A stretch of 61,944 nucleotides of DNA from a virus: positions 1 through 61,944 of the IMG/VR virus record IMGVR_UViG_3300020172_002942; one strand, given 5' to 3'. Position numbers and translations under genes: made by a program. A model generated the notes under the pieces. It searched no databases. It was not told the DNA's origin and saw nothing but the letters and a program-made list of their open reading frames with translations. Below are positions 1 through 61,944 of this stretch, piece after piece. How positions within the stretch are numbered: the first letter of the stretch is position 1; each line of letters starts with the position of its first letter.

Positions 1-66
1 TATACCTTGCAATTGATTGCCTTTGCTATTCGTTTGTGTGGTTGCTTCTCTTTATTTTATTAGTAT

Positions 67-97
67 GGTGGTGGGAATAGGAGAGGGAGGAGGAGGG
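67..97 (+). other. G-rich purine tract
   Basis: A run of about 31 bases made almost only of G and A, with many GG and GGG runs, lies in DNA that is otherwise strongly AT-rich. It could fold as a two-layer G-quadruplex or form a purine/pyrimidine structure. It sits just before three palindromes and the first rightward gene. No function is shown by the sequence. Confidence 0.5.
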
Positions 98-100
98 ATT

Positions 101-175
101 TGTAGCTACATTTTGAAATAATTAACTTAATTTTTGTAGCTACATTTCAAATTTTTTACTAATTTTGTAGCTACA
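101..175. repeat. Three copies of palindrome TGTAGCTACA, candidate operator
   Basis: The perfect 10-base palindrome TGTAGCTACA occurs at 101-110, 135-144 and 166-175, each flanked by T on the left and A or T on the right. Centres are 34 and 31 bases apart, about three helical turns, so proteins bound at the three sites would lie on the same DNA face. The third copy overlaps a promoter-like -7 box at 160-167. This arrangement is typical of a phage repressor operator. The small protein encoded at 384-680, with a possible ribbon-helix-helix N-terminus, is a candidate ligand (inference). Confidence 0.7.
160..167 (+). promoter_or_regulatory. Promoter -7 box TAATTTTG
   Basis: TAATTTTG matches the Bacteroidota -7 consensus TAnnTTTG and lies 23 bases before the ATG at 190. 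A TTTG lies at 133-136, 23 bases upstream, wider than the usual 19, so the -33 box is weak. The box overlaps the third TGTAGCTACA palindrome, consistent with repression by occlusion. Confidence 0.5.
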
Positions 176-189
176 ATAAAATATTTACT

Positions 190-381
190 ATGAGAGAAAC
201 AATAAAAAAAGAAGCAAATAAAATTTTAGACACATTTGATGGGTTAGATGGTATTTTAGATTGGGTAACAGTTAAACAATGTGCTATAATAACAATAGAT
301 GAAATAATGAAAGCAAGTATTAATCCTATTGATAGGGTTTTTTATTGGGAAGAAGTTAAAAAAGAAATAGAAAAATTATAA
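190..381 (+). CDS. Small hypothetical phage protein
   Basis: A 63-residue acidic, probably all-helical protein ending in YWEEVKKEIEKL. It resembles a class of short proteins I associate with phages of Bacteroidota, where a KQCAII..DEI segment is followed by YWEEVK; no function is known to me. It is the first gene of the rightward operon behind the palindrome-controlled promoter and is followed after two bases by the next gene. Confidence 0.7.
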   Translation: MRETIKKEANKILDTFDGLDGILDWVTVKQCAIITIDEIMKASINPIDRVFYWEEVKKEIEKL

Positions 382-383
382 TT

Positions 384-680
384 ATGGCAAAAAGCAAACC
401 AATTGGAGTTAGATTTGACTTATGTAAGTTGGATATGATTCAAAAAGAGCAGAATTTGACATCTGTTCAGCAAGTAGTAAATTATTTAATGGATAATTAT
501 GGTTCAAAAGAACCTAAAAGAGGCGCACCATTTAAAAATATGCCTCCTTACGACATAGATAGCTCAATAATGGCAGATTATCCAAGAGTGGTAGCAATAC
601 CTCGTGAAAATATGAAAACGCCTCCAGAGGGCTTAAAAGGGATAGATTTAGTTATTTGGAAAGCAGAGAACTGGAAATAA
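384..680 (+). CDS. Possible ribbon-helix-helix regulator
   Basis: A 98-residue protein. Its first ~40 residues (KPIGVRFD, then a KLDMIQKEQ helix and TSVQQVVNYLMDNY) have the strand-helix-helix pattern of MetJ/Arc-type ribbon-helix-helix proteins. The C-terminal half is Pro-rich and of unknown fold. Position two bases after gene 190-381 and directly downstream of three palindromes makes autoregulation plausible. The fold call is by pattern only; it could equally be a small structural protein. Confidence 0.6.
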   Translation: MAKSKPIGVRFDLCKLDMIQKEQNLTSVQQVVNYLMDNYGSKEPKRGAPFKNMPPYDIDSSIMADYPRVVAIPRENMKTPPEGLKGIDLVIWKAENWK

Positions 681-696
681 TTCGTATCTTAGCATA

Positions 697-852
697 ATGA
701 AAGGTAAATTAAAAATGATGAAACGAGCTGATGGTTCAACCTCTCCTCGTGGTTTATGGGACAATATTCGTGCAGCTGCTGGTTCAGGTAAAAAGCCTAC
801 AGAAGAAATGTTGAAACAAGAAAAGAAAATTAAAGCACAAGAAAAAAAATAA
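697..852 (+). CDS. Small basic peptide
   Basis: A 51-residue ORF (MKGKLKMMKRADGS..., ending KKIKAQEKK) placed snugly between the genes ending at 680 and starting at 855. It is very Lys-rich with a central TSPRGLWDNIRAAAGSGKKPT segment. Peptides of this kind accompany DUF6321-type proteins in phages, and the next gene is of that type. Function unknown; the Lys content suggests nucleic-acid contact or packaging in the particle (inference). Confidence 0.65.
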   Translation: MKGKLKMMKRADGSTSPRGLWDNIRAAAGSGKKPTEEMLKQEKKIKAQEKK

Positions 853-854
853 TT

Positions 855-1142
855 ATGGCATCAGAAGCTTGGCAACGTAAAGAAGGAAAAAATCCTGAAG
901 GTGGTCTTAACCAAAAAGGTCGTGATTCATACAATCGTGCACATGGTGGTCATCTTAAAGCACCTGTTAAATCAGGAACTAATCCTCGTAGAGTTGCTTT
1001 TGCAGCTAGATTTTCAGGAATGTTAGGAGCAATGAAAAAACCAAATGGTGAACCTACTCGCAAGGCACTTGCACTTAAAGCATGGGGATTCGGAAGTGTT
1101 GAAGCAGCTAGAAAATTTGCCAATACTCACAAAAAGTCGTAA
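855..1142 (+). CDS. DUF6321-like small basic protein
   Basis: 95 residues. The opening AWQRKEGKNPEGGLNQKG followed by RDSYNR and HLKAPV matches the DUF6321 signature (W.RKEGKNP.GGLN.KG R.SYNR..G..LKAPV) as I remember it. The family is found in phages and has no assigned function. The protein is strongly basic and Gly-rich. It starts two bases after the 51-residue peptide, in the same operon. Confidence 0.7.
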   Translation: MASEAWQRKEGKNPEGGLNQKGRDSYNRAHGGHLKAPVKSGTNPRRVAFAARFSGMLGAMKKPNGEPTRKALALKAWGFGSVEAARKFANTHKKS

Positions 1143-1180
1143 ATTAGCAAAATATATTATAAACAAAAAAAAGAAATAAT

Positions 1181-1957
1181 ATGCCAGTAGGAGTTCGTTC
1201 AATGAGAAAAGTACCAGGTACAGGTTTAAGTCTTTATGAAAGTAGAGAAAAAACACCTACTGGTTTAAGTAATTCTTTTTCAGCAGGTGGTTTAACACCA
1301 GAAGATTTAGTAGCTTACGCTAGAAAATATAATCTTCCAACTACGTCAAATAGAGAGTTTCAACAAGCTCAATATGACATGATGATGAAAACACCAGAAG
1401 GAAGAGATGCTATAAAAGCAATGGAAGTAAAATATGGTAAACCAAGATCTGGTAATTATGCAGACAATATGCTTGGTGCAAGAACACTTGACATGATGAT
1501 GTCAAGTCCATCACGTCCTATGGAAGATCCTATTTTAATGGAAAGACCAAAATTTACTCCAAAACAACCGACAATAGAATATGTAAATGACAATACTCCA
1601 TTAATACCTAATCCAGTTACTACACCTAATTTAACTCCTGTAGAACAACAAGTAGTAAATCAAGATGAAAAACATGGTAAATATGTAGTTGAAAGACCTA
1701 ATTGGTCTTTGTGGGGGGAAGATGATCGTTATGGTGGTTTAGGTGGATATAGAAACGGCCAAGCCCCTCATTGGTATAATTTAATAAGACAAATAAAACG
1801 TGGGGCTGATAGAAGAATGTTAAGAAAATATAAGGAACAAAATCCTACAGGAACTAAATATGGAGGGCCAATGACTGACGAGCAATATTATAGATGGTGG
1901 AAAGGAACGGGTAATAGCGGGCCTGCTCCTAAAATAGGATCAGTAGTAGAATACTAA
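1181..1957 (+). CDS. Virion-associated-like protein, paralogue 1
   Basis: 258 residues. The first ~110 residues (PVGVRSMRKVPGTGL, ARKYNLPTTSNREFQQAQYD, ADNMLGARTLDMM) are clearly homologous to the next gene. The D..LGARTL..M segment after a FQ.AQY helix is reminiscent of peptidoglycan-binding repeats (DG..GP.T), but this is only a resemblance. The C-terminal part is Pro-rich then basic (RQIKRGADRRMLRKY) and unlike the paralogue. An A-rich leader precedes the ATG. Function unknown. Confidence 0.7.
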   Translation: MPVGVRSMRKVPGTGLSLYESREKTPTGLSNSFSAGGLTPEDLVAYARKYNLPTTSNREFQQAQYDMMMKTPEGRDAIKAMEVKYGKPRSGNYADNMLGARTLDMMMSSPSRPMEDPILMERPKFTPKQPTIEYVNDNTPLIPNPVTTPNLTPVEQQVVNQDEKHGKYVVERPNWSLWGEDDRYGGLGGYRNGQAPHWYNLIRQIKRGADRRMLRKYKEQNPTGTKYGGPMTDEQYYRWWKGTGNSGPAPKIGSVVEY

Positions 1958-1978
1958 ATAAAAATAAAAAAATAATAT

Positions 1979-3232
1979 ATGCCAGTAAGTATTCGTTCAA
2001 TGAGGAATTTAAATAAGGGTGTAAAAGTTCCTGGAACAGGTTTGGTTCTTTACCCTGGTGGTACCGAAAAAACTCCTACAGGAGAAAGTAATGCATTTGT
2101 AAATTCTGGTTTAACAGCTGAAGATTTATTGTCATATGCAAAAAAATATAATTTACCTACTACATCAAATAGAGATTTTCAAAAAGCTCAGTATGAATTA
2201 TTAAATAGTACACCAACTGGAAGAAGATCATTGGAAATTATGCAGAAGAAATTTGGTAAATCAAAAGCAGGTACATATGTAGATGACATTTTAGGAGCAA
2301 GAACAATGGCAATGATGAAAAATACTCCTACTATAGGAGGGGAAGAACATATCCGAATTGTACCTAAAGAAATTCCTATAACTCCATTAGAAATACCAAA
2401 AAAAATACCTGATATAGCAGGATTAAAAGGTAATTATTATATTAGTTGGCCAGGAGATAGATCATATGCTAAAGAAAACAATTTAAATCATATAGATGGT
2501 TATAATCAATTACCATTAAGTTCTTATAAAGATTTAGAGTATATTAAAAATGAAGCGGCAAAAAGAGGGATTGAGCCAGGTGGATACACAGAACATAAAG
2601 AAGGAGATATTGATTGGAAAAATAAAATTGGTGAAAACCCAGCTAGCGGATTTTATAATTTAAATTATGCATTAGATAGATTTTCGGCACTTGATTTACC
2701 ACAAGATGAAGATGTTTATAATCAATTACTTAAAGAAGTATATCCAAATGAAGTTGTTAATCCAGAAGAATATAAAGAAAATAGAACTAAGATACCAATG
2801 GGTATCATAGATGTAAAAACAGGTAAATTTATTCCAGAAGAAACAGATAAAACAAAAGATACTTGGAAGTATGCATATCTTAAAAAAATGACCGAAAAAT
2901 ATCCTGAATATTTTGACTTGACAAAGTCTGCAAATATGGTTCCAAAAGAAATATATGAAGCTTCACCTGGTGGCAGAGGATATAATACAGGTAGAGGTGT
3001 AGGTGTACAAGATAGAAAAATAATTAATGAATTAAACCAATTTCATCCCGATGTAGATTCAGAACATCCTAGATACGAATGGAAAAATAAAGGGGTTGAT
3101 GGAGAAGTTGGTATGTGGAAAAGTGAAGCACCTGAAGGAGCAAATGCTTATGATAGAAGATATAGGTATGGAAGTAGGCTAGATAAAAGTACTCCTATGA
3201 GAAGAAAAACAGATGCAATGATAAAACAATAA
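1979..3232 (+). CDS. Virion-associated-like protein, paralogue 2
   Basis: 417 residues. The N-terminal ~115 residues repeat the module of the preceding gene (PVSIRSMRN, KKYNLPTTSNRDFQKAQYE, VDDILGARTMAMM). The remaining ~300 residues are unrelated to it and rich in Tyr, Lys and Gly, with no motif I recognise; the last 40 residues are basic. The tandem arrangement points to duplication of the N-terminal module followed by divergence or replacement of the C-terminus, as in proteins that share a docking module but carry different effectors (inference). Confidence 0.7.
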   Translation: MPVSIRSMRNLNKGVKVPGTGLVLYPGGTEKTPTGESNAFVNSGLTAEDLLSYAKKYNLPTTSNRDFQKAQYELLNSTPTGRRSLEIMQKKFGKSKAGTYVDDILGARTMAMMKNTPTIGGEEHIRIVPKEIPITPLEIPKKIPDIAGLKGNYYISWPGDRSYAKENNLNHIDGYNQLPLSSYKDLEYIKNEAAKRGIEPGGYTEHKEGDIDWKNKIGENPASGFYNLNYALDRFSALDLPQDEDVYNQLLKEVYPNEVVNPEEYKENRTKIPMGIIDVKTGKFIPEETDKTKDTWKYAYLKKMTEKYPEYFDLTKSANMVPKEIYEASPGGRGYNTGRGVGVQDRKIINELNQFHPDVDSEHPRYEWKNKGVDGEVGMWKSEAPEGANAYDRRYRYGSRLDKSTPMRRKTDAMIKQ

Positions 3233-3256
3233 TATAAATTAAAAATAATAAATAAA

Positions 3257-3628
3257 ATGTCTAGTGAAAAATTTTCTTATTTAGTATCTTATTTAAAAGA
3301 TTCTTTTGAACAATCTGTAGTTTGGCACCATCAAACTGATTCATATGCAGTACATAAAGCATTGGGTAATTTTTATGATGAAATAGTTGAATTAACTGAT
3401 GGGTTAGTAGAAAGCGTAAGTGGTATTTATGATAGACCAACTCATTATGAGCTTGATAGCCCAGTAGATTATAAAAACGTAGAACAAGTAGTTAAATATT
3501 TTAAATCAGTTTACAATACAATTGAAAAAGAAAGAAAAAATATTTATCAAGAAAGCTGGATTCAAAATCAAGTAGATGAAATAGCTCAATTGTTTGCAGA
3601 AACACTTTACTTACTTAGTTTAAAATAA
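3257..3628 (+). CDS. Dps/ferritin-like protein (DUF5856-like)
   Basis: 123 residues, predicted helical. WHHQTDSYAVHKALGNFYDEI at about residues 23-43 resembles the first helix of Dps-like proteins (HW.T.SYA.H.AL..fYd.l.e..D), with His, Asp and Glu positions that could bind metal. Phage proteins of the DUF5856 family look like this. A helix near the C-terminus (QVDEIAQLFAETLYLL) would complete a bundle. Possible role in protecting DNA or in iron handling; enzyme activity cannot be read from the sequence. Confidence 0.5.
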   Translation: MSSEKFSYLVSYLKDSFEQSVVWHHQTDSYAVHKALGNFYDEIVELTDGLVESVSGIYDRPTHYELDSPVDYKNVEQVVKYFKSVYNTIEKERKNIYQESWIQNQVDEIAQLFAETLYLLSLK

Positions 3629-3634
3629 TATGTC

Positions 3635-4786
3635 ATGGCATTAAGTTCAATGAAAGGTTCAGGCCCTGTGAAAAAACTTCATCCTCAAATAGAAGAAAAG
3701 ATTAATTATATATTAAGCCCTAATTATAAAAGAAGGCTTTTAGAAATGGGAGAGCCAGAAGAAACGGTTATGAAATTAATACAAGATAGAGTAAATGTAT
3801 TAAAAAATACAGAACTTAGACCTTATAAAAGTACAGGAGGTGATTGGACTGGTGGAGGAAGTGCAAGCAAGGATCTTAAAACAAATAGGCCATATTTGGC
3901 TTATGATAGTACAAAATCAAATGCTGATACTATATTTGCTCATGAATTAGGGCATTTAACTTCTGGAGTTGATAGAAATACATTACCTAATACAACATAT
4001 CAACCTCATTACGGTGCGTATAGAAGTATTTATGATTCAAGAAATGAATTGGGTAAAGTTTTAGGAAGCGGAGGATCAATGTATATGTCCCCAGTTGAAA
4101 AATATTTTATTGATTTACAAAATAAAAATTCTAATGAACTTCCTAAAAAAGGATTCTTATTCGATAAATGGCATAATGGTAGATCAATTAATGATTGGTT
4201 TTATAATAAACCAAATGAAGAAAAAAATCCAAGTACTAATTTCCCATTAGGCACTCGTGTTAATTTAGATCAAGTTATATTAGAACAACCATCGACATCC
4301 ATTGCTTCAGGTACTAGGAATCCTACTGTTACTAATACAGTTAAAGTAATGAAAAAAAATCCAACTTTTGTATCTAGACTTTTAGATAACCCAGCATATA
4401 ACGAAGCTTTTTTAAGTAATATACACGAATTTGATCCATATCAATCTAATAATGGAATACCAGGGAAAAGTTATGCAACTAGTTTGTCTGGCGTTCTAAG
4501 CGGACAGTATGATCCACATGATTACGGGGCTGGTGAAAATAAAGCAGATTTAGATGCTGTAAGATTTGTTCTTAAAAAGAATGGTTACACCCAAAATTAT
4601 GGTGACAATATAACACCAGAATTATGGCAAAAAGCATTACAAGATAAAAGAGTAAATCAAGATGAACATATAAAAAGAATGAGAAAAAACTTTGATGACA
4701 AAGCTATTATTAATTTAAATAATAGAGTGGCTTACGAAAATGCTTCGCCACTAGGAATAATGAAAAATACTGATTACCTTTCATAG
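3635..4786 (+). CDS. HExxH metallopeptidase-like protein
   Basis: 383 residues. FAHELGHLTSG contains the zinc-metallopeptidase motif HExxH (His103-His107), preceded by a small hydrophobic helix as usual in zincins. A later GAGENKADLDAVRF segment (about residues 303-316) supplies acidic residues that could act as the third ligand, as in families using E..xD. No signal peptide is seen, so the protein probably acts in the host cytoplasm or within the virion. It closes the rightward operon and is followed by a terminator. Substrate unknown. Confidence 0.6.
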   Translation: MALSSMKGSGPVKKLHPQIEEKINYILSPNYKRRLLEMGEPEETVMKLIQDRVNVLKNTELRPYKSTGGDWTGGGSASKDLKTNRPYLAYDSTKSNADTIFAHELGHLTSGVDRNTLPNTTYQPHYGAYRSIYDSRNELGKVLGSGGSMYMSPVEKYFIDLQNKNSNELPKKGFLFDKWHNGRSINDWFYNKPNEEKNPSTNFPLGTRVNLDQVILEQPSTSIASGTRNPTVTNTVKVMKKNPTFVSRLLDNPAYNEAFLSNIHEFDPYQSNNGIPGKSYATSLSGVLSGQYDPHDYGAGENKADLDAVRFVLKKNGYTQNYGDNITPELWQKALQDKRVNQDEHIKRMRKNFDDKAIINLNNRVAYENASPLGIMKNTDYLS

Positions 4787-4820
4787 GTTTGTTTTTTCAT
4801 ATAGTTTTAGTTAGAATCGT

Positions 4821-4846
4821 AACCCCTAAGTTTTTACTTGGGGGTT
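4821..4846 (+). terminator. Rho-independent terminator
   Basis: A 10-bp stem (AACCCCTAAG with CTTGGGGGTT, one T-G pair) with a 6-base loop is followed by TGTGTTTTAT. It ends the rightward operon 190-4786. The right arm overlaps the last codons of the leftward 35-residue ORF. Confidence 0.75.
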
Positions 4847-4941
4847 TGTGTTTTATCATCATCTTCAAATGGTGCATTATTTATTTCGTATGCTATCCAA
4901 AATATTATTATCATTAATATAAGTATTACTATATATATCAT
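4834..4941 (-). CDS. Membrane micropeptide (35 aa)
   Basis: A 35-residue ORF starting with about 18 hydrophobic residues (MIYIVILILMIIIFWIAYE) followed by an acidic tail ending DDDKTQTPK. It is a single-pass membrane peptide. It begins one base after the stop of the next micropeptide upstream and its last codons lie in the terminator hairpin of the opposite operon. Tight packing supports it as a real gene; function unknown. Confidence 0.5.
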   Translation of the reverse strand: MIYIVILILMIIIFWIAYEINNAPFEDDDKTQTPK

Positions 4942-4942
4942 G

Positions 4943-5032
4943 TTATTTGTTTTTAAATTCTTTGTACATTAATAGTGTAGCGAATATTGCCGCCAATAAT
5001 ACACTGCCAATAATTCCAATTAAAAGTCCCAT
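4943..5032 (-). CDS. Membrane micropeptide (29 aa)
   Basis: A 29-residue ORF: MGLLIGIIGSVLLAAIFATLLMYKEFKNK. It is one membrane helix with a basic cytoplasmic tail. It lies four bases after the gene ending at 5037 on the minus strand and is followed by another membrane micropeptide. Such peptides in phages can be holin-like, superinfection-exclusion or lysis-timing factors, but nothing here decides. Confidence 0.5.
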   Translation of the reverse strand: MGLLIGIIGSVLLAAIFATLLMYKEFKNK

Positions 5033-5036
5033 ATTA

Positions 5037-5300
5037 TTAAGTTATTGGTTGATCATCTAATATTTTAACACCTGCGTCTGTTAATGGTCTAGCGAATATT
5101 CTTAGTTTTTTACCTGTATTTGGGCATACAAATGTTACACCTGCGTCCTGGTAAGCCTTAATAACTAATTCAATTGCTCCATGTTCATCAGGGCTTGCTC
5201 CTATTACGTGAATATCATCGTAATCAAATTGCATACAGAAATCACATCCTTCTGTATATGGTTTAGCTTCCTCTGGTATGTTTGCTTTTTTCTTTGCCAT
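5037..5300 (-). CDS. Hypothetical protein with CxxC
   Basis: 87 residues. A CDFC pair near residues 19-22 and a VCPNTGKKLR segment near residue 59 give three Cys, fewer than the four of a normal zinc ribbon. The middle is acidic (FDYDDIHVIGASPDEHG). Part of the leftward operon with the exonuclease gene; starts one base after the end of the next upstream gene. Confidence 0.65.
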   Translation of the reverse strand: MAKKKANIPEEAKPYTEGCDFCMQFDYDDIHVIGASPDEHGAIELVIKAYQDAGVTFVCPNTGKKLRIFARPLTDAGVKILDDQPIT

Positions 5301-5301
5301 T

Positions 5302-5670
5302 TTATTTTTCGTTTATTTCTTTAATATCTACAATTTTTACTTCTTCCCCAGACAACATAGCATCTAAAGTATCTTCTATTAGTTCTCTTTGTTCTGGAGT
5401 TAATAAGGCTACCTTTTCAATGATGGCAGGAACAGCAAAAACATCGCTTTGTATTTCGTGCTTAATGCCATCCCTAACTTCACTTGTTAAAAATGGGTGA
5501 GTTACAATATCTGAAAACATCCAATCTATTCTATCAATATATTTTTTAAATAGTCTTGATCCTGAAGAGTTAGGATATTGTCTTGTAAAATCCAAAAACT
5601 GTTCTTGTGCCATTTTCATATTTTGAATGGCATTAATAATGTTTGCACCCTTTTTTACTTCTTGGTTCAT
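5302..5670 (-). CDS. Hypothetical protein, recombination operon
   Basis: 122 residues, mostly helical, Cys-free, with an acidic C-terminal third (SGEEVKIVDIKEINEK). No family recognised. Its start overlaps the end of the exonuclease gene by four bases (ATGA type), implying translational coupling and perhaps a partner role. Confidence 0.65.
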   Translation of the reverse strand: MNQEVKKGANIINAIQNMKMAQEQFLDFTRQYPNSSGSRLFKKYIDRIDWMFSDIVTHPFLTSEVRDGIKHEIQSDVFAVPAIIEKVALLTPEQRELIEDTLDAMLSGEEVKIVDIKEINEK

Positions 5671-6389
5671 TTATTAAAATTCAAATGTGTTTCTTCTAAT
5701 TCTCTTAAAAACTCTCTTGCTTTTTCTACTTTTTGTTGGATGCGTAATATGTCATCTTCGTTCCTACCAACATTAAACATTAGTACTCTTTCATCAATAG
5801 CAATATCATCAAAAGACATGTTAAACTCTATCTTCATGGCTTCTTTTACATATTCTGGGTTTTCTTCTGTAGCTACATCCATTTTTTTAAGCAAATAGTA
5901 TTTTTCTTGTTCTATTATGCTTTCTGGTGTATTTACTAAACAATATGCAATAACAGCACTTTTTGCCCCTGTTAACCACATATAAGACTGCATTTGCCAA
6001 TGGTATAAACTATCCAACTTATCTGGTATATTGCCTATAAATGTCCATAAATCATAACTAGACTTAATATCAATTATTCTATCATTATCAATAATATCTG
6101 GGAATCCAGTTATATAATCATTGGTAAATCTTTTGTCATTTTTGCTAAATGGCATTTTTAAATACATAGAAAGCAATTCAATAGAATCTTGTTCTACTTC
6201 TATTCCTTTCTTCATTTGTTTTGTTTGTATGTCCTTTTTACGTCCATACTTTTCAGCAATATAAACATCTAATAAATGTTTTTGAGCTGTTTTAGATAAC
6301 AACCCAGCTTCTTTATCAGCCTTTGATTGCGGTTCAGTCATTAAATAGCCTACAGAGCTTGCTCTGATGTGTGTGTTTTCCCATTGCAT
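5667..6389 (-). CDS. YqaJ/lambda-exonuclease-type PD-(D/E)XK nuclease
   Basis: 240 residues, the usual size for phage recombination exonucleases. The PD-(D/E)XK core is visible: Glu64/Glu66 in the GIEVEQDS helix, FPD with Asp98, DIKS with Asp107 and Lys109, then WQMQSYMWL giving the QxxxY motif (Gln132, Tyr136) of YqaJ and lambda exonuclease. Such enzymes degrade one strand from double-strand ends, leaving 3' tails for annealing. NinG/Rap is encoded nearby, so this is a recombination module. No annealing protein (Bet/RecT/Erf) is recognised; the neighbours at 5302 and 6393 are candidates. Confidence 0.85.
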   Translation of the reverse strand: MQWENTHIRASSVGYLMTEPQSKADKEAGLLSKTAQKHLLDVYIAEKYGRKKDIQTKQMKKGIEVEQDSIELLSMYLKMPFSKNDKRFTNDYITGFPDIIDNDRIIDIKSSYDLWTFIGNIPDKLDSLYHWQMQSYMWLTGAKSAVIAYCLVNTPESIIEQEKYYLLKKMDVATEENPEYVKEAMKIEFNMSFDDIAIDERVLMFNVGRNEDDILRIQQKVEKAREFLRELEETHLNFNK

Positions 6390-6392
6390 AAT

Positions 6393-6758
6393 TTACAGTG
6401 TTTTAAATTTATTATTATAGTATTCTAGTAATTCAGGATTGCTTTTGCTCATTAACTCCCAGGCTTTTAATTCTTCTTTTGTTTTGCAAGAATCAATAAA
6501 GTCTTTGGTTTTTTCAGCTAAAGTTTTTTTTGATTGAGTAGGAATTATTTCTTCAGAAATTTGTTCATCATAAAAATATCCTAGTTCTTTTAATCTGATA
6601 ACGCTTTGTTTGTGATATTCTTCTACTAATTCTCTAGCAGCGTCTAACGCTTTGCCTGCCGAATCTCCTTCATTAAGAGCAAATTCAACGCCAATTTTTT
6701 CAGAAGAATAATTTCCTAAATTAAAAGTTCTAGTGTAGTTAACGGTTTGTATATGCAT
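6393..6758 (-). CDS. Hypothetical phage protein next to exonuclease
   Basis: 121 residues. The N-terminus (HIQTVNYTRTFNLGNYSSEKIGVEF) resembles a small protein family often found beside phage recombination or replication genes (Y.RTFNLGNY.SE.I). The C-terminal 40 residues form a helix (KTKDFIDSCKTKEELKAWEL). Function unknown; four bases separate it from the exonuclease start. Confidence 0.65.
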   Translation of the reverse strand: MHIQTVNYTRTFNLGNYSSEKIGVEFALNEGDSAGKALDAARELVEEYHKQSVIRLKELGYFYDEQISEEIIPTQSKKTLAEKTKDFIDSCKTKEELKAWELMSKSNPELLEYYNNKFKTL

Positions 6759-6768
6759 ATATTTTGGT

Positions 6769-6966
6769 TTATTTAATTCTAATTACAGTAGTTACATCAT
6801 CTTTTATTCTTATTTTAAATATTTTGTCCTTATGCTCTTTTTTACGTTTTAACATTGATACCATAACTGTAACTGATGTGTATGGGTTGTTAAATAATGC
6901 AATGTCATTAATTTCTAATTTACCGACTTTGCTACTTACTGAATCTGGGCTAATATCTCGTGCCAT
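6769..6966 (-). CDS. Small hypothetical protein
   Basis: 65 residues, basic in its second half (LKRKKEHKDKIFKIRIK). No domain recognised. It is the first gene of the leftward exonuclease operon, 16 bases downstream of a TAATTTTG promoter box. Confidence 0.6.
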   Translation of the reverse strand: MARDISPDSVSSKVGKLEINDIALFNNPYTSVTVMVSMLKRKKEHKDKIFKIRIKDDVTTVIRIK

Positions 6967-6982
6967 ATGTTTTATTTTTTAT

Positions 6983-6990
6983 CAAAATTA
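6983..6990 (-). promoter_or_regulatory. Promoter -7 box of the exonuclease operon
   Basis: Read on the minus strand, TAATTTTG fits TAnnTTTG and lies 16 bases before the ATG at 6966. The upstream 40 bases (6987-7028) are a tract of repeated TTAATTTAATTAA-like sequence that recurs at other early promoters of this genome. A clear -33 TTTG is not seen. Confidence 0.55.
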
Positions 6991-7033
6991 ATTTAATTAA
7001 TTTAATTAAAAAAATATATTTAATTAAATTTTG

Positions 7034-7041
7034 TATATTTG
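7034..7041 (+). promoter_or_regulatory. Promoter -7 box TATATTTG facing the gene-free region
   Basis: TATATTTG on the plus strand matches the consensus, but no gene follows it on that strand. A strong terminator lies about 35 bases downstream, so the product would be a short RNA. No -33 TTTG at 19 bases is seen. Confidence 0.45.
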
Positions 7042-7047
7042 CTTTTC

Positions 7048-7107
7048 ATATGCAATCAGTGTTAACGGTTTAACTCCCCCTTACGTTTCTACGTTGAGGG
7101 GTTTTTT
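7048..7107 (+). ncRNA. Candidate short RNA ended by a terminator hairpin
   Basis: Starting about seven bases after the TATATTTG box, a ~60-nt transcript would end in a hairpin (CCCCTTACG at 7077-7085 with CGTTGAGGGG at 7092-7101) and a TTTTTT run at 7102-7107. It contains no convincing ORF. It lies opposite the promoter of the leftward operon 4834-6966, so an antisense or origin-linked role is possible. The alternative is that the hairpin only ends transcription entering from the left. Confidence 0.35.
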
Positions 7108-7110
7108 GTT

Positions 7111-7483
7111 CACTATAGTGCACCTTTCACGTTTCCGTAAACGGCATAAAAAAGTGGACAAGTCAAGTTTTACCTTTACTTTATTACAATTTTTGTCAAG
7201 TTATACCTTTACTTTGTAACATATTTATATGCTTATTTGTTACCGAAAAATATATTAAAGTAACATTTGCGCCCGTTTATTTTAATTTGCGCCCATAAAG
7301 TAACTTAAAAGACACATTTTGCGACACTTTGTGCTTTTTATGACACATTTTGCGACATTTTGCACATCTAAAAGTGCTTTTTTGTGAAAAAATCACAATT
7401 TATTATAATTTAGGTACAACAAGATATTAGAATTATAATTCTAATTTGCATGAGTTTTACCAAAAAAGCACATCTAAAAGTGC
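7111..7483. repeat. Repeat-rich gene-free region, candidate origin or control locus
   Basis: This gene-free stretch (whole gap 6967-7548) holds a palindrome CACTATAGTG at 7111-7120; two 26-base direct repeats at 7162-7187 and 7195-7220 (23 of 26 identical, 33-base period); ATTTGCGCCC at 7265-7274 and 7285-7294; GACACATTTTGCGAC at 7311-7325 and 7342-7356; GCACATCTAAAAGTGC at 7362-7377 and 7468-7483; and a perfect 20-base palindrome ATTAGAATTATAATTCTAAT at 7426-7445. Iteron-like repeats plus an AT-rich flank fit a replication origin. The initiator-like protein at 9380 would be a natural ligand (inference). Confidence 0.6.
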
Positions 7484-7520
7484 ATTTTTAGAAACATATT
7501 GCTAATTTATAAGTCAAAAT

Positions 7521-7547
7521 GAGCCGTATTTGATTGATAATCGGCTC
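7521..7547 (-). terminator. Terminator of the ninG operon
   Basis: GAGCCG at 7521-7526 pairs with CGGCTC at 7542-7547, extendable by ATT/AAT with one bulge. Read on the minus strand it immediately follows the TAG of the gene ending at 7549 and is followed by ATTTTG. It separates the ninG operon from the repeat region. Confidence 0.6.
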
Positions 7548-7548
7548 A

Positions 7549-8091
7549 CTATTGATTGATAAATTTACTTTTGATTAAAAATAGCTTTGATCTATATTCA
7601 ATAATCAAATGCTTTAATTCTTCTCTTGTTGGTTTTGCTACTTGTCTTGCTGTTTCTTGTAAATAATCAACTATTCCCTTGTGCTCGTTTTCTAAATTCT
7701 TTTCAAATACTTGTAAATTGCCTGATAGTAAGCAATTATCATGTTCTGATTGTGGTCTGCAATTTGCTTCCATCCATCTCGTACCTAAATTTGCTCTAGG
7801 AATAAAATGTCCATTTTGTATTTTTGTCCAATGGTATTTTTTACCTGATGTAAAACATTCAACCATTCCTTCTTTATCCGCATACTTACAACGAATGTAT
7901 TGGCTAAATATTGCATCTAAATCCTGGACAAGGTTTTGAAAACTTTCTGTATCATCTTCAAACTCTTCCATTCTCTTTTGTGTGGAATGTATTGTAGCAC
8001 ACTGTTTGCACATCTTTTTTGAAAAATGATAATCTATTTTACCACAGTTAACACATCTTTTTTTCTTTACAATAATTGTACTATTACGCAT
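7549..8091 (-). CDS. ninG: NinG/Rap recombination protein
   Basis: 180 residues, close to the lambda NinG length. The N-terminal zinc-binding cluster is Cys13, Cys16, Cys28 and Cys31, followed by a long helix. The core QNGHFIPRANLGTRWMEAN followed by CRPQSEHDN is the NinG signature (GHF..R.....R....N...QC...N). In lambda this protein (Rap) is a structure-specific endonuclease for recombination intermediates such as D-loops and Holliday junctions. Here it would cooperate with the exonuclease at 5667-6389. Its start overlaps the end of the upstream gene by eight bases. Confidence 0.85.
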   Translation of the reverse strand: MRNSTIIVKKKRCVNCGKIDYHFSKKMCKQCATIHSTQKRMEEFEDDTESFQNLVQDLDAIFSQYIRCKYADKEGMVECFTSGKKYHWTKIQNGHFIPRANLGTRWMEANCRPQSEHDNCLLSGNLQVFEKNLENEHKGIVDYLQETARQVAKPTREELKHLIIEYRSKLFLIKSKFINQ

Positions 8092-8296
8092 TTTTTAACT
8101 TAATTTTTTTTAAATAAAATAATATGTTTTCATAATATTTCTTCTCAACATCATTTTTACTTTCTTCTTCCAATTTATGTAAATGTTCTAACGATCTTCT
8201 TTTTGCAATTTTAAATCTTTCTTCATATGGCACTTTTGTATAAGCCATATAAAACTTAGTTAGTACTCCAACAGCTTTGTCTTTATAACACTCCAT
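8084..8296 (-). CDS. Small basic hypothetical protein
   Basis: 70 residues, helical and Lys-rich (RFKIAKRRSLEHLHKLEEES, ending LKKIKLKNA). It overlaps the start of ninG by eight bases and follows the gene ending at 8298 by one base. No family recognised. Confidence 0.6.
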   Translation of the reverse strand: MECYKDKAVGVLTKFYMAYTKVPYEERFKIAKRRSLEHLHKLEEESKNDVEKKYYENILFYLKKIKLKNA

Positions 8297-8297
8297 T

Positions 8298-8429
8298 TTA
8301 TTCTTCTTTTAGTTTATGTAATTTCCCATTTATAAATCTAAATCTACCAACATACTTACCTTCTTTCCATACTTCAATAACTAAATCTAATCTTTTAGCC
8401 ATATCGTATATTAATTCTCTATTTTCCAT
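8298..8429 (-). CDS. Small hypothetical protein (43 aa)
   Basis: A 43-residue ORF (MENRELIYDMAKRLDLVIEV..., ending KLHKLKEE) that fills the gap between its neighbours exactly. Its ATG overlaps the stop of the upstream gene (TAATG) and its stop is one base from the next ATG. This tight coupling supports it as a gene. Function unknown. Confidence 0.6.
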   Translation of the reverse strand: MENRELIYDMAKRLDLVIEVWKEGKYVGRFRFINGKLHKLKEE

Positions 8430-8611
8430 TAATACCATTCTAATTTTTCAGGTGATAGTTTTTCTTTTAATAATTCATTTAATGTTAATTTATCAATATA
8501 AGCTACTTTATTATTTTTTTTAGACTCTATTAAATATTTGTCTTTTGAAACTTTTTCAATTTTATAATAAACAAAATTTATATTTACTGTCTTTGTTTGT
8601 CCTGTTTCCAT
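8429..8611 (-). CDS. Small hypothetical protein (60 aa)
   Basis: 60 residues with alternating strand-like segments (TVNINFVYYKIEKV, KYLIESKK) and a C-terminal helix. No family recognised. Translationally coupled to the 43-residue gene through TAATG. Confidence 0.6.
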   Translation of the reverse strand: METGQTKTVNINFVYYKIEKVSKDKYLIESKKNNKVAYIDKLTLNELLKEKLSPEKLEWY

Positions 8612-8627
8612 AGTTTATTTGTTTTGG

Positions 8628-9044
8628 TTATAAGTTTTCTATTTGTTTATAAATTTTACGTAATGGTTCTTTCCATTTAATATCAATAATCAAGCCTAAT
8701 TCTTTTACTAGATTAAGTATATTTTTCTTTTTTTCATTCTTAGTTAATTCTTTAGTTAACTTAGTTGGCATGTTATTATTCACGTCCCAAATTAAAGCAT
8801 TAAATCCACTGGTTTTACAAACTCTTTTACCAACAGTATTTACAACACCCATTCTTTCTAATTCACTTAACCTTGTTGAAAAAACTCCAGAGTTAACATC
8901 TTTAGAAGCATACATTCTCATTTCATTTGCAGTTAATGGGCCATACTTGCAAAGTATCTCATAAACAATAAACCTAGTATTGCTTAATAAACCATTTTCT
9001 TTTATGGCTTCGTATGCTTCTTTTGTTGTAGGTCTAATATCCAT
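8628..9044 (-). CDS. Winged-helix DNA-binding protein
   Basis: 138 residues. From about residue 24, TRFIVYEILCKYGPLTANEM, then VFSTRLSELERMGVV and a wing-like GKRVCKTSGFNALIWDV form a typical MarR/phage winged helix (helix, recognition helix, beta wing). The C-terminal ~45 residues are Lys-rich. It is the first gene of the leftward ninG operon, divergent from the replication operon, so it is well placed to control both promoters in the 9045-9172 gap (inference). Confidence 0.7.
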   Translation of the reverse strand: MDIRPTTKEAYEAIKENGLLSNTRFIVYEILCKYGPLTANEMRMYASKDVNSGVFSTRLSELERMGVVNTVGKRVCKTSGFNALIWDVNNNMPTKLTKELTKNEKKKNILNLVKELGLIIDIKWKEPLRKIYKQIENL

Positions 9045-9060
9045 TTTGTAATTATTTCCA

Positions 9061-9090
9061 CAAAATTAATTAAATTAATTAAATTACAAA
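9061..9090 (-). promoter_or_regulatory. Leftward early promoter (TTTG-N18-TAATTTTG)
   Basis: On the minus strand TTTG (9087-9090) is followed after 18 bases by TAATTTTG (9061-9068). The ATG at 9044 lies 17 bases further. The spacer consists of the repeated TTAATTTAATTAA-type sequence seen at other early promoters. Confidence 0.7.
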
Positions 9091-9116
9091 ATTATTTTAA
9101 AAAAAAGTTAAAAAAA

Positions 9117-9147
9117 TTTGGGAATATGAAATTTAACACTATTTTTG
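9117..9147 (+). promoter_or_regulatory. Rightward replication-operon promoter
   Basis: TTTG at 9117-9120 and TATTTTTG at 9140-9147 with exactly 19 bases between them: a full match to the Bacteroidota housekeeping promoter. The start codon at 9173 is 26 bases downstream. It is divergent from the promoter at 9061-9090. Confidence 0.8.
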
Positions 9148-9172
9148 CCTTTCACTAATCACAAAAAAATAT

Positions 9173-9370
9173 ATGGAAATCAAAACAGAATTAAAGCTTC
9201 ACGAAAGAATTAAAGAAGCTTTAGATGGCCGTACACAAAGGTGGCTATCACTAAACGCAAAGATACCAGAATCGGAATTATCACGAAAGATGCAGGGTAA
9301 ATTATTATTTACCGATGCAGAAGTTGCTCGCATAAGCGAAGCGTTGAAAACCGATTTTATTAACGATTAA
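9173..9370 (+). CDS. Cro/HTH-type small regulator
   Basis: 65 residues. RIKEALDGRTQRWLSLNAKI, PESELSRKMQGKLLFTDAE and VARISEALKTDF follow the helix pattern of small Xre/Cro proteins, with SELSRKMQGK as probable recognition region. It is first in the rightward replication operon and opposed to the winged-helix gene at 8628-9044, like a cro/repressor pair. The pairing is inference. Confidence 0.65.
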   Translation: MEIKTELKLHERIKEALDGRTQRWLSLNAKIPESELSRKMQGKLLFTDAEVARISEALKTDFIND

Positions 9371-9379
9371 GATAATCAA

Positions 9380-10075
9380 ATGCCAAAAGATACATTCTAC
9401 TTCTCACACGACTATAATGCTCGTAATGATGAGAAGATAAAAAGGCTAATAAGAAAACATGGCATGATAGGCTATGGTATATTTTGGTCTATAGTTGAAG
9501 ACTTATACAATAATGCGAACGCATTGCGAACGGATTACGATGGCATTGCGTATGACTTGAGGTCGGATAGCGAAATTGTTGCGTCCGTAGTAAACGAATT
9601 TGATTTGTTCATTTTTAATGGTGATTTTTTTGGTAGTAATTCTGTTCAAGAAAGATTAGATCAAAGAAATAACAAAAGTGAAAGTGCAAGAAAATCAGCT
9701 AGTTATAGATGGGAAAATGCGAACGCATTGCAAACGCAATCCGAAGGCAATGCTAAAAAGGAAAGGAAAGGAAAGGAAATAAAAGGAAAGGAAATAAAAA
9801 TAAAATACAGGGATAACATTTCTTTGACAGAAAAAGAAAATGAAAAACTTGTTTTAGAATTCGGGGAAGGTGTAGTAAAAAGGTGTTATGATTTTTTAGC
9901 TTCTTACAAGGTGGAAAAGTCATATTCTACAAAATCTGATTACCTAACTATCCGTAGATGGGTGCTAGATGCCGTAAATAAGCCAAATAAGACACTTTCT
10001 CCTCAAAATAGTACTAACCCTTACCAACAACAATTAGAGGCCGCTAGAACGGCTTATAAAACAATTTCTGAATAA
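9380..10075 (+). CDS. Replication initiator-like protein, DUF4373 (Lin1244/Lin1753) N-terminus
   Basis: 231 residues. The opening YFSHDYNARNDEKIKRLIRK, then HGMIGYGIFWSIVEDLY, is the DUF4373/Lin1244-Lin1753 signature, a winged-helix domain found in phage and mobile-element replication proteins. A Lys-rich low-complexity linker (KKERKGKEIKGKEIKIK, residues ~125-141), encoded by a purine microsatellite, connects to a C-terminal domain (YDFLASYKVEKSY, IRRWV). Its stop overlaps the primase-helicase start (TAATG). Likely binds origin DNA and recruits the next protein, as in DnaD-like loaders (inference). Confidence 0.7.
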   Translation: MPKDTFYFSHDYNARNDEKIKRLIRKHGMIGYGIFWSIVEDLYNNANALRTDYDGIAYDLRSDSEIVASVVNEFDLFIFNGDFFGSNSVQERLDQRNNKSESARKSASYRWENANALQTQSEGNAKKERKGKEIKGKEIKIKYRDNISLTEKENEKLVLEFGEGVVKRCYDFLASYKVEKSYSTKSDYLTIRRWVLDAVNKPNKTLSPQNSTNPYQQQLEAARTAYKTISE

Positions 10076-11937
10076 TGATAACAATTTTTAAAAATATATT
10101 TAGCAAAGAACCACATTTCATAACCGTAGAAAAGGCTCTTGAAAGGATTAAAATAGGGGCTAGTAAACAGTTGGTAATGGAAATTAGATTGGCCCTAGAC
10201 AAGGAAAAAGCTAATAAATTGAAATTAAATCTACCGTCTATTTGTTTCAGTGGAAAATTTGGATTAGATAGAAAGGATGAACAACTTTTAGTGCATAGTG
10301 GTTTTGTAGTACTTGATTTTGATGATATTTCTGAATTGAGAGATAAGCAAACCGAAATAATATCAAATAAGTTCATTTATGCTTGTTGGGTAAGTCCATC
10401 AGGAAATGGATTAAAAGCTTTGGTTAAAATAGCTGATGGCAAAAAACATAGGGAACATTTTCAATCACTTCAGGACATTTTTCCTGAAATTGACCGAAGT
10501 GGAATTAATGTAAGTAGGGTTTGCTATGAGAGTTTTGATCCTGATATTTACATAAACGAAAATGCTGATGTTTTTACAAAAGCAAAGAAAATTGAAAAGG
10601 TTGTAGTTTCTGAAAATGAGAATTTAGATGATTCAGAAAACTTTCGTAGAATTTTAAAATGGTTGACAAACAAAAATGATGCATTTGTTACAGGTGAAAG
10701 AAATACTTATATTTTCAAGTTAGCTTCTGCATGTTGTAGATTTGGTATTGGTGAAGATTCTGCATTGGGATTAATTTCTACAGAATATACAGTTAGCAAT
10801 GATTTCACAATGTCTGAAATGAAAAGTGCTGTTAAGAGTGGATATAGAGCAAATAAGAACAATTTTGGTACAGCTTCAATTCAAAAAGAGAAACTTGTAA
10901 GCAAAACTACTAATTACGAAATTGATGTTAAAAAAGAGTTTACTGAAGAGGTTGGGGAGAGTTATAGGGTTGAAGATGTTGTATATGGAATTGATGTAAA
11001 AGATAGAGCATTATATATCAATCAGAATGGTTTTGATAAAGTTTTAGGCATTGGAATACCACAAATAGATTATCTTTTTAAACCAAAAAGAGGAGAAATT
11101 TCATTACTTACTGGTATAGGAAACTATGGTAAAACAGCTTGGCAAAAAGCTCAACTACTTATGAGAATGGTTATGTTTGGTGAAAAAGTTGCAACATTTT
11201 CGCCAGAGGATGTACCAGCAGAAGAATATTTCCACGATTATGTTGAAATGCTTTTGGGATGTGAATGTACTCCTTATAACCCAAATAGACCTTCCGATGA
11301 TATTTATGAAGCAGCATATGATTTTGTATCTAAACATATTTTTTATATAAGTGCTGAAATGTTATCGCCAACTCCACAATATATTAAAGAAAAGTTTTTA
11401 GAACTTATTGTTCAAGAAAAAGTAGATTTTTGTTGTATAGATCCTTTTAACCAAATGACAAATGATTATAAGGGGTATGGAGGGAGAACAGATAAATATC
11501 TTGAAACTTTATTAGCTGATTTCTCTAGATTTGCAAGAAAGAATGATGTGTATTTTTGGATTATTGCTCACCCTAAATTAATGGAAAGAGATAGAACAGG
11601 GAACTATAAATGTCCAGATGTATTTGATGTTAATGATGGTGCAATGTGGTCAAACAAAATGGATAATATTTTAGTCTATCATAGACCATTTGCACAAACC
11701 GATCCAAATAATCCATTAGCTGAATTTCATTCTAAAAAAATTAAGAAGAAAAGCGTTGGTAGAAAAGGATTTATGATGCTTGATTATGTTTGGGAAAGAA
11801 GAAGATTTTTTATTGAAGGTAAAGATATTTTACAAGAAATGTTGAATAACAAAAAAATGGATTTTTGGAAGAGAAAAGAAGCTAATCAATCATGGCTTCC
11901 ATACAAAGATGAAAACGGAGAAGAAGTAATATTTTAA
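10075..11937 (+). CDS. Primase-helicase: BT4734-like primase fused to RecA-type helicase
   Basis: 620 residues. The N-terminal ~175 residues match the BT4734/VirE_N-type domain: VVLDFDDI with Asp81/Asp83/Asp84 and WVSPSGNGLKALVKI, as in archaeo-eukaryotic-type primases, then SRVCYESFDPD. After a linker domain, GEISLLTGIGNYGKTAW carries Walker A (Gly347-Thr354) and VDFCCIDPFNQM is Walker B, as in DnaB/Twinkle-type replicative helicases. The C-terminal AHPKLMERD and KIKKKSVGRKG segments fit the helicase core. It would both prime and unwind at phage forks. It is coupled to the initiator upstream and followed by SSB. Confidence 0.8.
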   Translation: MITIFKNIFSKEPHFITVEKALERIKIGASKQLVMEIRLALDKEKANKLKLNLPSICFSGKFGLDRKDEQLLVHSGFVVLDFDDISELRDKQTEIISNKFIYACWVSPSGNGLKALVKIADGKKHREHFQSLQDIFPEIDRSGINVSRVCYESFDPDIYINENADVFTKAKKIEKVVVSENENLDDSENFRRILKWLTNKNDAFVTGERNTYIFKLASACCRFGIGEDSALGLISTEYTVSNDFTMSEMKSAVKSGYRANKNNFGTASIQKEKLVSKTTNYEIDVKKEFTEEVGESYRVEDVVYGIDVKDRALYINQNGFDKVLGIGIPQIDYLFKPKRGEISLLTGIGNYGKTAWQKAQLLMRMVMFGEKVATFSPEDVPAEEYFHDYVEMLLGCECTPYNPNRPSDDIYEAAYDFVSKHIFYISAEMLSPTPQYIKEKFLELIVQEKVDFCCIDPFNQMTNDYKGYGGRTDKYLETLLADFSRFARKNDVYFWIIAHPKLMERDRTGNYKCPDVFDVNDGAMWSNKMDNILVYHRPFAQTDPNNPLAEFHSKKIKKKSVGRKGFMMLDYVWERRRFFIEGKDILQEMLNNKKMDFWKRKEANQSWLPYKDENGEEVIF

Positions 11938-11955
11938 TAATTAAAAAACAAAACA

Positions 11956-12324
11956 ATGATTAAATTACAAGTAATCGGTCATTTAGGCCAGGATGCTACA
12001 GTAAACAATGTAAACGGTAAAACAGTAATTAATTTTTCTGTTGCACATTCTGAAAAATTTAAAAACAAAGAGGGAGCAGAAGTGAACAAATCGGTATGGG
12101 TAAGCTGTGCTTATTGGACTGATAAAACTAATGTGTCTTTGTATTTAAAAAAAGGAACTCAAATTTACGCAGAAGGTGTTCCAGAAGCAAAAACTTATAG
12201 AAATCAAACGACAAATGAAATTGTTCCTCAATTATCTTTGCGTGTAACTAATATTCAGTTACTTTCGAATAAGTCAAGTCAACAAGAAAATAATGATTTT
12301 GAACCAATAGAAAATTCATTTTAA
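11956..12324 (+). CDS. ssb: Single-stranded DNA-binding protein
   Basis: 122 residues. The OB-fold order is typical of SSB: LQVIGHLGQDATV, VINFSVAHSEKF, KSVWVSCAYW, LYLKKGTQIYAEG, LSLRVTNIQLL. The acidic tail ends FEPIENSF, a variant of the usual DDDLPF tip that contacts partner proteins. It is located after the primase-helicase, as expected for a replication operon, and its last base overlaps the next ATG (TAATG). Confidence 0.9.
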   Translation: MIKLQVIGHLGQDATVNNVNGKTVINFSVAHSEKFKNKEGAEVNKSVWVSCAYWTDKTNVSLYLKKGTQIYAEGVPEAKTYRNQTTNEIVPQLSLRVTNIQLLSNKSSQQENNDFEPIENSF

Positions 12325-12551
12325 TGTATATTCACGAATTAACAAATATTATTGATGTAGAAACACCTTTAGGTTATGGAAAAGCAATCGCATGGATTGA
12401 TTACGGAAGCCAAACCAACACCGTTTGGAAAGTCATATTATACGACAGTGGCATGGTCAGGAATTTTTACGATGATGACATACTTGTACACCCCAATTAC
12501 ATGGACGGTGGACAATTAGACAAAACTTATTTCACAAATAAAATAAAATAA
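12324..12551 (+). CDS. Small hypothetical protein
   Basis: 75 residues, predicted beta-rich (VETPLGYGKAIAWIDYGSQTNTVWKVIL, then FYDDDILVHPN). The pattern resembles a phage-associated small barrel protein that follows SSB in related genomes; function unknown. Coupled to ssb by a TAATG overlap. Confidence 0.65.
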   Translation: MYIHELTNIIDVETPLGYGKAIAWIDYGSQTNTVWKVILYDSGMVRNFYDDDILVHPNYMDGGQLDKTYFTNKIK

Positions 12552-12552
12552 T

Positions 12553-12675
12553 ATGGCTAAAGTTAAATCTGATTCTAGAAAAATTACATTTGGTAAAAGA
12601 AAAACGGGTAATGCAAAAAAAACTTATAATAAACATTCGCCTAAACCTAAACAATATAGAGGTCAAGGACGATAA
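12553..12675 (+). CDS. Very basic peptide (40 aa)
   Basis: A 40-residue ORF, MAKVKSDSRKITFGKRKTG then NAKKTYNKHSPKPKQYRGQG R: over one third Lys and Arg. Starts one base after the previous stop. Peptides of this make-up are frequent in phages of Bacteroidota and could bind nucleic acid; no function assigned. Confidence 0.6.
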   Translation: MAKVKSDSRKITFGKRKTGNAKKTYNKHSPKPKQYRGQGR

Positions 12676-12686
12676 AATTAATTAAT

Positions 12687-12827
12687 ATGAATAATAAAGC
12701 TGCAAAAAAATTAAGAAGATTATCAGTTATAATGGCTGCTAGTGCGGGTAAAACAATTGATGATGCTGAAAGAATTTATAAAAACCTTAAAACGGTTTAT
12801 AAAGAAAATAAAAAAGCCCCTAAATAA
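12687..12827 (+). CDS. Small basic peptide (46 aa)
   Basis: 46 residues (MNNKAAKKLRRLSVIMAASA..., ending ENKKAPK), a short helix-rich basic protein that resembles the ribosome- or nucleic-acid-contacting small proteins of phages. Its last codons are inside the terminator hairpin at 12815-12833. Last gene of the replication operon. Confidence 0.6.
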   Translation: MNNKAAKKLRRLSVIMAASAGKTIDDAERIYKNLKTVYKENKKAPK

Positions 12828-12833
12828 GGGGCT
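12815..12833. terminator. Bidirectional terminator between convergent genes
   Basis: AGCCCC (12815-12820) and GGGGCT (12828-12833) form a 6-bp GC-rich stem with a 7-base loop. On the minus strand it is followed by TTTTTTATTTT, a strong terminator for the gene at 12840-13085. On the plus strand the U-tract is weak. Confidence 0.75.
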
Positions 12834-12839
12834 AATTTA

Positions 12840-13085
12840 CTAAGCTAGTGCAGCATTTGCTGCAGTAATAACTTGTGCAACCGTTGAAGTAACAATTAAT
12901 TGTGTACTTCTTTGGTTTAATCCTGTTGGAGGAACTGTAATTAAAGAGTTAGCTGTAACTCCGTTTACTGTACCTGTGTAAGGAACAACCACAAGGCCTG
13001 CTGATGGGATAGCCCATACAACTCCGCCTGTTGCTAATGAGTATTGATTCTTTTGAAGAACCGTAACTGCGATTAAATTTGCCAT
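12840..13085 (-). CDS. Isolated small beta-rich protein
   Basis: 81 residues, no charged residues except the N-terminal Lys and one Arg, rich in Val, Thr and Ala (TGGVVWAIPSAGLVVVPYTG, ending AAANA-type Ala-rich). It is a single leftward gene between two rightward operons, with its own terminator and a TATATTTG box upstream, like a phage moron or an independently controlled, highly expressed protein. Composition fits a virion decoration or surface protein; no family recognised. Confidence 0.65.
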   Translation of the reverse strand: MANLIAVTVLQKNQYSLATGGVVWAIPSAGLVVVPYTGTVNGVTANSLITVPPTGLNQRSTQLIVTSTVAQVITAANAALA

Positions 13086-13128
13086 TCTTTTTTGATTTTA
13101 ATTGTTATATAATAGTTGTTTGGCTTAA

Positions 13129-13136
13129 CAAATATA
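13129..13136 (-). promoter_or_regulatory. Promoter -7 box for the isolated leftward gene
   Basis: TATATTTG on the minus strand, 43 bases before the ATG at 13085. The -33 region has no TTTG at the ideal distance. It is divergent from the promoter at 13169-13201. Confidence 0.5.
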
Positions 13137-13168
13137 AAAATAAAAAAGCAAAATTGAGTTATAATAAT

Positions 13169-13201
13169 TTTGTTAATTTAATTAAATTAAATTTATCTTT
13201 G
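13169..13201 (+). promoter_or_regulatory. Promoter of the packaging operon
   Basis: TTTG (13169-13172) and TATCTTTG (13194-13201) are 21 bases apart, slightly longer than optimum. The spacer is again TTAATTTAATTAAATTAAA-like. The ATG at 13216 is 15 bases downstream. Confidence 0.6.
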
Positions 13202-13215
13202 AAAAAAAATAGTAA

Positions 13216-13881
13216 ATGAAATTAATAGCACCATCTAACAGAGTAATAATTAAAGTTGATTTAGAAAGTAAGAATAGTCACAAATTTGCTGATGGAACAA
13301 CAATAAAACTAGCAAGAGGGTACGATAATTTTAATATGAGGCAAGTAAAGCCTGTAAATGCTATAGTTGTAAATGCTAAAAACATTCCAGAAGATAGTGA
13401 AGTACTTATACATCATAATGCTACTCATGATACTTATAGGCTTTTTAATTATTTGCCACCAACTACAGATGCCTCATCTGATGTAAAATATTATTCTGTT
13501 CCTGAAGGAGATTGTTATTTATGGAGAAAAGACCAACAGGATGAATGGAAAACTTTGCCTAACTTTATAACAGCTTTAAGATTATTTAAGCCTTACCTTG
13601 GAACATTTGAAGGCATAGCACCCCAAAAAATAGCTGATAGGTTATATGTTACAAGTGGTGATTTAAAAGGGAACGTTGTAATTACTTTAAAAGCTTGTGA
13701 TTATGAAATCATTTATCAAAATGAAAATGGCACAGAAGATAAAGTAATTAGATTGAGATATTATCCTGAATGGCATGAAAGAAATGAAGTTATAGGTATA
13801 GATGCCGAACTTACAGAAAAAGTTAAAAAAGGAGAAATATTGGTTGGATTTTCGGATTTAGATGCAAAAAAAATAAATTAA
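13216..13881 (+). CDS. Hypothetical protein, possibly with a GroES-like barrel
   Basis: 221 residues. The first ~80 residues (NRVIIKVDLES, ADGTTIKLARG, VNAIVVNAKNIPEDSEVLIHHNATHD) have the strand order and G/D-rich turns of a Cpn10/GroES-type barrel, similar in rhythm to the real GroES at 24793. The rest is beta-rich (YYSVPEGDCYLWR, GNVVITLKACDYEIIYQN). It opens the packaging/virion operon. The GroES link is a weak visual one; it may simply be an unknown beta protein. Confidence 0.5.
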   Translation: MKLIAPSNRVIIKVDLESKNSHKFADGTTIKLARGYDNFNMRQVKPVNAIVVNAKNIPEDSEVLIHHNATHDTYRLFNYLPPTTDASSDVKYYSVPEGDCYLWRKDQQDEWKTLPNFITALRLFKPYLGTFEGIAPQKIADRLYVTSGDLKGNVVITLKACDYEIIYQNENGTEDKVIRLRYYPEWHERNEVIGIDAELTEKVKKGEILVGFSDLDAKKIN

Positions 13882-13882
13882 T

Positions 13883-14284
13883 ATGTCATTAGAACTAGAG
13901 CAAAGAATAACTTTTTTGGAAAACAAAGAAGCTCAATTAAGAGCACAATTAGCTTATTATGAACAAGATGGAGTTGGTAAACTATATCATTCTCTTAATA
14001 GGAAAGCTAATGAAATGGCAGAGTTATTGAATAGAACTAGTTTATTGGTTATTGATATTGATGATCCTAAAGTGAAAACTTTTGACAGACTTCAAAAAAT
14101 TTGGTCTGATGCAGAAAGTATTTCAACTGCAATTAAGGCCCTTGGAGTTCTTTCTGGTGTTAATAATTTAGAAGCTCAAGCTAGGGAAGAAAAAGACAAA
14201 AAAGAACCAACTGTACAAAACAAACCATTTACACCCGAAAGTGTAGCAGATGCGGTTGGTGAGATTGCTGGAAGTAAAAAATAA
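13883..14284 (+). CDS. Candidate small terminase subunit (coiled coil)
   Basis: 133 residues, beginning with a coiled coil (EQRITFLENKEAQLRAQLAYYEQD), followed by helices and a Lys/Glu-rich tail. It lies directly before the large terminase gene (2-base gap), the usual place for TerS. No helix-turn-helix is obvious, so the assignment rests on position, size and coiled coil only. Confidence 0.5.
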   Translation: MSLELEQRITFLENKEAQLRAQLAYYEQDGVGKLYHSLNRKANEMAELLNRTSLLVIDIDDPKVKTFDRLQKIWSDAESISTAIKALGVLSGVNNLEAQAREEKDKKEPTVQNKPFTPESVADAVGEIAGSKK

Positions 14285-14286
14285 AT

Positions 14287-16335
14287 ATGTACGAAAAAAT
14301 AGAAGGCGGTAAAAGTATTGATATTCAAGGGCTTATTTGCAATTTGCCTCCTGAAGGATATGTATATAATATTCTAACAAAAAAATTAGAACATCGTGGT
14401 ATATATCAAAGGTCTAAAAAAGAAGAAGAGCAATATTGGAAAAGAATAATGTTACCAGATTGGTACCAAGATACAATGAAAAAATGGGATGAATTTGACA
14501 AGAAAAAAAAGGATGATGAAGCTGAATTTTATGATGAAAAATTAGAAGAATATAAAAAACAAGAATGGGATAGAAGATTAAATGGATTTTGGTACATGAA
14601 CAATGGCAAACCAACCTACTTAACAGGTTTGCATTATTTATATTTACAATGGTGGTCAATAGATATTGGTTATCCTAAGTTTAGGATTCCAGATTTAGAA
14701 AAGTTTTATTTTATGCAGTATTGCATAGAAGATCCATTTTGTATGGGTATGCTTGAGGTAACAAAAAGACGTTTTGGTAAATCTTTTGTGGCGGGATTAT
14801 TTGTTACAGAATATACTACTCGTACAAAAATGACCAATGGTGGTATTCAATCAAAGACTGGTTCTGATGCTAAAAAGTTCTTTGCTAAAACTGTTGTAAA
14901 TCCGTTTAGAAGGCTTCCTAAGTTCTTTAGACCTGAATATGACATGTCTTTGGGTGTTAATCCAAAATCAGAAATGAGATTCCAAAAGACCAACGTAAGG
15001 GGTAAAAAGGCTGAAGAAAATATTGATAAAGATGAATTGGGTTCGGTAATTGACTTTCAATCTGCTGAAACGGTAGCTTATGACGGTCAAAAATTACATA
15101 GATATGTAGCTGATGAGTGTGGTAAAACTACAGAAGTAAATGTTTATGATAGACATGAGGTTGTTCGTTATTGTATGTTAGATGATGAAGGAAAGATTAT
15201 TGGAAAGGCTCTTTATACTACTACTGTAGAGAAATTAGGCACTGAAAAAGATGGTATTCAAGAAGCCTTTAAATTACTTTGGGATGAGTCAGACCAGGGA
15301 AAAAGACAAGAAAATGGGACTACTTCTAGTGGATTATATAGATTTTTCATGTCTGCTAAACGTACAAGAAATTTTGATGATTTCGGATTCCCTGATGAAA
15401 ATTTAACTGAAGCACAGATACAAGCCGATAGGGAAACAGTTAAAAACAATTCTAGAGCATTATCTGCCCGTATTAGAAAGGAGCCATTGACAATTGATGA
15501 GGCATTTAGTACAGATTCTGATAAATGTATATTTAACGTATTGAATATAGCTTCTAGAGAAGCATATTTAAAAGAAAATCCTGTCTTGAAAAGATGCGTA
15601 TGGTTCTACAGAGATATAGATCAAAAGGTAAAGTGGAGAGAAATTACAGATAAAGAGCAGGATTTTCATTGGAAAATTACACAATTTCCTCCACCTGGAG
15701 AAGAAAATAAACATGTAATTGACATTAAACATAGAATTCCTAAAAGAATAAATGACGGTGCAATAGCAATTGACGGATATAGTAATAGCCAAGGCGGTAA
15801 ATATGGTTCAAAAGCATCAGCATGGATTGGAAGAAGATATAATATGTTAGACCCAACAAAGACGGGGAAGGCTATTGGACATCTTTATGGAAGACCACAA
15901 ATTAAAGAAACATTGCATGAACAAGTGCTTTTAGCTGCCGAATATTATGGTTATAAGGTTTGGTATGAGCATAACTCCGATGATTATTTGTCTTATTTTA
16001 GAGATAGGGGTCGTGTTGGTTATTTAGGAAGTTATCCACTTACCTCTATTGACCCATCAAAAAGAGATACTCAAGAAAGATATAAAGGGTTCCCAACTAC
16101 TCCATTTAGCTTAACAAAACAGGCTGATACAGGCATTATGTATTTTGAAAATCATATAGATGCTATAGATTATGAAAATTTACTAGAAGATGCTAAAAAG
16201 TTTGATCCAAACAATAGAACTGATTTTGACCAAACTGTATCTTTTTTGATGCTTTTGGTGTGTTTAATGGAGCCTGTTCCTATGCAAGTTAAGAAAGAGC
16301 CATTGGTGAAAAGCTACCCAATATCTATACAATAA
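14287..16335 (+). CDS. terL: Terminase large subunit
   Basis: 682 residues. The ATPase has Walker A-like VTKRRFGKSF (about residues 158-167) and Walker B RYVADECGK with Asp276-Glu277. The nuclease domain begins with GAIAIDGYSNS, whose Asp496 fits the first metal-binding acid of the RNase H-like fold, and continues with YEHNSDDYLSYF and DFDQTVSFLMLL. A long charged N-terminal extension (residues 40-100) precedes the ATPase. The enzyme pumps DNA into the prohead and cuts the concatemer. It sits between a TerS candidate and the portal. Confidence 0.9.
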   Translation: MYEKIEGGKSIDIQGLICNLPPEGYVYNILTKKLEHRGIYQRSKKEEEQYWKRIMLPDWYQDTMKKWDEFDKKKKDDEAEFYDEKLEEYKKQEWDRRLNGFWYMNNGKPTYLTGLHYLYLQWWSIDIGYPKFRIPDLEKFYFMQYCIEDPFCMGMLEVTKRRFGKSFVAGLFVTEYTTRTKMTNGGIQSKTGSDAKKFFAKTVVNPFRRLPKFFRPEYDMSLGVNPKSEMRFQKTNVRGKKAEENIDKDELGSVIDFQSAETVAYDGQKLHRYVADECGKTTEVNVYDRHEVVRYCMLDDEGKIIGKALYTTTVEKLGTEKDGIQEAFKLLWDESDQGKRQENGTTSSGLYRFFMSAKRTRNFDDFGFPDENLTEAQIQADRETVKNNSRALSARIRKEPLTIDEAFSTDSDKCIFNVLNIASREAYLKENPVLKRCVWFYRDIDQKVKWREITDKEQDFHWKITQFPPPGEENKHVIDIKHRIPKRINDGAIAIDGYSNSQGGKYGSKASAWIGRRYNMLDPTKTGKAIGHLYGRPQIKETLHEQVLLAAEYYGYKVWYEHNSDDYLSYFRDRGRVGYLGSYPLTSIDPSKRDTQERYKGFPTTPFSLTKQADTGIMYFENHIDAIDYENLLEDAKKFDPNNRTDFDQTVSFLMLLVCLMEPVPMQVKKEPLVKSYPISIQ

Positions 16336-16347
16336 TTATTTTTTTTA

Positions 16348-16375
16348 AATAATTTCTAGATATTTGTTATATTTG
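16348..16375 (+). promoter_or_regulatory. Late promoter before the portal gene
   Basis: TATATTTG at 16368-16375 lies 22 bases before the portal start. CTA at 16356-16358, nine bases upstream of the box, matches the spacing of the upstream element in the promoters at 40149 and 53300. No -33 TTTG is present at 19 bases. Confidence 0.55.
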
Positions 16376-16396
16376 ACATTATAAAATCAACCCAAG

Positions 16397-18922
16397 TTGT
16401 CAGATAGTCCTTTATACATAAGCCCGAATAATGCTAGTGGTCAAGCTCTGAAAGATTTTCAGCTTACCACTGACGTTAAGTCCAAGTCAGATATGACATA
16501 TGGAAAGAAAGTCGCACAAAATATTTATTCTACCATTTATGGTAATCAGTCTTATTTCTGGATTAGGAATAACAGATTTAGAAAAAACAGACAGATTGCT
16601 AATGGTAAGATGGACATGAGTGTTTTTCTTGATAGACTAGAAATGAATGGAAAGGCAAATTATGTAAATATTAATTGGAAATCAATTATTATTGGTAATA
16701 CCATTGTAGCAAGATTAGTTGGCTCTTGGATGAATAGAAGAGAAAAAATTGCAGTAACTGCAGTTGATCCAACTTCAGCTAAAGAAAAACAAGATGCAAT
16801 AGATGAGGCTTCTTATGTTTATCAAAACAAAGAAGTTCTTGCACAATTACAACAAGAATCAGGAGTTACACTTATTCCTAAAAATCAATTTCTTGCAGAA
16901 GATCAAGACGATTTAGATTTGTGGGTTACTGAATTTAATCATTTGCCTGAAGAAATAAAATACGGCATTGGTATTAATAATGTACTTGAAGCTAATGGTT
17001 GGAATGATGTTTTAAAAGAAAGAATATTACATGATTCAGCAGAAGTTGGATTAGTGGCTACTTATACTTGGATGGATGAAGAAGGCGAAATACATGTAGA
17101 TTGGATTAGACCTGAAAATGCAATTTATTCATATTCAGATTTTCCAGATTTTAGAGATACTACATATCGTGGTCATATTTTATCAATGAAGATAAGTGAC
17201 GTAAGAGCTAAATATGGCAAAGAAAATGGTGGCACATTAAGCGAAGAGGAAATATTTAAACTTGCCTCTTTTGCAAAAGAATATCAATTAACAGATAAGA
17301 TAAAGTGGATGCAAGATTGGAACGTAGCTTATTTACGTCCATATGATGAGTGGAATATAGATTTAATGAATTTTGAAATTAAAACTTTAGATTCTACTGG
17401 ATATACTGTTACAAAAACAAAAAAGAATGGCAGTACTATTATTAAAAAAGGTAAGCCAGAAAGATTAGATGAAAATCAAGAATATGTTGAGGAGAAAAAA
17501 TGGAATATATACGAAGGTGTATATTGCCCAATTACTCAACAAATTTTAAAGTGGAATATTAAAAAGAACATGATACGTCCGCAAGATCCAAAACAAGTGG
17601 GTGATGCGGAATTTTCTTATAGTTTTTATATGTATCAGACATATGACATGAGAAACGTAGCTGTTCCTGAAAAAATTGAAGAACCTCTTGAACAAATGAT
17701 TTTGTCAAGATTAAAAATACAGCAATTAGTTGCTAAAATGGTACCTGCAGGAGCTGCTATTGACGTAGATGCTATGCAGGAATTAGATTTAGGTTTAGGT
17801 GATTCTGTAAAGCCATTAGATGTTCAAAAAATTTGGGAACAAACTGGTAAGCTTTATTATCGTGGTAGAGATGCTGAAGGCAATAGAATACCTGTTCCAA
17901 TTACTGAATTAGCTAATAGTGGATTTGCGCCTCAATTAAACGCATTAGTTCAATTATACCAATTTCATTATCAAATATTGAAAGATGAATTAGGTGATGA
18001 TCCTAATTTAGCTATGCAAGCAGCACAACCTAGAGTAACATCTCAAAATGTGGCAGCTTCTCAAACATTATCAAATAATGCTACTGATTATATGTATGAT
18101 GCATATATTCAAGTAATGGAAGAAACTGGTAAAAAAGTTGCTGCTTTATTAAACAAAAGTGTTGCTTTTGGAGCTAAAAAATATAGAGAAATATTAAAAC
18201 AAGAAGAAGTAAAAGATAGAAATTTTGTCGCTAGAGTAAAAATGCTACCAACTGATATAGATTTAGCTAAACTTGAAGCAATGATGAATAATGCTATTAC
18301 TGCTAATCCTACTATGGTTCTTTATTTAGATCCATTTAAAATTATGAGAATAGCAAGAGAAAATGCTGAATTGGGTGAATTGTATTTTAGACAAGCTCAG
18401 AAAAGAATGATTCAAAGTGAACAAGAACAAGCTCAAACTAATAGTCAACAAAACGCACAAATTCAACAAGCAAGCCAGCAAGCTAAAGCTCAAGGTGATG
18501 AGGCTTTATTAGACAAACAAACTCAAGCAAAACAAAGAGAGATTATAATTCAAGGCATGTTTGATTTAGCAAAGGCTAGTTTACCTATACCTGCTCAATT
18601 ACAACCTTTAATTCAAGAAATGTTGCAAAATATTGAAATGCCATTATCTATTGATAACTATCAATTAAATCAGCAAGTTCAACAAATGCAACAAGCTGAA
18701 ATGGAACAGCAACAACAGGCTATGCAGCAACAGCAGCAACAAGGGCAGCAACAGGGTCAAGAACAAGGTGAAGGACAAGAAGGACAAGAACAAGAAATGT
18801 CACCAGAAGATCAGCAAATGATGGCACAACAAATGCAACAACAGGGTCAGGGCCAAGAACAAGAAATGTCACCAGAAGATCAACAAATGATGGCACAACA
18901 AATGCAAATGCAACAACAATAA
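16397..18922 (+). CDS. Portal protein with Gln-rich C-terminal tail
   Basis: 841 residues, the length of P22-like and crAss-like portals. Position directly after TerL, an N-terminal region with YFWIRNNRFRKNRQ, a central VPAGAAIDVDAMQELDLG crown-like segment and a long helical C-terminus support the call. The start is TTG at 16397: the next in-frame ATG is at residue 34 and would miss the promoter spacing. The last ~120 residues are almost all Gln, Met and Glu, with a 23-residue tandem repeat. The portal forms the dodecameric DNA gate of the capsid. Confidence 0.8.
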   Translation: MSDSPLYISPNNASGQALKDFQLTTDVKSKSDMTYGKKVAQNIYSTIYGNQSYFWIRNNRFRKNRQIANGKMDMSVFLDRLEMNGKANYVNINWKSIIIGNTIVARLVGSWMNRREKIAVTAVDPTSAKEKQDAIDEASYVYQNKEVLAQLQQESGVTLIPKNQFLAEDQDDLDLWVTEFNHLPEEIKYGIGINNVLEANGWNDVLKERILHDSAEVGLVATYTWMDEEGEIHVDWIRPENAIYSYSDFPDFRDTTYRGHILSMKISDVRAKYGKENGGTLSEEEIFKLASFAKEYQLTDKIKWMQDWNVAYLRPYDEWNIDLMNFEIKTLDSTGYTVTKTKKNGSTIIKKGKPERLDENQEYVEEKKWNIYEGVYCPITQQILKWNIKKNMIRPQDPKQVGDAEFSYSFYMYQTYDMRNVAVPEKIEEPLEQMILSRLKIQQLVAKMVPAGAAIDVDAMQELDLGLGDSVKPLDVQKIWEQTGKLYYRGRDAEGNRIPVPITELANSGFAPQLNALVQLYQFHYQILKDELGDDPNLAMQAAQPRVTSQNVAASQTLSNNATDYMYDAYIQVMEETGKKVAALLNKSVAFGAKKYREILKQEEVKDRNFVARVKMLPTDIDLAKLEAMMNNAITANPTMVLYLDPFKIMRIARENAELGELYFRQAQKRMIQSEQEQAQTNSQQNAQIQQASQQAKAQGDEALLDKQTQAKQREIIIQGMFDLAKASLPIPAQLQPLIQEMLQNIEMPLSIDNYQLNQQVQQMQQAEMEQQQQAMQQQQQQGQQQGQEQGEGQEGQEQEMSPEDQQMMAQQMQQQGQGQEQEMSPEDQQMMAQQMQMQQQ
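18785..18921 (+). repeat. In-frame tandem repeat in the portal tail
   Basis: Two copies of a 69-base unit begin at 18785 and 18854 and encode EQEMSPEDQQMMAQQMQ in each copy. They sit in a CAA/CAG-rich stretch where slippage could change tail length. The P22 portal also has a helical C-terminal barrel reaching into the capsid; here the tail would be disordered or coiled. Confidence 0.75.
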
Positions 18923-18945
18923 ATAAAAATATAAAATAAATAAAA

Positions 18946-19326
18946 ATGGCAACGGTAAGTAAACTTTTAATAAGACTACAAAAATTTAGCTCAAAAATTA
19001 GTACAGTTGTAGATGCAACTGAATCTTTTAATACTAATAACAATTTCTATCAAGATTTATCTGGATGGGATTCCGCAGTAGTTCAATTTGTAGGGACATC
19101 TGGAACAGTTAGTTTTAGCACTACGAATGATGATGGTTCTATAACAGGGCAATTATTGCCTGCACCAGAAGTGCCTATTAATGGGGTAACAGTATTAGGG
19201 GTAAATTTATCCACTAAAACTGATGTTTCATCTATTGCAGCTGCTGGAATTGTGGAATTTGGCATTATTGGTAAATATTTACTATTACAAGGTTCTACAA
19301 CAACAACAACAACAGCAGCACCTTAA
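18946..19326 (+). CDS. Small virion-region protein with Thr-rich C-terminus
   Basis: 126 residues. A beta-rich domain (WDSAVVQFVGTSGTVSFSTTNDDGSI, then INGVTVLGVNLSTKTDVSSIAAAGIVEFGIIGKYLLL) ends in GSTTTTTTAAP. The domain resembles small beta-sandwich decoration proteins. The Thr run is shared with at least five other proteins of this genome. Between portal and scaffold genes, so probably capsid-associated (inference). Confidence 0.65.
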   Translation: MATVSKLLIRLQKFSSKISTVVDATESFNTNNNFYQDLSGWDSAVVQFVGTSGTVSFSTTNDDGSITGQLLPAPEVPINGVTVLGVNLSTKTDVSSIAAAGIVEFGIIGKYLLLQGSTTTTTTAAP

Positions 19327-19345
19327 TAAAAAAAAATAAAAAAAA

Positions 19346-19714
19346 ATGGCAAATTCAATAGCATATGTATTGTCTAAAAATACATACCCTGATGCCTTTC
19401 AGGCAAATCTTATAGGAGTTGATCAAGGCACTCAAATTGTCTATGCAACAACAAGTACATTAACATCCGCAAATGTATTATTTGCCGATAGTAGATTAAC
19501 ACAACCAATTTTTGGAGATGGCACAAGTTGGTATGGTGTACAATTATTAACAGATGATTCTGTTTTATATCCTATTACCATAAATGGTATTGGAACTATA
19601 GTAATTGGTTCTGGAACTACTACTACTACAACGACTACAACAACTACTACAGCTGCACCAACAACTACTACAACGACTGCTGCACCAACAACAACAACTA
19701 CTACAGCAGCTTAA
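19346..19714 (+). CDS. Small virion-region protein with long Thr-rich tail
   Basis: 122 residues. An ~88-residue beta-rich domain (TYPDAFQANLIGVDQGTQIVYA, SWYGVQLLTDDSVLYPITI) is followed by a tail of 12 Thr, AAP, 6 Thr, AAP, 6 Thr, AA. The DNA of the tail is an ACA/ACT triplet array that could expand or contract. The DNA-level repeat and the similar tail of the upstream gene suggest related decoration proteins. Function unknown. Confidence 0.65.
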   Translation: MANSIAYVLSKNTYPDAFQANLIGVDQGTQIVYATTSTLTSANVLFADSRLTQPIFGDGTSWYGVQLLTDDSVLYPITINGIGTIVIGSGTTTTTTTTTTTTAAPTTTTTTAAPTTTTTTAA

Positions 19715-19741
19715 ACAAAATAGAAACCAAATCAGCATTTT

Positions 19742-20929
19742 ATGCCAGAGAATAACGGAGCAGCTCCATTAGAGCTAGCGGAAGGCTTCAATCCATTTTC
19801 GGATGATGCACAACAAGTGCAAACACAACAAAGAGTAGAAGAGGCCCCTACTCAACAAGTACAAGAGCCAACACAAAGTGCTCCTGTAGAAACACAAAAT
19901 ACTTCTTCACAAGAAGCGTCCCCTGAAAAAGCTCAAGTTCAGGAAACAGGACAATCTACATTTGACTCTAACCAATTTTTAAAAGAAAAATTTGGTTTTG
20001 ATAATATAGAGCAAGCAGAGCAAGAGTTTAAAAAAATAAAAGAATCAAAAGATTCTGAATTTAATTTTGAAAATGAAACAAGTAGAAACTTGTTCAATGC
20101 AATTAAAGAAGGAAAACTTGATGAAATTTATGATGTTTTAAGCCAACAAAAGAGGTTAGAAAAGTTGACAAATTCGGAAATAAATGGTAACTTAGCTGTA
20201 GATATCATCCGAACTAATCTACAAAATAAATATAAGGATTTAACTTCGGATGAAGTAGATCTTTTATTTTATCAGAATTACAATTTCCCTCAAAGACCTG
20301 AAAAGTCATTTGAAGACACAGATGAAGACTATGAACAAAAGCTAAATGGTTGGCAAAATGAAATAGACTTTATAGAAAGAAGAATGATTATTGATGCGAA
20401 AGTTATCAAACCAGAATTAGAGAAATTAAAAAGTGAGATAAGATTACCAGACGTTTATGGCCTTGAACAGCAAGAAGCTCAAAGTAGAGAAGCATTCGAA
20501 ATGGCTACACAAGCTAGACAAGTTTATGAACGAACTCTTGAATCTGATTTTAAAAACTTCAATGGTTTTGAAGTAACAGTGAAAGACGAGGATGTCGAAG
20601 TACCTGTTAATTACAACATTTCTGAAGAAGAAAAATTAGATTTAAAAAATAGGCTTTCAGATTTTGATTCAGATGCTTATTATGAAAATCGTTGGTTTAA
20701 CAAAGATGGAACTCCAAATGTAAAACAAGCTATGCAAGACATATACTTGTTGGAAAATTTTGATAAAATCTCTAAAAAACTAGTGAATGAGGCAGCATCT
20801 CAAGTAAAGTTAGCTTATATCAAGAATTCAGGTAATGTTACTTTAAACCCAAAAACGCCTCAAGGAACACCACAGCCTAATCCAAATGCGCAAATGGAGG
20901 ACTTGGCAATGTGGGCGTTTAGATCTTGA
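19742..20929 (+). CDS. Candidate scaffolding protein
   Basis: 395 residues. A Gln/Glu/Pro-rich disordered N-terminus (residues ~20-75) precedes helical coiled-coil segments (FDNIEQAEQEFKKIKESKD, LEKLKSEIRLPDVYGLEQQ), and the C-terminus is short and Pro/Asn-rich. Acidic, Cys-free and directly before the major capsid gene: the typical make-up and place of a phage scaffold that shapes the prohead and is then expelled. No protease motif is seen. Confidence 0.65.
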   Translation: MPENNGAAPLELAEGFNPFSDDAQQVQTQQRVEEAPTQQVQEPTQSAPVETQNTSSQEASPEKAQVQETGQSTFDSNQFLKEKFGFDNIEQAEQEFKKIKESKDSEFNFENETSRNLFNAIKEGKLDEIYDVLSQQKRLEKLTNSEINGNLAVDIIRTNLQNKYKDLTSDEVDLLFYQNYNFPQRPEKSFEDTDEDYEQKLNGWQNEIDFIERRMIIDAKVIKPELEKLKSEIRLPDVYGLEQQEAQSREAFEMATQARQVYERTLESDFKNFNGFEVTVKDEDVEVPVNYNISEEEKLDLKNRLSDFDSDAYYENRWFNKDGTPNVKQAMQDIYLLENFDKISKKLVNEAASQVKLAYIKNSGNVTLNPKTPQGTPQPNPNAQMEDLAMWAFRS

Positions 20930-20972
20930 TTATTTGCTCTTGGCAAGAGCATTATTTTAAAAATTAAACAAA

Positions 20973-22382
20973 ATGGCTGGAATACCAACCTCAAATATCC
21001 TGCAACCAGGTGCAATATCGTTGCAGTCCCAGAATCGCCAGTTGATGGTAGATTTACAATTATTAACTCCTCAGTACTATAAGTACTACACTGAAAAGTA
21101 CGGTAACGAAGACTTTACTTGGTGGTTATCTGCTCATAGCGGAATGGAAGAAGTAAAAAACCAAAATTTCTTCTGGTTTGAAAACAGAGGTAAATTAATG
21201 CCAGGTGTAACTAATGCTAGTACTGTTACTGGTGCTGCAGGTGCAACTGTTACTTTAACTTTAGGCTCTGAAGCTTACTACAATAGTGGTACTCAATCTC
21301 CATTGAGAGTTAATGAAACTTTACGTGTTGCTTCTAGCAACGTAGAGGGTGTGATTTTGTCAATTGACACAACTACTCCTTATGCTTTCACTTTCACAGT
21401 TCGTCCAAAAATCTCTACTCAAAGATTTGCTTCTGCTGGTTCTAACTCATTGTTAGCTGGTGAGGTATTATTATTTGGTGGTGATGTAGATGCTGGTGAA
21501 GCTTCTCAACAAATCAATCCATTAATCCATTTAGACCAAAAGTATAACAACAATATCACTGAAATTCGTGATGGTTGGAGCAATACTGACTTGGCTCAAA
21601 TGGCTGATACTTACTACGAATATCCTGTTTCTGCTGATATGGCTGCAAACGGTGTAACTGCGTTTACTTATAAGGGTATGTACAAGACTCTTGTTCGTTT
21701 CAAAAACAACGTAGAAGCAAAATTAATGCGTGGTAATATCCAAAATAATAGCGGTTTATCTAACTCTCCTGGTGCTCAAGGTATCATTCCTAAAGTAGTA
21801 GCTGATGGTGAAACAGTTGGTTACACTCCAGGTACTTTAGACATCGCTAAATTACACGAAATCACTCGTATCATGGACGTTAACGGTTGTGCAAAGCAAT
21901 CTGCATGGTTAACTGACATCTTCCAAAGACAAGACTTCAGTGATGGTATCTTCGCTGCATACCCTGCTGGTGCTTTTGTTTACGGACAAGGCGAAAAATC
22001 AAAAGAAGCTTCTGTAGCTTATGGTTTCCAAGAAATCTTCATTGATGGTTATTTATTATCTGTTAAGAAATATCCTCAATTTAACTCTGAAGTTACCACT
22101 GGTTTAACTCCAAATGTTGATTACTTCCGTAATTTCGGTTTAATCTATCCAATGGGTGAAACTAAAGATGCTAAAACAGCTCAAGTTTACAAGAATATCA
22201 CAGTTATGTACCAAGAGCCACCTAAAGGCGGAACTGTTGGTAATGGTATTCGTGTATGGCAATATGGTGGTGGATCTCCAAACCCAACTGACGGTACAAT
22301 GACTAATCAAATCGCAATGATTACTTACCGTTCAACTCGTGTTTGTGCAGCAAACCAATTCATCATTGTTCAAGGTCAATAA
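20973..22382 (+). CDS. Major capsid protein
   Basis: 469 residues, a usual HK97-fold size. Evidence is position (scaffold, then this), Gly/Thr/Ala-rich beta composition, and codon use unlike the neighbours: CGT for Arg, ATC, TTC, AAC and GGT are preferred while flanking genes favour AGA, ATA, TTT and AAT, as expected for the most abundant product. SAHSGMEEVKNQNFFWFENRG and the late segment RVWQYGGGSPNPTDGTMTNQIAMITYRSTR-type region (about residues 430-460) fit capsid proteins. It has its own terminator directly downstream. Confidence 0.75.
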   Translation: MAGIPTSNILQPGAISLQSQNRQLMVDLQLLTPQYYKYYTEKYGNEDFTWWLSAHSGMEEVKNQNFFWFENRGKLMPGVTNASTVTGAAGATVTLTLGSEAYYNSGTQSPLRVNETLRVASSNVEGVILSIDTTTPYAFTFTVRPKISTQRFASAGSNSLLAGEVLLFGGDVDAGEASQQINPLIHLDQKYNNNITEIRDGWSNTDLAQMADTYYEYPVSADMAANGVTAFTYKGMYKTLVRFKNNVEAKLMRGNIQNNSGLSNSPGAQGIIPKVVADGETVGYTPGTLDIAKLHEITRIMDVNGCAKQSAWLTDIFQRQDFSDGIFAAYPAGAFVYGQGEKSKEASVAYGFQEIFIDGYLLSVKKYPQFNSEVTTGLTPNVDYFRNFGLIYPMGETKDAKTAQVYKNITVMYQEPPKGGTVGNGIRVWQYGGGSPNPTDGTMTNQIAMITYRSTRVCAANQFIIVQGQ

Positions 22383-22401
22383 TTAGACCAAAAATAATAT
22401 C

Positions 22402-22431
22402 GGTGGCGGCAACTTTATTGTTGTCGCTGCC
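22402..22431 (+). terminator. Terminator after the capsid gene
   Basis: An 11-bp stem (GGTGGCGGCAA at 22402-22412 with TTGTCGCTGCC at 22421-22431, three G-U pairs) with an 8-base loop is followed by TTATTTTAAAC. Being leaky or partial, it would leave capsid mRNA more abundant than downstream mRNA. Confidence 0.7.
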
Positions 22432-22458
22432 TTATTTTAAACATTTTAAAACCATTTT

Positions 22459-23343
22459 ATGGCACGTTTAAAGGATGTAAATTTCTCCATGTCTGGAGAA
22501 GATGTTTCAAGAGAAACAAGAAAAGTAGAAGAGTCTGTAGATGCAGGTAACAGAATGGTAGATCAAGCTGCTACTGAATCATTTAGAATTTTTAAGCTTT
22601 CAGATACTACAAAAAAGGGTAAATACCACATGGAATGTACCGATGATGTATGGGATGAAAACGAGAAAAAAATGATTAGAATTCGCCTTTTACGAGGTGT
22701 AGATACTATTTATCAAAGAGATCAAAAAGGTTTAGAGCCTGCTTATGTTTCTTCTAATAGAAGAACTCTTATTTTTGATAATCGTGTACTTAGAGTGCCT
22801 GGTTATGACACAGTTGCACTAGAATTTTTAGAAAAATGTAATGCTAATGTAGATAACCCACATAAAAGAGGAACAAGAAAATTAACCTTTTTTGAGTGGA
22901 ATCCTGTTCGTCAAGCTGAACTTGAAAGAAGCAAACGTGTGGCTAGAATTGAAGCTATTAAATATGCTTCTATGCAATCAGACGAGGACATGAAGAAACA
23001 TGCTACATATCTTGGAATTCCATTTTTTGATGAGTTAAGCATACCAAAAACTACTGAAGCTCTTAGAAATGACTACGAGTTTTATGCCGAAGCACAACCA
23101 GCTAAATTTATGCAAAGTGCTGGTAGTAAGGAAGTTGAAGTAGCTTATATTGTTAAAAATGCAATTATTTCAGGTAAAATTGATTTAGGTATAAAACCAG
23201 GATCAGCATATTGGGCTTCTGATGGTGGATTTATTTGTAAGATACCTCCAGGAACACCACCAAACTCATATTTGGTTGATTTCGCATTAATGCCTAATGA
23301 TGATAGTGTTAATTTCTTGAATCAATTAAAGAAGATGCAATAA
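22459..23343 (+). CDS. Hypothetical virion protein
   Basis: 294 residues. Starts FSMSGEDVSRETRKVEESVDAGNRM and contains DTIYQRDQKGLEPAYVSSNRR and RKLTFFEWNPVRQAELERSKR; the C-terminus has GKIDLGIKPGSAYWASDGG. No catalytic motif seen. Located between capsid and connector genes and flanked by two terminators, it is probably a capsid-associated protein such as a head-fibre or DNA-proximal factor, but I do not recognise the family. Confidence 0.6.
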   Translation: MARLKDVNFSMSGEDVSRETRKVEESVDAGNRMVDQAATESFRIFKLSDTTKKGKYHMECTDDVWDENEKKMIRIRLLRGVDTIYQRDQKGLEPAYVSSNRRTLIFDNRVLRVPGYDTVALEFLEKCNANVDNPHKRGTRKLTFFEWNPVRQAELERSKRVARIEAIKYASMQSDEDMKKHATYLGIPFFDELSIPKTTEALRNDYEFYAEAQPAKFMQSAGSKEVEVAYIVKNAIISGKIDLGIKPGSAYWASDGGFICKIPPGTPPNSYLVDFALMPNDDSVNFLNQLKKMQ

Positions 23344-23367
23344 ATTTGTTACTTTCCATCTAAATTA

Positions 23368-23393
23368 AGCCTGTAATCTAAAAATTACGGGCT
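23368..23393 (+). terminator. Strong terminator after the 22459 gene
   Basis: AGCCTGTAAT (23368-23377) and ATTACGGGCT (23384-23393) pair over 10 bp with a CTAAAA loop, followed by TTTTTATTTTTTATTTTT. A new promoter box starts 20 bases later. Confidence 0.85.
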
Positions 23394-23412
23394 TTTTTAT
23401 TTTTTATTTTTG

Positions 23413-23420
23413 TATATTTG
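23413..23420 (+). promoter_or_regulatory. Late promoter TATATTTG for the connector/tail genes
   Basis: TATATTTG followed by GGGTATAATTTTTTTTAC, very similar downstream to the promoter at 40169 (GGGTAAAATTTAC). The ATG at 23438 is 18 bases downstream. The TAATATARCTA upstream element is absent here. Confidence 0.65.
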
Positions 23421-23437
23421 GGTATAATTTTTTTTAC

Positions 23438-24148
23438 ATGAACATTAATGATATGTACCAAATATGCCAATATGCGATAAACAAGGCGCAAAATGGCTAT
23501 TTGACTCCTTCACAGTTCAATTTATTAGCTAATCAAGCTCAAGTGAGCTTTATGGATTATTTATTGGGTGAATTCCAGCAATATCAACCAGGAAGACCAC
23601 AAGCAAGAGTAAATTATAGTCAAAATAGTAACACTAGACAAAGAATTTCTCCTTTTATAAAAAATGTAACATCCACACCAGATGCTGGTGGAGTTCTTTC
23701 ATATCCTGCTGATTATTTAGAAACAGATTCTATTTTAACTTCAGCTAATGAAAGAGTTAGATTTGTTCAACCAGAAAGTTTATATTCTTATTTAAAAAGC
23801 GAAATTGATCCTGTAGTAAGTAATCCTGTTTATTTGATAAATGATACTAGCTATAAATTTTATCCAAATACAACTGATAATACAGTTGCATTAACTAATT
23901 TAAAAATTACCTATATAAGTAATCCGCCTACTATGATATGGGGGTATAGCTTAGATGGTAATGGAAGACCAGTGTATAATCCAAATCCATACAATCCAAG
24001 TACTCAGCCAACTGGAAGTGTACAGCCATTGTGGTATGATGTTGATAAATTAGAAATTATTTCTAGAATATTAAAATTAGTAGGAGTAAACTTAAAAGAT
24101 AATCAAGTTGAACAATACGCTAATATGGTAACAACTCAAGGACAATAA
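23438..24148 (+). CDS. Head-tail connector/adaptor-like protein
   Basis: 236 residues. An N-terminal helix pair (MYQICQYAINKAQNGYLTPSQ, FNLLANQAQVSFMDYLLGEF) is followed by a beta-rich part (SYPADYLETDSILT, YKFYPNTTDNTVAL) and a C-terminal helix (LEIISRILKLVGVNLKDNQV). This layout occurs in connector proteins following the capsid gene of podovirus-like phages. The next gene shares the general plan. No enzymatic motif. Confidence 0.6.
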   Translation: MNINDMYQICQYAINKAQNGYLTPSQFNLLANQAQVSFMDYLLGEFQQYQPGRPQARVNYSQNSNTRQRISPFIKNVTSTPDAGGVLSYPADYLETDSILTSANERVRFVQPESLYSYLKSEIDPVVSNPVYLINDTSYKFYPNTTDNTVALTNLKITYISNPPTMIWGYSLDGNGRPVYNPNPYNPSTQPTGSVQPLWYDVDKLEIISRILKLVGVNLKDNQVEQYANMVTTQGQ

Positions 24149-24149
24149 A

Positions 24150-24782
24150 ATGACAAGAAAAATATTTATAGAAAGAATATTAAGGCAGATATATAATGGT
24201 CAGCCTTCAGATGATTCTAGTATTACTTTTAATCAAGTTAATCAATGGCTAAATGATGCTATTGGTTTAGTTGTTAAAAAGAATTATACTGAAAACATTC
24301 AAATGGATGGTGTTGCGTATATAAATAACTCTTTTTATACAACATTTACAAATATAGATATAACCCCAGAATCAGTAGATAATCTTACTTATAGCCTTAT
24401 TTTACCAACAATACCTTATTCTTTAGGTAGAAATGAAGGTGTTGCCACTTTGCAGTTCGTTGGTGACAAGAAAACCTCTCAGACAGCTATTCCTTTAAGT
24501 ATGAATCAAGTTCCTTATATTGAACAAATAAGGCCCATTCAGAATAAGATTTTATATTGGGTTGAGGGCAAGAACATTTTTGTAAGAACAACTATTCCTT
24601 TATCAAATTATAAAGCTACTCTAAGAATGATAAGTGGTGGTAATTCTTCTGATTTATCATCTACTTTAATTGTGCCTGATGATTATGTTCCAATGATAGT
24701 TGAATATATTAAAGGGCAATTAGCTTTTGAGAGATCAAGAGTTATAGACCAAAGTAATGATGGAGTTGACAATGTAAATTAA
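24150..24782 (+). CDS. Head-tail connector/adaptor-like protein
   Basis: 210 residues. N-terminal RKIFIERILRQIYNGQPSDD and VNQWLNDAIGLVVKKNY helices, then a beta region (YSLILPTIPYSLGRNEGVATLQFVG) and a C-terminal helix (YVPMIVEYIKGQLAFERS). It follows the previous gene by one base. A ring-forming connector or tail adaptor is the best guess by position and layout. Confidence 0.6.
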   Translation: MTRKIFIERILRQIYNGQPSDDSSITFNQVNQWLNDAIGLVVKKNYTENIQMDGVAYINNSFYTTFTNIDITPESVDNLTYSLILPTIPYSLGRNEGVATLQFVGDKKTSQTAIPLSMNQVPYIEQIRPIQNKILYWVEGKNIFVRTTIPLSNYKATLRMISGGNSSDLSSTLIVPDDYVPMIVEYIKGQLAFERSRVIDQSNDGVDNVN

Positions 24783-24792
24783 AATATAAACT

Positions 24793-25065
24793 ATGAAACC
24801 ATTAAGAGATTTAGTATTAATTAGACCATGTGCTGCAGACTTGGTAACTGAAGGTGGGTTATTTATTCCTTCTTCAGCTCAAGAAAGAAGTTCAAAAGCG
24901 GAAGTTATTGAAGTTGGCAGAGGAACAAAAGATATAAAAATGGAAACAAAAAAGGGAGATATTGTATTTCACATAAAAGGAGCAGGGGAAGAAATTTTAA
25001 TAAATGACGAACCATATTATTTGATTCGTCAAGCAGATATATTATCTTACGTTTCAAATAACTAA
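24793..25065 (+). CDS. GroES-type co-chaperonin
   Basis: 90 residues, close to bacterial GroES (~95). LRDLVLIRPCAADLVTEGGL-FIPSSAQERSSKAEVIEVGRGT reads as Cpn10: the first strand with R.L.L..P, the Leu-containing mobile loop (TEGGLFIPSSAQER) and the GRG turn, then KKGDIVFHIKGAGEEI, YYLIRQADIL. Phages such as T4 (gp31) and RB49 (CocO) encode co-chaperonins that let host GroEL fold their large capsid protein. Its place inside the virion operon, between connector genes, supports such a role. Confidence 0.85.
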   Translation: MKPLRDLVLIRPCAADLVTEGGLFIPSSAQERSSKAEVIEVGRGTKDIKMETKKGDIVFHIKGAGEEILINDEPYYLIRQADILSYVSNN

Positions 25066-25067
25066 AG

Positions 25068-25841
25068 ATGGCATCACAAGAAAGGAACTATATAACATTA
25101 GACTCTGTAATCAATGAATATATTGATGCATCAGAGCAATCTGTACATAAATATGCTAAATTATACAACATAGCATATAGAGGTATGGAAGAGCTTGGAT
25201 TGGATTTTTTTTATAAAATCAGAACAGTTAAAGTGCCAATTGACACAACTAATTATACAGCTCAATTGCCTAATGATTATGTAAATTATACTAAAATAGG
25301 AGTGTTAAATTCAAGAGGAGAAATTATTCCTTTGACATTTAATAGAAAACTTACTAATTATGCTGACCAACAGCCAAATAGATTAGCATTAACACAAGAT
25401 AATACCTTAGTTGATTGGTATAACCAAAATTACCCATTATTTTATAACTATTGGGATGGATATGGTTTTACTAATGTATATGGTTATCCAAGCGGTTCTC
25501 CATTCGTAGGAGAATTTAGCATAGACGATTCAAATGGAGTAATTCTATTGAATCAAAATTTTTATTACGATTATTTAATGATTGAGTATTTGGCTAGCCC
25601 AAATCCTGATGAAAAATATATGATACCATTGCAATTTAGAGAAGCTATGATTGCATGGTTAGCGTGGCAAGATATTGCTTATTTACCAACATCAAGAAAA
25701 GGTAATTTAGGTGACAAGCGTGACAGAAAAAACAACTATTTTAATGAGAGAAGACTAGCAAATGCTAGATTTAAACCTCTTTATTTAGATGAAACATATG
25801 AATGGAATTTAGCTAATCAAAGAATGACAGTTAAGGGATAA
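25068..25841 (+). CDS. Tail/connector structural protein
   Basis: 257 residues, Tyr- and Asn-rich. An N-terminal helical region (SVINEYIDASEQSVHKYAKLYNIAY-like, residues 13-38) precedes a beta-rich body (VKVPIDTTNYTAQLPNDYVNY) and a C-terminal YNERR-type basic segment before YEWNLANQRM. Similar in layout to the two connector-like genes upstream. It sits between the GroES gene and the large stabilisation protein gene (3-base gap). Confidence 0.6.
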   Translation: MASQERNYITLDSVINEYIDASEQSVHKYAKLYNIAYRGMEELGLDFFYKIRTVKVPIDTTNYTAQLPNDYVNYTKIGVLNSRGEIIPLTFNRKLTNYADQQPNRLALTQDNTLVDWYNQNYPLFYNYWDGYGFTNVYGYPSGSPFVGEFSIDDSNGVILLNQNFYYDYLMIEYLASPNPDEKYMIPLQFREAMIAWLAWQDIAYLPTSRKGNLGDKRDRKNNYFNERRLANARFKPLYLDETYEWNLANQRMTVKG

Positions 25842-25844
25842 GAT

Positions 25845-28800
25845 ATGCCAATAATAAATAACCCATTTAATGGTAAATTAAATCTGGATGTAGCAGATTA
25901 TAGAATTGACAACAATGACTATATTGATGCTTTAAACATAACCAAAGACGCAGAAGGTACAGGCCAAGATAGAGTAGTATCTAATATATTGGGTAATACC
26001 AATATATCATATAGTTTACCATCTGGAACAAATAAAGTTATTGGATTTTACGCTGACCAAATAAGAAATAGAGCTTATTATTTTGTATGGAATAGTAATG
26101 GTTATAGTAGTATTTTGTATTTGGATTTAAATACTAATAAAATTACTAAAGTTTTACAAAGCAAAACAGATAGCAGTGATGTTGATATCTTAACATTTAA
26201 TCCATCATATAAAGTATTGTCTGTTAATATATTTTATAGAGATGATGAAGGCGATATTTTATATTTTAATGATGGCCTTAACCCACCTAAAAGTATAAAT
26301 ATTCTTAATACTTACGGCACATCTTGGAAATTGGAGTATTTGTTAATCGCAAAAGCTCCTCCAGTAATGCCTCCAAAAGTTACATTTGAAAATGATACAG
26401 TTGTAACTGTAAATAATTTAAGGAATTCATTATATCAATTTTGTTATAGATTTGTTTACCAAAACAATGAAAAATCTGTATGGAGTTCAAGGAGTGTAGT
26501 ACCTTTGCCACAACAGCCTACATTATTTTTGACAAATCCTGATTTAAGTTTAAATGCTAGAATTTCAATATCTGTTTCTACTGGGGATAAAGATGTTAAA
26601 GCTATTGAATTAGCTTTTAGAGAAAATAATAATAATACGGTTTCTGATTTTTATTTAATTAAGCAATTAAATAAATCTGAAAATTCAATACCACATAATG
26701 ACATATATACTTACAAATTTTATAATGATAGTATTTATGGTCAAATAGATGTTATAGAAACAGCACAATTGCAAGATTGGGTTCCTCAAAAGGCAAATGC
26801 TGCTGAATTAGCAAATGGTAATACTTTATTATATTCTGGGATTACTGAAGGTTACGATAGGACAAGTATGAATTTATTGTCCTATACTCCAAATCCAGCA
26901 CTAAATATACCAGTTCCATATACATTTTTCCAAGATTTTTGTGGATTATTGTTCTTTGCTACCTGTAATGGTTTAGATAGTGGTTCGACTGGTAGAATAT
27001 TAAAAATATATTTATATGGTACGGGTACAAATACTAATGGTGAAGTTACTACGTTAAATAACGCTATAGGTCAATATGTTATCAATGTAGTAAATTCTAG
27101 TTATACTAATATAGGATTTACATATGAGAATTTAACAACGCCAAAAACTGTTTCTTCTATATTAACGGCTATTTCTGTTGGTTTAGTTGCAAATGGAAAT
27201 AATTGGAGTCAAGTATCACTAAATGGTAATGTGTTAACAATGTCAAACACAAATGATTTTACATTATATTCAAGTGGTTTAAAATATATTAGTAATGCTG
27301 TAAACCCAATTAATAATACTGTATATGCTAATTCTTGGGATTCTGGTTATCAGTATGGATTACAATATTTTGATGGTCAGGGAAGAACAATTGGAACACA
27401 AACAAATAAGTTAGCAACATTTACTACTAATAAATACAACGGAACTAGATTTACTCAAACATATTTGCAGATTAAAAATAGACCACCATTAGAAGCTAAA
27501 TATTTTCAAGTAGTAAGATCAAATAATACTACTTATAATAAAAGATTATTTTGGATATGTAATAATGCATTTAGAAGTCCATTATCTGTAAATTCAGTTA
27601 CTTCAACATATGATTTAGAATCATTTGCATATATAGATATATCAAATATTACTGAATATAATAAACAGTTTAGTTCATCTACGAGTGTTGTTTCTTATGC
27701 TTTTACTCCAGGAGATAGAATTACATTTTTACAGAGATATAATGAATTAGGTGTTGCTGTGCCTATTAATATTGTTGATTTTGAAATTTTAGGTACAGAA
27801 GGATTGGTAGAAACCACTGTTGGTCAAAGACAAGGCAATTTTATTAAAATTAAATATCCGCAGGCTGCTGTTGATGCAGATCCAACTAATTTTAATTTTA
27901 ACAATGAAGTTGGATTTAGGAATTATGAGATATTTTTGTATAATTATTCTACAAATTCTGATTCTACACAAAAGTTTTTTTATGAATTTGGTAAATGTTT
28001 TGGTATTGGTAATCCTGGCACCGAAAATAGATATCATATAGGATTAGAACAAACGCAATCTGCTACTGATTATGTAAATGTGCCAGCTATAATTAGTGGT
28101 ACAAATGGTGATTTATTTTGGAGGCAAAGAAATGTACTTTATCAAACATTATGGGATTATAATGCAGGAAATCAAAATGTAGCTATAACTGGTAATGTTC
28201 TTATTTTTAAGTCATTAATAATGAATCCAGATAATGTAAATAATTCTTTTGCATATGGTAATGCAAATTTTTTAATATCTGGGCAGGGAGATGTTGCAAT
28301 GTACCCATTAGATCCTACTTTATATCCTTCTTTTTCAGATAATGGATTTTTTTGGAATAAAACATCTGGTACTATTTTATTATCAATTGATTTTAGTGTA
28401 AGAGCAACATATGATAATGAAACAGCTAGCGTTATACCAAATTTCTTTATTGTTTATGTAGATTCAACAACAAAAACATTTAAAATACTTTCAACTGTAA
28501 GAACAGAAGGTACGGGGCAAGATACATTAGTTTGTTCTACAAAAATAACTATCCCACCTAATACAAAAGCATGGATTGGAGTAGATGGTGAAAGTGTTTA
28601 TTATTCTTCATTTAAAATGAAGATTAACATATTGCAAACACAACTTATTTCAGTTATTGAAAGTAGTTTTAATGATGCATACTATTTATCAATGAATAGT
28701 AATGGTAGAGAATCTGTTATTGATGTAAATGCTAGAAAAGTTTATTTCCCTACATTGATTAGATTTAGTCAATCTTATCAAGTTAGTACAAATATAAATG

Positions 28801-29630
28801 GTACAAATAGTTTTTATTTTGAAAACTTTGATGAATATGATAGAAGTTTTGGAGATGTAATGAGATTACATGTGAGAGATAGATATTTAAAAGTTTATCA
28901 AAAGTTTAAAGTGGGAAATGTTCCTATTTTAACACAAATTATTAAGGATAGTGCAAATAACCCATTACAAGCTAATACTGATAAATTAATTAACAAAATT
29001 CAATACTACGAGGGTAATTATGGCATTGGAGATGCTTCTACTAGTTTAGCATGGAATAACTTTGCTGATTATTTTGTAGATAATTATAGAGGAGTTGTAT
29101 GTAGATTAAGCCAAAATGGTATTGAACCAATAAGTATTGTATATCATACAAATGCATTTTTTGTAGCTAAATTGAAGGCTTATAGGCAACAATTAAATAA
29201 TGGAGCTGCAGCAGATGGTCAAATATATACAGGAAATTCTTGTATATATGGAGTATTTGATTCTTATACAAATAAGTATATAATTGCAATGGAAGAGATT
29301 AATAGATATTCTGATTGTACTTATAATGGAGGTATTGCAATAACTTATACGCCTACAACTACAACCACAACCACAACGGCTGCTCCAACAACCACAACCA
29401 CAACGGCTGCGGCTACAACGACTACAACTAGTACTACTACAACAACTACAACAACTAGTACAACTACAACCACAACCACAACGGCAGCCCCAACAACTAC
29501 AACCACAACGGCTGCACCTTCTGTTACGTATATATGTAACGGTAATCCTAATTGTGTACCTTATGATAGTTTAATAAACTGTCAAGATTCTGGTTGTCAA
29601 GATTGTATTCAAGGCAATTGCCCTCCATAA
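25845..29630 (+). CDS. Stabilisation/tail-adaptor protein with Thr-rich linker and Cys-rich end
   Basis: 1261 residues. The start NNPFNGKLNLDVADYRIDNNDYIDALNI, followed by a Gln-Asp..VVSNILGN segment, is the beginning I associate with the P22 gp10-like stabilisation proteins of crAss-like and related podoviruses. The body is Asn/Tyr/Ser-rich beta structure. Near residues 1168-1223 there is a run of Thr with AAP and AAA breaks, followed by a ~36-residue end with six Cys (ICNGNPNC, NCQDSGCQDC, NC). The long linker therefore tethers a small, possibly disulfide- or metal-stabilised knob. This protein probably closes the portal and forms the tail base. Confidence 0.65.
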   Translation: MPIINNPFNGKLNLDVADYRIDNNDYIDALNITKDAEGTGQDRVVSNILGNTNISYSLPSGTNKVIGFYADQIRNRAYYFVWNSNGYSSILYLDLNTNKITKVLQSKTDSSDVDILTFNPSYKVLSVNIFYRDDEGDILYFNDGLNPPKSINILNTYGTSWKLEYLLIAKAPPVMPPKVTFENDTVVTVNNLRNSLYQFCYRFVYQNNEKSVWSSRSVVPLPQQPTLFLTNPDLSLNARISISVSTGDKDVKAIELAFRENNNNTVSDFYLIKQLNKSENSIPHNDIYTYKFYNDSIYGQIDVIETAQLQDWVPQKANAAELANGNTLLYSGITEGYDRTSMNLLSYTPNPALNIPVPYTFFQDFCGLLFFATCNGLDSGSTGRILKIYLYGTGTNTNGEVTTLNNAIGQYVINVVNSSYTNIGFTYENLTTPKTVSSILTAISVGLVANGNNWSQVSLNGNVLTMSNTNDFTLYSSGLKYISNAVNPINNTVYANSWDSGYQYGLQYFDGQGRTIGTQTNKLATFTTNKYNGTRFTQTYLQIKNRPPLEAKYFQVVRSNNTTYNKRLFWICNNAFRSPLSVNSVTSTYDLESFAYIDISNITEYNKQFSSSTSVVSYAFTPGDRITFLQRYNELGVAVPINIVDFEILGTEGLVETTVGQRQGNFIKIKYPQAAVDADPTNFNFNNEVGFRNYEIFLYNYSTNSDSTQKFFYEFGKCFGIGNPGTENRYHIGLEQTQSATDYVNVPAIISGTNGDLFWRQRNVLYQTLWDYNAGNQNVAITGNVLIFKSLIMNPDNVNNSFAYGNANFLISGQGDVAMYPLDPTLYPSFSDNGFFWNKTSGTILLSIDFSVRATYDNETASVIPNFFIVYVDSTTKTFKILSTVRTEGTGQDTLVCSTKITIPPNTKAWIGVDGESVYYSSFKMKINILQTQLISVIESSFNDAYYLSMNSNGRESVIDVNARKVYFPTLIRFSQSYQVSTNINGTNSFYFENFDEYDRSFGDVMRLHVRDRYLKVYQKFKVGNVPILTQIIKDSANNPLQANTDKLINKIQYYEGNYGIGDASTSLAWNNFADYFVDNYRGVVCRLSQNGIEPISIVYHTNAFFVAKLKAYRQQLNNGAAADGQIYTGNSCIYGVFDSYTNKYIIAMEEINRYSDCTYNGGIAITYTPTTTTTTTTAAPTTTTTTAAATTTTTSTTTTTTTTSTTTTTTTTAAPTTTTTTAAPSVTYICNGNPNCVPYDSLINCQDSGCQDCIQGNCPP

Positions 29631-29662
29631 TTATAAATAAAATATGTAAATAAAAATAAATC

Positions 29663-30232
29663 ATGTATATACTAGTTAAATTAAATTCAAATCAAGGAAC
29701 AGATTTAGGCCCTAATTTTACATTAGCTGCAAATGTTGGTACATTAGTGCCAGCAACTGCTACTTTAGCCGAATTATTGGTTGGCGTAACAGTTCTTGCT
29801 GATAATGCAGCTACTCAGGTATTTGTAACTTCTCAGGGGGTATGTACAAATACATTGACTATTGCTGTTTCCCCTGCTACAACTACAACTACATCAACAA
29901 CTACATCAACAACTACGACTACAAATACGAATTGTTTATTATCTGGTGGTACTGTGGTAGTATCTCCATATATTTTATATTCTAATAGATTTGTATTTAG
30001 TAATTCAGGGCCAACTGATATATGTATTTTACCAACTGTACCTGCTTATGGGTTACCATATTATATTTTTGATTCACCTCCGCAATTATTTCAAGATCCA
30101 TATGGAACAACACCGTTCCCATATTCAAAGGTTCTTGATGTAGTTTTCCCTAGCGGTGGTTCTAATAATGTATATGAATATAATAGTTCAACAGGGGCGG
30201 TAGGGGCTTATTTTGGGGCATGTTTAAGTTAA
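29663..30232 (+). CDS. Small beta-domain protein with Thr-rich linker
   Basis: 189 residues. Residues 1-72 form a beta-type domain (TLAELLVGVTVLADNAATQVFV, CTNTLTIAV) followed by TTTTTSTTTSTTTTTNT and a second domain with paired Cys (NCLLSGG, DICILP, GACLS). The first domain is a distant relative of the next protein (both end ..V.S..C.N.L.I.V.P before the Thr run). Likely a modular virion surface protein; no enzyme motif. Confidence 0.6.
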   Translation: MYILVKLNSNQGTDLGPNFTLAANVGTLVPATATLAELLVGVTVLADNAATQVFVTSQGVCTNTLTIAVSPATTTTTSTTTSTTTTTNTNCLLSGGTVVVSPYILYSNRFVFSNSGPTDICILPTVPAYGLPYYIFDSPPQLFQDPYGTTPFPYSKVLDVVFPSGGSNNVYEYNSSTGAVGAYFGACLS

Positions 30233-30248
30233 ATTTAAAATAATAAAA

Positions 30249-30530
30249 ATGGCAATAGCGACAATAACATTAACAACAGCAGGTGCAGCAACTGGCCCAT
30301 TTGATTTATATTCAAATATAGATGGTTATACTACACCATTTGCTACGGGAGTAACAAGAGCTCAGATATTAGCAGGCTATTTAACTAATAATTTTCCAAG
30401 CTTACCCTCACTACCCACAATTGTTAGAGTAAAATCTACTGTTTATTGTGTTAATTATTTGGATATTAATGTTACACCTATGACTACAACCACAACAAGC
30501 ACAACGACTACAACAACAACAGCTCCTTAA
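30249..30530 (+). CDS. Small beta-domain protein with Thr-rich C-terminus
   Basis: 93 residues. The domain ATITLTTAGAATGPFDLYSN, DGYTTPFATGVTRAQILAGY and VYCVNYLDINVTP is a small repeated type found in phage tail-region proteins. It ends MTTTTTSTTTTTTTAP. It looks like a single-domain version of the N-terminal half of the preceding protein, so the two are probably duplicates. Function unknown; a fibre or decoration module is likely. Confidence 0.6.
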   Translation: MAIATITLTTAGAATGPFDLYSNIDGYTTPFATGVTRAQILAGYLTNNFPSLPSLPTIVRVKSTVYCVNYLDINVTPMTTTTTSTTTTTTTAP

Positions 30531-30540
30531 ATTTAAATAA

Positions 30541-31089
30541 ATGGCAAATACCTTACAATTTCACCAAGACCCATATACTATCTCATTTGATGAGGTTGGT
30601 AATGCTTTTGAGTCGTTTTACTCGTATTTCCCTGAAATGATGGGTAATCTTACCAATAAGTTATTTACCTTCAAAAATGGGCAAATTTGGGCCCATACAA
30701 ACACTACTTATTGTAATTTTTATGGTACTCAATTTGAAGCATCTATAACCACAGTATTTAATCAAGTAAATATTAACAAAAAAACTTGGATTTCTATAGC
30801 TGAAACAGCAAATACAACATGGGAATGTCCGTTAATTTATACTCAAATGATGAGTTATGGCACCCAAAGACAAGAAAGTTCGCTTGTAGAATCTGATTTT
30901 TCAGTTTTGGAATCTACATATAATGCTTCATTTTTAAAGGATAGTTATAGCATAGGGGGGCTTTTGAATGGGGATTCTTTAAAGGGCGGATATATTGTAA
31001 TAAAATTAAAGAAATCTAATGCAAATTCTTTCGTATATTTGAACAACGTAGGAGTCAAATATATTGACTCTCCGTTGAATAACCGATGA
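30541..31089 (+). CDS. Virion structural protein
   Basis: 182 residues, aromatic- and Asn-rich (ISFDEVGNAFESFYSYFPEMM, LFTFKNGQIWAHTNTTYCNFYG, VYLNNVGVKYI). In related phages I have seen this kind of sequence as the C-terminal domain of the stabilisation protein (K.F.S.Y.PE.M....N..F..K.G.LY.H). Here it is separate, which may reflect gene splitting with insertion of the Thr-rich genes. The next gene overlaps it by four bases (ATGA). Confidence 0.6.
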   Translation: MANTLQFHQDPYTISFDEVGNAFESFYSYFPEMMGNLTNKLFTFKNGQIWAHTNTTYCNFYGTQFEASITTVFNQVNINKKTWISIAETANTTWECPLIYTQMMSYGTQRQESSLVESDFSVLESTYNASFLKDSYSIGGLLNGDSLKGGYIVIKLKKSNANSFVYLNNVGVKYIDSPLNNR

Positions 31090-31511
31090 GTAAAATAAAA
31101 TATAAAACTATTTTATACGTTTTTCATGATGATGATGAAATAAATAAATATTGTGATCCAGATTTTGAAAAGAAAGAAAGAAAGAAATTAGTTCATAGTA
31201 TTTATAAAAAAATTGAAGAATATAATAAAGTGGGCTATTGCAAGTTTTATGATTTAGTTGTTGATAATGAATTAGTTGGATATGGTTTTAATTATAGGAA
31301 TCTTTTAGTTAGCTTTGGGGTTAATAAAAAATATAGAACGCCAGAAAAATTAACAAAGGTTTTTGAAATTATAAAAGATAGTTTTGAAGGTGATTTTGAA
31401 TCGTATATGTGGACTAGGAATTCTAGAGCTATTAATTGGTTAAAAAAATGTGGTATGACAGAAATAGAAAGTAAAATTAATAACGTAACTAAATTACAAT
31501 TTTTATGTTAG
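31086..31511 (+). CDS. GNAT-like acyltransferase domain protein
   Basis: 141 residues. FYDLVVDNELVGYGFNYRNLLVSFGVNKKYRT is a GNAT core (strand, turn, strand 4 and the beginning of the acyl-CoA loop), and TRNSRAINWLKKCGMTEI is the characteristic C-terminal helix and strand. The pyrophosphate-binding Q/RxxGxG/A is degenerate (NKKYRTPEKL), so the activity is uncertain. Phages of several groups carry such proteins in the tail region. It overlaps neighbours on both sides, so it is co-translated with virion genes. Confidence 0.65.
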   Translation: MSKIKYKTILYVFHDDDEINKYCDPDFEKKERKKLVHSIYKKIEEYNKVGYCKFYDLVVDNELVGYGFNYRNLLVSFGVNKKYRTPEKLTKVFEIIKDSFEGDFESYMWTRNSRAINWLKKCGMTEIESKINNVTKLQFLC

Positions 31512-32290
31512 GAGCAATATTAGGTATAGGCCAGGCACTTTACGGTGGATATCAAGCTTATAAATCAGGACAAGAAGCTGATGAGTATCAAAAAAAGATG
31601 GAAAAACTTGCTGCTAATAGTCCATTAGCAAAAAGAAATGCAGCCATTGATAATTATGCTCAAGAAGCAACAAATAGGTATAATGAAAATCCATACCAAT
31701 CCGCAGCTTATCAAATGGCAGCTAGAAATGCAAGAAGATATACTTCATCTGCACTAAATGCTGCAAATGATAGAAGATCAGCAATAGGTTTAATACCTAA
31801 ATTGGGCATTACCGAAAATAATGCATTAGGTAATGCTGGTGTTCAAGCAGAAAGTTACAAAGAAAGACAATTTGCAAATATGGGTAGAGCTGCACAAATG
31901 CAAGATGCTCAAAATAAATATTTATTTGATGTAAATGAAGCTACCCCATATAACCGTAGATTCGGATTAAGTCAAATGGCATCACAACGTAAAAATGAGC
32001 AAACCAATGCAGGTTTACAAATGATGGCTCAAGGAATAGGAAATGCAGCTGCAATGTATCAGGCCGACGAATCTAATAAATTATCAAAAGAAGGTTTGCA
32101 AGCACAAAAAGATTATTATAAAAGTTTAAATCCTACAACTAATACTAATTTTGGATTAAATTCTAATTATAACCCTCAATTAGGTTTGAGTGGTTATGGT
32201 AGAGCTGGAGTACAATCAAATGGTACTTATGTGCCATTTTTTGGGTGGAATCCAACAAATCCTATAACAGGTAAACCATACGGTTTCTAA
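31505..32290 (+). CDS. Internal virion protein candidate
   Basis: 261 residues. N-terminal hydrophobic/Gly-rich segment (MLGAILGIGQALYGGYQAYKSG) followed by Gln-, Asn- and Ala-rich helices (YAQEATNRYNENPYQSAAYQM, NERRSAIG-like, MQDAQNKYLFDVNE). This is the pattern of small ejection proteins (P22 gp7/gp20-type) released with DNA. It overlaps the GNAT gene by seven bases and leads the block of internal-protein genes. Confidence 0.55.
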   Translation: MLGAILGIGQALYGGYQAYKSGQEADEYQKKMEKLAANSPLAKRNAAIDNYAQEATNRYNENPYQSAAYQMAARNARRYTSSALNAANDRRSAIGLIPKLGITENNALGNAGVQAESYKERQFANMGRAAQMQDAQNKYLFDVNEATPYNRRFGLSQMASQRKNEQTNAGLQMMAQGIGNAAAMYQADESNKLSKEGLQAQKDYYKSLNPTTNTNFGLNSNYNPQLGLSGYGRAGVQSNGTYVPFFGWNPTNPITGKPYGF

Positions 32291-32308
32291 ACCATAAATA
32301 ATATAAAA

Positions 32309-33592
32309 ATGGCAGCAACAGGTCTATTAAATTCTAATCCATATGGTAAAGCAGTAGCTTTAGACTTTTCTACTAAAGCCACTAATGCAGCTATTCAATT
32401 AATACAAAAGGAGCAAGCTAAAAAAGATGCTCTTGACAAAACTTTCAGAGAATATGAGAAATCTATAAATTCTGCTGGAATGAGAGAACAAGACCAAAAT
32501 GTATTTTTAGATCAAATGAATGATGCAAAATTATATTATTTGCAAAATCAAGAGAGAATAACAATGCCTTCTAAATATGGTGCTCAATACCAATCAGAAT
32601 ATTTAGGTAAGCTTAAAAATGCACAAGTTTTAATTAATGAGTCAAAACAAGAGGCAGCTAATACAAAAATAGATGCAGATCATTATTATCAAGCTATAGT
32701 TCAAGGACTTGATGTTCCTGATGGATATATGGAAGCTAGAAGAAGAGCTGATTTACCATTAGGTAATCCTGAACATCAAAAAATAGATCCTTTTAAATGG
32801 AATTTTACTAAAGGATTTAATGAAGATGATTTTGTAAAATCAATAACTAGAGGTTTGCAATCAGATGAAACAATTATAAGTCAAGTTCCCGATAATAAGG
32901 GTAAAATACTAACAACTATATCATATGATTATAGCGATCCTTCTAGACAAGCATTAGCTAGTAGAGCAGCAATGATGTATGGAACTGTTCCTGGTGTTAC
33001 TAATCAAATTAATAAATTAATAAAAAGCGGGGAATATTTAAATTTTAAAAAGCAATTCCAAGACTTATTCCCAGGAGATGATATTGAAAATGCTTTACCA
33101 CAACAAGTAGCAGCCGCAGTAGGATTAGGATTGACTGGACATGGTAAAATAGTAACTAAAAATCAACCTGATGATGTTTGGTTAAAAGCGGAAGCACTTA
33201 AAAATTCATTAAAAATTGCAGCAGCTGGCAGATCTAATATAGTTGTTAATACTGGAGGAGGAGCAACAGGAAGTAATCAACCTCATCCTGCTAGTATAAT
33301 TGATGCAGTAACTGTTATTAATACAAATTATGCTAAACCAACAAGTACTGCTAATGTGTATGATGCAACTAGTGATTTGGCGGGGTATAATACAACCAAG
33401 TTTGGTTCAGTATCAGTTAGGCCGCAAAAAATCTTATATAATAAAGCTACTAACAAATTTACATTGAAATATAATCCTAATGATGGCATAGATGATGAGA
33501 TACTTTCTCCTGATGCTTTTAAAGTTGTAATTGGTAATAATAATAAAGTAAGTTTAAATCAAAAATTTAACGGGAAAATAAAAACTAATTAG
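32309..33592 (+). CDS. Internal/cargo virion protein candidate
   Basis: 427 residues. Helical, Gln- and Lys-rich N-terminal half (AIQLIQKEQAKKDALDKTFREY), a Gly-rich turn (VNTGGGATGSN, about 313-323) and a beta-rich C-terminus. Ordered before the 2126-residue protein, it resembles the medium-size ejection or cargo proteins of podoviruses. No catalytic motif. The start is the first ATG after an A-rich leader. Confidence 0.55.
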   Translation: MAATGLLNSNPYGKAVALDFSTKATNAAIQLIQKEQAKKDALDKTFREYEKSINSAGMREQDQNVFLDQMNDAKLYYLQNQERITMPSKYGAQYQSEYLGKLKNAQVLINESKQEAANTKIDADHYYQAIVQGLDVPDGYMEARRRADLPLGNPEHQKIDPFKWNFTKGFNEDDFVKSITRGLQSDETIISQVPDNKGKILTTISYDYSDPSRQALASRAAMMYGTVPGVTNQINKLIKSGEYLNFKKQFQDLFPGDDIENALPQQVAAAVGLGLTGHGKIVTKNQPDDVWLKAEALKNSLKIAAAGRSNIVVNTGGGATGSNQPHPASIIDAVTVINTNYAKPTSTANVYDATSDLAGYNTTKFGSVSVRPQKILYNKATNKFTLKYNPNDGIDDEILSPDAFKVVIGNNNKVSLNQKFNGKIKTN

Positions 33593-33594
33593 AA

Positions 33595-36500
33595 ATGGCA
33601 AATCAAGCAAGATATTCATTTGACGAATTACCTGATTATATTAAAAATGCACCTGCATTTAAAAATCCTGTTGTAGAAGTCCCTGTGGTTAAAGAAACAG
33701 TTATTGAACAACCAATAATCACAGAACCTGTGAAAGAAATAGCAAAATCAAATAATTCACTTTATGGGTTTTTAAAAGACCGTAATCTTACTGATTTAAA
33801 TGAAACTGATTTTCTAAAAGCTTATTCTACAAAAGAAGGAGCTAAAGAAATTCATGATTATATGTCTATGAGTAAAGATGATGATGGTAACAGATTGACT
33901 ACATTAAATTACAATGATTTTTATAATCAATTTTTAAACCCATATAACAATGGTTTAAAAAAAAAAGACTTCATTACTACTGGACTTGGTTCAGAGAATT
34001 TATCACAAGATTTAGGAAACATTGAAGATTTAGGAAGCATTGAAGATTTAGGTGACGGAGGCCCAGGTAAAAAGAAAAAGAAAACAACAGAAGTTAATTT
34101 AACTAGTAATGGGAAACCATTAACAGGTGAATTAAAAGCTAAGGTTTTAACTTATATGCGAAATAGCGGACAGAATGTGGTTGATGGCATGGACATTAAT
34201 CCTAAAGTTCTAGATAAAGCAAATTCCGCATATGTTTTTATGAATGGACGTGTATTTGGAAGAGAAGGATGGGGTAGTAATTCTGGGAAGAATATTTTTT
34301 CTGGTAATTCTGTTATTAATCCTGGAAAACAATTACGTACACCAGTTTCAATTACAAAAAATCCTGGAGAAGATGATGAAGCATTTGGTTTTAGAAAATA
34401 TTTTGCAGAAAAAGCTGCTTTAGATAAACAAACGCAAGAGGATCAGCAAATGCAGCAATCTCTTAGCGAGTTGAATAAAAAAAGTAGTAATCATGGTTTT
34501 GTTCAGTTAGACCAAAATGATCCATATTATCCTGGTTATATAAATTCTTTAACAGGTGGTCGTGAAGGTGCAACGGTAGTTGCAGGGGCAATAAATAAAG
34601 CAGATTTCCAAAATTATAAAGCTGGTGTAATAGCAGAAGAAACAAAAAAAGCTGCTATACAAAATACTCTCAATAGAAAAGCTTTTATTCCTAGTGGGCC
34701 AAATCATACTAGAGCTAGTGATTCAACAATGCTTGCTGATGGGATAAATAGTGGACAATATGTTGTTACACAAGATAATTCTGGTTATCCTATTCTTGGT
34801 TTGCCTGATTATGATTTATTTAATTCATACGACAATTCTTATAACCAATTATTTGAAAAAGAAGCAGATGAAAAATATTTAAAAACTTTATCTGATGAAG
34901 ATAAATATAAATATAAAGAAAATCAAGCGTATCAAAATTCTATAAGTACACACATGCCACAAGTTCCAAGTGGTTTTAAAGGTAATCTTGGGTCTTTTTT
35001 AGCGGGCTTTCAAAGAACAGTAGAAAAGCCTATAATTTATGGCATAGGAGCTGCGTCTGGCGCAGGACTAGTAGGTGAAGCTGCTGTAGGTGCTGCTGCT
35101 GTCCCAGAACTTGTTCAAAACGCAAGAAGTTTTGGTAATGCAGTAGGGTGGATGCAACAAACAGCAGATAATTCATTTGGGCCAACTTGGGATAGAACTT
35201 ATTATGGTCAATTAGCAAACATTCCAAATCCAACAGAAGCACAAAAATTAGCCGCATCTAAAATGGCTACAAATGCAGCTAATAATGCACAAATAGTTGG
35301 TATGGGGGAAGGATTTCTTCTTAGTGTCCCATTTGGTAAACTTACTCCAGGATTAGAAAATGCAGCAAAAAGTTATGATAAAGCTATTCAAACAGTTAGA
35401 AAAGCAGCTCCTAGAACTGAAAATAGTCTTCTTAATAAAGTTGCTGAAGTTGGAAAAAATGCAAAAACAACAATCCCACAAATGTATGGAGCATCATTTG
35501 CTGGAGAATTAGGTAAAGGTGAAATAGCTGCAGCATATGGTTCTGGAGAATCACAAGCTGATATATTTGGTGGTGCTCATGAGATGGGCGTAGAAAATGC
35601 AAAAACAGCTGGAATGTTTACTGGTTTGCATATTACTCAAGCTATTGTTCCACATGCACTTGGAGTATTAATGACTGGTAATAAAAATGTTCCTGCATCT
35701 ATTATTACTAATAGAGCATATGAAGTTGCATCACAATTACCAGCACAAAATCTTAAAGAAATTTTTGCTAAAGCAGAGCAAGATGGAATTATGAAACCTG
35801 GAGAAGGGGAGCAAATTCTTAATAATATAGAACAATATAGAAAAGCAAAATCTTTAGTTCCTAAAAATGTAACTAATCCAGAGGCGGCAATTTCAATGGC
35901 AGGGTTTATTCAGAAAATTGAAGGTTTAAAAGAAAAATTAAAAACTGCGCCAACAGAACAAATAAGAAAAGATCAAGAAGCAGAAATAGCAGAATATGAG
36001 AAAAAAATTAATGGTATATATTATGGAGATGACCCCCTTTTACATGAAACAGATAAGTTAAATAATCCACTTGTTCAAACAGCAGGATTATCTGGACAGG
36101 ATTTCAGAAATATGTTAAAAGGTGTTACTAATTTAGGTTCTAAAGCTTATGGTAAAGTTAAAGAATTTATAACTGGTAAAAGTGGAGAAGAAGCACCTCA
36201 ATCAAAAGAACAAGTTGTTGATAGGCTTTTAAAAGAATTTGACCCAAATTTTACTGACCCAAATTATGAACATCCAGAAAACGATAAAATTTTTATACAA
36301 AATATTAAAGATTATCCTATTGAAATAATGGATAGGATGATTGAAAGTTCTAAAAATAATAATAATATTGATAATGTTAAAAAATTTGAAAAATTAAAAG
36401 AAGATTTTCTTAATGCAGTTAAAGCTGAAGATCAAGCTCAAATACAAGGTGAAGGTCAACAAGGATTTAATCCAGCTCAACAAGATATTCAAAGACCTGA

Positions 36501-39500
36501 AACAAAAGAACAATCTATCAACAACTTGATAAAGATGTTTGTTCCAGATGATCCAAATTATGAAATGAATGATTGGGATAAAGATGTTATAAATAGAATA
36601 AAAAATAATCCTGTTAAATTTATAGACGAATTAATAGATTACAATAAAAGAGAGATTGAAGCAAATCCAAAAGGGCAAAATACTGATATTAATATTGAAA
36701 ATATAAAAAGATTTGAAGATATAAAGCAAAACTACCTTAATACAGAAAAGGCTGAAGGTAAAGGTCAACAAGCAGCTCCAATTGCTGAAATTCCTGTTGT
36801 TGAAGAAGTGAATCAACCAATGGCTGAAACAGAAGTTGAAACGCCAGTATTAGAAACTGAAAACAAAGGTAAAATTAATGAAGAAGATATAAATCAAGGA
36901 GAAGTTGTAGAAGGTGCTCCTAAAAGAGTATCTGGGGTATCTCATGATGCTTTAGAAAATATTGCAGAAAGATTAGGATTGCCAAAGATAGAAAGAGGAA
37001 CTGTATTAAAGCCAGAGGAATATGCTGCAAGAGGTAGAAAACTTGTAGATGGCGGGATAGATCCAGAATCTGTAAGAGGAAATGTAAACAACCCTACTCC
37101 TGATGAAATTTCGATAGCAAGAGCTCATTTAATTGATTTAGATAATAATCTTGATGCAGTAGGAAAAGAATTTGGAATTGATAGTCAGGAATATAAAGAT
37201 GCTAAAGCTAAAGTAGATGATTGGGCTAGAAATGTAGTTAAAATACAAAATACAACATTTGCTGAAAGAGGTACTGCTATGCAAGGTGTTACAGATTTAG
37301 ATACTGGTTCATTTTCATCTGTTTCAAGAAAGTTAGAAGATAATTTAGGGAGGCCTTTGACTCCAAAAGAACAAGAAGCTGTACAAAAAAAGGCTGAACA
37401 AAATAGAGCTTCAGAACAAGCTCAAAAAAATGCTGAATCTAATTTAATATCAGAAACTGATAAAGAATTAGGTGAGGGATCAACGCCAACTGAAGGCCCT
37501 AAATTATATAAAGAAAAAGCTAAAGTTGTTGCTGATAAATTTAGAAAGTTAAAAACAAAAGAATTTACTTTTAAAGATGAAAATGGCAATGATATACCTA
37601 TTCATAAAATGGGGGCAAGCTGGAATGAAATGATTGAAATAGGTGCAAAAGCAATCGAAGCAACTGGAGAGATTGCAGATGGAGTGAAAGCAATTGTGGA
37701 TCAAGTAAAAGATAAGGATTGGTATAAAAATTTATCTAAAAGAGATAAAGCTAATTTTGAAGATCAATTAGCTAGTCAGTTACAAGAACCTATTGTGGAA
37801 ACACCTGAATCAAAAAACATTGCACGACTTGAAAAACAATTAGATGATTTACAAAATGGTAAATATAAAGAAAAAGCTACTCCAAGAGAATTATCAGATA
37901 GAGAAAAAGAATTAAAAGCTCAAATAAAAGCAGAAAAAGAAAAACTTGGCTTAATTAGCAATAAAAGTAAAACACCATTAACTGAAGAAGAAGAGTTAAG
38001 TAATCTTCAAGCACAATTTGTAGATAAAAAAGGTAATAAATTTACTCCTGATGAAGCTAAATCTATTTGGAAATATATTAAGAAAAATTATATAGATAAA
38101 GGTGTTGAGTATAATGAATCATTAAGAAGAGCATCGGAAGATTTAGGAATGAATTACGAGCAAGTAGCTAATGCAGTTGTTACTCCTAAAACAAAAAAAA
38201 TGTCTAATGAATATTATGCAAAAAGAGGAATTGCAAATAAAAATAGACAAGCTACTAAACAATGGGTTGAAGAAAAAAATCAATCTAACAGTGTTAAAAT
38301 TTTTAGAAAAATATGGAATTTCCCTAAAGCATTAATGACTTTTGGGCATGGTCACGTATTTATTGGAACTCATGGTGCTACAAATTTAGCAGATCCTAAA
38401 TATGTTTTAAAAACTGTAAAGGGAATGGTTAATGCATATAAATATGCATATGGTAATAAAGGTAATTATGAAAGAGATATGGAGGCTTTAAAAAACCATC
38501 CACTTTATCGTGTAGCTAGAGAGGCGGGGTTAGCAAATGATCCAGATGTATTTCATTTTGATGATGCAGATAATTACAAGAGTTTTGTAAAAAAAGTTGG
38601 TCAAACTGGAGAAAGAGGGTTTAATGCTATTAAAGTTTTAAGACAGCAAATATTTAATAATGAATATGAAGGGTTAACTGAGTCAGAAAAACAAAATCCT
38701 GAAGTAGTAAAAAGAATAGCTGGATTAGTTAATAACTGGACAGGGGCTACAAATGTAAATTTACCAAACGTAGTAAAGGATCTTGGATTTTCTTCTAATA
38801 TGGAAGCTTCTAGATGGGAAAGACTTGGTTCTGGGCCAAAAGCACTTGGTTATGCATTAAAAGGATTGACGGGGAATGGAACTCCTGACCAGAAGGCATT
38901 TGCAAAAGTATGGTTTAAAAGAGCTGGTAGGCAAGTAGCTACTTATGGAAGTTTATTAGCAGCTAATGCTGTTGTTCAACATTATAAAAATCCAGATAGA
39001 GAAGTTAATTTTACAGATCCAACAAAATCAGATTTTTTATTGCCTAAATTTGGCAAGCATGATATAACACTTGATTTAAGTGGTGGTATGTTATCAGCAC
39101 TTGGTTTGATGTCTAGATTAACTAAATATGCTACCATAGATGAGAAAAAATTACCTAGAGGTAAAACAAGAGGAGAAGCTCAATGGGAATCAGTTGGTGG
39201 TTATTTAAGAGGTAAATTAAACCCTGCAGCAGCTATTGCCGTAGAAGCTGCTACTGGTAAAGATTTTAGTGGAAATGCCGTTCCTTGGTCAAATGATAAA
39301 CTTAAAGGGGAACAAAGAAAATTAGGATGGGGAGAATATATGGCAGGCCATACACTTATGCTACCATTAGCAGAAGGTTTCCATGTTATGCAAAAATCAG
39401 CTAAAGACAATGGCTTATCTCCATTTGATTTTGAAAATTTAATGAAGGGATTAGAAGTTGCTGCTATTTCTGGTGCTACGGGTATTAAAACAAAAGAAGT

Positions 39501-39975
39501 AAAAGATGATGTGGAAGAACCAGCAGAATTAGAAAAAGTATTAAATTATAGACAAAAAGGACGCCCAATTACGCCAGAAGAACGTAAAATTTATGAATCT
39601 AGATCTGAACAAATTTATAATATTTTACTTAAACAAAATGAGGAGGAAGGTGTGCCTATGACTAGTGATGATAATAAATATATAATTAAAGCTACTAAAA
39701 AAGGATTAACTGATAAAAATGGTAATATTTTGCCAGTTCTTACTAAAGAAGAAAAATATAAAGAATTAAATAGATTGAAAGAAGAAGCAGCAAACTATGC
39801 TAGAAAAGAATTATTTGGTATAGAAAAACCAACTGTACGTAAAATAGTTTCTCAAACTAAATTAGAGCAAGAAAGATTAAGAAGAAGAAGGTTGTTAAAG
39901 CTTAATATACCTAAATTAGAAGAGGAATATGAAGACCCTGATTTTTTAAATAATGAAGAAGAAGAAAATCCATAA
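33595..39975 (+). CDS. Giant internal/ejection protein (2126 aa)
   Basis: The largest protein of the window. From the N-terminus: valine/proline-rich opening, a SLYGFLKDRNLTDLNETDF segment, hydrophobic Gly/Ala-rich stretches near residues 480-505 (IIYGIGAASGAGLVGEAAVG) and 1780-1800, two Gln/Glu-rich linkers near 950-1100, coiled coils around 1390-1460, and a charged tail ending EEYEDPDFLNNEEEENP. It lies where podoviruses keep internal virion or ejection proteins (T7 gp16, N4 and crAss cargo proteins). I see no protease, lysozyme or RNA-polymerase motif. A tape-measure role is possible but no tail-tube genes accompany it. Confidence 0.6.
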   Translation: MANQARYSFDELPDYIKNAPAFKNPVVEVPVVKETVIEQPIITEPVKEIAKSNNSLYGFLKDRNLTDLNETDFLKAYSTKEGAKEIHDYMSMSKDDDGNRLTTLNYNDFYNQFLNPYNNGLKKKDFITTGLGSENLSQDLGNIEDLGSIEDLGDGGPGKKKKKTTEVNLTSNGKPLTGELKAKVLTYMRNSGQNVVDGMDINPKVLDKANSAYVFMNGRVFGREGWGSNSGKNIFSGNSVINPGKQLRTPVSITKNPGEDDEAFGFRKYFAEKAALDKQTQEDQQMQQSLSELNKKSSNHGFVQLDQNDPYYPGYINSLTGGREGATVVAGAINKADFQNYKAGVIAEETKKAAIQNTLNRKAFIPSGPNHTRASDSTMLADGINSGQYVVTQDNSGYPILGLPDYDLFNSYDNSYNQLFEKEADEKYLKTLSDEDKYKYKENQAYQNSISTHMPQVPSGFKGNLGSFLAGFQRTVEKPIIYGIGAASGAGLVGEAAVGAAAVPELVQNARSFGNAVGWMQQTADNSFGPTWDRTYYGQLANIPNPTEAQKLAASKMATNAANNAQIVGMGEGFLLSVPFGKLTPGLENAAKSYDKAIQTVRKAAPRTENSLLNKVAEVGKNAKTTIPQMYGASFAGELGKGEIAAAYGSGESQADIFGGAHEMGVENAKTAGMFTGLHITQAIVPHALGVLMTGNKNVPASIITNRAYEVASQLPAQNLKEIFAKAEQDGIMKPGEGEQILNNIEQYRKAKSLVPKNVTNPEAAISMAGFIQKIEGLKEKLKTAPTEQIRKDQEAEIAEYEKKINGIYYGDDPLLHETDKLNNPLVQTAGLSGQDFRNMLKGVTNLGSKAYGKVKEFITGKSGEEAPQSKEQVVDRLLKEFDPNFTDPNYEHPENDKIFIQNIKDYPIEIMDRMIESSKNNNNIDNVKKFEKLKEDFLNAVKAEDQAQIQGEGQQGFNPAQQDIQRPETKEQSINNLIKMFVPDDPNYEMNDWDKDVINRIKNNPVKFIDELIDYNKREIEANPKGQNTDINIENIKRFEDIKQNYLNTEKAEGKGQQAAPIAEIPVVEEVNQPMAETEVETPVLETENKGKINEEDINQGEVVEGAPKRVSGVSHDALENIAERLGLPKIERGTVLKPEEYAARGRKLVDGGIDPESVRGNVNNPTPDEISIARAHLIDLDNNLDAVGKEFGIDSQEYKDAKAKVDDWARNVVKIQNTTFAERGTAMQGVTDLDTGSFSSVSRKLEDNLGRPLTPKEQEAVQKKAEQNRASEQAQKNAESNLISETDKELGEGSTPTEGPKLYKEKAKVVADKFRKLKTKEFTFKDENGNDIPIHKMGASWNEMIEIGAKAIEATGEIADGVKAIVDQVKDKDWYKNLSKRDKANFEDQLASQLQEPIVETPESKNIARLEKQLDDLQNGKYKEKATPRELSDREKELKAQIKAEKEKLGLISNKSKTPLTEEEELSNLQAQFVDKKGNKFTPDEAKSIWKYIKKNYIDKGVEYNESLRRASEDLGMNYEQVANAVVTPKTKKMSNEYYAKRGIANKNRQATKQWVEEKNQSNSVKIFRKIWNFPKALMTFGHGHVFIGTHGATNLADPKYVLKTVKGMVNAYKYAYGNKGNYERDMEALKNHPLYRVAREAGLANDPDVFHFDDADNYKSFVKKVGQTGERGFNAIKVLRQQIFNNEYEGLTESEKQNPEVVKRIAGLVNNWTGATNVNLPNVVKDLGFSSNMEASRWERLGSGPKALGYALKGLTGNGTPDQKAFAKVWFKRAGRQVATYGSLLAANAVVQHYKNPDREVNFTDPTKSDFLLPKFGKHDITLDLSGGMLSALGLMSRLTKYATIDEKKLPRGKTRGEAQWESVGGYLRGKLNPAAAIAVEAATGKDFSGNAVPWSNDKLKGEQRKLGWGEYMAGHTLMLPLAEGFHVMQKSAKDNGLSPFDFENLMKGLEVAAISGATGIKTKEVKDDVEEPAELEKVLNYRQKGRPITPEERKIYESRSEQIYNILLKQNEEEGVPMTSDDNKYIIKATKKGLTDKNGNILPVLTKEEKYKELNRLKEEAANYARKELFGIEKPTVRKIVSQTKLEQERLRRRRLLKLNIPKLEEEYEDPDFLNNEEEENP

Positions 39976-39986
39976 AATCCATAAAA

Positions 39987-40151
39987 ATGCCATATAAAAG
40001 CGCAGCCCAAGAGGCTTACTTTAATATCCACAAAAAAGAGCTCGAAAAGAAGGGTGTAAACGTAGATGAATGGAATAAAGCTAGTAGGGGGATGGCTTTG
40101 CCTGCCAAAGTCAGCAAAGTCAAGTCTATGAAGAAAAATAAAATGGGTTAA
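39987..40151 (+). CDS. Small basic phage protein (54 aa)
   Basis: 54 residues: MPYKSAAQEAYFNIHKKELE, then EWNKASRGMALPAKVSK and a Lys tail. It belongs to a common phage peptide type (M..KSAAQ..Y......LPEKV). It begins 11 bases after the giant gene and ends just before a late promoter whose upstream element overlaps its stop codon. Function unknown. Confidence 0.65.
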   Translation: MPYKSAAQEAYFNIHKKELEKKGVNVDEWNKASRGMALPAKVSKVKSMKKNKMG

Positions 40152-40176
40152 TATAGCTATTTTTTTCTTATATTTG
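40149..40176 (+). promoter_or_regulatory. Late promoter of the fibre genes
   Basis: TAATATAGCTA (40149-40159), nine bases, then TATATTTG (40169-40176) followed by GGGTAAAATTT. The same two elements with identical spacing occur at 53300-53327 before the lysis genes. The ATG at 40193 is 17 bases downstream. Confidence 0.7.
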
Positions 40177-40192
40177 GGTAAAATTTACCAAA

Positions 40193-40711
40193 ATGCCTCT
40201 TACTCCAAATTTTACGGCTAGTCAGGTTAGTGGCAGCCCTTCTATTATAACATTAACAGACACATCAACTGGGTCTGATGTTACTATTACCAAGCGTAGA
40301 ATTTTTCTATTGCAAGCCAATGGTACTCTTTTAGTACCTAATGGTACTACTACTACATATATTGATTGGCCTTTAGCCGCTACTAGTATTAGTTTAAATG
40401 TATTAACTCAAGATAGTGCATTAAGTGTTACTGTGCAATGGTTAACTTCTGCAAATACAGTAGTTACATCATTAACTCAATCATTTGCATTTACTGCATA
40501 CAATGAAACATTTTATTATGGTTTATCACAAAGTCTAGTTGGCAATTCTAATCTTGCGGCAAGTACAGATTGGTTTGGATGGATGATGGATTTAAGAGTT
40601 CAATTAGATAGTGCAACGCAAGCGATTGCATTTGCTTCAGACATATATACAGCACAAGCTGCATTGAACAGAGCAACATTTATATCTACTAACTCAGCTT
40701 ATTTCTTCTAA
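40193..40711 (+). CDS. Tail/baseplate-region beta protein
   Basis: 172 residues. The N-terminal FTASQVSGSPSIITLTDTSTGSD and LLQANGTLLVPNGTTTTYIDW segments resemble a family placed next to collagen-like fibre genes in related phages (LTPNF..SQ..GSPS.ITLTDTSTGSD). The C-terminal part is helix-rich (SDIYTAQAALNRATF). First gene of the fibre operon, behind the late promoter. It may connect the fibre to the tail (inference). Confidence 0.6.
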   Translation: MPLTPNFTASQVSGSPSIITLTDTSTGSDVTITKRRIFLLQANGTLLVPNGTTTTYIDWPLAATSISLNVLTQDSALSVTVQWLTSANTVVTSLTQSFAFTAYNETFYYGLSQSLVGNSNLAASTDWFGWMMDLRVQLDSATQAIAFASDIYTAQAALNRATFISTNSAYFF

Positions 40712-40712
40712 A

Positions 40713-41243
40713 ATGACACCTCAAGAAACAGTATCTTTAGCAAAGATTTCACAATACCTTTGGAATGAAAAAATTCCAAAAGAACAATATTTTTTTAATG
40801 GTACAATTGACCCTAGAAAAGCTAGACAATTGTATATGATTAGAACTGCATTACAATATGGTATTGCTCAAAATTTATTAGGGCAAGCTGGTATGTCAAA
40901 TTACCTTTATGCTTTATGTGGTGCTGAATTACAAAGAGCAAAACAAATATTAGGTACAGGGCAAGGTGGAGGTTCAGTTATTCCTGGTGGTGGCGGTAAT
41001 TTTAGTGTATATGAATATACAACTAATGCCACAACGGGATCTGCAACAGTTTACTTCCCATTAGCTGTTGGTAAAAGATTAGTTAATGCTTTCAGACAAG
41101 GTAATAACATTGGAACAATATTGACAGCAGGAACCCCAACAGGTAATCAAGTAACATGGGATTCAGCATCAGGTTCTTTAACGGTTGCAAGTACTGTTGC
41201 ATTTTATGATCAAGAGTTTGTAAGGGTAGTAGTTCAACAATAA
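40713..41243 (+). CDS. Fibre-region protein
   Basis: 176 residues. An N-terminal helical domain (VSLAKISQYLWNEKIPKEQYF, RKARQLYMIRTALQYGIAQNLL) is joined by a Gly-rich hinge (GTGQGGGSVIPGGGGN) to a C-terminal beta domain (STVAFYDQEFVRVVVQQ). Such two-domain layouts are common in tail-fibre adaptors. The gene follows the previous one by one base and precedes the collagen-like fibre. Confidence 0.6.
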   Translation: MTPQETVSLAKISQYLWNEKIPKEQYFFNGTIDPRKARQLYMIRTALQYGIAQNLLGQAGMSNYLYALCGAELQRAKQILGTGQGGGSVIPGGGGNFSVYEYTTNATTGSATVYFPLAVGKRLVNAFRQGNNIGTILTAGTPTGNQVTWDSASGSLTVASTVAFYDQEFVRVVVQQ

Positions 41244-41255
41244 AAATATTAACTA

Positions 41256-44200
41256 GTGGCGATACAGAATTTAATCAGCGGTGATTTAAAATTAAGAAAT
41301 GAGAATGGTATTCTTGTTGCCGTAAATGGTATTGTAAACGCTGATACTAGTGGAACTATAGGAACATCTGGTTCTTCAGGTACTAGCGGCACTTCTGGAA
41401 CTAGAGGCACTTCTGGTACATCGGGTTCAACGGGTACAAGTGGGTCTAGTGGAACAACGGGAACATCTGGTAGCTCTGGTAGTTCTGGTAGCTCTAGCAC
41501 TTCTGGTACATCGGGAACTACAGGTACTAGCGGTACAAGTGGATCATCTGGTTCTTCAGCAACAGCTGGAACATCGGGAACATCGGGAAGCTCTGGTAGT
41601 TCAAGTACTTCAGGAACTAGTGGTACTTCAGCAACCTCTGGTACATCTGCTACAGATGGTACAGGTGGAACTTCGGGAACAAGCGGTACATCGGCAACTT
41701 CTGGTACTAGTGGTACTTCAGGAAGCTCTGGTACCGATGGTACTTCAGCAACTAGTGGTACTGATGGTACAGGTGGTACAAGCGGTACTTCTGGTACTTC
41801 AGCAACAAGCGGTACAAGCGGTACGACTGGCACTTCTGGTTCTTCAGGGACTAGTGGGAGCAGTGGTACAAGCGGTACTACAGGAACTAGTGGTACAAGT
41901 GCGACAGATGGGACAGGTGGAACTTCTGGTACTAGTGGTACAGATGGCACTTCTGGTACTAGTGGTACAGATGGAACTTCGGGTACAACAGGTACATCGG
42001 GCACCTCTGCGACAAGCGGTAGTTCAGGTACTAGTGGAACAGATGGTACAGGCGGAACAAGCGGTACGGGTGGTACAAGCGGATCTTCAGGGACTGATGG
42101 CACAAGTGGAACTTCTGGAACTTCTGGAACTTCTGGAACTTCTGGAACAACAGGTACTTCAGGTACTTCAGGTAGCAGTAGCACATCGGGTACATCGGGT
42201 ACATCAGGAGTAAATGGCGTATCAAATAACTTATTCTTATATCAAGCACACACAACATCTCAATCAGGTTATCCTGGTAATGGCCATATTCTTTGGGATA
42301 ATGCTACACAAATTAATTCTACATCAATAAACATTAGCCATTTGACTGATAATGGTATTGATGTTGATATTTTCTTGGCATTACTTCAAGATTTACAACA
42401 AATAACTATTCAGGATCAAAATAATTCTGCTAATCGTCAGATTTGGGATATTAATGGAACGCCAACTTTGGTACCAGGAACAAATAATTATTGGATAGTA
42501 CCTGTTACATTAATATCATCGGCTGGTACAGGTACAACAAATTTTGCTAATAATCATCCTTTATTTTTAGCTATTGTTTCTCAATCAGGTACTAGTGGTA
42601 CTAGTGGCCTTAATGGTACGTCTGGTACGTCTGGTACGTCTGGTACGTCTGCAACAAGTGGTACAACGGGTACTTCAGGTACTTCAGCTACATCTGGTAC
42701 AAGCGGTACAAGCGGATTTTCTGGTACAAGCGGAACTTCTGGTACAAGCGGTACAGATGGGACAGGAGGAACATCAGGAACATCTGCTACATCAGGAACC
42801 ACAGGTACATCTGGAACTACAGGTACAAGTGGAAGCTCTGGGACAAGTGGTGGAACTGGTAGTGCAGGCACTTCTGGTTCTTCAGGAACTAGTGGAAGCA
42901 GTGGGACAAATGGTTCTTCAGGAACTACAGGAACTTCTGGTTCTAGTGGAACTTCTGGTTCTTCAGGGACTAGTGGAACCACAGGAACAAGTGGTACTTC
43001 TGGTACTAGCGGTACATCAGGTACTAGTGGTGGAACTGGTTCTTCAGGAGCATCAGGTACGTCAGGTACTTCAGGTACTTCAGGAGCAGCTGGGGGATCT
43101 GGTTCATCTGGAACTTCTGGTGTAAATGGTACAAGTGGAACAAGTGGTGTATCTCCATCTGTATCAGGGTATTTACCACTAAGTGGTGGTACAATGACAG
43201 GAGATATAACTTATGTCAATTTAAGAAGTAGTGTAGATTCTTCATATGGTTTTATTGGAAGAAATGTTTATGCTGATACTATAAATGGTATTGGAGCAGA
43301 TCCACTAGAATTAAATTATTATAGTGGAGGTTCTGTAATTATAGGTACTGGTACAGGAAGTAAAGCATTATATGCTGGTTCATTATTTTCTGCTAATAGT
43401 GCTGTATTAACTGTTGCTAACTATACATCATATGCAGTTCAAACAACAAGTCAATCAAACTGGAACTCTTATAGTGTAATAAACAATGTTGTAGGAATGT
43501 TAGCATGGAAAAACTATGGTAATAGTCACGTTATATTTGATGCTTCTCAAGGTACTTCTCCAAGTGGTGGTGGTGTAAGTCAAACTAATGCAACATATGC
43601 ATGGAGTGCTTCTTATCCTACATTAATGGGATGGAATGGTAGTGCTACATATGGGGTAAGAGTTGATTCTGCTAGGGTTGCCGATAGTGCTGGTTCTGCA
43701 TCTACTGCAACTTATGCTACTAATAGTACTCGTTTATATGCATCAGATAACCCTTATTGTTATGGATGTGCTGCACCATATTATATGTATATGACATATG
43801 ATGGAACAAGATGGTTATTGCAAGTTTCTCCAGCTACACCATCTGCTGTAAGAGTTTCTTATGCTGATAGTGCAGGAGGGTTAGTAGCTGATGCTACTGG
43901 TACTAATATCTATAACAATGGATGGTTTAGAAATAATAATTCTAATCAAGGATTGTATAATCAGGTTACAACAATGCATTGGTCATCTAATAGTAATGGT
44001 AATTGGGATGCATCTTCTACTACTAGTACTACTGCTATTAGATTTTATACAGGAGGTCATGTATTATCACTTAGAGGTTATGTTTATGCAGACAGTAGCA
44101 ATAACATTGGTTTTTTAGATAATGGTGGAAACTGGTCTTTTAGAACTAATGGTAATAATGTTTATGCATATGCTTATAGGGGTAGTGGAAACGTAGCTGG

Positions 44201-44966
44201 AACAGGAGAAGCTACATATCATCCAGCTGGTATATATAGTACAGGAAATAACTGGTTATATGGTACTATATATATGAATTACAATTCTATTAATGATGTT
44301 AGTAATTTGTATAGTGGAGCATATTATGCAACAAACTGGTTTAGAGCACAAGGAGATTGTGGATTATACACACAAGATTATGGTGGGCATTTTAGAAGAA
44401 GTGCTTCATCAAATTATGGTACTTGGGAAGTTTTTGGTTATGCTAAAGGTAATTATAATGGTATAAATATTATAGATAATTCAGGCTACTGGAATAATCA
44501 TATGTTTAATAGCGGTAATGGTGGAGTGTATCAGGAAAATGGACATGGTTGGTTATGGTATTATCATCTTGGTAATAACTGTTTTGGTGTTACAACTTCA
44601 ACTACATCAAGTTCATATAGAATGTATGTAGCTGGAGCAATATATGCAGAAAGTGATATTTGTGCTTATTCAGATGTGCGTAAGAAAGAAAACATTGTAA
44701 CAGTAGAAAATGCTCTTGAAAAGGTTTTGAAACTTCGTGGTGTTAACTACAACAGGATTGATGATGAAACTAAGACACGTAAGATTGGGGTAATTGCACA
44801 AGAAACAGAACCAATACTTCCAGAGGTAGTAACATATGCAGCAGATGTAGATGAATATAGTGTAATGTATGGAAACATGTCTGGATTGTTTATTGAGGCT
44901 TTTAAAGAGCAGCAAACTGAAATAAAGCAACTTAAACAATTAGTTAACCAATTATTAAGTAAGTAA
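41256..44966 (+). CDS. Collagen-like tail fibre with S74 intramolecular chaperone
   Basis: 1236 residues, GTG start. After a ~30-residue N-terminal anchor (ISGDLKLRNENGILVAVNG) come Gly-X-Y triplets, mostly GTS, GSS, GTT and GTD, at residues ~33-322 and again ~444-634, separated by a ~120-residue globular domain. A VSGYLPLSGGTMTGDI segment, the usual phage fibre motif, opens the adhesive part. The C-terminus from about residue 1136 is an S74 chaperone: YSDVRKKENI with catalytic-type Ser1139 and a following Lys, then GVIAQETEPILPEVV and a C-terminal coiled coil. S74 domains trimerise fibres and then cut themselves off. Probably the receptor-binding fibre. The Thr/Ser-dense triplets are potential glycosylation sites (inference). 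Confidence 0.85.
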   Translation: MAIQNLISGDLKLRNENGILVAVNGIVNADTSGTIGTSGSSGTSGTSGTRGTSGTSGSTGTSGSSGTTGTSGSSGSSGSSSTSGTSGTTGTSGTSGSSGSSATAGTSGTSGSSGSSSTSGTSGTSATSGTSATDGTGGTSGTSGTSATSGTSGTSGSSGTDGTSATSGTDGTGGTSGTSGTSATSGTSGTTGTSGSSGTSGSSGTSGTTGTSGTSATDGTGGTSGTSGTDGTSGTSGTDGTSGTTGTSGTSATSGSSGTSGTDGTGGTSGTGGTSGSSGTDGTSGTSGTSGTSGTSGTTGTSGTSGSSSTSGTSGTSGVNGVSNNLFLYQAHTTSQSGYPGNGHILWDNATQINSTSINISHLTDNGIDVDIFLALLQDLQQITIQDQNNSANRQIWDINGTPTLVPGTNNYWIVPVTLISSAGTGTTNFANNHPLFLAIVSQSGTSGTSGLNGTSGTSGTSGTSATSGTTGTSGTSATSGTSGTSGFSGTSGTSGTSGTDGTGGTSGTSATSGTTGTSGTTGTSGSSGTSGGTGSAGTSGSSGTSGSSGTNGSSGTTGTSGSSGTSGSSGTSGTTGTSGTSGTSGTSGTSGGTGSSGASGTSGTSGTSGAAGGSGSSGTSGVNGTSGTSGVSPSVSGYLPLSGGTMTGDITYVNLRSSVDSSYGFIGRNVYADTINGIGADPLELNYYSGGSVIIGTGTGSKALYAGSLFSANSAVLTVANYTSYAVQTTSQSNWNSYSVINNVVGMLAWKNYGNSHVIFDASQGTSPSGGGVSQTNATYAWSASYPTLMGWNGSATYGVRVDSARVADSAGSASTATYATNSTRLYASDNPYCYGCAAPYYMYMTYDGTRWLLQVSPATPSAVRVSYADSAGGLVADATGTNIYNNGWFRNNNSNQGLYNQVTTMHWSSNSNGNWDASSTTSTTAIRFYTGGHVLSLRGYVYADSSNNIGFLDNGGNWSFRTNGNNVYAYAYRGSGNVAGTGEATYHPAGIYSTGNNWLYGTIYMNYNSINDVSNLYSGAYYATNWFRAQGDCGLYTQDYGGHFRRSASSNYGTWEVFGYAKGNYNGINIIDNSGYWNNHMFNSGNGGVYQENGHGWLWYYHLGNNCFGVTTSTTSSSYRMYVAGAIYAESDICAYSDVRKKENIVTVENALEKVLKLRGVNYNRIDDETKTRKIGVIAQETEPILPEVVTYAADVDEYSVMYGNMSGLFIEAFKEQQTEIKQLKQLVNQLLSK

Positions 44967-44967
44967 T

Positions 44968-45267
44968 ATGTCAACTCCTAGTAGCGGTACCATATGTTGG
45001 AGCCAGATACAATCAGTATCAGGGGGAAGCTATTGCATGTCTAATTTTAATGCTGTGAGTGGAAGGGGGTATTGCGCAAGTAACTATTATAGTTATAGTC
45101 CACCTGCTACTTGTCTTGCTTATCAATGTTATGATTATGGATGGGTTGAATATATTGATTGTTATGGATATTACCAATACTATTATGTAAACCCTTATGA
45201 TAATTTTTGTGTAAATAATTTCTTAGGAGGCCCTGCTTATTGGACAGGTAGTTATTGTGAATTTTAA
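44968..45267 (+). CDS. Cys- and Tyr-rich small protein
   Basis: 99 residues with eight Cys and many Tyr (YCASNYYSYSPPATCLAYQC, YIDCYGYYQYYYVNPYDNFC). Almost no Lys or Arg. It looks like a small disulfide-stabilised surface module, unusual in an intracellularly assembled particle unless disulfides form after lysis. It starts one base after the fibre gene stop, so a fibre-tip or fibre-binding role is likely by position only. Confidence 0.6.
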   Translation: MSTPSSGTICWSQIQSVSGGSYCMSNFNAVSGRGYCASNYYSYSPPATCLAYQCYDYGWVEYIDCYGYYQYYYVNPYDNFCVNNFLGGPAYWTGSYCEF

Positions 45268-45276
45268 ATAAAAAAA

Positions 45277-45513
45277 ATGATAAATTATTACAAATTTAAA
45301 GTTAGTTATTATAAAATAAATATGGACAATAAATATTTTGTTCAGATAAATGATGCAGTAGATGCAACATCTTTTGGTGTAATAACTAATGAAAGTGCTT
45401 TTAATAGTATAAATAATGCTATTGAAAAAAACATGGGTGATCAATGGGAGGTAATTTCGGAGGAAGATTTTACTATTGTAAAAGAAAAAGTATTAAGTAA
45501 ATTAAACAAATAA
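45277..45513 (+). CDS. Small hypothetical protein
   Basis: 78 residues. A start at Met16 (MDNKYFVQINDAVDATSF) is equally possible. The C-terminus is helical (EEDFTIVKEKVLSKLNK). No family recognised; in the fibre operon. Confidence 0.55.
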   Translation: MINYYKFKVSYYKINMDNKYFVQINDAVDATSFGVITNESAFNSINNAIEKNMGDQWEVISEEDFTIVKEKVLSKLNK

Positions 45514-45516
45514 AAA

Positions 45517-45864
45517 ATGAAACAAATTCAACCAGTAATGGTATGGTCTAATGGCCAAGAGTTGGAAGCAAATGTCTTAAATGCTTATGTTGTAAGTGAT
45601 AACTTATTAAATGAAGCTGTTTTTTATTATGGCATAGGTACTATATATTATAGTATAAACCCATTATCAACACCATTGTCATTTGGCAGACTTACAATGA
45701 CAGGACAGGATTATTTAGATTGGCAAACTAATCAATATGCTTGGGATTGGGTAGCAGCACAGTTAAATTTGACAATTGTGGGAGATATTACCACAACTAC
45801 AACAAGTACAACAACAACTGAAGCTCCAGCTACTACTACTACTACTACTACATTGGTTCCATAA
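45517..45864 (+). CDS. Small protein with Thr-rich tail
   Basis: 115 residues. An ~88-residue domain (VMVWSNGQELEANVLNAYVVSDNL, LTMTGQDYLDWQTNQYAWDWVAAQL) is followed by TTTTTSTTTTEAPATTTTTTTLVP. The domain differs from those of the other Thr-tailed proteins, so the tail is a shared add-on. It closes the fibre operon before the promoter at 45868. Confidence 0.65.
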   Translation: MKQIQPVMVWSNGQELEANVLNAYVVSDNLLNEAVFYYGIGTIYYSINPLSTPLSFGRLTMTGQDYLDWQTNQYAWDWVAAQLNLTIVGDITTTTTSTTTTEAPATTTTTTTLVP

Positions 45865-45867
45865 TTA

Positions 45868-45899
45868 TTTGTTTAATAGTATTAATTAAATTAATTTTG
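45868..45899 (+). promoter_or_regulatory. Promoter TTTG-N20-TAATTTTG
   Basis: TTTG (45868-45871) and TAATTTTG (45892-45899) are 20 bases apart, with an ATTAATTAAATTAA spacer of the type found at the early promoters. The ATG at 45915 is 16 bases downstream. It serves a single gene. Confidence 0.65.
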
Positions 45900-45914
45900 T
45901 TAAAAATATAATAT

Positions 45915-46358
45915 ATGAAGTTAACATTAGGAGAAATTGCTACAATGTTTGATGAATTAAATGGTAGAATTATTGATCAACAAACAGGTGAAAGAAGTAA
46001 AACAGGTTTGCTTTCACAAAAGTTATCTATTAAAATTAAGTACATTTTGAACAATCAGGTAAATAAACAGCTTGTTGATGAAAAAAAGTCTTTTGATGAA
46101 AGTTGTTTAGAAGTATTTAAGGAAATGATAGCAGAAGGCAAAGGGGAAGAAAAAGACGGGCGGTTTTTAGTGCCAGAAGAACATACTCCAGAATTAAAAA
46201 GCAGATTAGCTGTACTAGAAAAAATTGAAAAAGATATTGAAGTCCCTGAATTGAATGTTGAAGAATTATTTGACATAGAAACAGAGGACTACTATCCTGT
46301 TTTATTAGAAAAGTTTCTTAAAAAGGAAACGCCAACTGAACTTACAGTTGTAAAGTAA
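45915..46358 (+). CDS. Hypothetical protein, weakly DUF1617-like
   Basis: 147 residues, helical and acidic (LTLGEIATMFDELNGRIIDQQ, SRLAVLEKIEKDIEVPELNVEELF). The start KLTLGEI followed by a helical body recalls DUF1617, a phage family of unknown function, but the match is weak. It has its own promoter and a convergent terminator. Confidence 0.55.
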   Translation: MKLTLGEIATMFDELNGRIIDQQTGERSKTGLLSQKLSIKIKYILNNQVNKQLVDEKKSFDESCLEVFKEMIAEGKGEEKDGRFLVPEEHTPELKSRLAVLEKIEKDIEVPELNVEELFDIETEDYYPVLLEKFLKKETPTELTVVK

Positions 46359-46363
46359 TAAAA

Positions 46364-46384
46364 AAGCAGGCTAAAAACCTGCTT
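46364..46384. terminator. Bidirectional terminator
   Basis: AAGCAGG (46364-46370) and CCTGCTT (46378-46384) form a 7-bp stem with a 7-base loop. It has A-runs on the left and TTCTTTTATTTTA on the right, so it can work in both directions. It separates the virion operon from the leftward glycosyltransferase genes, whose stop codon lies in the loop. Confidence 0.8.
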
Positions 46385-48380
46385 CTTTTATTTTATCTAT
46401 TACCATGTTAGATGGGATTGACCTTTGACATTCAAATTCTTTGTTTCGTGGACACCATAGCCAATGTGGATCTAGCTTAATATTTGGATCATTCCAACAT
46501 CCATTGCATACATCAGGCTTAGTTACTCGGTAACAATCAAATTCATGGTCTGCTTCGGTAAAATTGGAAATCATAACTACTTTTTGATTGAGAGCCCACG
46601 CTAACCAAGATAGCCCACTAGATAAACCTATAAATAGTTTAGCTCCTCTAATTACATCCATTGTACTTCTTATGGAAGTATCTTTTATTTTGGTGCAATT
46701 TTCAAATGGATTATCCTCTTTTGATACATTGTAAACATCATATCCTAATTTATGAAAGTAGTTTATAACTTCTTGCCATCCTTCTCTAGTCCAAAACTTA
46801 CATTCCATTGTAGAATTTGTGGCAATTGTAATATATTTTTCACTAGGTATGCCAAATTCATTAGAATGATTTATTCTAGGTCTTAATGGCTTATAATCTA
46901 AACCAAGTATATTAGCAGCAGCCTGTTGAAGCGGTATGGTATTGCATAATACAGGCTCTTTATTCTCATCCCACTTCCATCCAATCCTATATAAAGCATA
47001 ACAATTAACCGTAGTTCCAGGCTCAACTAACTCTAATTCTGGATAGTCCAGTATTTTATTCCAAAAACTGGACATTACCACATGGCAATTATGCTTCTTT
47101 TGGAATTCTAAGCCATATGCAGCCCATGCAATTGTATCACCTAGGGATTTACTATCCAATACTATAAAAACCCTCTTATTGGTCAGATTTAGGGTGTTTT
47201 TGTAGATCAAATAACCATCCTGCCAAACCTTTGTTGTCCATTTGGTATAATATTGCCTGTTTAACTTAACCCAAGAGTTTGCTTTTATTGTGTTTTCATA
47301 AGCAATACTACCTTTCTCATCTAAAAATTGAACCTTAAAGTTGCTATCTGAAATTCCCTTGATTTCCAAAAATGGATTGTCCACAAAATGCTGTGTAATT
47401 TTTACCTTTTGTTTTTGAATAGGTAATTCTAATAATTTCATATAAGCTTCTTCATGTCTAAGTCCAAATATTAATGTGGTGTTGTCAGTAGGTACATTGT
47501 AATTACATTCTATGGTATTTAAATCAGTATCTATTGGCTGTATGTATTTGGTAAACATATCACCATATTGAGGTAAGTTTCTAGATATGATAGGTAAACC
47601 ATAGCTTATGGCCTCACGCAAAACTAAGGGATTACATTCCCAAGTGCTATTAAACATGAAAATATCAGCCATCTCCATAAAAGTATCAACGTCTTTTCTT
47701 TCTCCCCATATCCTTACATTATCTGGTATATCTTTCATAAGTGGTTCCCAATAATCTTTAAAGTTCCCAGCTTGGTTACCAACAAAATGAAATGTCATAT
47801 TAGGGTATTTGCGAGCAATCTCAAGTCCCTCAGCTTGATTTTTACCTTTAGTCCATAAGCCTACATTAAGAACATGTTTACCATCTTTCACTGCATTTAC
47901 TTCTTGTTTATCTATTGGATATTGTATTGTAACAAACTTAGATTCCATATTAGAAAATGTTTGCTCATGGTATGGGGTACAAAAAGCATATAAATCAGGA
48001 TGAAATAATTTTTCTTCATCAGGATTAAAAGCAACGTCATGTATTGTTTCTACTATTCTATATTTTCTATTAGAATCATAAAGTTTAGCTATCATCTGTC
48101 TATCCAATCTTTCTGATGGTTCATCTATATGAATAATATCTGGTTTCCATTTTTTAATTACATCAAATAGCTCCATTTTATTTTCATACAAAGTAGTAAA
48201 GTTTTCTTCTAGTAAACTTTTTATAGCATCACGTTGCACCACAAAATCTAAACTATGACATTGATATTCAACTACATAGTATTCATTTTCGGTATAATCT
48301 TTAAGACTTTGAATTCTTTTAAGTAAAAACTGAGGCATCCCCCCTGTACTAAGATGCGGAGCTAGAAATAGTATTTTCAT
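46371..48380 (-). CDS. Fusion of GT4 glycosyltransferase and autotransporter-heptosyltransferase-like domain
   Basis: 669 residues. Residues ~1-330 are a GT-B/GT4 enzyme: FLAPHLSTGGMPQFLLKR, VLNVGLWTKGKNQAEGL and the sugar-nucleotide motif STWECNPLVLREAISYGLP. Residues ~335-669 read like the autotransporter strand-loop-strand O-heptosyltransferase family (TibC/Aah type): a small beta domain, then VFIVLDSKSLGDTIAWAAYG, YALYRIGWKWDEN, SSGLSWLAWALNQKVVMIS and a Cys cluster Cys625, Cys628, Cys643 and Cys651 (CNGCW, WCP, FEC) matching the iron-binding finger of that family, with shorter spacing at the end. Those enzymes put heptose on Ser of repetitive adhesins. Natural substrate here unknown. Confidence 0.8.
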   Translation of the reverse strand: MKILFLAPHLSTGGMPQFLLKRIQSLKDYTENEYYVVEYQCHSLDFVVQRDAIKSLLEENFTTLYENKMELFDVIKKWKPDIIHIDEPSERLDRQMIAKLYDSNRKYRIVETIHDVAFNPDEEKLFHPDLYAFCTPYHEQTFSNMESKFVTIQYPIDKQEVNAVKDGKHVLNVGLWTKGKNQAEGLEIARKYPNMTFHFVGNQAGNFKDYWEPLMKDIPDNVRIWGERKDVDTFMEMADIFMFNSTWECNPLVLREAISYGLPIISRNLPQYGDMFTKYIQPIDTDLNTIECNYNVPTDNTTLIFGLRHEEAYMKLLELPIQKQKVKITQHFVDNPFLEIKGISDSNFKVQFLDEKGSIAYENTIKANSWVKLNRQYYTKWTTKVWQDGYLIYKNTLNLTNKRVFIVLDSKSLGDTIAWAAYGLEFQKKHNCHVVMSSFWNKILDYPELELVEPGTTVNCYALYRIGWKWDENKEPVLCNTIPLQQAAANILGLDYKPLRPRINHSNEFGIPSEKYITIATNSTMECKFWTREGWQEVINYFHKLGYDVYNVSKEDNPFENCTKIKDTSIRSTMDVIRGAKLFIGLSSGLSWLAWALNQKVVMISNFTEADHEFDCYRVTKPDVCNGCWNDPNIKLDPHWLWCPRNKEFECQRSIPSNMVIDKIKEAGF

Positions 48381-49722
48381 CTATAAATTTATTTATTTTT
48401 TCAATATTTTTTTCGCCATGATAGAATAAATGATTTTGTTCTAAAGGTACCTTTTGCCATTGTTTAAGTATGTATTCATGGTTTTTATACTCTAATTTTT
48501 CATGCAACCCGTTTATGTAACAGTATGGCAATCCTTTATGCTGGTTGTATTTCCATAATAATACATTAGCTATTGTTTCTTCATGAAAAGGTGCATACCA
48601 ACCATTGTTTCTGATAATTGACGGATGTTGGCACATCCAAGCCCATTCGTTTAACCAATCAATACAGTTCTGTCCTGCTACAAAATAACCAGTCTGTCTA
48701 TATCTTTCACGAACATATTGATTAATTGAAAATAATTCACAAGCGGGAGCTTCTAATGTAGTGCTCATATCTTCTCTTGTTTCAGCTCCTCCTCTACCAT
48801 TCACATGTAAGTAATCGTATATACCTTCTGCAAAATAAGGATGGCTAGAATCTTTATCAAAATAATCAAATATTTTATTTATTTTATCAGTGGCTATGCT
48901 GTCTGTGTCAATGTAGGCAACTGTTTCAGCATAATATTCTAACGCATGTGCTAATATTTTAGGGCGTTCTATAAGTAGTTTATATATCTGTTTATCCTCT
49001 CTGTCAATATACTCTTTTCTTTTCTTTAAATGTATTACATCACATTGCCATTCAATGGTTTGTGTGTTTTTTACATTTATTTTAGCTTTAGAATTAAGTA
49101 AATAAACGAAAATAGGAATATTACTATAATTTCTAATGGAATTACAACAAGCATCCACAAGATCCAAATAAGACTCATCAGCATAAAGTACAAAGGCTTT
49201 TTCATGTTTTTGTTTTTTATTTGTATAATAACCATAGAAATTATTGCCATAAAGCAGTTCTAAATCTGGGTATCTTTCGGCCATTATATCAGGCGTAAGG
49301 TCAGGCTGTAAGTGGGTTTCATATTTGTTACCTTCATATTCGTCTTGCTCCATTTGGTATGGCACTGCAACAAGAAACTTCTTTTTAGACATTTCCAAAA
49401 AAGTTATAAGCCATTGTCCTTCCATTTCAGATAAATGTTCTAAGACATCACCTAAAATAAAAAAATCATATTTTTTGTAAAAAGCAGCAGGCATGCCGAG
49501 TATGTTTTTATTATAAACTACACCATACTTTTTATTTAATTCGTATTTATCTATGTATGGTTTCCATATTTCTACTGCATCCATTTTGTAACCATAACCA
49601 CGTAATAAATCACTATAAGTACCACATCCAGCTCCAACATCTAATATTTTAGCATCTAATGGCACATGATTCAAAAACCAATTCCTTACAGAATCTTTGT
49701 ATAACGGGTAACTTGTCGGCAT
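48349..49722 (-). CDS. Fusion of SAM methyltransferase and GT-A-like glycosyltransferase
   Basis: 457 residues. Residues 1-~168 are a class I methyltransferase: AKILDVGAGCGTYSDLL is the SAM-binding loop (26-36), VEIW the acidic strand 2, FFILGDVLEHL motif IV. Residues ~174-450 look like a GT-A fold: EKAFVLYADESYLDLVDACCNS start, AETVAYIDTDSIA with metal-binding Asp272-x-Asp274, GLPYCYINGLHE near the end. Both domains could modify the same sugar or chain. Its 3' end overlaps the start of the GT4 fusion by 32 bases, so the two are co-expressed. Confidence 0.75.
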   Translation of the reverse strand: MPTSYPLYKDSVRNWFLNHVPLDAKILDVGAGCGTYSDLLRGYGYKMDAVEIWKPYIDKYELNKKYGVVYNKNILGMPAAFYKKYDFFILGDVLEHLSEMEGQWLITFLEMSKKKFLVAVPYQMEQDEYEGNKYETHLQPDLTPDIMAERYPDLELLYGNNFYGYYTNKKQKHEKAFVLYADESYLDLVDACCNSIRNYSNIPIFVYLLNSKAKINVKNTQTIEWQCDVIHLKKRKEYIDREDKQIYKLLIERPKILAHALEYYAETVAYIDTDSIATDKINKIFDYFDKDSSHPYFAEGIYDYLHVNGRGGAETREDMSTTLEAPACELFSINQYVRERYRQTGYFVAGQNCIDWLNEWAWMCQHPSIIRNNGWYAPFHEETIANVLLWKYNQHKGLPYCYINGLHEKLEYKNHEYILKQWQKVPLEQNHLFYHGEKNIEKINKFIDENTISSSAS

Positions 49723-49735
49723 AAATTATTTATTT

Positions 49736-50278
49736 TTAATATCTTTCAAAAAGGAATTTACCAACAAATGGATGAATTTTAAACATTCCATAATTCACAG
49801 CAATTCCTTGATTACATGAAATTACTAATTTGTGAAAACCTTTTAATTTCTCTCTAAATTCTTCTATATTATCATTCCCTTTATAATCTTTACATGTATT
49901 ACAACAAGGCATAAGATTATCATATTCCATTGATTCGGGCATCATTTTATCAACTTTCATATTATTTATTGTAATTCTTTGTCCACAATAAGCACAAAGA
50001 CCATCATATTTTTCGTATATTTTTTCTATATCCATTTTATGAGTTTGGTTGTAATATTCTTCTGATGTCATTTCGGAATCCCAATTAGTATATCCTTCAT
50101 TATAAGCATTTCTTATCTGCTCCTTTTCTTTTTCAAGTAGGTATTCTGCTAATGTTAAAACAACAGAATAAGCTATATTATGCCCATATTGATAAACAGT
50201 TAATTCACCATTTTCTTTACTTGATGGTATAATTTTACTTTCAATTTCATCCTTTAAAAATTGCATTGCTGTTTTCAT
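49736..50278 (-). CDS. HNH-like protein fused to a small phage domain
   Basis: 180 residues. The N-terminal ~80 residues (AEYLLEKEKEQIRNAYNEG, EEYYNQTHK) match the small proteins encoded at 59059 and 59344. The C-terminal part has CAYCG (Cys95, Cys98) and CCNTC (Cys126, Cys129), the zinc pair of an HNH nuclease, with VDKMMPES between them. In active HNH enzymes that Lys111 is normally the first catalytic His (DHI.P), so this copy may be inactive or divergent. Looks like capture of an HNH domain by a resident gene. Confidence 0.6.
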   Translation of the reverse strand: MKTAMQFLKDEIESKIIPSSKENGELTVYQYGHNIAYSVVLTLAEYLLEKEKEQIRNAYNEGYTNWDSEMTSEEYYNQTHKMDIEKIYEKYDGLCAYCGQRITINNMKVDKMMPESMEYDNLMPCCNTCKDYKGNDNIEEFREKLKGFHKLVISCNQGIAVNYGMFKIHPFVGKFLFERY

Positions 50279-50281
50279 AGG

Positions 50282-50611
50282 TTATTTGTTTTCAGCTTTT
50301 GTAAGCCATTCATTAAACCTTTCATAAATGTTGTGTATGTCATCTATTTCTTCATCTTTCCAATAAAATTTACCATTGCTTATTTTCATAACTGGTTTAA
50401 CTTCATTATCTAATTTAAAATAAATGCTATTTGCAGGAACTAAGTCTATTGCTTCTTTTTCTTGTAAAGCGTATAAATTAGCTGCCTTAATAATATCTGG
50501 GCTAGTTAATGCTAATTTGCAAGCACCTCTAAATTCTCCAAAATTTTGTACGCTTTTTTCATTTGCATACTTATTTATAAGTTCCCAACATTCATTACTT
50601 AATTCTTTCAT
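50282..50611 (-). CDS. Hypothetical protein
   Basis: 109 residues, helical N-terminus (CWELINKYANEKSVQNFGEF) and a beta segment (YFKLDNEVKPVMKISNGKFYW). No family recognised. The leader AAACAAATAACCT before its ATG is nearly the same as that of the next gene downstream. Confidence 0.6.
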   Translation of the reverse strand: MKELSNECWELINKYANEKSVQNFGEFRGACKLALTSPDIIKAANLYALQEKEAIDLVPANSIYFKLDNEVKPVMKISNGKFYWKDEEIDDIHNIYERFNEWLTKAENK

Positions 50612-50614
50612 AGG

Positions 50615-50806
50615 TTATTTGTTTAAGTTTTCAGATGTGCCACAAGTACCACTAAATCCAATAGACTTATGTGTTACGTTTTCAAAAACTAAATCTAAAT
50701 GTTGTTTAATCATTTGTACCTGTGTTTCATCAAGTGATTGTAAATTAGATTTCTTTGATAATTCAAAAAAACCTTGCAGCCAATAAGCAAATTCAAGTGA
50801 GTTCAT
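50615..50806 (-). CDS. Conserved small phage protein (AYWLQGFFEL type)
   Basis: 63 residues. FAYWLQGFFELSKK and ETQVQMIKQHLDLVFENVT are the signature of a widespread phage family of unknown function in which W-LQG-FFE and QHL-LVF are conserved. The C-terminus (GFSGTCGTSENLNK) is unusual. First gene of the leftward operon, opposite gene 50892. Confidence 0.75.
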   Translation of the reverse strand: MNSLEFAYWLQGFFELSKKSNLQSLDETQVQMIKQHLDLVFENVTHKSIGFSGTCGTSENLNK

Positions 50807-50828
50807 GGTTTATATGTTTGATTTACCA

Positions 50829-50836
50829 CAAAGCTA
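50829..50836 (-). promoter_or_regulatory. Leftward promoter box TAGCTTTG
   Basis: On the minus strand TAGCTTTG fits TAnnTTTG and lies 22 bases before the ATG at 50806. The sequence upstream is the AT repeat ATTTAATTAAATTAATTA found at other early promoters. No TTTG at the -33 distance. Confidence 0.5.
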
Positions 50837-50879
50837 TATAATTAATTTAATTAAATTAAATAAATATTAATAAAATTAT

Positions 50880-50887
50880 TACCTTTG
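50880..50887 (+). promoter_or_regulatory. Rightward promoter box TACCTTTG
   Basis: TACCTTTG on the plus strand ends only four bases before the ATG at 50892, so a transcript from it would be almost leaderless. Divergent from the box at 50829-50836 and sharing the AT-rich element at 50840-50862 between them. Confidence 0.5.
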
Positions 50888-50891
50888 GCGT

Positions 50892-51269
50892 ATGAAAATA
50901 GAAGTCAGCATAGGTGAAGTGGTAGATAAATATACCATCTTAACCATAAAAAAGCTATTCATTCATGACAGTGAAAAGCTTGCAAACATTGAGAAAGAGT
51001 GGAAGTTAATCAAATCTTCATTGGTCAAAAAGTACCCAGAAACCTTAACAGATCCATTTACCCAAGAGCTTTATGATATTAACAAAAAATTATGGAAAGT
51101 AGAAGATGATATAAGGGATTGTGAACATAAAAGCTATTTTGGTGAGAAGTTTGTGGAATTGGCCAGAGAAGTTTACCAATTAAATGATGTCAGAGCCATA
51201 ATTAAAAAGCAAATAAACCAAAAGTATGGTTCGGAACTCATAGAAGAAAAATCGTATAAACAACACTAA
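50892..51269 (+). CDS. DUF6165 family protein
   Basis: 125 residues. VSIGEVVDKYTILTIKK, LYDINKKLWKVEDDIRD and VYQLNDVRAIIKKQIN, ending GSELIEEKSY, fit DUF6165 along the whole length. In bacteria members lie in surface-polysaccharide and glycosyltransferase loci. The two glycosyltransferase genes directly downstream agree with that. No catalytic motif; probably a helical scaffold or regulator of sugar transfer (inference). Confidence 0.75.
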   Translation: MKIEVSIGEVVDKYTILTIKKLFIHDSEKLANIEKEWKLIKSSLVKKYPETLTDPFTQELYDINKKLWKVEDDIRDCEHKSYFGEKFVELAREVYQLNDVRAIIKKQINQKYGSELIEEKSYKQH

Positions 51270-51272
51270 TTT

Positions 51273-52205
51273 ATGAAAAACCTCAGATTTATCTGTGCAC
51301 AGCCAACATCTCTATTTTATGCTTGGCAAGTAGAAGTATTAGTAAACAACTTTATGGATATGGGTATCAACCCTAATAATATTGATATTGTAAGTTGGAA
51401 AGTCAATGGTGTAATACCTGTGGAGTGGGTAAAGCTTACTCAAAAATACCCCGTTAACTTCCATTTTTATAACGATACTAGAGAAACAAAACATTACATT
51501 TCCTCAATCCGTCCAAACATATTAAAACAGCATTTTGAGGCACACCCTGAATTACAAAATGAAGCCATATTCTACCATGATTGTGATATAGTATTCACTA
51601 AACCAATTGATTGGAAACAATTTTTAGAGGATGATAAATGGTATGGTTCTGATACAAGATGGTATATTGCCCATAGTTATATTTTAAGTAAAGGCCAGGA
51701 CATAATGGATAAAATGTGTGAAATAGTAGGCATAGAAGAGTCAATCATTAGGGATAATGAGCTTAACTCAATCGGGGCCCAGTATTTAATGAAAGGCATT
51801 AATGCAGAATTTTGGGCTAATGTAGAAAGAGATTGCGAAATTTTATATAAAGACATAAGTGCTTTAAGTAATATTAAAAAGTCCCAAGATCCTAGTTATC
51901 ATGAATTACAGATATGGTGTGCGGATATGTGGGCAGTCCTTTGGAATGGGTGGAAATTAGGCAAAGAAACGGTTTGCCATCCTGATTTAGAGTTTGCATG
52001 GGGGACTAGTTCGGAAAGCGATTTTGATAGGTTAAATATATTGCACAATGCAGGTGTTGTTTCTGCCGATGATGGATTATTTTACAAAGCAAATTTCATG
52101 AATCAATTGCCATATAATCGTAATTTGAATATAAAGGAGGGGACAGCTTCCAAAAAATATTATGAAATTATTCAGAAAATAGAGAAAAAATCAGTTTTAA
52201 TATGA
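51273..52205 (+). CDS. GT-A-like glycosyltransferase
   Basis: 310 residues. AIFYHDCDIVFTKPIDW carries a DxD motif (Asp103, Asp105) on a typical strand for metal-bound sugar nucleotide. RFICAQPTSLFYAWQVEVLVNNFM is the GT-A start, and WGTSSESDFDRLNILHNAGV is a plausible acceptor loop. Donor and acceptor cannot be read from the sequence. It overlaps the next gene by four bases. Confidence 0.65.
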   Translation: MKNLRFICAQPTSLFYAWQVEVLVNNFMDMGINPNNIDIVSWKVNGVIPVEWVKLTQKYPVNFHFYNDTRETKHYISSIRPNILKQHFEAHPELQNEAIFYHDCDIVFTKPIDWKQFLEDDKWYGSDTRWYIAHSYILSKGQDIMDKMCEIVGIEESIIRDNELNSIGAQYLMKGINAEFWANVERDCEILYKDISALSNIKKSQDPSYHELQIWCADMWAVLWNGWKLGKETVCHPDLEFAWGTSSESDFDRLNILHNAGVVSADDGLFYKANFMNQLPYNRNLNIKEGTASKKYYEIIQKIEKKSVLI

Positions 52206-53065
52206 TAATTACAAAAGCCACTTATGGAGGGGTAGATTGTACTAATATATTACAAAGCAAGATAGTAGCTGATAAGCTAGTAATTAGGGCAAATAATGAT
52301 ATAATTGGTGATCCTGCTGTGGGGCAAGTAAAATATTTGGAAATTGAATTTGAGGATGGTTTTCAGGCACAAATCAGAGAAGGCAATACATTTGTTTATC
52401 CTGAATCAAAGAATAGAAAATTGGGCATATTTTACTCAAATAACAACAATCATAATATTTGGCCTGCAATATATAAATCATTAGATACGATAAAAGAAGC
52501 AAGTGATGGGGTAGCTGATATTGTGGTGTGTACTTGGGAGTTTATGCCAGGTGTACCTTTCCATCAATTTAATAGTTGGTACACTAGCCAATCTCACTTA
52601 AATCAACTGTTGCAAATAATGCAATGCCTTTACATTGCTAAAACAATGGGACAATACGAATATGTTTCTTTCCTTGAACATGATGTAATGTACCCGAAGG
52701 GCTACTTTGATTTCCCTGATTTCCCTTCGGGTAAAGTGCTAACCAATATGAACTATGGCGGTGTTTGTAAAGATGGTTGGCAAAAAAGAAAGCAAAATGA
52801 TGAGCCATTTCATCAAATGACTATGAGATTAGAAGATGCAATTGAGCATTGTTTATCAATATTGCCAAATGCTTTAGTTACAAATAGTGGAATGATAGAA
52901 ACCCAAAAATTGAAAAGAATTCAATGGGAATGTGCAAATGAACCAGTTCATATTAACCATGGGGTACATTTTACAAGCCACAATTCTATTTACGACAAAA
53001 ATAATTTAACAGAAAACCACCCATATTGGGGGAATATTAATAATTATAAAAATTTATTTATATGA
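52202..53065 (+). CDS. Glycosyltransferase-like protein with N-terminal beta domain
   Basis: 287 residues. Residues 1-~67 (ITKATYGGVDCTNILQSKIV, IIGDPAVGQVKYLEIEF) resemble the small domain seen in DUF3395/DnaJ-like C-terminal regions (ITKA.YGg.DvT... GDP..G..K.L.v), often fused to carbohydrate-binding or glycosyltransferase proteins. From ~72 a GT-like domain follows, with YVSFLEHDVMYPKGYF holding an acidic EHD (Glu159-Asp161) in place of DxD, and VHINHGVHFTSH near the end. Role in surface-sugar modification inferred from neighbours. Confidence 0.6.
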   Translation: MIITKATYGGVDCTNILQSKIVADKLVIRANNDIIGDPAVGQVKYLEIEFEDGFQAQIREGNTFVYPESKNRKLGIFYSNNNNHNIWPAIYKSLDTIKEASDGVADIVVCTWEFMPGVPFHQFNSWYTSQSHLNQLLQIMQCLYIAKTMGQYEYVSFLEHDVMYPKGYFDFPDFPSGKVLTNMNYGGVCKDGWQKRKQNDEPFHQMTMRLEDAIEHCLSILPNALVTNSGMIETQKLKRIQWECANEPVHINHGVHFTSHNSIYDKNNLTENHPYWGNINNYKNLFI

Positions 53066-53280
53066 ACAAAGTAAAGGAAATCTTGTTATCCTACATGGCA
53101 GCCATGAATCCAACAGAGGAGCAAAAGGAATTAGCTGAAAAAAGGCTTAATACCTGCGTGGAATGTGAACATTGGGTACAAAACCCAGCAAGATGCGGTC
53201 TATGTGGTTGTCTTACAAAGGGTAAGGTTTTTACCCCTAGAGGTGCGGATGCTTGCCCTGCTCATAAATGGTCTGAGTAA
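53062..53280 (+). CDS. Small zinc-binding protein
   Basis: 72 residues. CVECEHW and CGLCGCLTKGKVFTP plus GADACPAHKW place six Cys and two His in a zinc-ribbon-like arrangement. The type is common in phages beside glycosyltransferases, without a known function. Overlaps the upstream gene by four bases and closes the cluster. Confidence 0.65.
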   Translation: MNKVKEILLSYMAAMNPTEEQKELAEKRLNTCVECEHWVQNPARCGLCGCLTKGKVFTPRGADACPAHKWSE

Positions 53281-53299
53281 AAATATTTTCAATTTAACA

Positions 53300-53327
53300 T
53301 AATATAACTAAATTAATCTTATATTTG
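53300..53327 (+). promoter_or_regulatory. Late promoter of the lysis genes
   Basis: TAATATAACTA (53300-53310), nine bases, TATATTTG (53320-53327), then GTAAAAAATT. It matches the fibre promoter at 40149-40176 in both elements and spacing. The ATG of the first lysis-region gene is at 53341. Confidence 0.7.
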
Positions 53328-53340
53328 GTAAAAAATTGAC

Positions 53341-53520
53341 ATGACCAATACTCAAGGGGATGTATCTGCAACAATTAGTATTTTAGGTGCGGTTGTTACA
53401 ATAAGTAGCATACAGCCAATTATAAGTCTTTTTGCAGGCTTGGTGGCAATAGTTTCAGGTATTTTTGCAATAAGATATTACTATTGGAAAACTAAACACT
53501 TGAACAATGACAAGCATTAA
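53341..53520 (+). CDS. Small membrane protein, holin-like
   Basis: 59 residues. Two hydrophobic stretches (ISILGAVVTISSIQPII and LFAGLVAIVSGIFAIRYYY) and a basic tail (KTKHLNNDKH) give one or two membrane helices. It directly follows the late promoter and overlaps the next gene by 14 bases. Fits a small holin or pinholin-like factor; the protein at 55023 is the stronger holin candidate. Confidence 0.55.
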   Translation: MTNTQGDVSATISILGAVVTISSIQPIISLFAGLVAIVSGIFAIRYYYWKTKHLNNDKH

Positions 53521-54073
53521 GAATATACTTATAGTCTTATTACTTTTAGTAATAGGATTTTTTATTTTTAGTGATCCTAAGTATATTGGGCCAGGCAGTT
53601 CTACCACTATAGTTACCAAAAGAGATACACTTTACAAGATAGATACATTGTTGAAATACAAGAAAGGGAATGATATCCCTTTTGTCGTTTTAGATACTTT
53701 ATATCAAATTGATCAAGTGCATGTTCATGATACCACTTACATAGTAAACGATTACAATAAAGTTAAAGTATATTCAGATACTTTGCGTATAAATACGGAT
53801 AATAGCGTATATATTCAAGATACAATTAGTCAAAATAAAATCATTGGTAGGTTCTACAAAGCTAACTTAACTGAAAAAACTATAGTTGTTACTAATGATA
53901 TATACCATAAGCCTAAGAATGAACTTTTTGTGGGATTAATTGGTGATTTAAGACGTTTTGATAATAAAATAGGTGTTGGAGTTGGATTAAATTATAAGAA
54001 ACAAAAAGAGGCTTATACTTTGAATTTTACTACCAATCAAATTAGTTTCGGATTGTATAAAAAATTATTTTAA
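53507..54073 (+). CDS. Membrane-anchored periplasmic protein, lysis region
   Basis: 188 residues. One N-terminal membrane helix (NILIVLLLLVIGFFIF, about residues 6-21) is followed by a Thr/Tyr/Asp-rich extracytoplasmic part of repeated short strands (KRDTLYKIDTLLKYKKG, VHDTTYIVNDYNKVK) and an outer-membrane-like last strand (GLNYKKQKEAYTLNF). Similar proteins occur with lysis genes of phages of Bacteroidota. An i-spanin-like role is possible. Confidence 0.55.
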   Translation: MTSIKNILIVLLLLVIGFFIFSDPKYIGPGSSTTIVTKRDTLYKIDTLLKYKKGNDIPFVVLDTLYQIDQVHVHDTTYIVNDYNKVKVYSDTLRINTDNSVYIQDTISQNKIIGRFYKANLTEKTIVVTNDIYHKPKNELFVGLIGDLRRFDNKIGVGVGLNYKKQKEAYTLNFTTNQISFGLYKKLF

Positions 54074-54379
54074 ATGGCAACAAGCAAAAAAACAAGCATA
54101 ACTCCATCTTTATTACCAATGGATTTTAAAACATTCGCTAAAAATCCTGTAGTAGCTACTTTATTTATTGTATTAGGTGCTATTGGGTATTTGTATATTG
54201 ATGTTAAGAGTACATTTAAGGAACAAGCTGTGTCGCAAGGATTTAGAATTGAAAAAATTGAAGGCAGATTAGATATTGTTCAAGATGCATTAAGAAGAAG
54301 TGATTCTATTAAAGCAGTTACCAGTACTCAATTAAGTACATTGAGAGAAATGGGTGCAATAAAATCAACTATAAAATAA
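54074..54379 (+). CDS. Single-pass membrane protein with coiled coil
   Basis: 101 residues. A membrane helix at about 27-44 (NPVVATLFIVLGAIGYLYI) is followed by a coiled coil (GFRIEKIEGRLDIVQDALRRS). N-terminus basic and Ser/Thr-rich. Topology fits an i-spanin or antiholin. Starts at the stop of the previous gene and its last base overlaps the next ATG. Confidence 0.55.
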   Translation: MATSKKTSITPSLLPMDFKTFAKNPVVATLFIVLGAIGYLYIDVKSTFKEQAVSQGFRIEKIEGRLDIVQDALRRSDSIKAVTSTQLSTLREMGAIKSTIK

Positions 54380-54717
54380 TGAAATATTTATTTGTTATAT
54401 TGATTGTGGGTATGTATGGGTGTCAAAATATAACAGCTCAAAGTAAAGATAAAACTTTGGAGAAAGATGCAGATTTTGAAAAGTTGATGAAACAAGTTAA
54501 AGAAAATGATCAATTGACTTTTAAAATAAGTGCTGACGCAACTGATGAACAAAAGCAAATAGTAGAAGAAACAGTTAATAAAATAGTTGCATTGAAAGAA
54601 GAAAATAAAGACTTAAAAGAACAGTTAAATGAAACAAAAGCAAAACTTGATAATGCTAGTATTGATACTCTTATCCCATTCACTCTTAGCCCAATATCCA
54701 ATAAAAAGGATTTTTAA
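54379..54717 (+). CDS. Lipoprotein-like coiled-coil protein (spanin candidate)
   Basis: 112 residues. YLFVILIVGMYGC gives a short signal with Cys15 as a possible lipid-attachment site, although the -3 to -1 residues are not ideal. The body has a long coiled coil (VNKIVALKEENKDLKEQLNE). The 3' end overlaps another exported coiled-coil gene by 89 bases in a different frame, the arrangement known for Rz/Rz1-type spanin pairs. Confidence 0.55.
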   Translation: MKYLFVILIVGMYGCQNITAQSKDKTLEKDADFEKLMKQVKENDQLTFKISADATDEQKQIVEETVNKIVALKEENKDLKEQLNETKAKLDNASIDTLIPFTLSPISNKKDF

Positions 54718-55018
54718 GGGTGATTCGGTGGTAATAATGAAGGTATCTCAAGCTGACACAATTAATTTGCTTTATAAAAATTATAATGATACGATAAACG
54801 ATTTAAAAAATTCAATAAAAATTAAAAAATTATTAGTAGATAGTTTAAATATTGAAATTTCGGATTTAAATATAAAAAAAGAAAATTATAAAATAAGATA
54901 TGAAGAACGATTAAAAATGCCTACGAAATACCAATATCACGATGATGGTTGGGATTTTGCACAAAAATTAGTATTAGTTGGTATTATCGCTTTGCAATTT
55001 TTTACAATAAAAAGATAA
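54629..55018 (+). CDS. Exported coiled-coil protein, overlapping spanin candidate
   Basis: 129 residues from ATG 54629; a second in-frame ATG at 54650 (MLVLILLSHSLLAQ) would begin a clean signal peptide. Then come a coiled coil (NLLYKNYNDTINDLKNS, VDSLNIEISDLN) and a C-terminal membrane helix (FAQKLVLVGIIALQFFTI, about 108-126). It begins inside the upstream gene in another frame. With that gene it could bridge both membranes at the end of lysis (inference). Confidence 0.55.
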   Translation: MKQKQNLIMLVLILLSHSLLAQYPIKRIFKGDSVVIMKVSQADTINLLYKNYNDTINDLKNSIKIKKLLVDSLNIEISDLNIKKENYKIRYEERLKMPTKYQYHDDGWDFAQKLVLVGIIALQFFTIKR

Positions 55019-55022
55019 AAAT

Positions 55023-55250
55023 ATGAAACAATTTTTTTGTGATGAAACAGGTCAATTAAGTATGAAGCGTATATGTGGTTTGCTTTGTACCATAGCTTTA
55101 TGTACCACTATGTACCATAATAGCTTTAGTGATGAGCATACGGCTCCATCTCCAGTATTGGTAGAATCAGTAGCTTTATTAGCTTTTGGATGCCTAGGTT
55201 TAACAGCAGTAGAAAAAATATTTAAAAAAGAAAATAAAACTGAAGAATAA
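55023..55250 (+). CDS. Holin
   Basis: 75 residues. Two membrane helices, ICGLLCTIALCTTMY (about 17-31) and VESVALLAFGCLGLTAV (about 47-63), a short loop with SFSDEHTAPSP, and a charged tail KIFKKENKTEE: a class II holin layout. The N-terminus QFFCDETGQLSMKR is typical of holins in phages of Bacteroidota. The endolysin gene starts one base into its stop codon overlap (TAATG), so the two are coupled. Confidence 0.75.
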   Translation: MKQFFCDETGQLSMKRICGLLCTIALCTTMYHNSFSDEHTAPSPVLVESVALLAFGCLGLTAVEKIFKKENKTEE

Positions 55251-55888
55251 TGATAACAGCAGATCAACTAAAGAAAATTTGTCCTAATCTTAAATTAGAA
55301 AGAGCCACTACATTGGCAGAACTTATCAATAAGGTATGCCCTAAATATGGTATTGACAACCCAGCAAGATTGCAAGCTTTTATTGCACAAATTGCACATG
55401 AAAGCGGGGAGTTTACAATTAAGCAAGAAAATATGAATTACACCACTCCTGCAAGACTTGTAGCTATATGGCCATCAAGATTTAATTTGACTGGAGAGGG
55501 TGGTAAAGCAAATGCTAACAACTATGTTCGTAATGCAGAAAAATTAGCTAACAAAGTTTATGCTAATAGAATGGGTAATGGCGATGCAGAAAGCGGTGAT
55601 GGTTACAGATACAGAGGTGGTGGATATATGCAATTAACTGGTAAAGAATCTTATGAGGCTTATGCAAAACATATTGGTATGGATATAGCAGAAGCAGCTA
55701 AGTTAGTTCACGATACGGATGAATATGCATTGGATTCAGCATGTTGGGAATACGCAATTGATAAGAAATTGAACGATGATGCTGATGCGAAAGATTTTGT
55801 TACCATAACAAAAAGAATTAATGGTGGCACGATTGGTTTGACTGAAAGATTAAAATACTATAAGCAGGCACAACAGGTCATCGTTTAA
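55250..55888 (+). CDS. GH19 chitinase-like endolysin
   Basis: 212 residues. FIAQIAHESGEFTIKQEN holds the catalytic Glu (Glu51; Glu54 second) and YRYRGGGYMQLTGKESY (119-135) is the conserved substrate-binding segment of family 19 glycoside hydrolases. ITKRINGGTIGLTER closes the fold. No signal peptide, so it needs the holin upstream to reach the peptidoglycan. The overlapping TAATG start and the lysis neighbours confirm its role. Confidence 0.9.
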   Translation: MITADQLKKICPNLKLERATTLAELINKVCPKYGIDNPARLQAFIAQIAHESGEFTIKQENMNYTTPARLVAIWPSRFNLTGEGGKANANNYVRNAEKLANKVYANRMGNGDAESGDGYRYRGGGYMQLTGKESYEAYAKHIGMDIAEAAKLVHDTDEYALDSACWEYAIDKKLNDDADAKDFVTITKRINGGTIGLTERLKYYKQAQQVIV

Positions 55889-55897
55889 AATAAACAT

Positions 55898-56905
55898 ATG
55901 GCATCCACAAATGGTAATGCAGACATTTCAAGGGAATACAGGAATAAATATCCTGATATGCCTTCAAAGAAATTAGCTCGGATTATTTACAACGAAAATA
56001 ATTTAGCTTTTAAAAATTGGGAATCGGCTTTATCTTCATTAAGATATATTGAAGGTAAGTTTGGTGAAAAACACCGATCTCATGCTACCGTAAAAAATAG
56101 TGAATTTTTAAAAGAAGAAGCTAGACCCTATAACCCATATAAATTGCCAGCTTCGGACGAAACAGCGTTTGAGCCATTTGTATTTAAAGGGCACAAGAGA
56201 ATTCTAATTCTTTCCGATATACACGTGCCATATCATAGCATAGATGCCATAACCGCAGCTTTACAATATGCTAAGAAAAGTAAACCTGACGCTTTACTTT
56301 TAAACGGAGATACTATAGACTGCCATCGTTTAAGCCGATTTATAAAAGACCCAAAGAAGCGTAACTTTAAACTAGAATTAGACACATTCAAGGCTTTGTT
56401 TGATGTGTTTGAGAAAGAGTTAAAGTGCAAGATATATTTTAAAATAGGCAACCACGAAGAAAGATACGAGCATTTCCTGTATGAAAAAGCAGGTGAGTTA
56501 GTAGGCATAGAGGAGTTTGAGTTTGAAAATATCATCAAGGCTAGGGCCAGAGGCATAGAAATTATTGGGGACAAGAGGCCAATGAAGCTAAACAATTTGT
56601 GGGGAATTCATGGCCACGAGTACGTAGGTGGTATTTCTGCCCCTGTTAACCCCGCTAGAGGCTTATTTTTAAAAGCCAAGGTAAGTACCTTCCAAGGCCA
56701 CAACCACCAAACAAGCGAGCATACAGAGCCAACATTGACAGGTAAGATGGTTACAACGTGGTCATTGGGTTGCCTATCCGAATTGCACCCAGCGTATATG
56801 CCATTGAACAAATGGAACCATGGCTTTGCAGAGATAGATTTAGATCCAAACGGGGAAGACTTTGAGTTTCATAATAAGCGTATCTTTAAGGGTAAAATAT
56901 TGTAA
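55898..56905 (+). CDS. Calcineurin-like metallophosphoesterase
   Basis: 335 residues. All metallophosphoesterase motifs are present: SDIH (Asp107, His109), NGD (Asp138), GNHE (184-187), GIHGHE (237-241) and GHNH (267-270). The ~95-residue N-terminal part (SREYRNKYPDMPSKKLARII) looks like a helix-turn-helix-type module, as in other phage versions. Substrate unknown; nucleotides, RNA 2',3'-ends or phosphoproteins are all possible. Placed after the endolysin in the late operon. Confidence 0.85.
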   Translation: MASTNGNADISREYRNKYPDMPSKKLARIIYNENNLAFKNWESALSSLRYIEGKFGEKHRSHATVKNSEFLKEEARPYNPYKLPASDETAFEPFVFKGHKRILILSDIHVPYHSIDAITAALQYAKKSKPDALLLNGDTIDCHRLSRFIKDPKKRNFKLELDTFKALFDVFEKELKCKIYFKIGNHEERYEHFLYEKAGELVGIEEFEFENIIKARARGIEIIGDKRPMKLNNLWGIHGHEYVGGISAPVNPARGLFLKAKVSTFQGHNHQTSEHTEPTLTGKMVTTWSLGCLSELHPAYMPLNKWNHGFAEIDLDPNGEDFEFHNKRIFKGKIL

Positions 56906-56909
56906 TCCC

Positions 56910-57332
56910 ATGAAGCCAAAGTTATATAAAACATATACATATAAGATACCAACCTTTTATGTTACTATGAAAATAATGGTAGCTGAAAAGATGTCCCACA
57001 TGCTTTCGGATAAAATATTTGAATTAGATGAAAATAAAGATAACTACGCAAAAACTGCTGCCGCAATGTGTCTTACATATAAGGACGATATATACCTTTG
57101 TTTACCAAACGAAGGCAAATTTGCCACTGAATTTATGTTTCATGAGATAATACACGCTAAAAACTTTGTTTATTCAAAAAGAGGAGTAAAGCTTGATGTA
57201 GATAATGATGAGAATGAGGCATACCTTGTCCAGTATATTTATAGCAAATGTGAGGACGCCAAAAAGAAATTCGCTAAATTTATATTAAATTCTCAAAAGC
57301 CTACTGATGAAAGCGTACCGAGTATATTTTAA
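56910..57332 (+). CDS. Small HExxH metallopeptidase-like protein
   Basis: 140 residues from ATG 56910. An upstream in-frame ATG at 56862 lies inside the phosphoesterase gene and is less likely. FMFHEIIHAKNFVYSKRG contains HExxH (His78-His82), and the following VDNDENEAYLVQYI provides a downstream Glu as likely third ligand, so it resembles minigluzincins or SprT-like short peptidases. No signal peptide: probably intracellular. Ends inside the next small gene. Confidence 0.65.
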   Translation: MKPKLYKTYTYKIPTFYVTMKIMVAEKMSHMLSDKIFELDENKDNYAKTAAAMCLTYKDDIYLCLPNEGKFATEFMFHEIIHAKNFVYSKRGVKLDVDNDENEAYLVQYIYSKCEDAKKKFAKFILNSQKPTDESVPSIF

Positions 57333-57477
57333 AAAAAACGGCATAAACCTAACTAAAATGGTCTATGCCGAATCTTTATTAGAAGTGCTTAATCAGTTCA
57401 AGGGGATTGATGTTTTAATGGTTAAGGAAATAGATGTGTTGCCAGACGGGGACATTGATATTATATCGTTGAATTAA
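57307..57477 (+). CDS. Small hypothetical protein (56 aa)
   Basis: 56 residues: MKAYRVYFKKNGINLTKMVY, AESLLEVLNQFKGID, VLPDGDIDIISLN. Overlaps the end of the metallopeptidase gene by 26 bases in another frame and the convergent gene by 17 bases. The strand-helix-strand pattern and tidy ends support it. Function unknown. Confidence 0.6.
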   Translation: MKAYRVYFKKNGINLTKMVYAESLLEVLNQFKGIDVLMVKEIDVLPDGDIDIISLN

Positions 57478-57487
57478 CAATATCAAT
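57454..57487. terminator. Convergent terminator hairpin
   Basis: ATTGATATT (57454-57462) and AATATCAAT (57479-57487) form a perfect 9-bp AT-rich stem with a 16-base loop (inner GTT/AAC). It covers the overlapping ends of the convergent genes. AT-rich stem, so strength is uncertain. Confidence 0.45.
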
Positions 57488-57877
57488 CATTTTATTAAGG
57501 CTATCTATCTGTGCTTGCTCATAGGTTAGCGAATCAAGAACAAATGTACTTTGAGTTGGTTGTCCTACATCCCTAGTAATTACTGAATGATTGTGAATGC
57601 CAATAGAACAATATATGTTATGCTTTTCTTTGAGCCAACTAAAGGCTTGTTGATATAATGGTGCACTGCACCAATTTGAATCTTTAAAATTTACTGAGTT
57701 AATCACATATGCTGTATCTGGTTCATCATACATGATCATTTTAGGTTCATTTTCAGCAGGGATATTCCACACACTCATCAAATCCCCATCATTTGCATAA
57801 CTGGTAAGACATTTTTCATCAAAACCTAATTTTTTAAGTTCTAATGCTTGGTCATAAGGGATAAATTCTTTGTTCAT
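57461..57877 (-). CDS. Conserved phage protein (NKEFIPYDQALELKKLGF type)
   Basis: 138 residues. NKEFIPYDQALELKKLGFDE and APLYQQAFSWLKEKHNIY are hallmarks of a frequent small-protein family in phages and mobile elements of Bacteroidota, with unknown function. The C-terminal part (LTYEQAQIDSLNKMIDIV) is helical. Last gene of the long leftward early operon. Confidence 0.75.
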   Translation of the reverse strand: MNKEFIPYDQALELKKLGFDEKCLTSYANDGDLMSVWNIPAENEPKMIMYDEPDTAYVINSVNFKDSNWCSAPLYQQAFSWLKEKHNIYCSIGIHNHSVITRDVGQPTQSTFVLDSLTYEQAQIDSLNKMIDIVNSTI

Positions 57878-57897
57878 AAGTTATTTATTTTAAAAAA

Positions 57898-58092
57898 TTA
57901 TAAAAGTTCTATTTTTTCAAGTTCATCATCGGTGTATGGTATTAAGCCAAGATGAGTTAATTTATCATTAATGTATATAAGTAACCAATAATCACTTAAT
58001 GAATTTGTATTTGGCATTTGTTCTCTAGCTTGATGACATAATATTTCAAACAACCTTTCATAATTTTTTCTAGTATGATAGTTTATCTTCAT
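57898..58092 (-). CDS. Small hypothetical protein
   Basis: 64 residues, helical (YERLFEILCHQAREQMPN, DYWLLIYINDKLTHLGL). No family recognised. In the early leftward gene run, 20 bases from the next gene and 20 from the previous. Confidence 0.6.
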   Translation of the reverse strand: MKINYHTRKNYERLFEILCHQAREQMPNTNSLSDYWLLIYINDKLTHLGLIPYTDDELEKIELL

Positions 58093-58112
58093 AATTTTAT
58101 TTTTATTGGTTA

Positions 58113-58277
58113 TTAAAAAGCATAAATTCTATCTTCCTTTTTTTTCTCTCTTAATTTACGATTATATATTTTTTCGCATTCTTTACACGATGAAGTACGC
58201 CCATCAAAGGCTGTCCTGTTTATGTAAAACTCTACCAGTTCCTTTACCAGTTGGCACTTTGCACATTTCTTTTTCAT
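58113..58277 (-). CDS. Zinc-ribbon-like small protein overlapping another gene
   Basis: 54 residues: MKKKCAKCQLVKELVEFYIN, RTAFDGRTSSCKECEKIYN, then a Lys/Arg/Glu helix ending IYAF. Two CxxC pairs (Cys5, Cys8; Cys31, Cys34) separated by 22 residues form a zinc knuckle, as in small HNH-associated or CxxCK.L..F-type phage proteins. Overlaps the end of the gene at 58204-58392 by 74 bases in another frame. The paired Cys make it very unlikely to be chance. Confidence 0.65.
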   Translation of the reverse strand: MKKKCAKCQLVKELVEFYINRTAFDGRTSSCKECEKIYNRKLREKKKEDRIYAF

Positions 58278-58392
58278 TTATAATCATTTTAAGTTTAGCA
58301 TTTTCAGCTTTTAATTCTTTTAATTGTTCCCTTAATGTATCATTCTCTAATTGAATGATATAATGGTCTTTAATCAGGTAATTGTTCTTCAT
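58204..58392 (-). CDS. Coiled-coil small protein
   Basis: 62 residues from the ATG at 58392 (an ATG two codons upstream at 58398 is also possible). QLENDTLREQLKELKAENAKLKMII is a leucine-zipper-like coiled coil. A longer frame reaching 58518 would run inside the neighbouring gene and is not chosen. Partner unknown. Confidence 0.6.
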   Translation of the reverse strand: MKNNYLIKDHYIIQLENDTLREQLKELKAENAKLKMIINEKEMCKVPTGKGTGRVLHKQDSL

Positions 58393-58621
58393 TCTCATTT
58401 GTTTCGGGTAAAATAAATTTTCTATTTGTAAGAGGGTTTGTTGCCCATTTATTGTATAGATCATACATTTCCTCAAATCTTTCTTGGTCATACCAAGCAT
58501 TGTGATATAGTTCTGCAACTATCATTTGTCTTTCATAAGGTGTAAAGTCTGCGAATGTTGTAAAGTTTTGAGGTTCTGTTGGTGTTCCCAATACTTGTTC
58601 TACTACTGATTGTTTTTTCAT
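58370..58621 (-). CDS. Small hypothetical protein (83 aa)
   Basis: 83 residues. FTPYERQMIVAELYHNAWYDQERFEEM and LYNKWATNPLTNRKFILPE suggest two helices; ends in an acidic tail. Its leader contains the 15-base element shared with gene 60009. Overlaps the next gene downstream by 23 bases. Confidence 0.65.
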   Translation of the reverse strand: MKKQSVVEQVLGTPTEPQNFTTFADFTPYERQMIVAELYHNAWYDQERFEEMYDLYNKWATNPLTNRKFILPETNENEEQLPD

Positions 58622-58637
58622 AATTTATTTTTTTTAG

Positions 58638-58652
58638 TGTGCGACCTAGTTT
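58638..58652. repeat. Leader element TGTGCGACCTAGTTT, copy 1
   Basis: An exact 15-base sequence found again at 60218-60232, in both cases in the gap between a stop codon and the leader of the next minus-strand gene. On the mRNA sense it reads AAACTAGGTCGCACA. It is GC-richer than its surroundings. Could be an RNA element or a protein-binding site. Confidence 0.6.
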
Positions 58653-58656
58653 TAAG

Positions 58657-58863
58657 TTAAAAATCTTTTTTTACTGTAAGTACATGTACCTTCCCTATCT
58701 TATCATACCTTACGACCTCTGGCAAATCCATATTTTTTTTGATACGGTATTTAATAGCTTGCCTTGTAACGGGTGCGTTAGCGTTTTTATTTGATACCCT
58801 AAAATAATTGGGATCAATTGTAGCTACATAGTCTTTAATGCTAATTTGTTTAGTCTTTGTCAT
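58657..58863 (-). CDS. Small hypothetical protein, possibly DNA-binding
   Basis: 68 residues. VSNKNANAPVTRQAIKYRIK then KNMDLPEVVRYDKIGKVHVLTV: a helix-turn-helix-like pattern (VTRQAIKYRI as recognition helix) followed by a beta hairpin, similar to phage excisionase-like winged folds. Overlaps the upstream gene by 14 bases. Fold assignment tentative. Confidence 0.6.
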   Translation of the reverse strand: MTKTKQISIKDYVATIDPNYFRVSNKNANAPVTRQAIKYRIKKNMDLPEVVRYDKIGKVHVLTVKKDF

Positions 58864-59056
58864 GTATTTCTAATTTTCTAATTACTTCAATAGTGGGTTC
58901 AGCTAAAAACCCGTTTACAATTTTTTCAAATAATTCATTTGCTTCTTCAAATTTTTTTGTGTAGGTTTCATTTACGTGTTCTCCATTTTTTGTAATATGA
59001 TACCATACATCTCCGTTAATCTCGGTTTTTTTTACTAATTCATAGTTTGTTGTCAT
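58850..59056 (-). CDS. Small hypothetical protein
   Basis: 68 residues. NYELVKKTEINGDVWYHITKNGE is a beta hairpin, then a helix (KFEEANELFEKIVNGFL). Similar small proteins are common in phages of Bacteroidota. Function unknown. Two bases from the next upstream gene. Confidence 0.6.
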   Translation of the reverse strand: MTTNYELVKKTEINGDVWYHITKNGEHVNETYTKKFEEANELFEKIVNGFLAEPTIEVIRKLEIHDKD

Positions 59057-59058
59057 AG

Positions 59059-59319
59059 TTAATTGGTTTTATAGTTTTTATTAAAATAATCTTCTCGTCC
59101 TTCATACTGAAATTGGTTTTCGTTCTTATGCCTATCCCATACATTTTGCTCCCCATCAGTAAAGGCTTGCTTAATTGCAATTTCTTCATAGTGTAAAAAT
59201 ACCTCGGCTAGCTTCATGCATTCCGTAGTGGTGTCCCTTACAATGTTTTCGTTAGTGGCTGGCATTGAGTCAATTGCTCTCTCAAAGGCTTTTAATAGCC
59301 TTGTAATTGGTGTTTCCAT
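59059..59319 (-). CDS. Small phage protein (EE..AIKQAFTDGE type)
   Basis: 86 residues. ECMKLAEVFLHYEEIAIKQAFTDGEQN and REDYFNKNYK correspond to LAEYLLEKEKEQIRNAYNEG and EEYYNQTHK in the N-terminal part of the protein at 49736, and to the next protein upstream. A family widespread in these phages with unknown role. Confidence 0.7.
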   Translation of the reverse strand: METPITRLLKAFERAIDSMPATNENIVRDTTTECMKLAEVFLHYEEIAIKQAFTDGEQNVWDRHKNENQFQYEGREDYFNKNYKTN

Positions 59320-59343
59320 AGTTTTGTTTATATTGTTATTAAA

Positions 59344-59574
59344 TTATTCTGCTGTGTCTTTATATTTAAGGAAAAACCATTTATCATGGCTCGTACCTTG
59401 GTTTCTCACGCCCTCATTAAAAACCTCTTTAAGTTCTTTTTCTTCATCATCTATAAGACTTTCGGCCATGTTCTTTGCTTGCATCAAGCCATAGTATTTA
59501 ATACCGCCTAACGTGTTCTTTTTAATTTCTTGTTCTAATTCATAAACAAGAGTTTCCATTGTAGTTTTCTGCAT
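59344..59574 (-). CDS. Small phage protein, paralogue of 59059
   Basis: 76 residues. KNMAESLIDDEEKELKEVFNEGVRN matches the EE..A...AF.DG/EG pattern of the neighbouring gene; the C-terminus ends KWFFLKYKDTAE. Probably a tandem duplicate. Function unknown. Confidence 0.65.
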   Translation of the reverse strand: MQKTTMETLVYELEQEIKKNTLGGIKYYGLMQAKNMAESLIDDEEKELKEVFNEGVRNQGTSHDKWFFLKYKDTAE

Positions 59575-59578
59575 TGTT

Positions 59579-59827
59579 TTATTTTTTAATTGTTTCTAAA
59601 ATAAGGTGCTCTATTTGGTGCCGTTGTTTTGGGGTTAATTTATGAGTAATAGTAATGGGTTGTTGGCAAAAAATAATGTCTAACTGATACAGCTGTATGT
59701 AATCATAGTTCCCGACCTCATGATAGCCATGCCCTTCTTCTATTTGCGATTGAACATGCTCAATTATGTACTGGGCCACAATCTCAAAGCCATTGTCATC
59801 GCATAGTGTTATGACGTTTTTTTGCAT
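59579..59827 (-). CDS. Small hypothetical protein
   Basis: 82 residues. A helix (FEIVAQYIIEHVQSQIEEG), a YIQLYQLDIIFCQQPITI strand pair and a C-terminal KLTPKQRHQIEHLILET helix. No family recognised. Overlaps the end of the upstream membrane peptide by 19 bases. Confidence 0.6.
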   Translation of the reverse strand: MQKNVITLCDDNGFEIVAQYIIEHVQSQIEEGHGYHEVGNYDYIQLYQLDIIFCQQPITITHKLTPKQRHQIEHLILETIKK

Positions 59828-59940
59828 AGTCTTACAATTTCATAGGCAGTCTGCCCGATTAATAATAGAGTACAAGCAAGGGGTACGCATACAAAGAAAA
59901 AGTACGCAAATCCCAATGTGCGAAAAAGAAATTTTCTCAT
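59809..59940 (-). CDS. Small membrane protein (43 aa)
   Basis: 43 residues: MRKFLFRTLGFAYFFFVCVP, then LACTLLLIGQTAYEIVRLCK and KTS. One long hydrophobic helix with basic ends. Overlaps the start of the downstream gene. First gene after the promoter at 59961-59991, so strongly and early expressed. Could protect the infected cell or alter the membrane; unknown. Confidence 0.55.
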   Translation of the reverse strand: MRKFLFRTLGFAYFFFVCVPLACTLLLIGQTAYEIVRLCKKTS

Positions 59941-59960
59941 AGTGTTTTGGTTTAGGAAAA

Positions 59961-59991
59961 CAAAGGTAATATTAATTTTGTTTTGAGCAAA
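59961..59991 (-). promoter_or_regulatory. Leftward promoter TTTG-N19-TACCTTTG
   Basis: On the minus strand TTTG (59988-59991) and TACCTTTG (59961-59968) with exactly 19 bases between them. Upstream is AGTTAATTTAATTAATTA, the AT repeat seen at other early promoters. The ATG at 59940 lies 20 bases downstream. Drives the run 57461-59940. Confidence 0.8.
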
Positions 59992-60008
59992 ATAATTAAT
60001 TAAATTAA

Positions 60009-60185
60009 CTAATTATCCTCTTTATCCCCATAAAAGTCTAGGGAATTGCCCTCCTCCTCGTAGTGTATTTTACTAATTTTTAGTTCCACCGAGGTTGAGT
60101 TATGCGGGATATTTAATTGATCACAAACGGCTGTCCAATCATGCCATTTTGCAAAGTCTTCGGGGTATAAATTTAATGTTGTCAT
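60009..60185 (-). CDS. Small hypothetical protein (58 aa)
   Basis: 58 residues: MTTLNLYPEDFAKWHDWTAV, CDQLNIPHNSTSVELKISKI and an acidic tail ending GDKEDN. Stop TAG at 60009. Upstream lies the TGTGCGACCTAGTTT element. No family recognised. Confidence 0.55.
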   Translation of the reverse strand: MTTLNLYPEDFAKWHDWTAVCDQLNIPHNSTSVELKISKIHYEEEGNSLDFYGDKEDN

Positions 60186-60217
60186 AAAGTAATTTTTAAG
60201 GGGTTTAAATTTGTTAA

Positions 60218-60232
60218 TGTGCGACCTAGTTT
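60218..60232. repeat. Leader element TGTGCGACCTAGTTT, copy 2
   Basis: Same 15 bases as at 58638-58652. It overlaps the stop codon of the gene ending at 60231 and lies 33 bases upstream of the ATG at 60185. Confidence 0.6.
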
Positions 60233-60434
60233 AAGGTTGAACTTGTGTATTTTCAATAATCGCATAATACTTATCATATAAATCATTGAAAATGTCTTGT
60301 GCTTCTTCTGTGTAGTTAGTGCATTCTTCGTCTTCGCCTCCCTCCCAAATAGCTACTGACTGGCACCAATTTTCCTCTAGTTCATAGCTAGCCAATTCGC
60401 TGGCCAATTCGACAATGTTAATAGTTACATTCAT
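60231..60434 (-). CDS. Small acidic protein
   Basis: 67 residues, very acidic (ELEENWCQSVAIWEGGEDEEC, EEAQDIFNDLYDKYYAIIE). It could mimic DNA, as phage anti-restriction proteins do, but nothing specific supports this beyond charge. The leader before its ATG is one of the repeated AAACAATTAAACTAAA elements. Confidence 0.6.
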   Translation of the reverse strand: MNVTINIVELASELASYELEENWCQSVAIWEGGEDEECTNYTEEAQDIFNDLYDKYYAIIENTQVQP

Positions 60435-60444
60435 AAAGTTTAGT

Positions 60445-60654
60445 TTAATTGTTTATTTCAGTTAATAATATTTGTTGCAAGTGAATAGGTAATTCAGTAC
60501 AAGAAATTATTTCTTCGTCATCAGTAAATAAATCGGCCTCCGCTTCTTCTATTGTACTATAAATAATTATTTTTTGAGAACCTCCAACATAACAGAGTAA
60601 ATCATCGCATTTTCGGTCATAAATAACATAATCATTTGAATTTAATTTTTTCAT
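60445..60654 (-). CDS. Small acidic hypothetical protein
   Basis: 69 residues. NDYVIYDRKCDDLLCYVGGS and KIIIYSTIEEAEADLFTDDEEI suggest a small beta-alpha protein with acidic surface. The last codons (EINN) fall in the repeated leader of the downstream gene. Confidence 0.6.
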   Translation of the reverse strand: MKKLNSNDYVIYDRKCDDLLCYVGGSQKIIIYSTIEEAEADLFTDDEEIISCTELPIHLQQILLTEINN

Positions 60655-60664
60655 AAAATTTAGT

Positions 60665-60868
60665 TTAATTGTTTATTTTTTTAAGATTATAAGGTACGCA
60701 ATCAAGGTAAAAATCAAAACTATACCCATAAACAGCCATTTCCTTGCCCATATTAATAAGGTCGGTATATTCTATACCCTTTTCAATTTCAAGGTCATTA
60801 TAACGGCTTAAAATAGCTTTTATTGGGTTGGGTAGCAATTCGGGTGCCTCAAATAAATCTTTTGCCAT
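60665..60868 (-). CDS. Small hypothetical protein
   Basis: 67 residues. LPNPIKAILSRYNDLEIEKG and YTDLINMGKEMAVYGYSFDFYLD: helical. No family recognised. Last codons (KKINN) fall in the repeated leader of the next gene. Confidence 0.6.
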   Translation of the reverse strand: MAKDLFEAPELLPNPIKAILSRYNDLEIEKGIEYTDLINMGKEMAVYGYSFDFYLDCVPYNLKKINN

Positions 60869-60873
60869 AAAGT

Positions 60874-61125
60874 TTAGTTTATTATTTCTTCAATTGTATT
60901 GCCATTTTTATCTAGTATTTCAATTAGGCTTGTGTCTGTTACGGTGTCATATAAATACTCGTAATCGTCCAAGTCATCATAAATAGTCCCATCTTTAATT
61001 TGGCTTAAAATTTGACTATTTGCGTCCTCTTGACTTGTTGCCTTTACATATTTTTTACTGCGTGTCCACATTTCAATACGTTGGTCAATGTGAAATTCAA
61101 ATAATTGTGTGTTTTCTGTTTGCAT
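60874..61125 (-). CDS. Small acidic hypothetical protein
   Basis: 83 residues. FEFHIDQRIEMWTRSKKYVK with a beta start, then ASQEDANSQILSQIKDG and DDLDDYEYLYDTVTDTSLIEIL. Acidic. The pattern (W.R..Y.V.A.s.EeA...i) is that of a common small phage protein. Function unknown. Confidence 0.6.
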   Translation of the reverse strand: MQTENTQLFEFHIDQRIEMWTRSKKYVKATSQEDANSQILSQIKDGTIYDDLDDYEYLYDTVTDTSLIEILDKNGNTIEEIIN

Positions 61126-61130
61126 AAAAT

Positions 61131-61673
61131 TTAGTTTAATTGTTTATTGTATTTAAATCTTTTTCCATTTTCTAGAAATTCGCATTCCATACCTTGCAAA
61201 TGATCCCCAATGCATTCGTCCGATATAAGCCATTCAAATTCTTCTTCTAGCATATTTAAGTAAGTTTGGCAAATATCATCTTTAAAAGCGTTATCGTTTT
61301 CATCTAGCTTTTCTTCCAATAATTCGCTATCTAAAACGTCCCCGTTTTCGTCCTTTTCGGCTTCTGCATAGGTTTTTTGTCTAGACTGAAGGTAACAATG
61401 TGCGTCCTTGTTTAGGGCCGTATTGTCCCCCCATTGAGCAATTATTTCTTTGGCAATTTTTTCTAAAGTTTCACTAAATTCAATATCTATTTTTTGGCTC
61501 GTTTCAAATTCAAAGGACTTTATATTTATGCCAAAACTTAACTTAGCGTCTAATATTGTGTCCTCCCACCAACCAAAATTGCCTAAAAAATATCGGTGGT
61601 CATTAAGGGCCGTTTCTTTTGCTGTGTCGTTTAATTCATTAAAAAAGTAGGTGTTAATTGTGTGCGTGTTCAT
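61131..61673 (-). CDS. Conserved phage protein (NELNDTAKETALNDHR type)
   Basis: 180 residues, acidic. YFFNELNDTAKETALNDHRYF and FGWWEDTILDAKLSFGINIKSFEFE match a widespread phage family of unknown function (F.EL...AK..A...hR......W.D......F). The C-terminal half is rich in Glu and Asp (ENGDVLDSELLEEKLDENDNA). Sometimes proposed as anti-defence or DNA-mimic proteins; not shown here. Confidence 0.7.
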   Translation of the reverse strand: MNTHTINTYFFNELNDTAKETALNDHRYFLGNFGWWEDTILDAKLSFGINIKSFEFETSQKIDIEFSETLEKIAKEIIAQWGDNTALNKDAHCYLQSRQKTYAEAEKDENGDVLDSELLEEKLDENDNAFKDDICQTYLNMLEEEFEWLISDECIGDHLQGMECEFLENGKRFKYNKQLN

Positions 61674-61692
61674 TTGTTATAATTTTAAAGGT

Positions 61693-61920
61693 TTATTTGT
61701 CCATAAATTCAATAATATACTTTTTCTCTAGTGTGTCATAAATAGCCATTAATTCCGTAGGGTTGGCCCTATCTTTGCTAATTGTATGCTCGTTAAATTC
61801 TTCGGGCAAGTCAATTTTTGGTATGCTGTTTTTTATTTGTTGGTTTACAATCGTCAAAAATATAATAAACCCGACTAAGAAAAATAAGAGGCCGACCTGC
61901 AAAATGTCATCTTTTTTCAT
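61693..61920 (-). CDS. Membrane-anchored small protein
   Basis: 75 residues. An N-terminal membrane helix (ILQVGLLFFLVGFIIFLTIV, about 6-25) followed by a soluble tail with a two-strand end (MAIYDTLEKKYIIEFMD). It is the first visible gene of the right-end leftward operon; its leader runs to the window end. Confidence 0.6.
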   Translation of the reverse strand: MKKDDILQVGLLFFLVGFIIFLTIVNQQIKNSIPKIDLPEEFNEHTISKDRANPTELMAIYDTLEKKYIIEFMDK

Positions 61921-61944
61921 AAAATTTAATTTAATTGTTTAATA

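Follow-up and report, generated by a model that had tools for sequence, protein, structure and literature searches.

A phage-encoded GT4 and TibC-like fusion glycosyltransferase associated with proline-free collagen-like fibres, and its probable role in virion glycosylation

The autotransporter strand-loop-strand O-heptosyltransferases (BAHT; family model TIGR04414) include TibC and Aah (PMC4358343). In TibC, residue R286 contacts adenine and is needed for activity, P300 sets donor stereoselectivity, and a thumb structure is required for the active dodecamer; Aah can use either ADP-D,D- or ADP-L,D-heptose (PMC4358343). Phages can decorate their own structural proteins with glycosyltransferases that they encode themselves: in mycobacteriophages, capsid and tail tube subunits were reported to bear glycans at their C-termini (Freeman et al. 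2023, as cited in PMC12619734). In collagen-like proteins, hydroxyl-rich G-X-Y repeats carry an O-glycan, as in BclA of Bacillus, and glycosylated threonine is a known stabiliser of the collagen helix (Bann et al. 2000; both examples as cited in PMC3368898). The locus described here differs from the mycobacteriophage case in that the evidence points to a TibC-type enzyme and to collagen-like fibre repeats, in phages of Bacteroidota and cyanobacteria. It differs from the collagen-like precedents in that those involve other enzymes and the repeats here are viral and lack proline.

The window analysed, a 61,944-nt stretch of viral DNA (IMG/VR record IMGVR_UViG_3300020172_002942), encodes at 46371–48380 (−) a 669-residue fusion of a GT4 glycosyltransferase with a TibC/Aah-like (BAHT-like) glycosyltransferase. 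The plus strand of this interval is full of stops, and the minus strand translates into 669 residues without one. A preliminary description had located the reading frame at these coordinates, which stand, and had placed a fibre gene just upstream, which does not: the enzyme gene lies on the opposite strand to the fibre and Thr-tailed genes, and the fibre gene converges on its 3′ side. The two-domain reading proposed there is borne out, and all of the motifs quoted for it (SLGDTIAWAAYG, YALYRIGW, SSGLSWLAWALNQ, CNGCW, WCP and FEC) fall within this frame. The N-terminal half (residues 1–320; 47421–48380 (−)) is a GT4 domain of the GT-B type, matched by PF00534 (residues 157–278, E 1e-12) and PF13692; its E-X7-E motif (E248/E256) is invariant in 37 viral homologues, and in Foldseek searches the modelled half resembles PglA, PimA and BshA.

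For the C-terminal half, TIGR04414, the family model that had been suggested as a check, scores 230 bits over residues 344–666, above its curated cut-off of 200, and by sequence the best solved structure for residues 326–669 is TibC (4rap, E 3e-42). An AlphaFold2 model of the fusion, built from the alignment of the 37 viral homologues (pLDDT 89), has TibC as its top Foldseek match in the PDB (E 1e-25, target TM 0.83), so the structural mismatch that had been named as refuting the preliminary proposal did not materialise. The Foldseek alignment spans nearly all 381 TibC residues, the N-terminal β-barrel included, and the model lies nearest to TibC rather than to WaaC. The β-barrel domain, delimited from the AlphaFold strands and the Foldseek alignment, comprises residues 326–400 (47181–47405 (−)), equivalent to TibC 1–97. 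It is followed by a catalytic domain (residues 401–669; 46374–47180 (−)) that conserves residues of TibC, lacks the thumb and contains the four-cysteine iron-finger of TibC (C625, C628, C643 and C651; 46428–46508 (−)), invariant in the 37 viral homologues. The fusion is confirmed as far beyond chance by full-length homologues of 50–89% identity in at least 127 viral contigs of IMG/VR. Two database proteins share the same fold, on the strength of annotation only: A0A7S9XE01 (Virus NIOZ-UU157), which matches the whole fusion at 54% identity, and A0A6J5SVC1 (uncultured Caudovirales phage), annotated ‘Glycosyltransferase Aah/TibC’. No study of phage TibC-like enzymes, these two included, was found in the open-access literature searched.

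Residue roles for the comparison with TibC were taken from PMC4358343 (eLife 2014; PDB 4RAP and 4RB4). The catalytic base D110 of TibC corresponds to D415 of the phage enzyme, the phosphate-binding T226/K230 to T524/K528 and the heptose-binding W305 to W592, all invariant in the 37 viral homologues; at the P300 position the phage enzyme has a serine (S587), as does Aah. Unlike in TibC, the adenine-contacting R286 is replaced by T573, in an ungapped stretch, and the thumb, a β-hairpin with a hydrophobic tip, is removed by a deletion of ∼10 residues in the phage branch. The equivalent arginine is retained in a Paraburkholderia BAHT and one huge-phage protein, and the thumb is kept in TibC and the Paraburkholderia enzyme. 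Without the thumb, the phage enzyme should assemble differently from the TibC dodecamer; with threonine in place of R286, its donor may differ and the sugar is possibly not heptose. A further difference from TibC and Aah is that the window has no autotransporter or strand-loop-strand partner: ten of its candidate virion proteins gave no match to that family. The phage protein is thus a TibC-like (BAHT-like) phage branch and not a BAHT proper, because it fails on R286, the thumb and the autotransporter partner despite its TIGR04414 score and most active-site matches.

In the absence of biochemical data, the donor is inferred to be a host nucleotide sugar, with ADP-heptose possible. Genes for ADP-heptose synthesis are absent from the window, and ADP-heptose synthase is encoded in 86 of 148 Bacteroidota genomes. 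Donor production by the phage itself was rejected as a general rule, only one of 46 records (G047) encoding a match over the cut-off. This record, from a related phage, carries a stand-alone heptose-1-phosphate adenylyltransferase domain (L375:9607–10095; TIGR02199, 183 bits).

Upstream of the fusion gene, and overlapping it by 32 nt, lies a partner gene that the preliminary description did not include (48349–49722 (−)). Its 457-residue product joins a SAM methyltransferase (residues 1–165) to a GT-A domain (residues 172–449) with a DxD motif at 272–274, in which D272 and D274 are invariant; in Foldseek its model (pLDDT 89) retrieves methyltransferases and, with E values of about 1e-8 to 1e-7, UGGT and enzymes of the GT6 type. 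In 48 of 77 sequences the partner forms an in-frame N-terminal extension of the GT4–TibC-like protein; in the other 29 it is separate, as in the window. Judged from the size of the extension, 34 of the 48 carry both methyltransferase and GT-A domains and 14 only a GT-A domain. In contrast with TibC and Aah, the enzyme is fused to GT4 (and to methyltransferase and GT-A domains in relatives) and is phage-encoded. As read from the sequences, the system brings together up to four predicted glycan-building domains, either in a single polypeptide or across two genes that overlap. Directly upstream of the partner gene is an HNH endonuclease gene (49736–50278 (−)). Just three related loci have a homologue of it, and it was likely inserted recently.

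A DUF6165 gene and two other putative carbohydrate genes flank the cassette on its far side, on the plus strand. The DUF6165 protein (50892–51269 (+); PF19662, E 6e-13) recurs beside the enzyme at 46 of the 78 loci compared, and a putative GT-A-like glycosyltransferase of PHROG 4417 (51273–52205 (+)), with an invariant DxD (D103/D105), at 34. The latter is probably a further glycosyltransferase of unassigned family, an inference made without a PDB or Pfam match. The product of 52202–53065 (+) matches rhamnose-binding (SUEL) lectins (E 5e-11) over its N-terminal ∼50 residues; the rest is inferred to be a GT-like domain, making a lectin–enzyme pairing in a phage possible. Profiles of the 51273 and 52202 products found no glycosyltransferase match in the PDB.

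The commonest neighbour family, present in 66 of the 78 loci, is a collagen-like fibre. In the window this is a collagen-like tail fibre (41256–44966 (+); PF01391, E 5e-45; PHROG tail fibre) that ends in an S74 chaperone domain (PF13884, E 6e-15). Repeat counts delimit a first, interrupted block of G-T-S and G-S-S triplets at residues 33–308 (41352–42179 (+)) and a second block of G-T-S triplets at residues 445–633 (42588–43154 (+)). Across 128 G-X-Y triplets, X is threonine in 96 and Y is serine in 96, and proline is never found. The likely acceptor, by inference, is this fibre, which sets the phage enzyme further apart from TibC and Aah. Directly after the fibre gene, 44968–45267 (+) encodes a 99-residue Cys/Tyr-rich protein with homologues in only three loci.

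Many records are fragments and related contigs are not independent, so the association of enzyme and fibre was assessed by clustering and by a lineage-controlled test. T/S-rich, proline-free G-X-Y repeats occur near the TibC-like domain in 33 of 55 independent clusters. For the full fusion the figure is 34 of 42, against none of 120 neutral viral loci sampled by a neutral 14-mer. Of the 29 records retrieved by way of the fusion, 27 have collagen repeats, the two exceptions being a Bacteroidetes MAG and a 47-kb contig with a short GTS stretch. Among records of at least 50 kb, the enzyme is found in 23 of 35 picked by GTS repeats and in 1 of 23 picked by Pro-type repeats; this sole Pro-type record (G081) carries GSSGSSGTSG repeats too, and its reassignment gives 24 of 36 GTS records against 0 of 22 Pro-type-only records (p 1e-7). 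About one-third of the GTS-fibre records of this size are without the enzyme. Some of these may be fragments, and a TIGR04414 search of the enzyme-negative records revealed no missed copy over the cut-off. Within the terminase lineage of the window (records of at least 49 kb), GTS repeats occur in 14 of 14 fusion-positive and 0 of 4 negative records (p 3e-4); among the four, G527 was scored negative although it shows a partial match, a weak one (E 8e-9, spanning 96 positions). The 14 shorter contigs of this lineage all lack the enzyme; nine have GTS repeats, and at least two of the nine end inside the repeats. In large records, adjacency of the genes exceeds random expectation only slightly (combined p 0.02) and was not relied on as stand-alone proof of the pairing.

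The same pairing of a TibC-like enzyme with a fibre of this type stands side by side in a phage of another host phylum. The isolated Microcystis phage Mel-JY01 (PP395634.1) encodes a GT4–(GT-A-like)–MT–TibC-like protein (317 bits), and its gene comes directly after an unannotated reading frame of GTSGSSG repeats. This long fibre frame is on the plus strand (L394:1–3049); the deposited CDS 739–2298, which crosses the repeats on the opposite strand, is probably spurious. The TibC-like domain and collagen repeats are both present in a 735-kb huge phage, and a counterexample is the huge phage LR756504, which has the domain without the repeats. Several comparisons, with neutral loci, Pro-type fibres, the terminase lineage and the other host phylum, tie the TibC-like domain to Ser/Thr-rich collagen-like fibres and not to phages generally.

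The TibC-like domain occurs in at least 585 viral contigs, and a scan of ∼85,000 bacterial and archaeal genomes recovered one fusion fragment, in a Bacteroidetes MAG contig. No TIGR04414 match over the cut-off was found in 395 Bacteroidota genomes, which makes a dedicated viral substrate plausible. The host of the window virus is probably a member of the Bacteroidota, an inference from its terminase relatives, which infect Flavobacterium and Cellulophaga. A Bacteroidota-type promoter motif occurs nine times in the window against 4.8 expected, which is not significant, and the window has no terminal repeats.

Taken together, these observations are probably best explained by a system, encoded by the virus, for the O-glycosylation of proteins, most likely those of its own virion, although there is no biochemical or mass-spectrometric evidence for it. 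Self-glycosylation of the virion, the central proposal of the preliminary description, gains support from the TibC match and the fibre association tests, with the acceptor inferred and not demonstrated. An unlikely account that nevertheless retains some weight is that the GTS fibre and the enzyme merely mark certain aquatic phage lineages, and that the true acceptor is the poly-Thr-tailed proteins, the capsid or similar. Among the structural genes, the window encodes several further possible acceptors of this kind: a 115-residue protein with a poly-Thr tail (TTTTTSTTTTEAPATTTTTTT; 45517–45864 (+)), a virion structural protein that is mucin-like, with poly-Thr/AAP near residue 1192 (25845–29630 (+)), a 122-residue protein with a poly-Thr/AAP tail (19346–19714 (+)), and two small proteins of 189 and 93 residues with poly-Thr stretches (29663–30530 (+)). 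Phages with the enzyme also carry poly-Thr runs more often (24 of 46 records vs 2 of 34 without it). Within GTS-carrying records, however, that enrichment is not significant (p 0.26), and both the standing of the fibre as the most widespread neighbour family and its perfect concordance with the enzyme inside one terminase lineage speak against this account.

It is improbable that the enzyme instead alters a glycan or protein of the host surface, blocking superinfection or changing adsorption, with the fibre link reflecting the clustering of receptor-binding and receptor-modifying genes. The cassette does adjoin receptor-binding fibre genes, GT4 and GT9-type enzymes often build LPS, and serotype-altering phage glycosyltransferases are known (discussed in PMC12619734); yet the TibC-family members that have been studied glycosylate protein serine and not LPS, the structural match favours them over WaaC, Pro-type collagen fibres, which are phage fibres as well, do not co-occur with the enzyme (0 of 22 records), and the enzyme–fibre association spans host phyla. 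Glycosylation of phage DNA as a guard against host nucleases can be given very little credence: DNA-hypermodifying phage glycosyltransferases exist (cited in PMC12619734), but no modified-base synthesis gene is among the window proteins scanned, and a protein-glycosylating fold associated with fibres fits badly. Once weighed, host-surface modification and DNA glycosylation both rank below virion self-glycosylation.

In virion self-glycosylation, the TibC-like domain would place the first sugar on serine (or threonine) in repetitive, exposed stretches. Its main target would be the proline-free Gly-Thr-Ser fibre, perhaps joined by the poly-Thr tails. Extension and capping of the glycan would fall to the tethered GT4 domain together with the partner's methyltransferase and GT-A domains. 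This order of sugar addition is inferred, as is the benefit, which may be fibre stability, shielding or adsorption. Since glycosylated threonine stabilises collagen, such modification would explain how repeats without proline can work. A broader reading, offered tentatively and open to considerable doubt as a whole, is that phages have a second way to collagen-like fibres, in which (Gly-Thr-Ser)n is O-glycosylated on its hydroxyl residues by a dedicated TibC-type enzyme of several domains and the sugar, in place of proline or hydroxyproline, both stabilises the triple helix and gives the virion a glycan coat.

Virion glycosylation is testable in the isolated phage Mel-JY01, and the locus is a source of compact glycosylation enzymes that combine several domains and for which repeat substrates are predicted. 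If virion self-glycosylation is correct, a glycosylation family known from bacterial adhesins extends to many environmental phages (the at least 585 viral contigs above), and the stabilisation or protection of proline-free collagen-like phage fibres would be accounted for. If the broader reading holds as well, the TibC-type fold would serve chiefly to glycosylate viral fibres, and the autotransporter enzymes of bacteria would form one branch of it.
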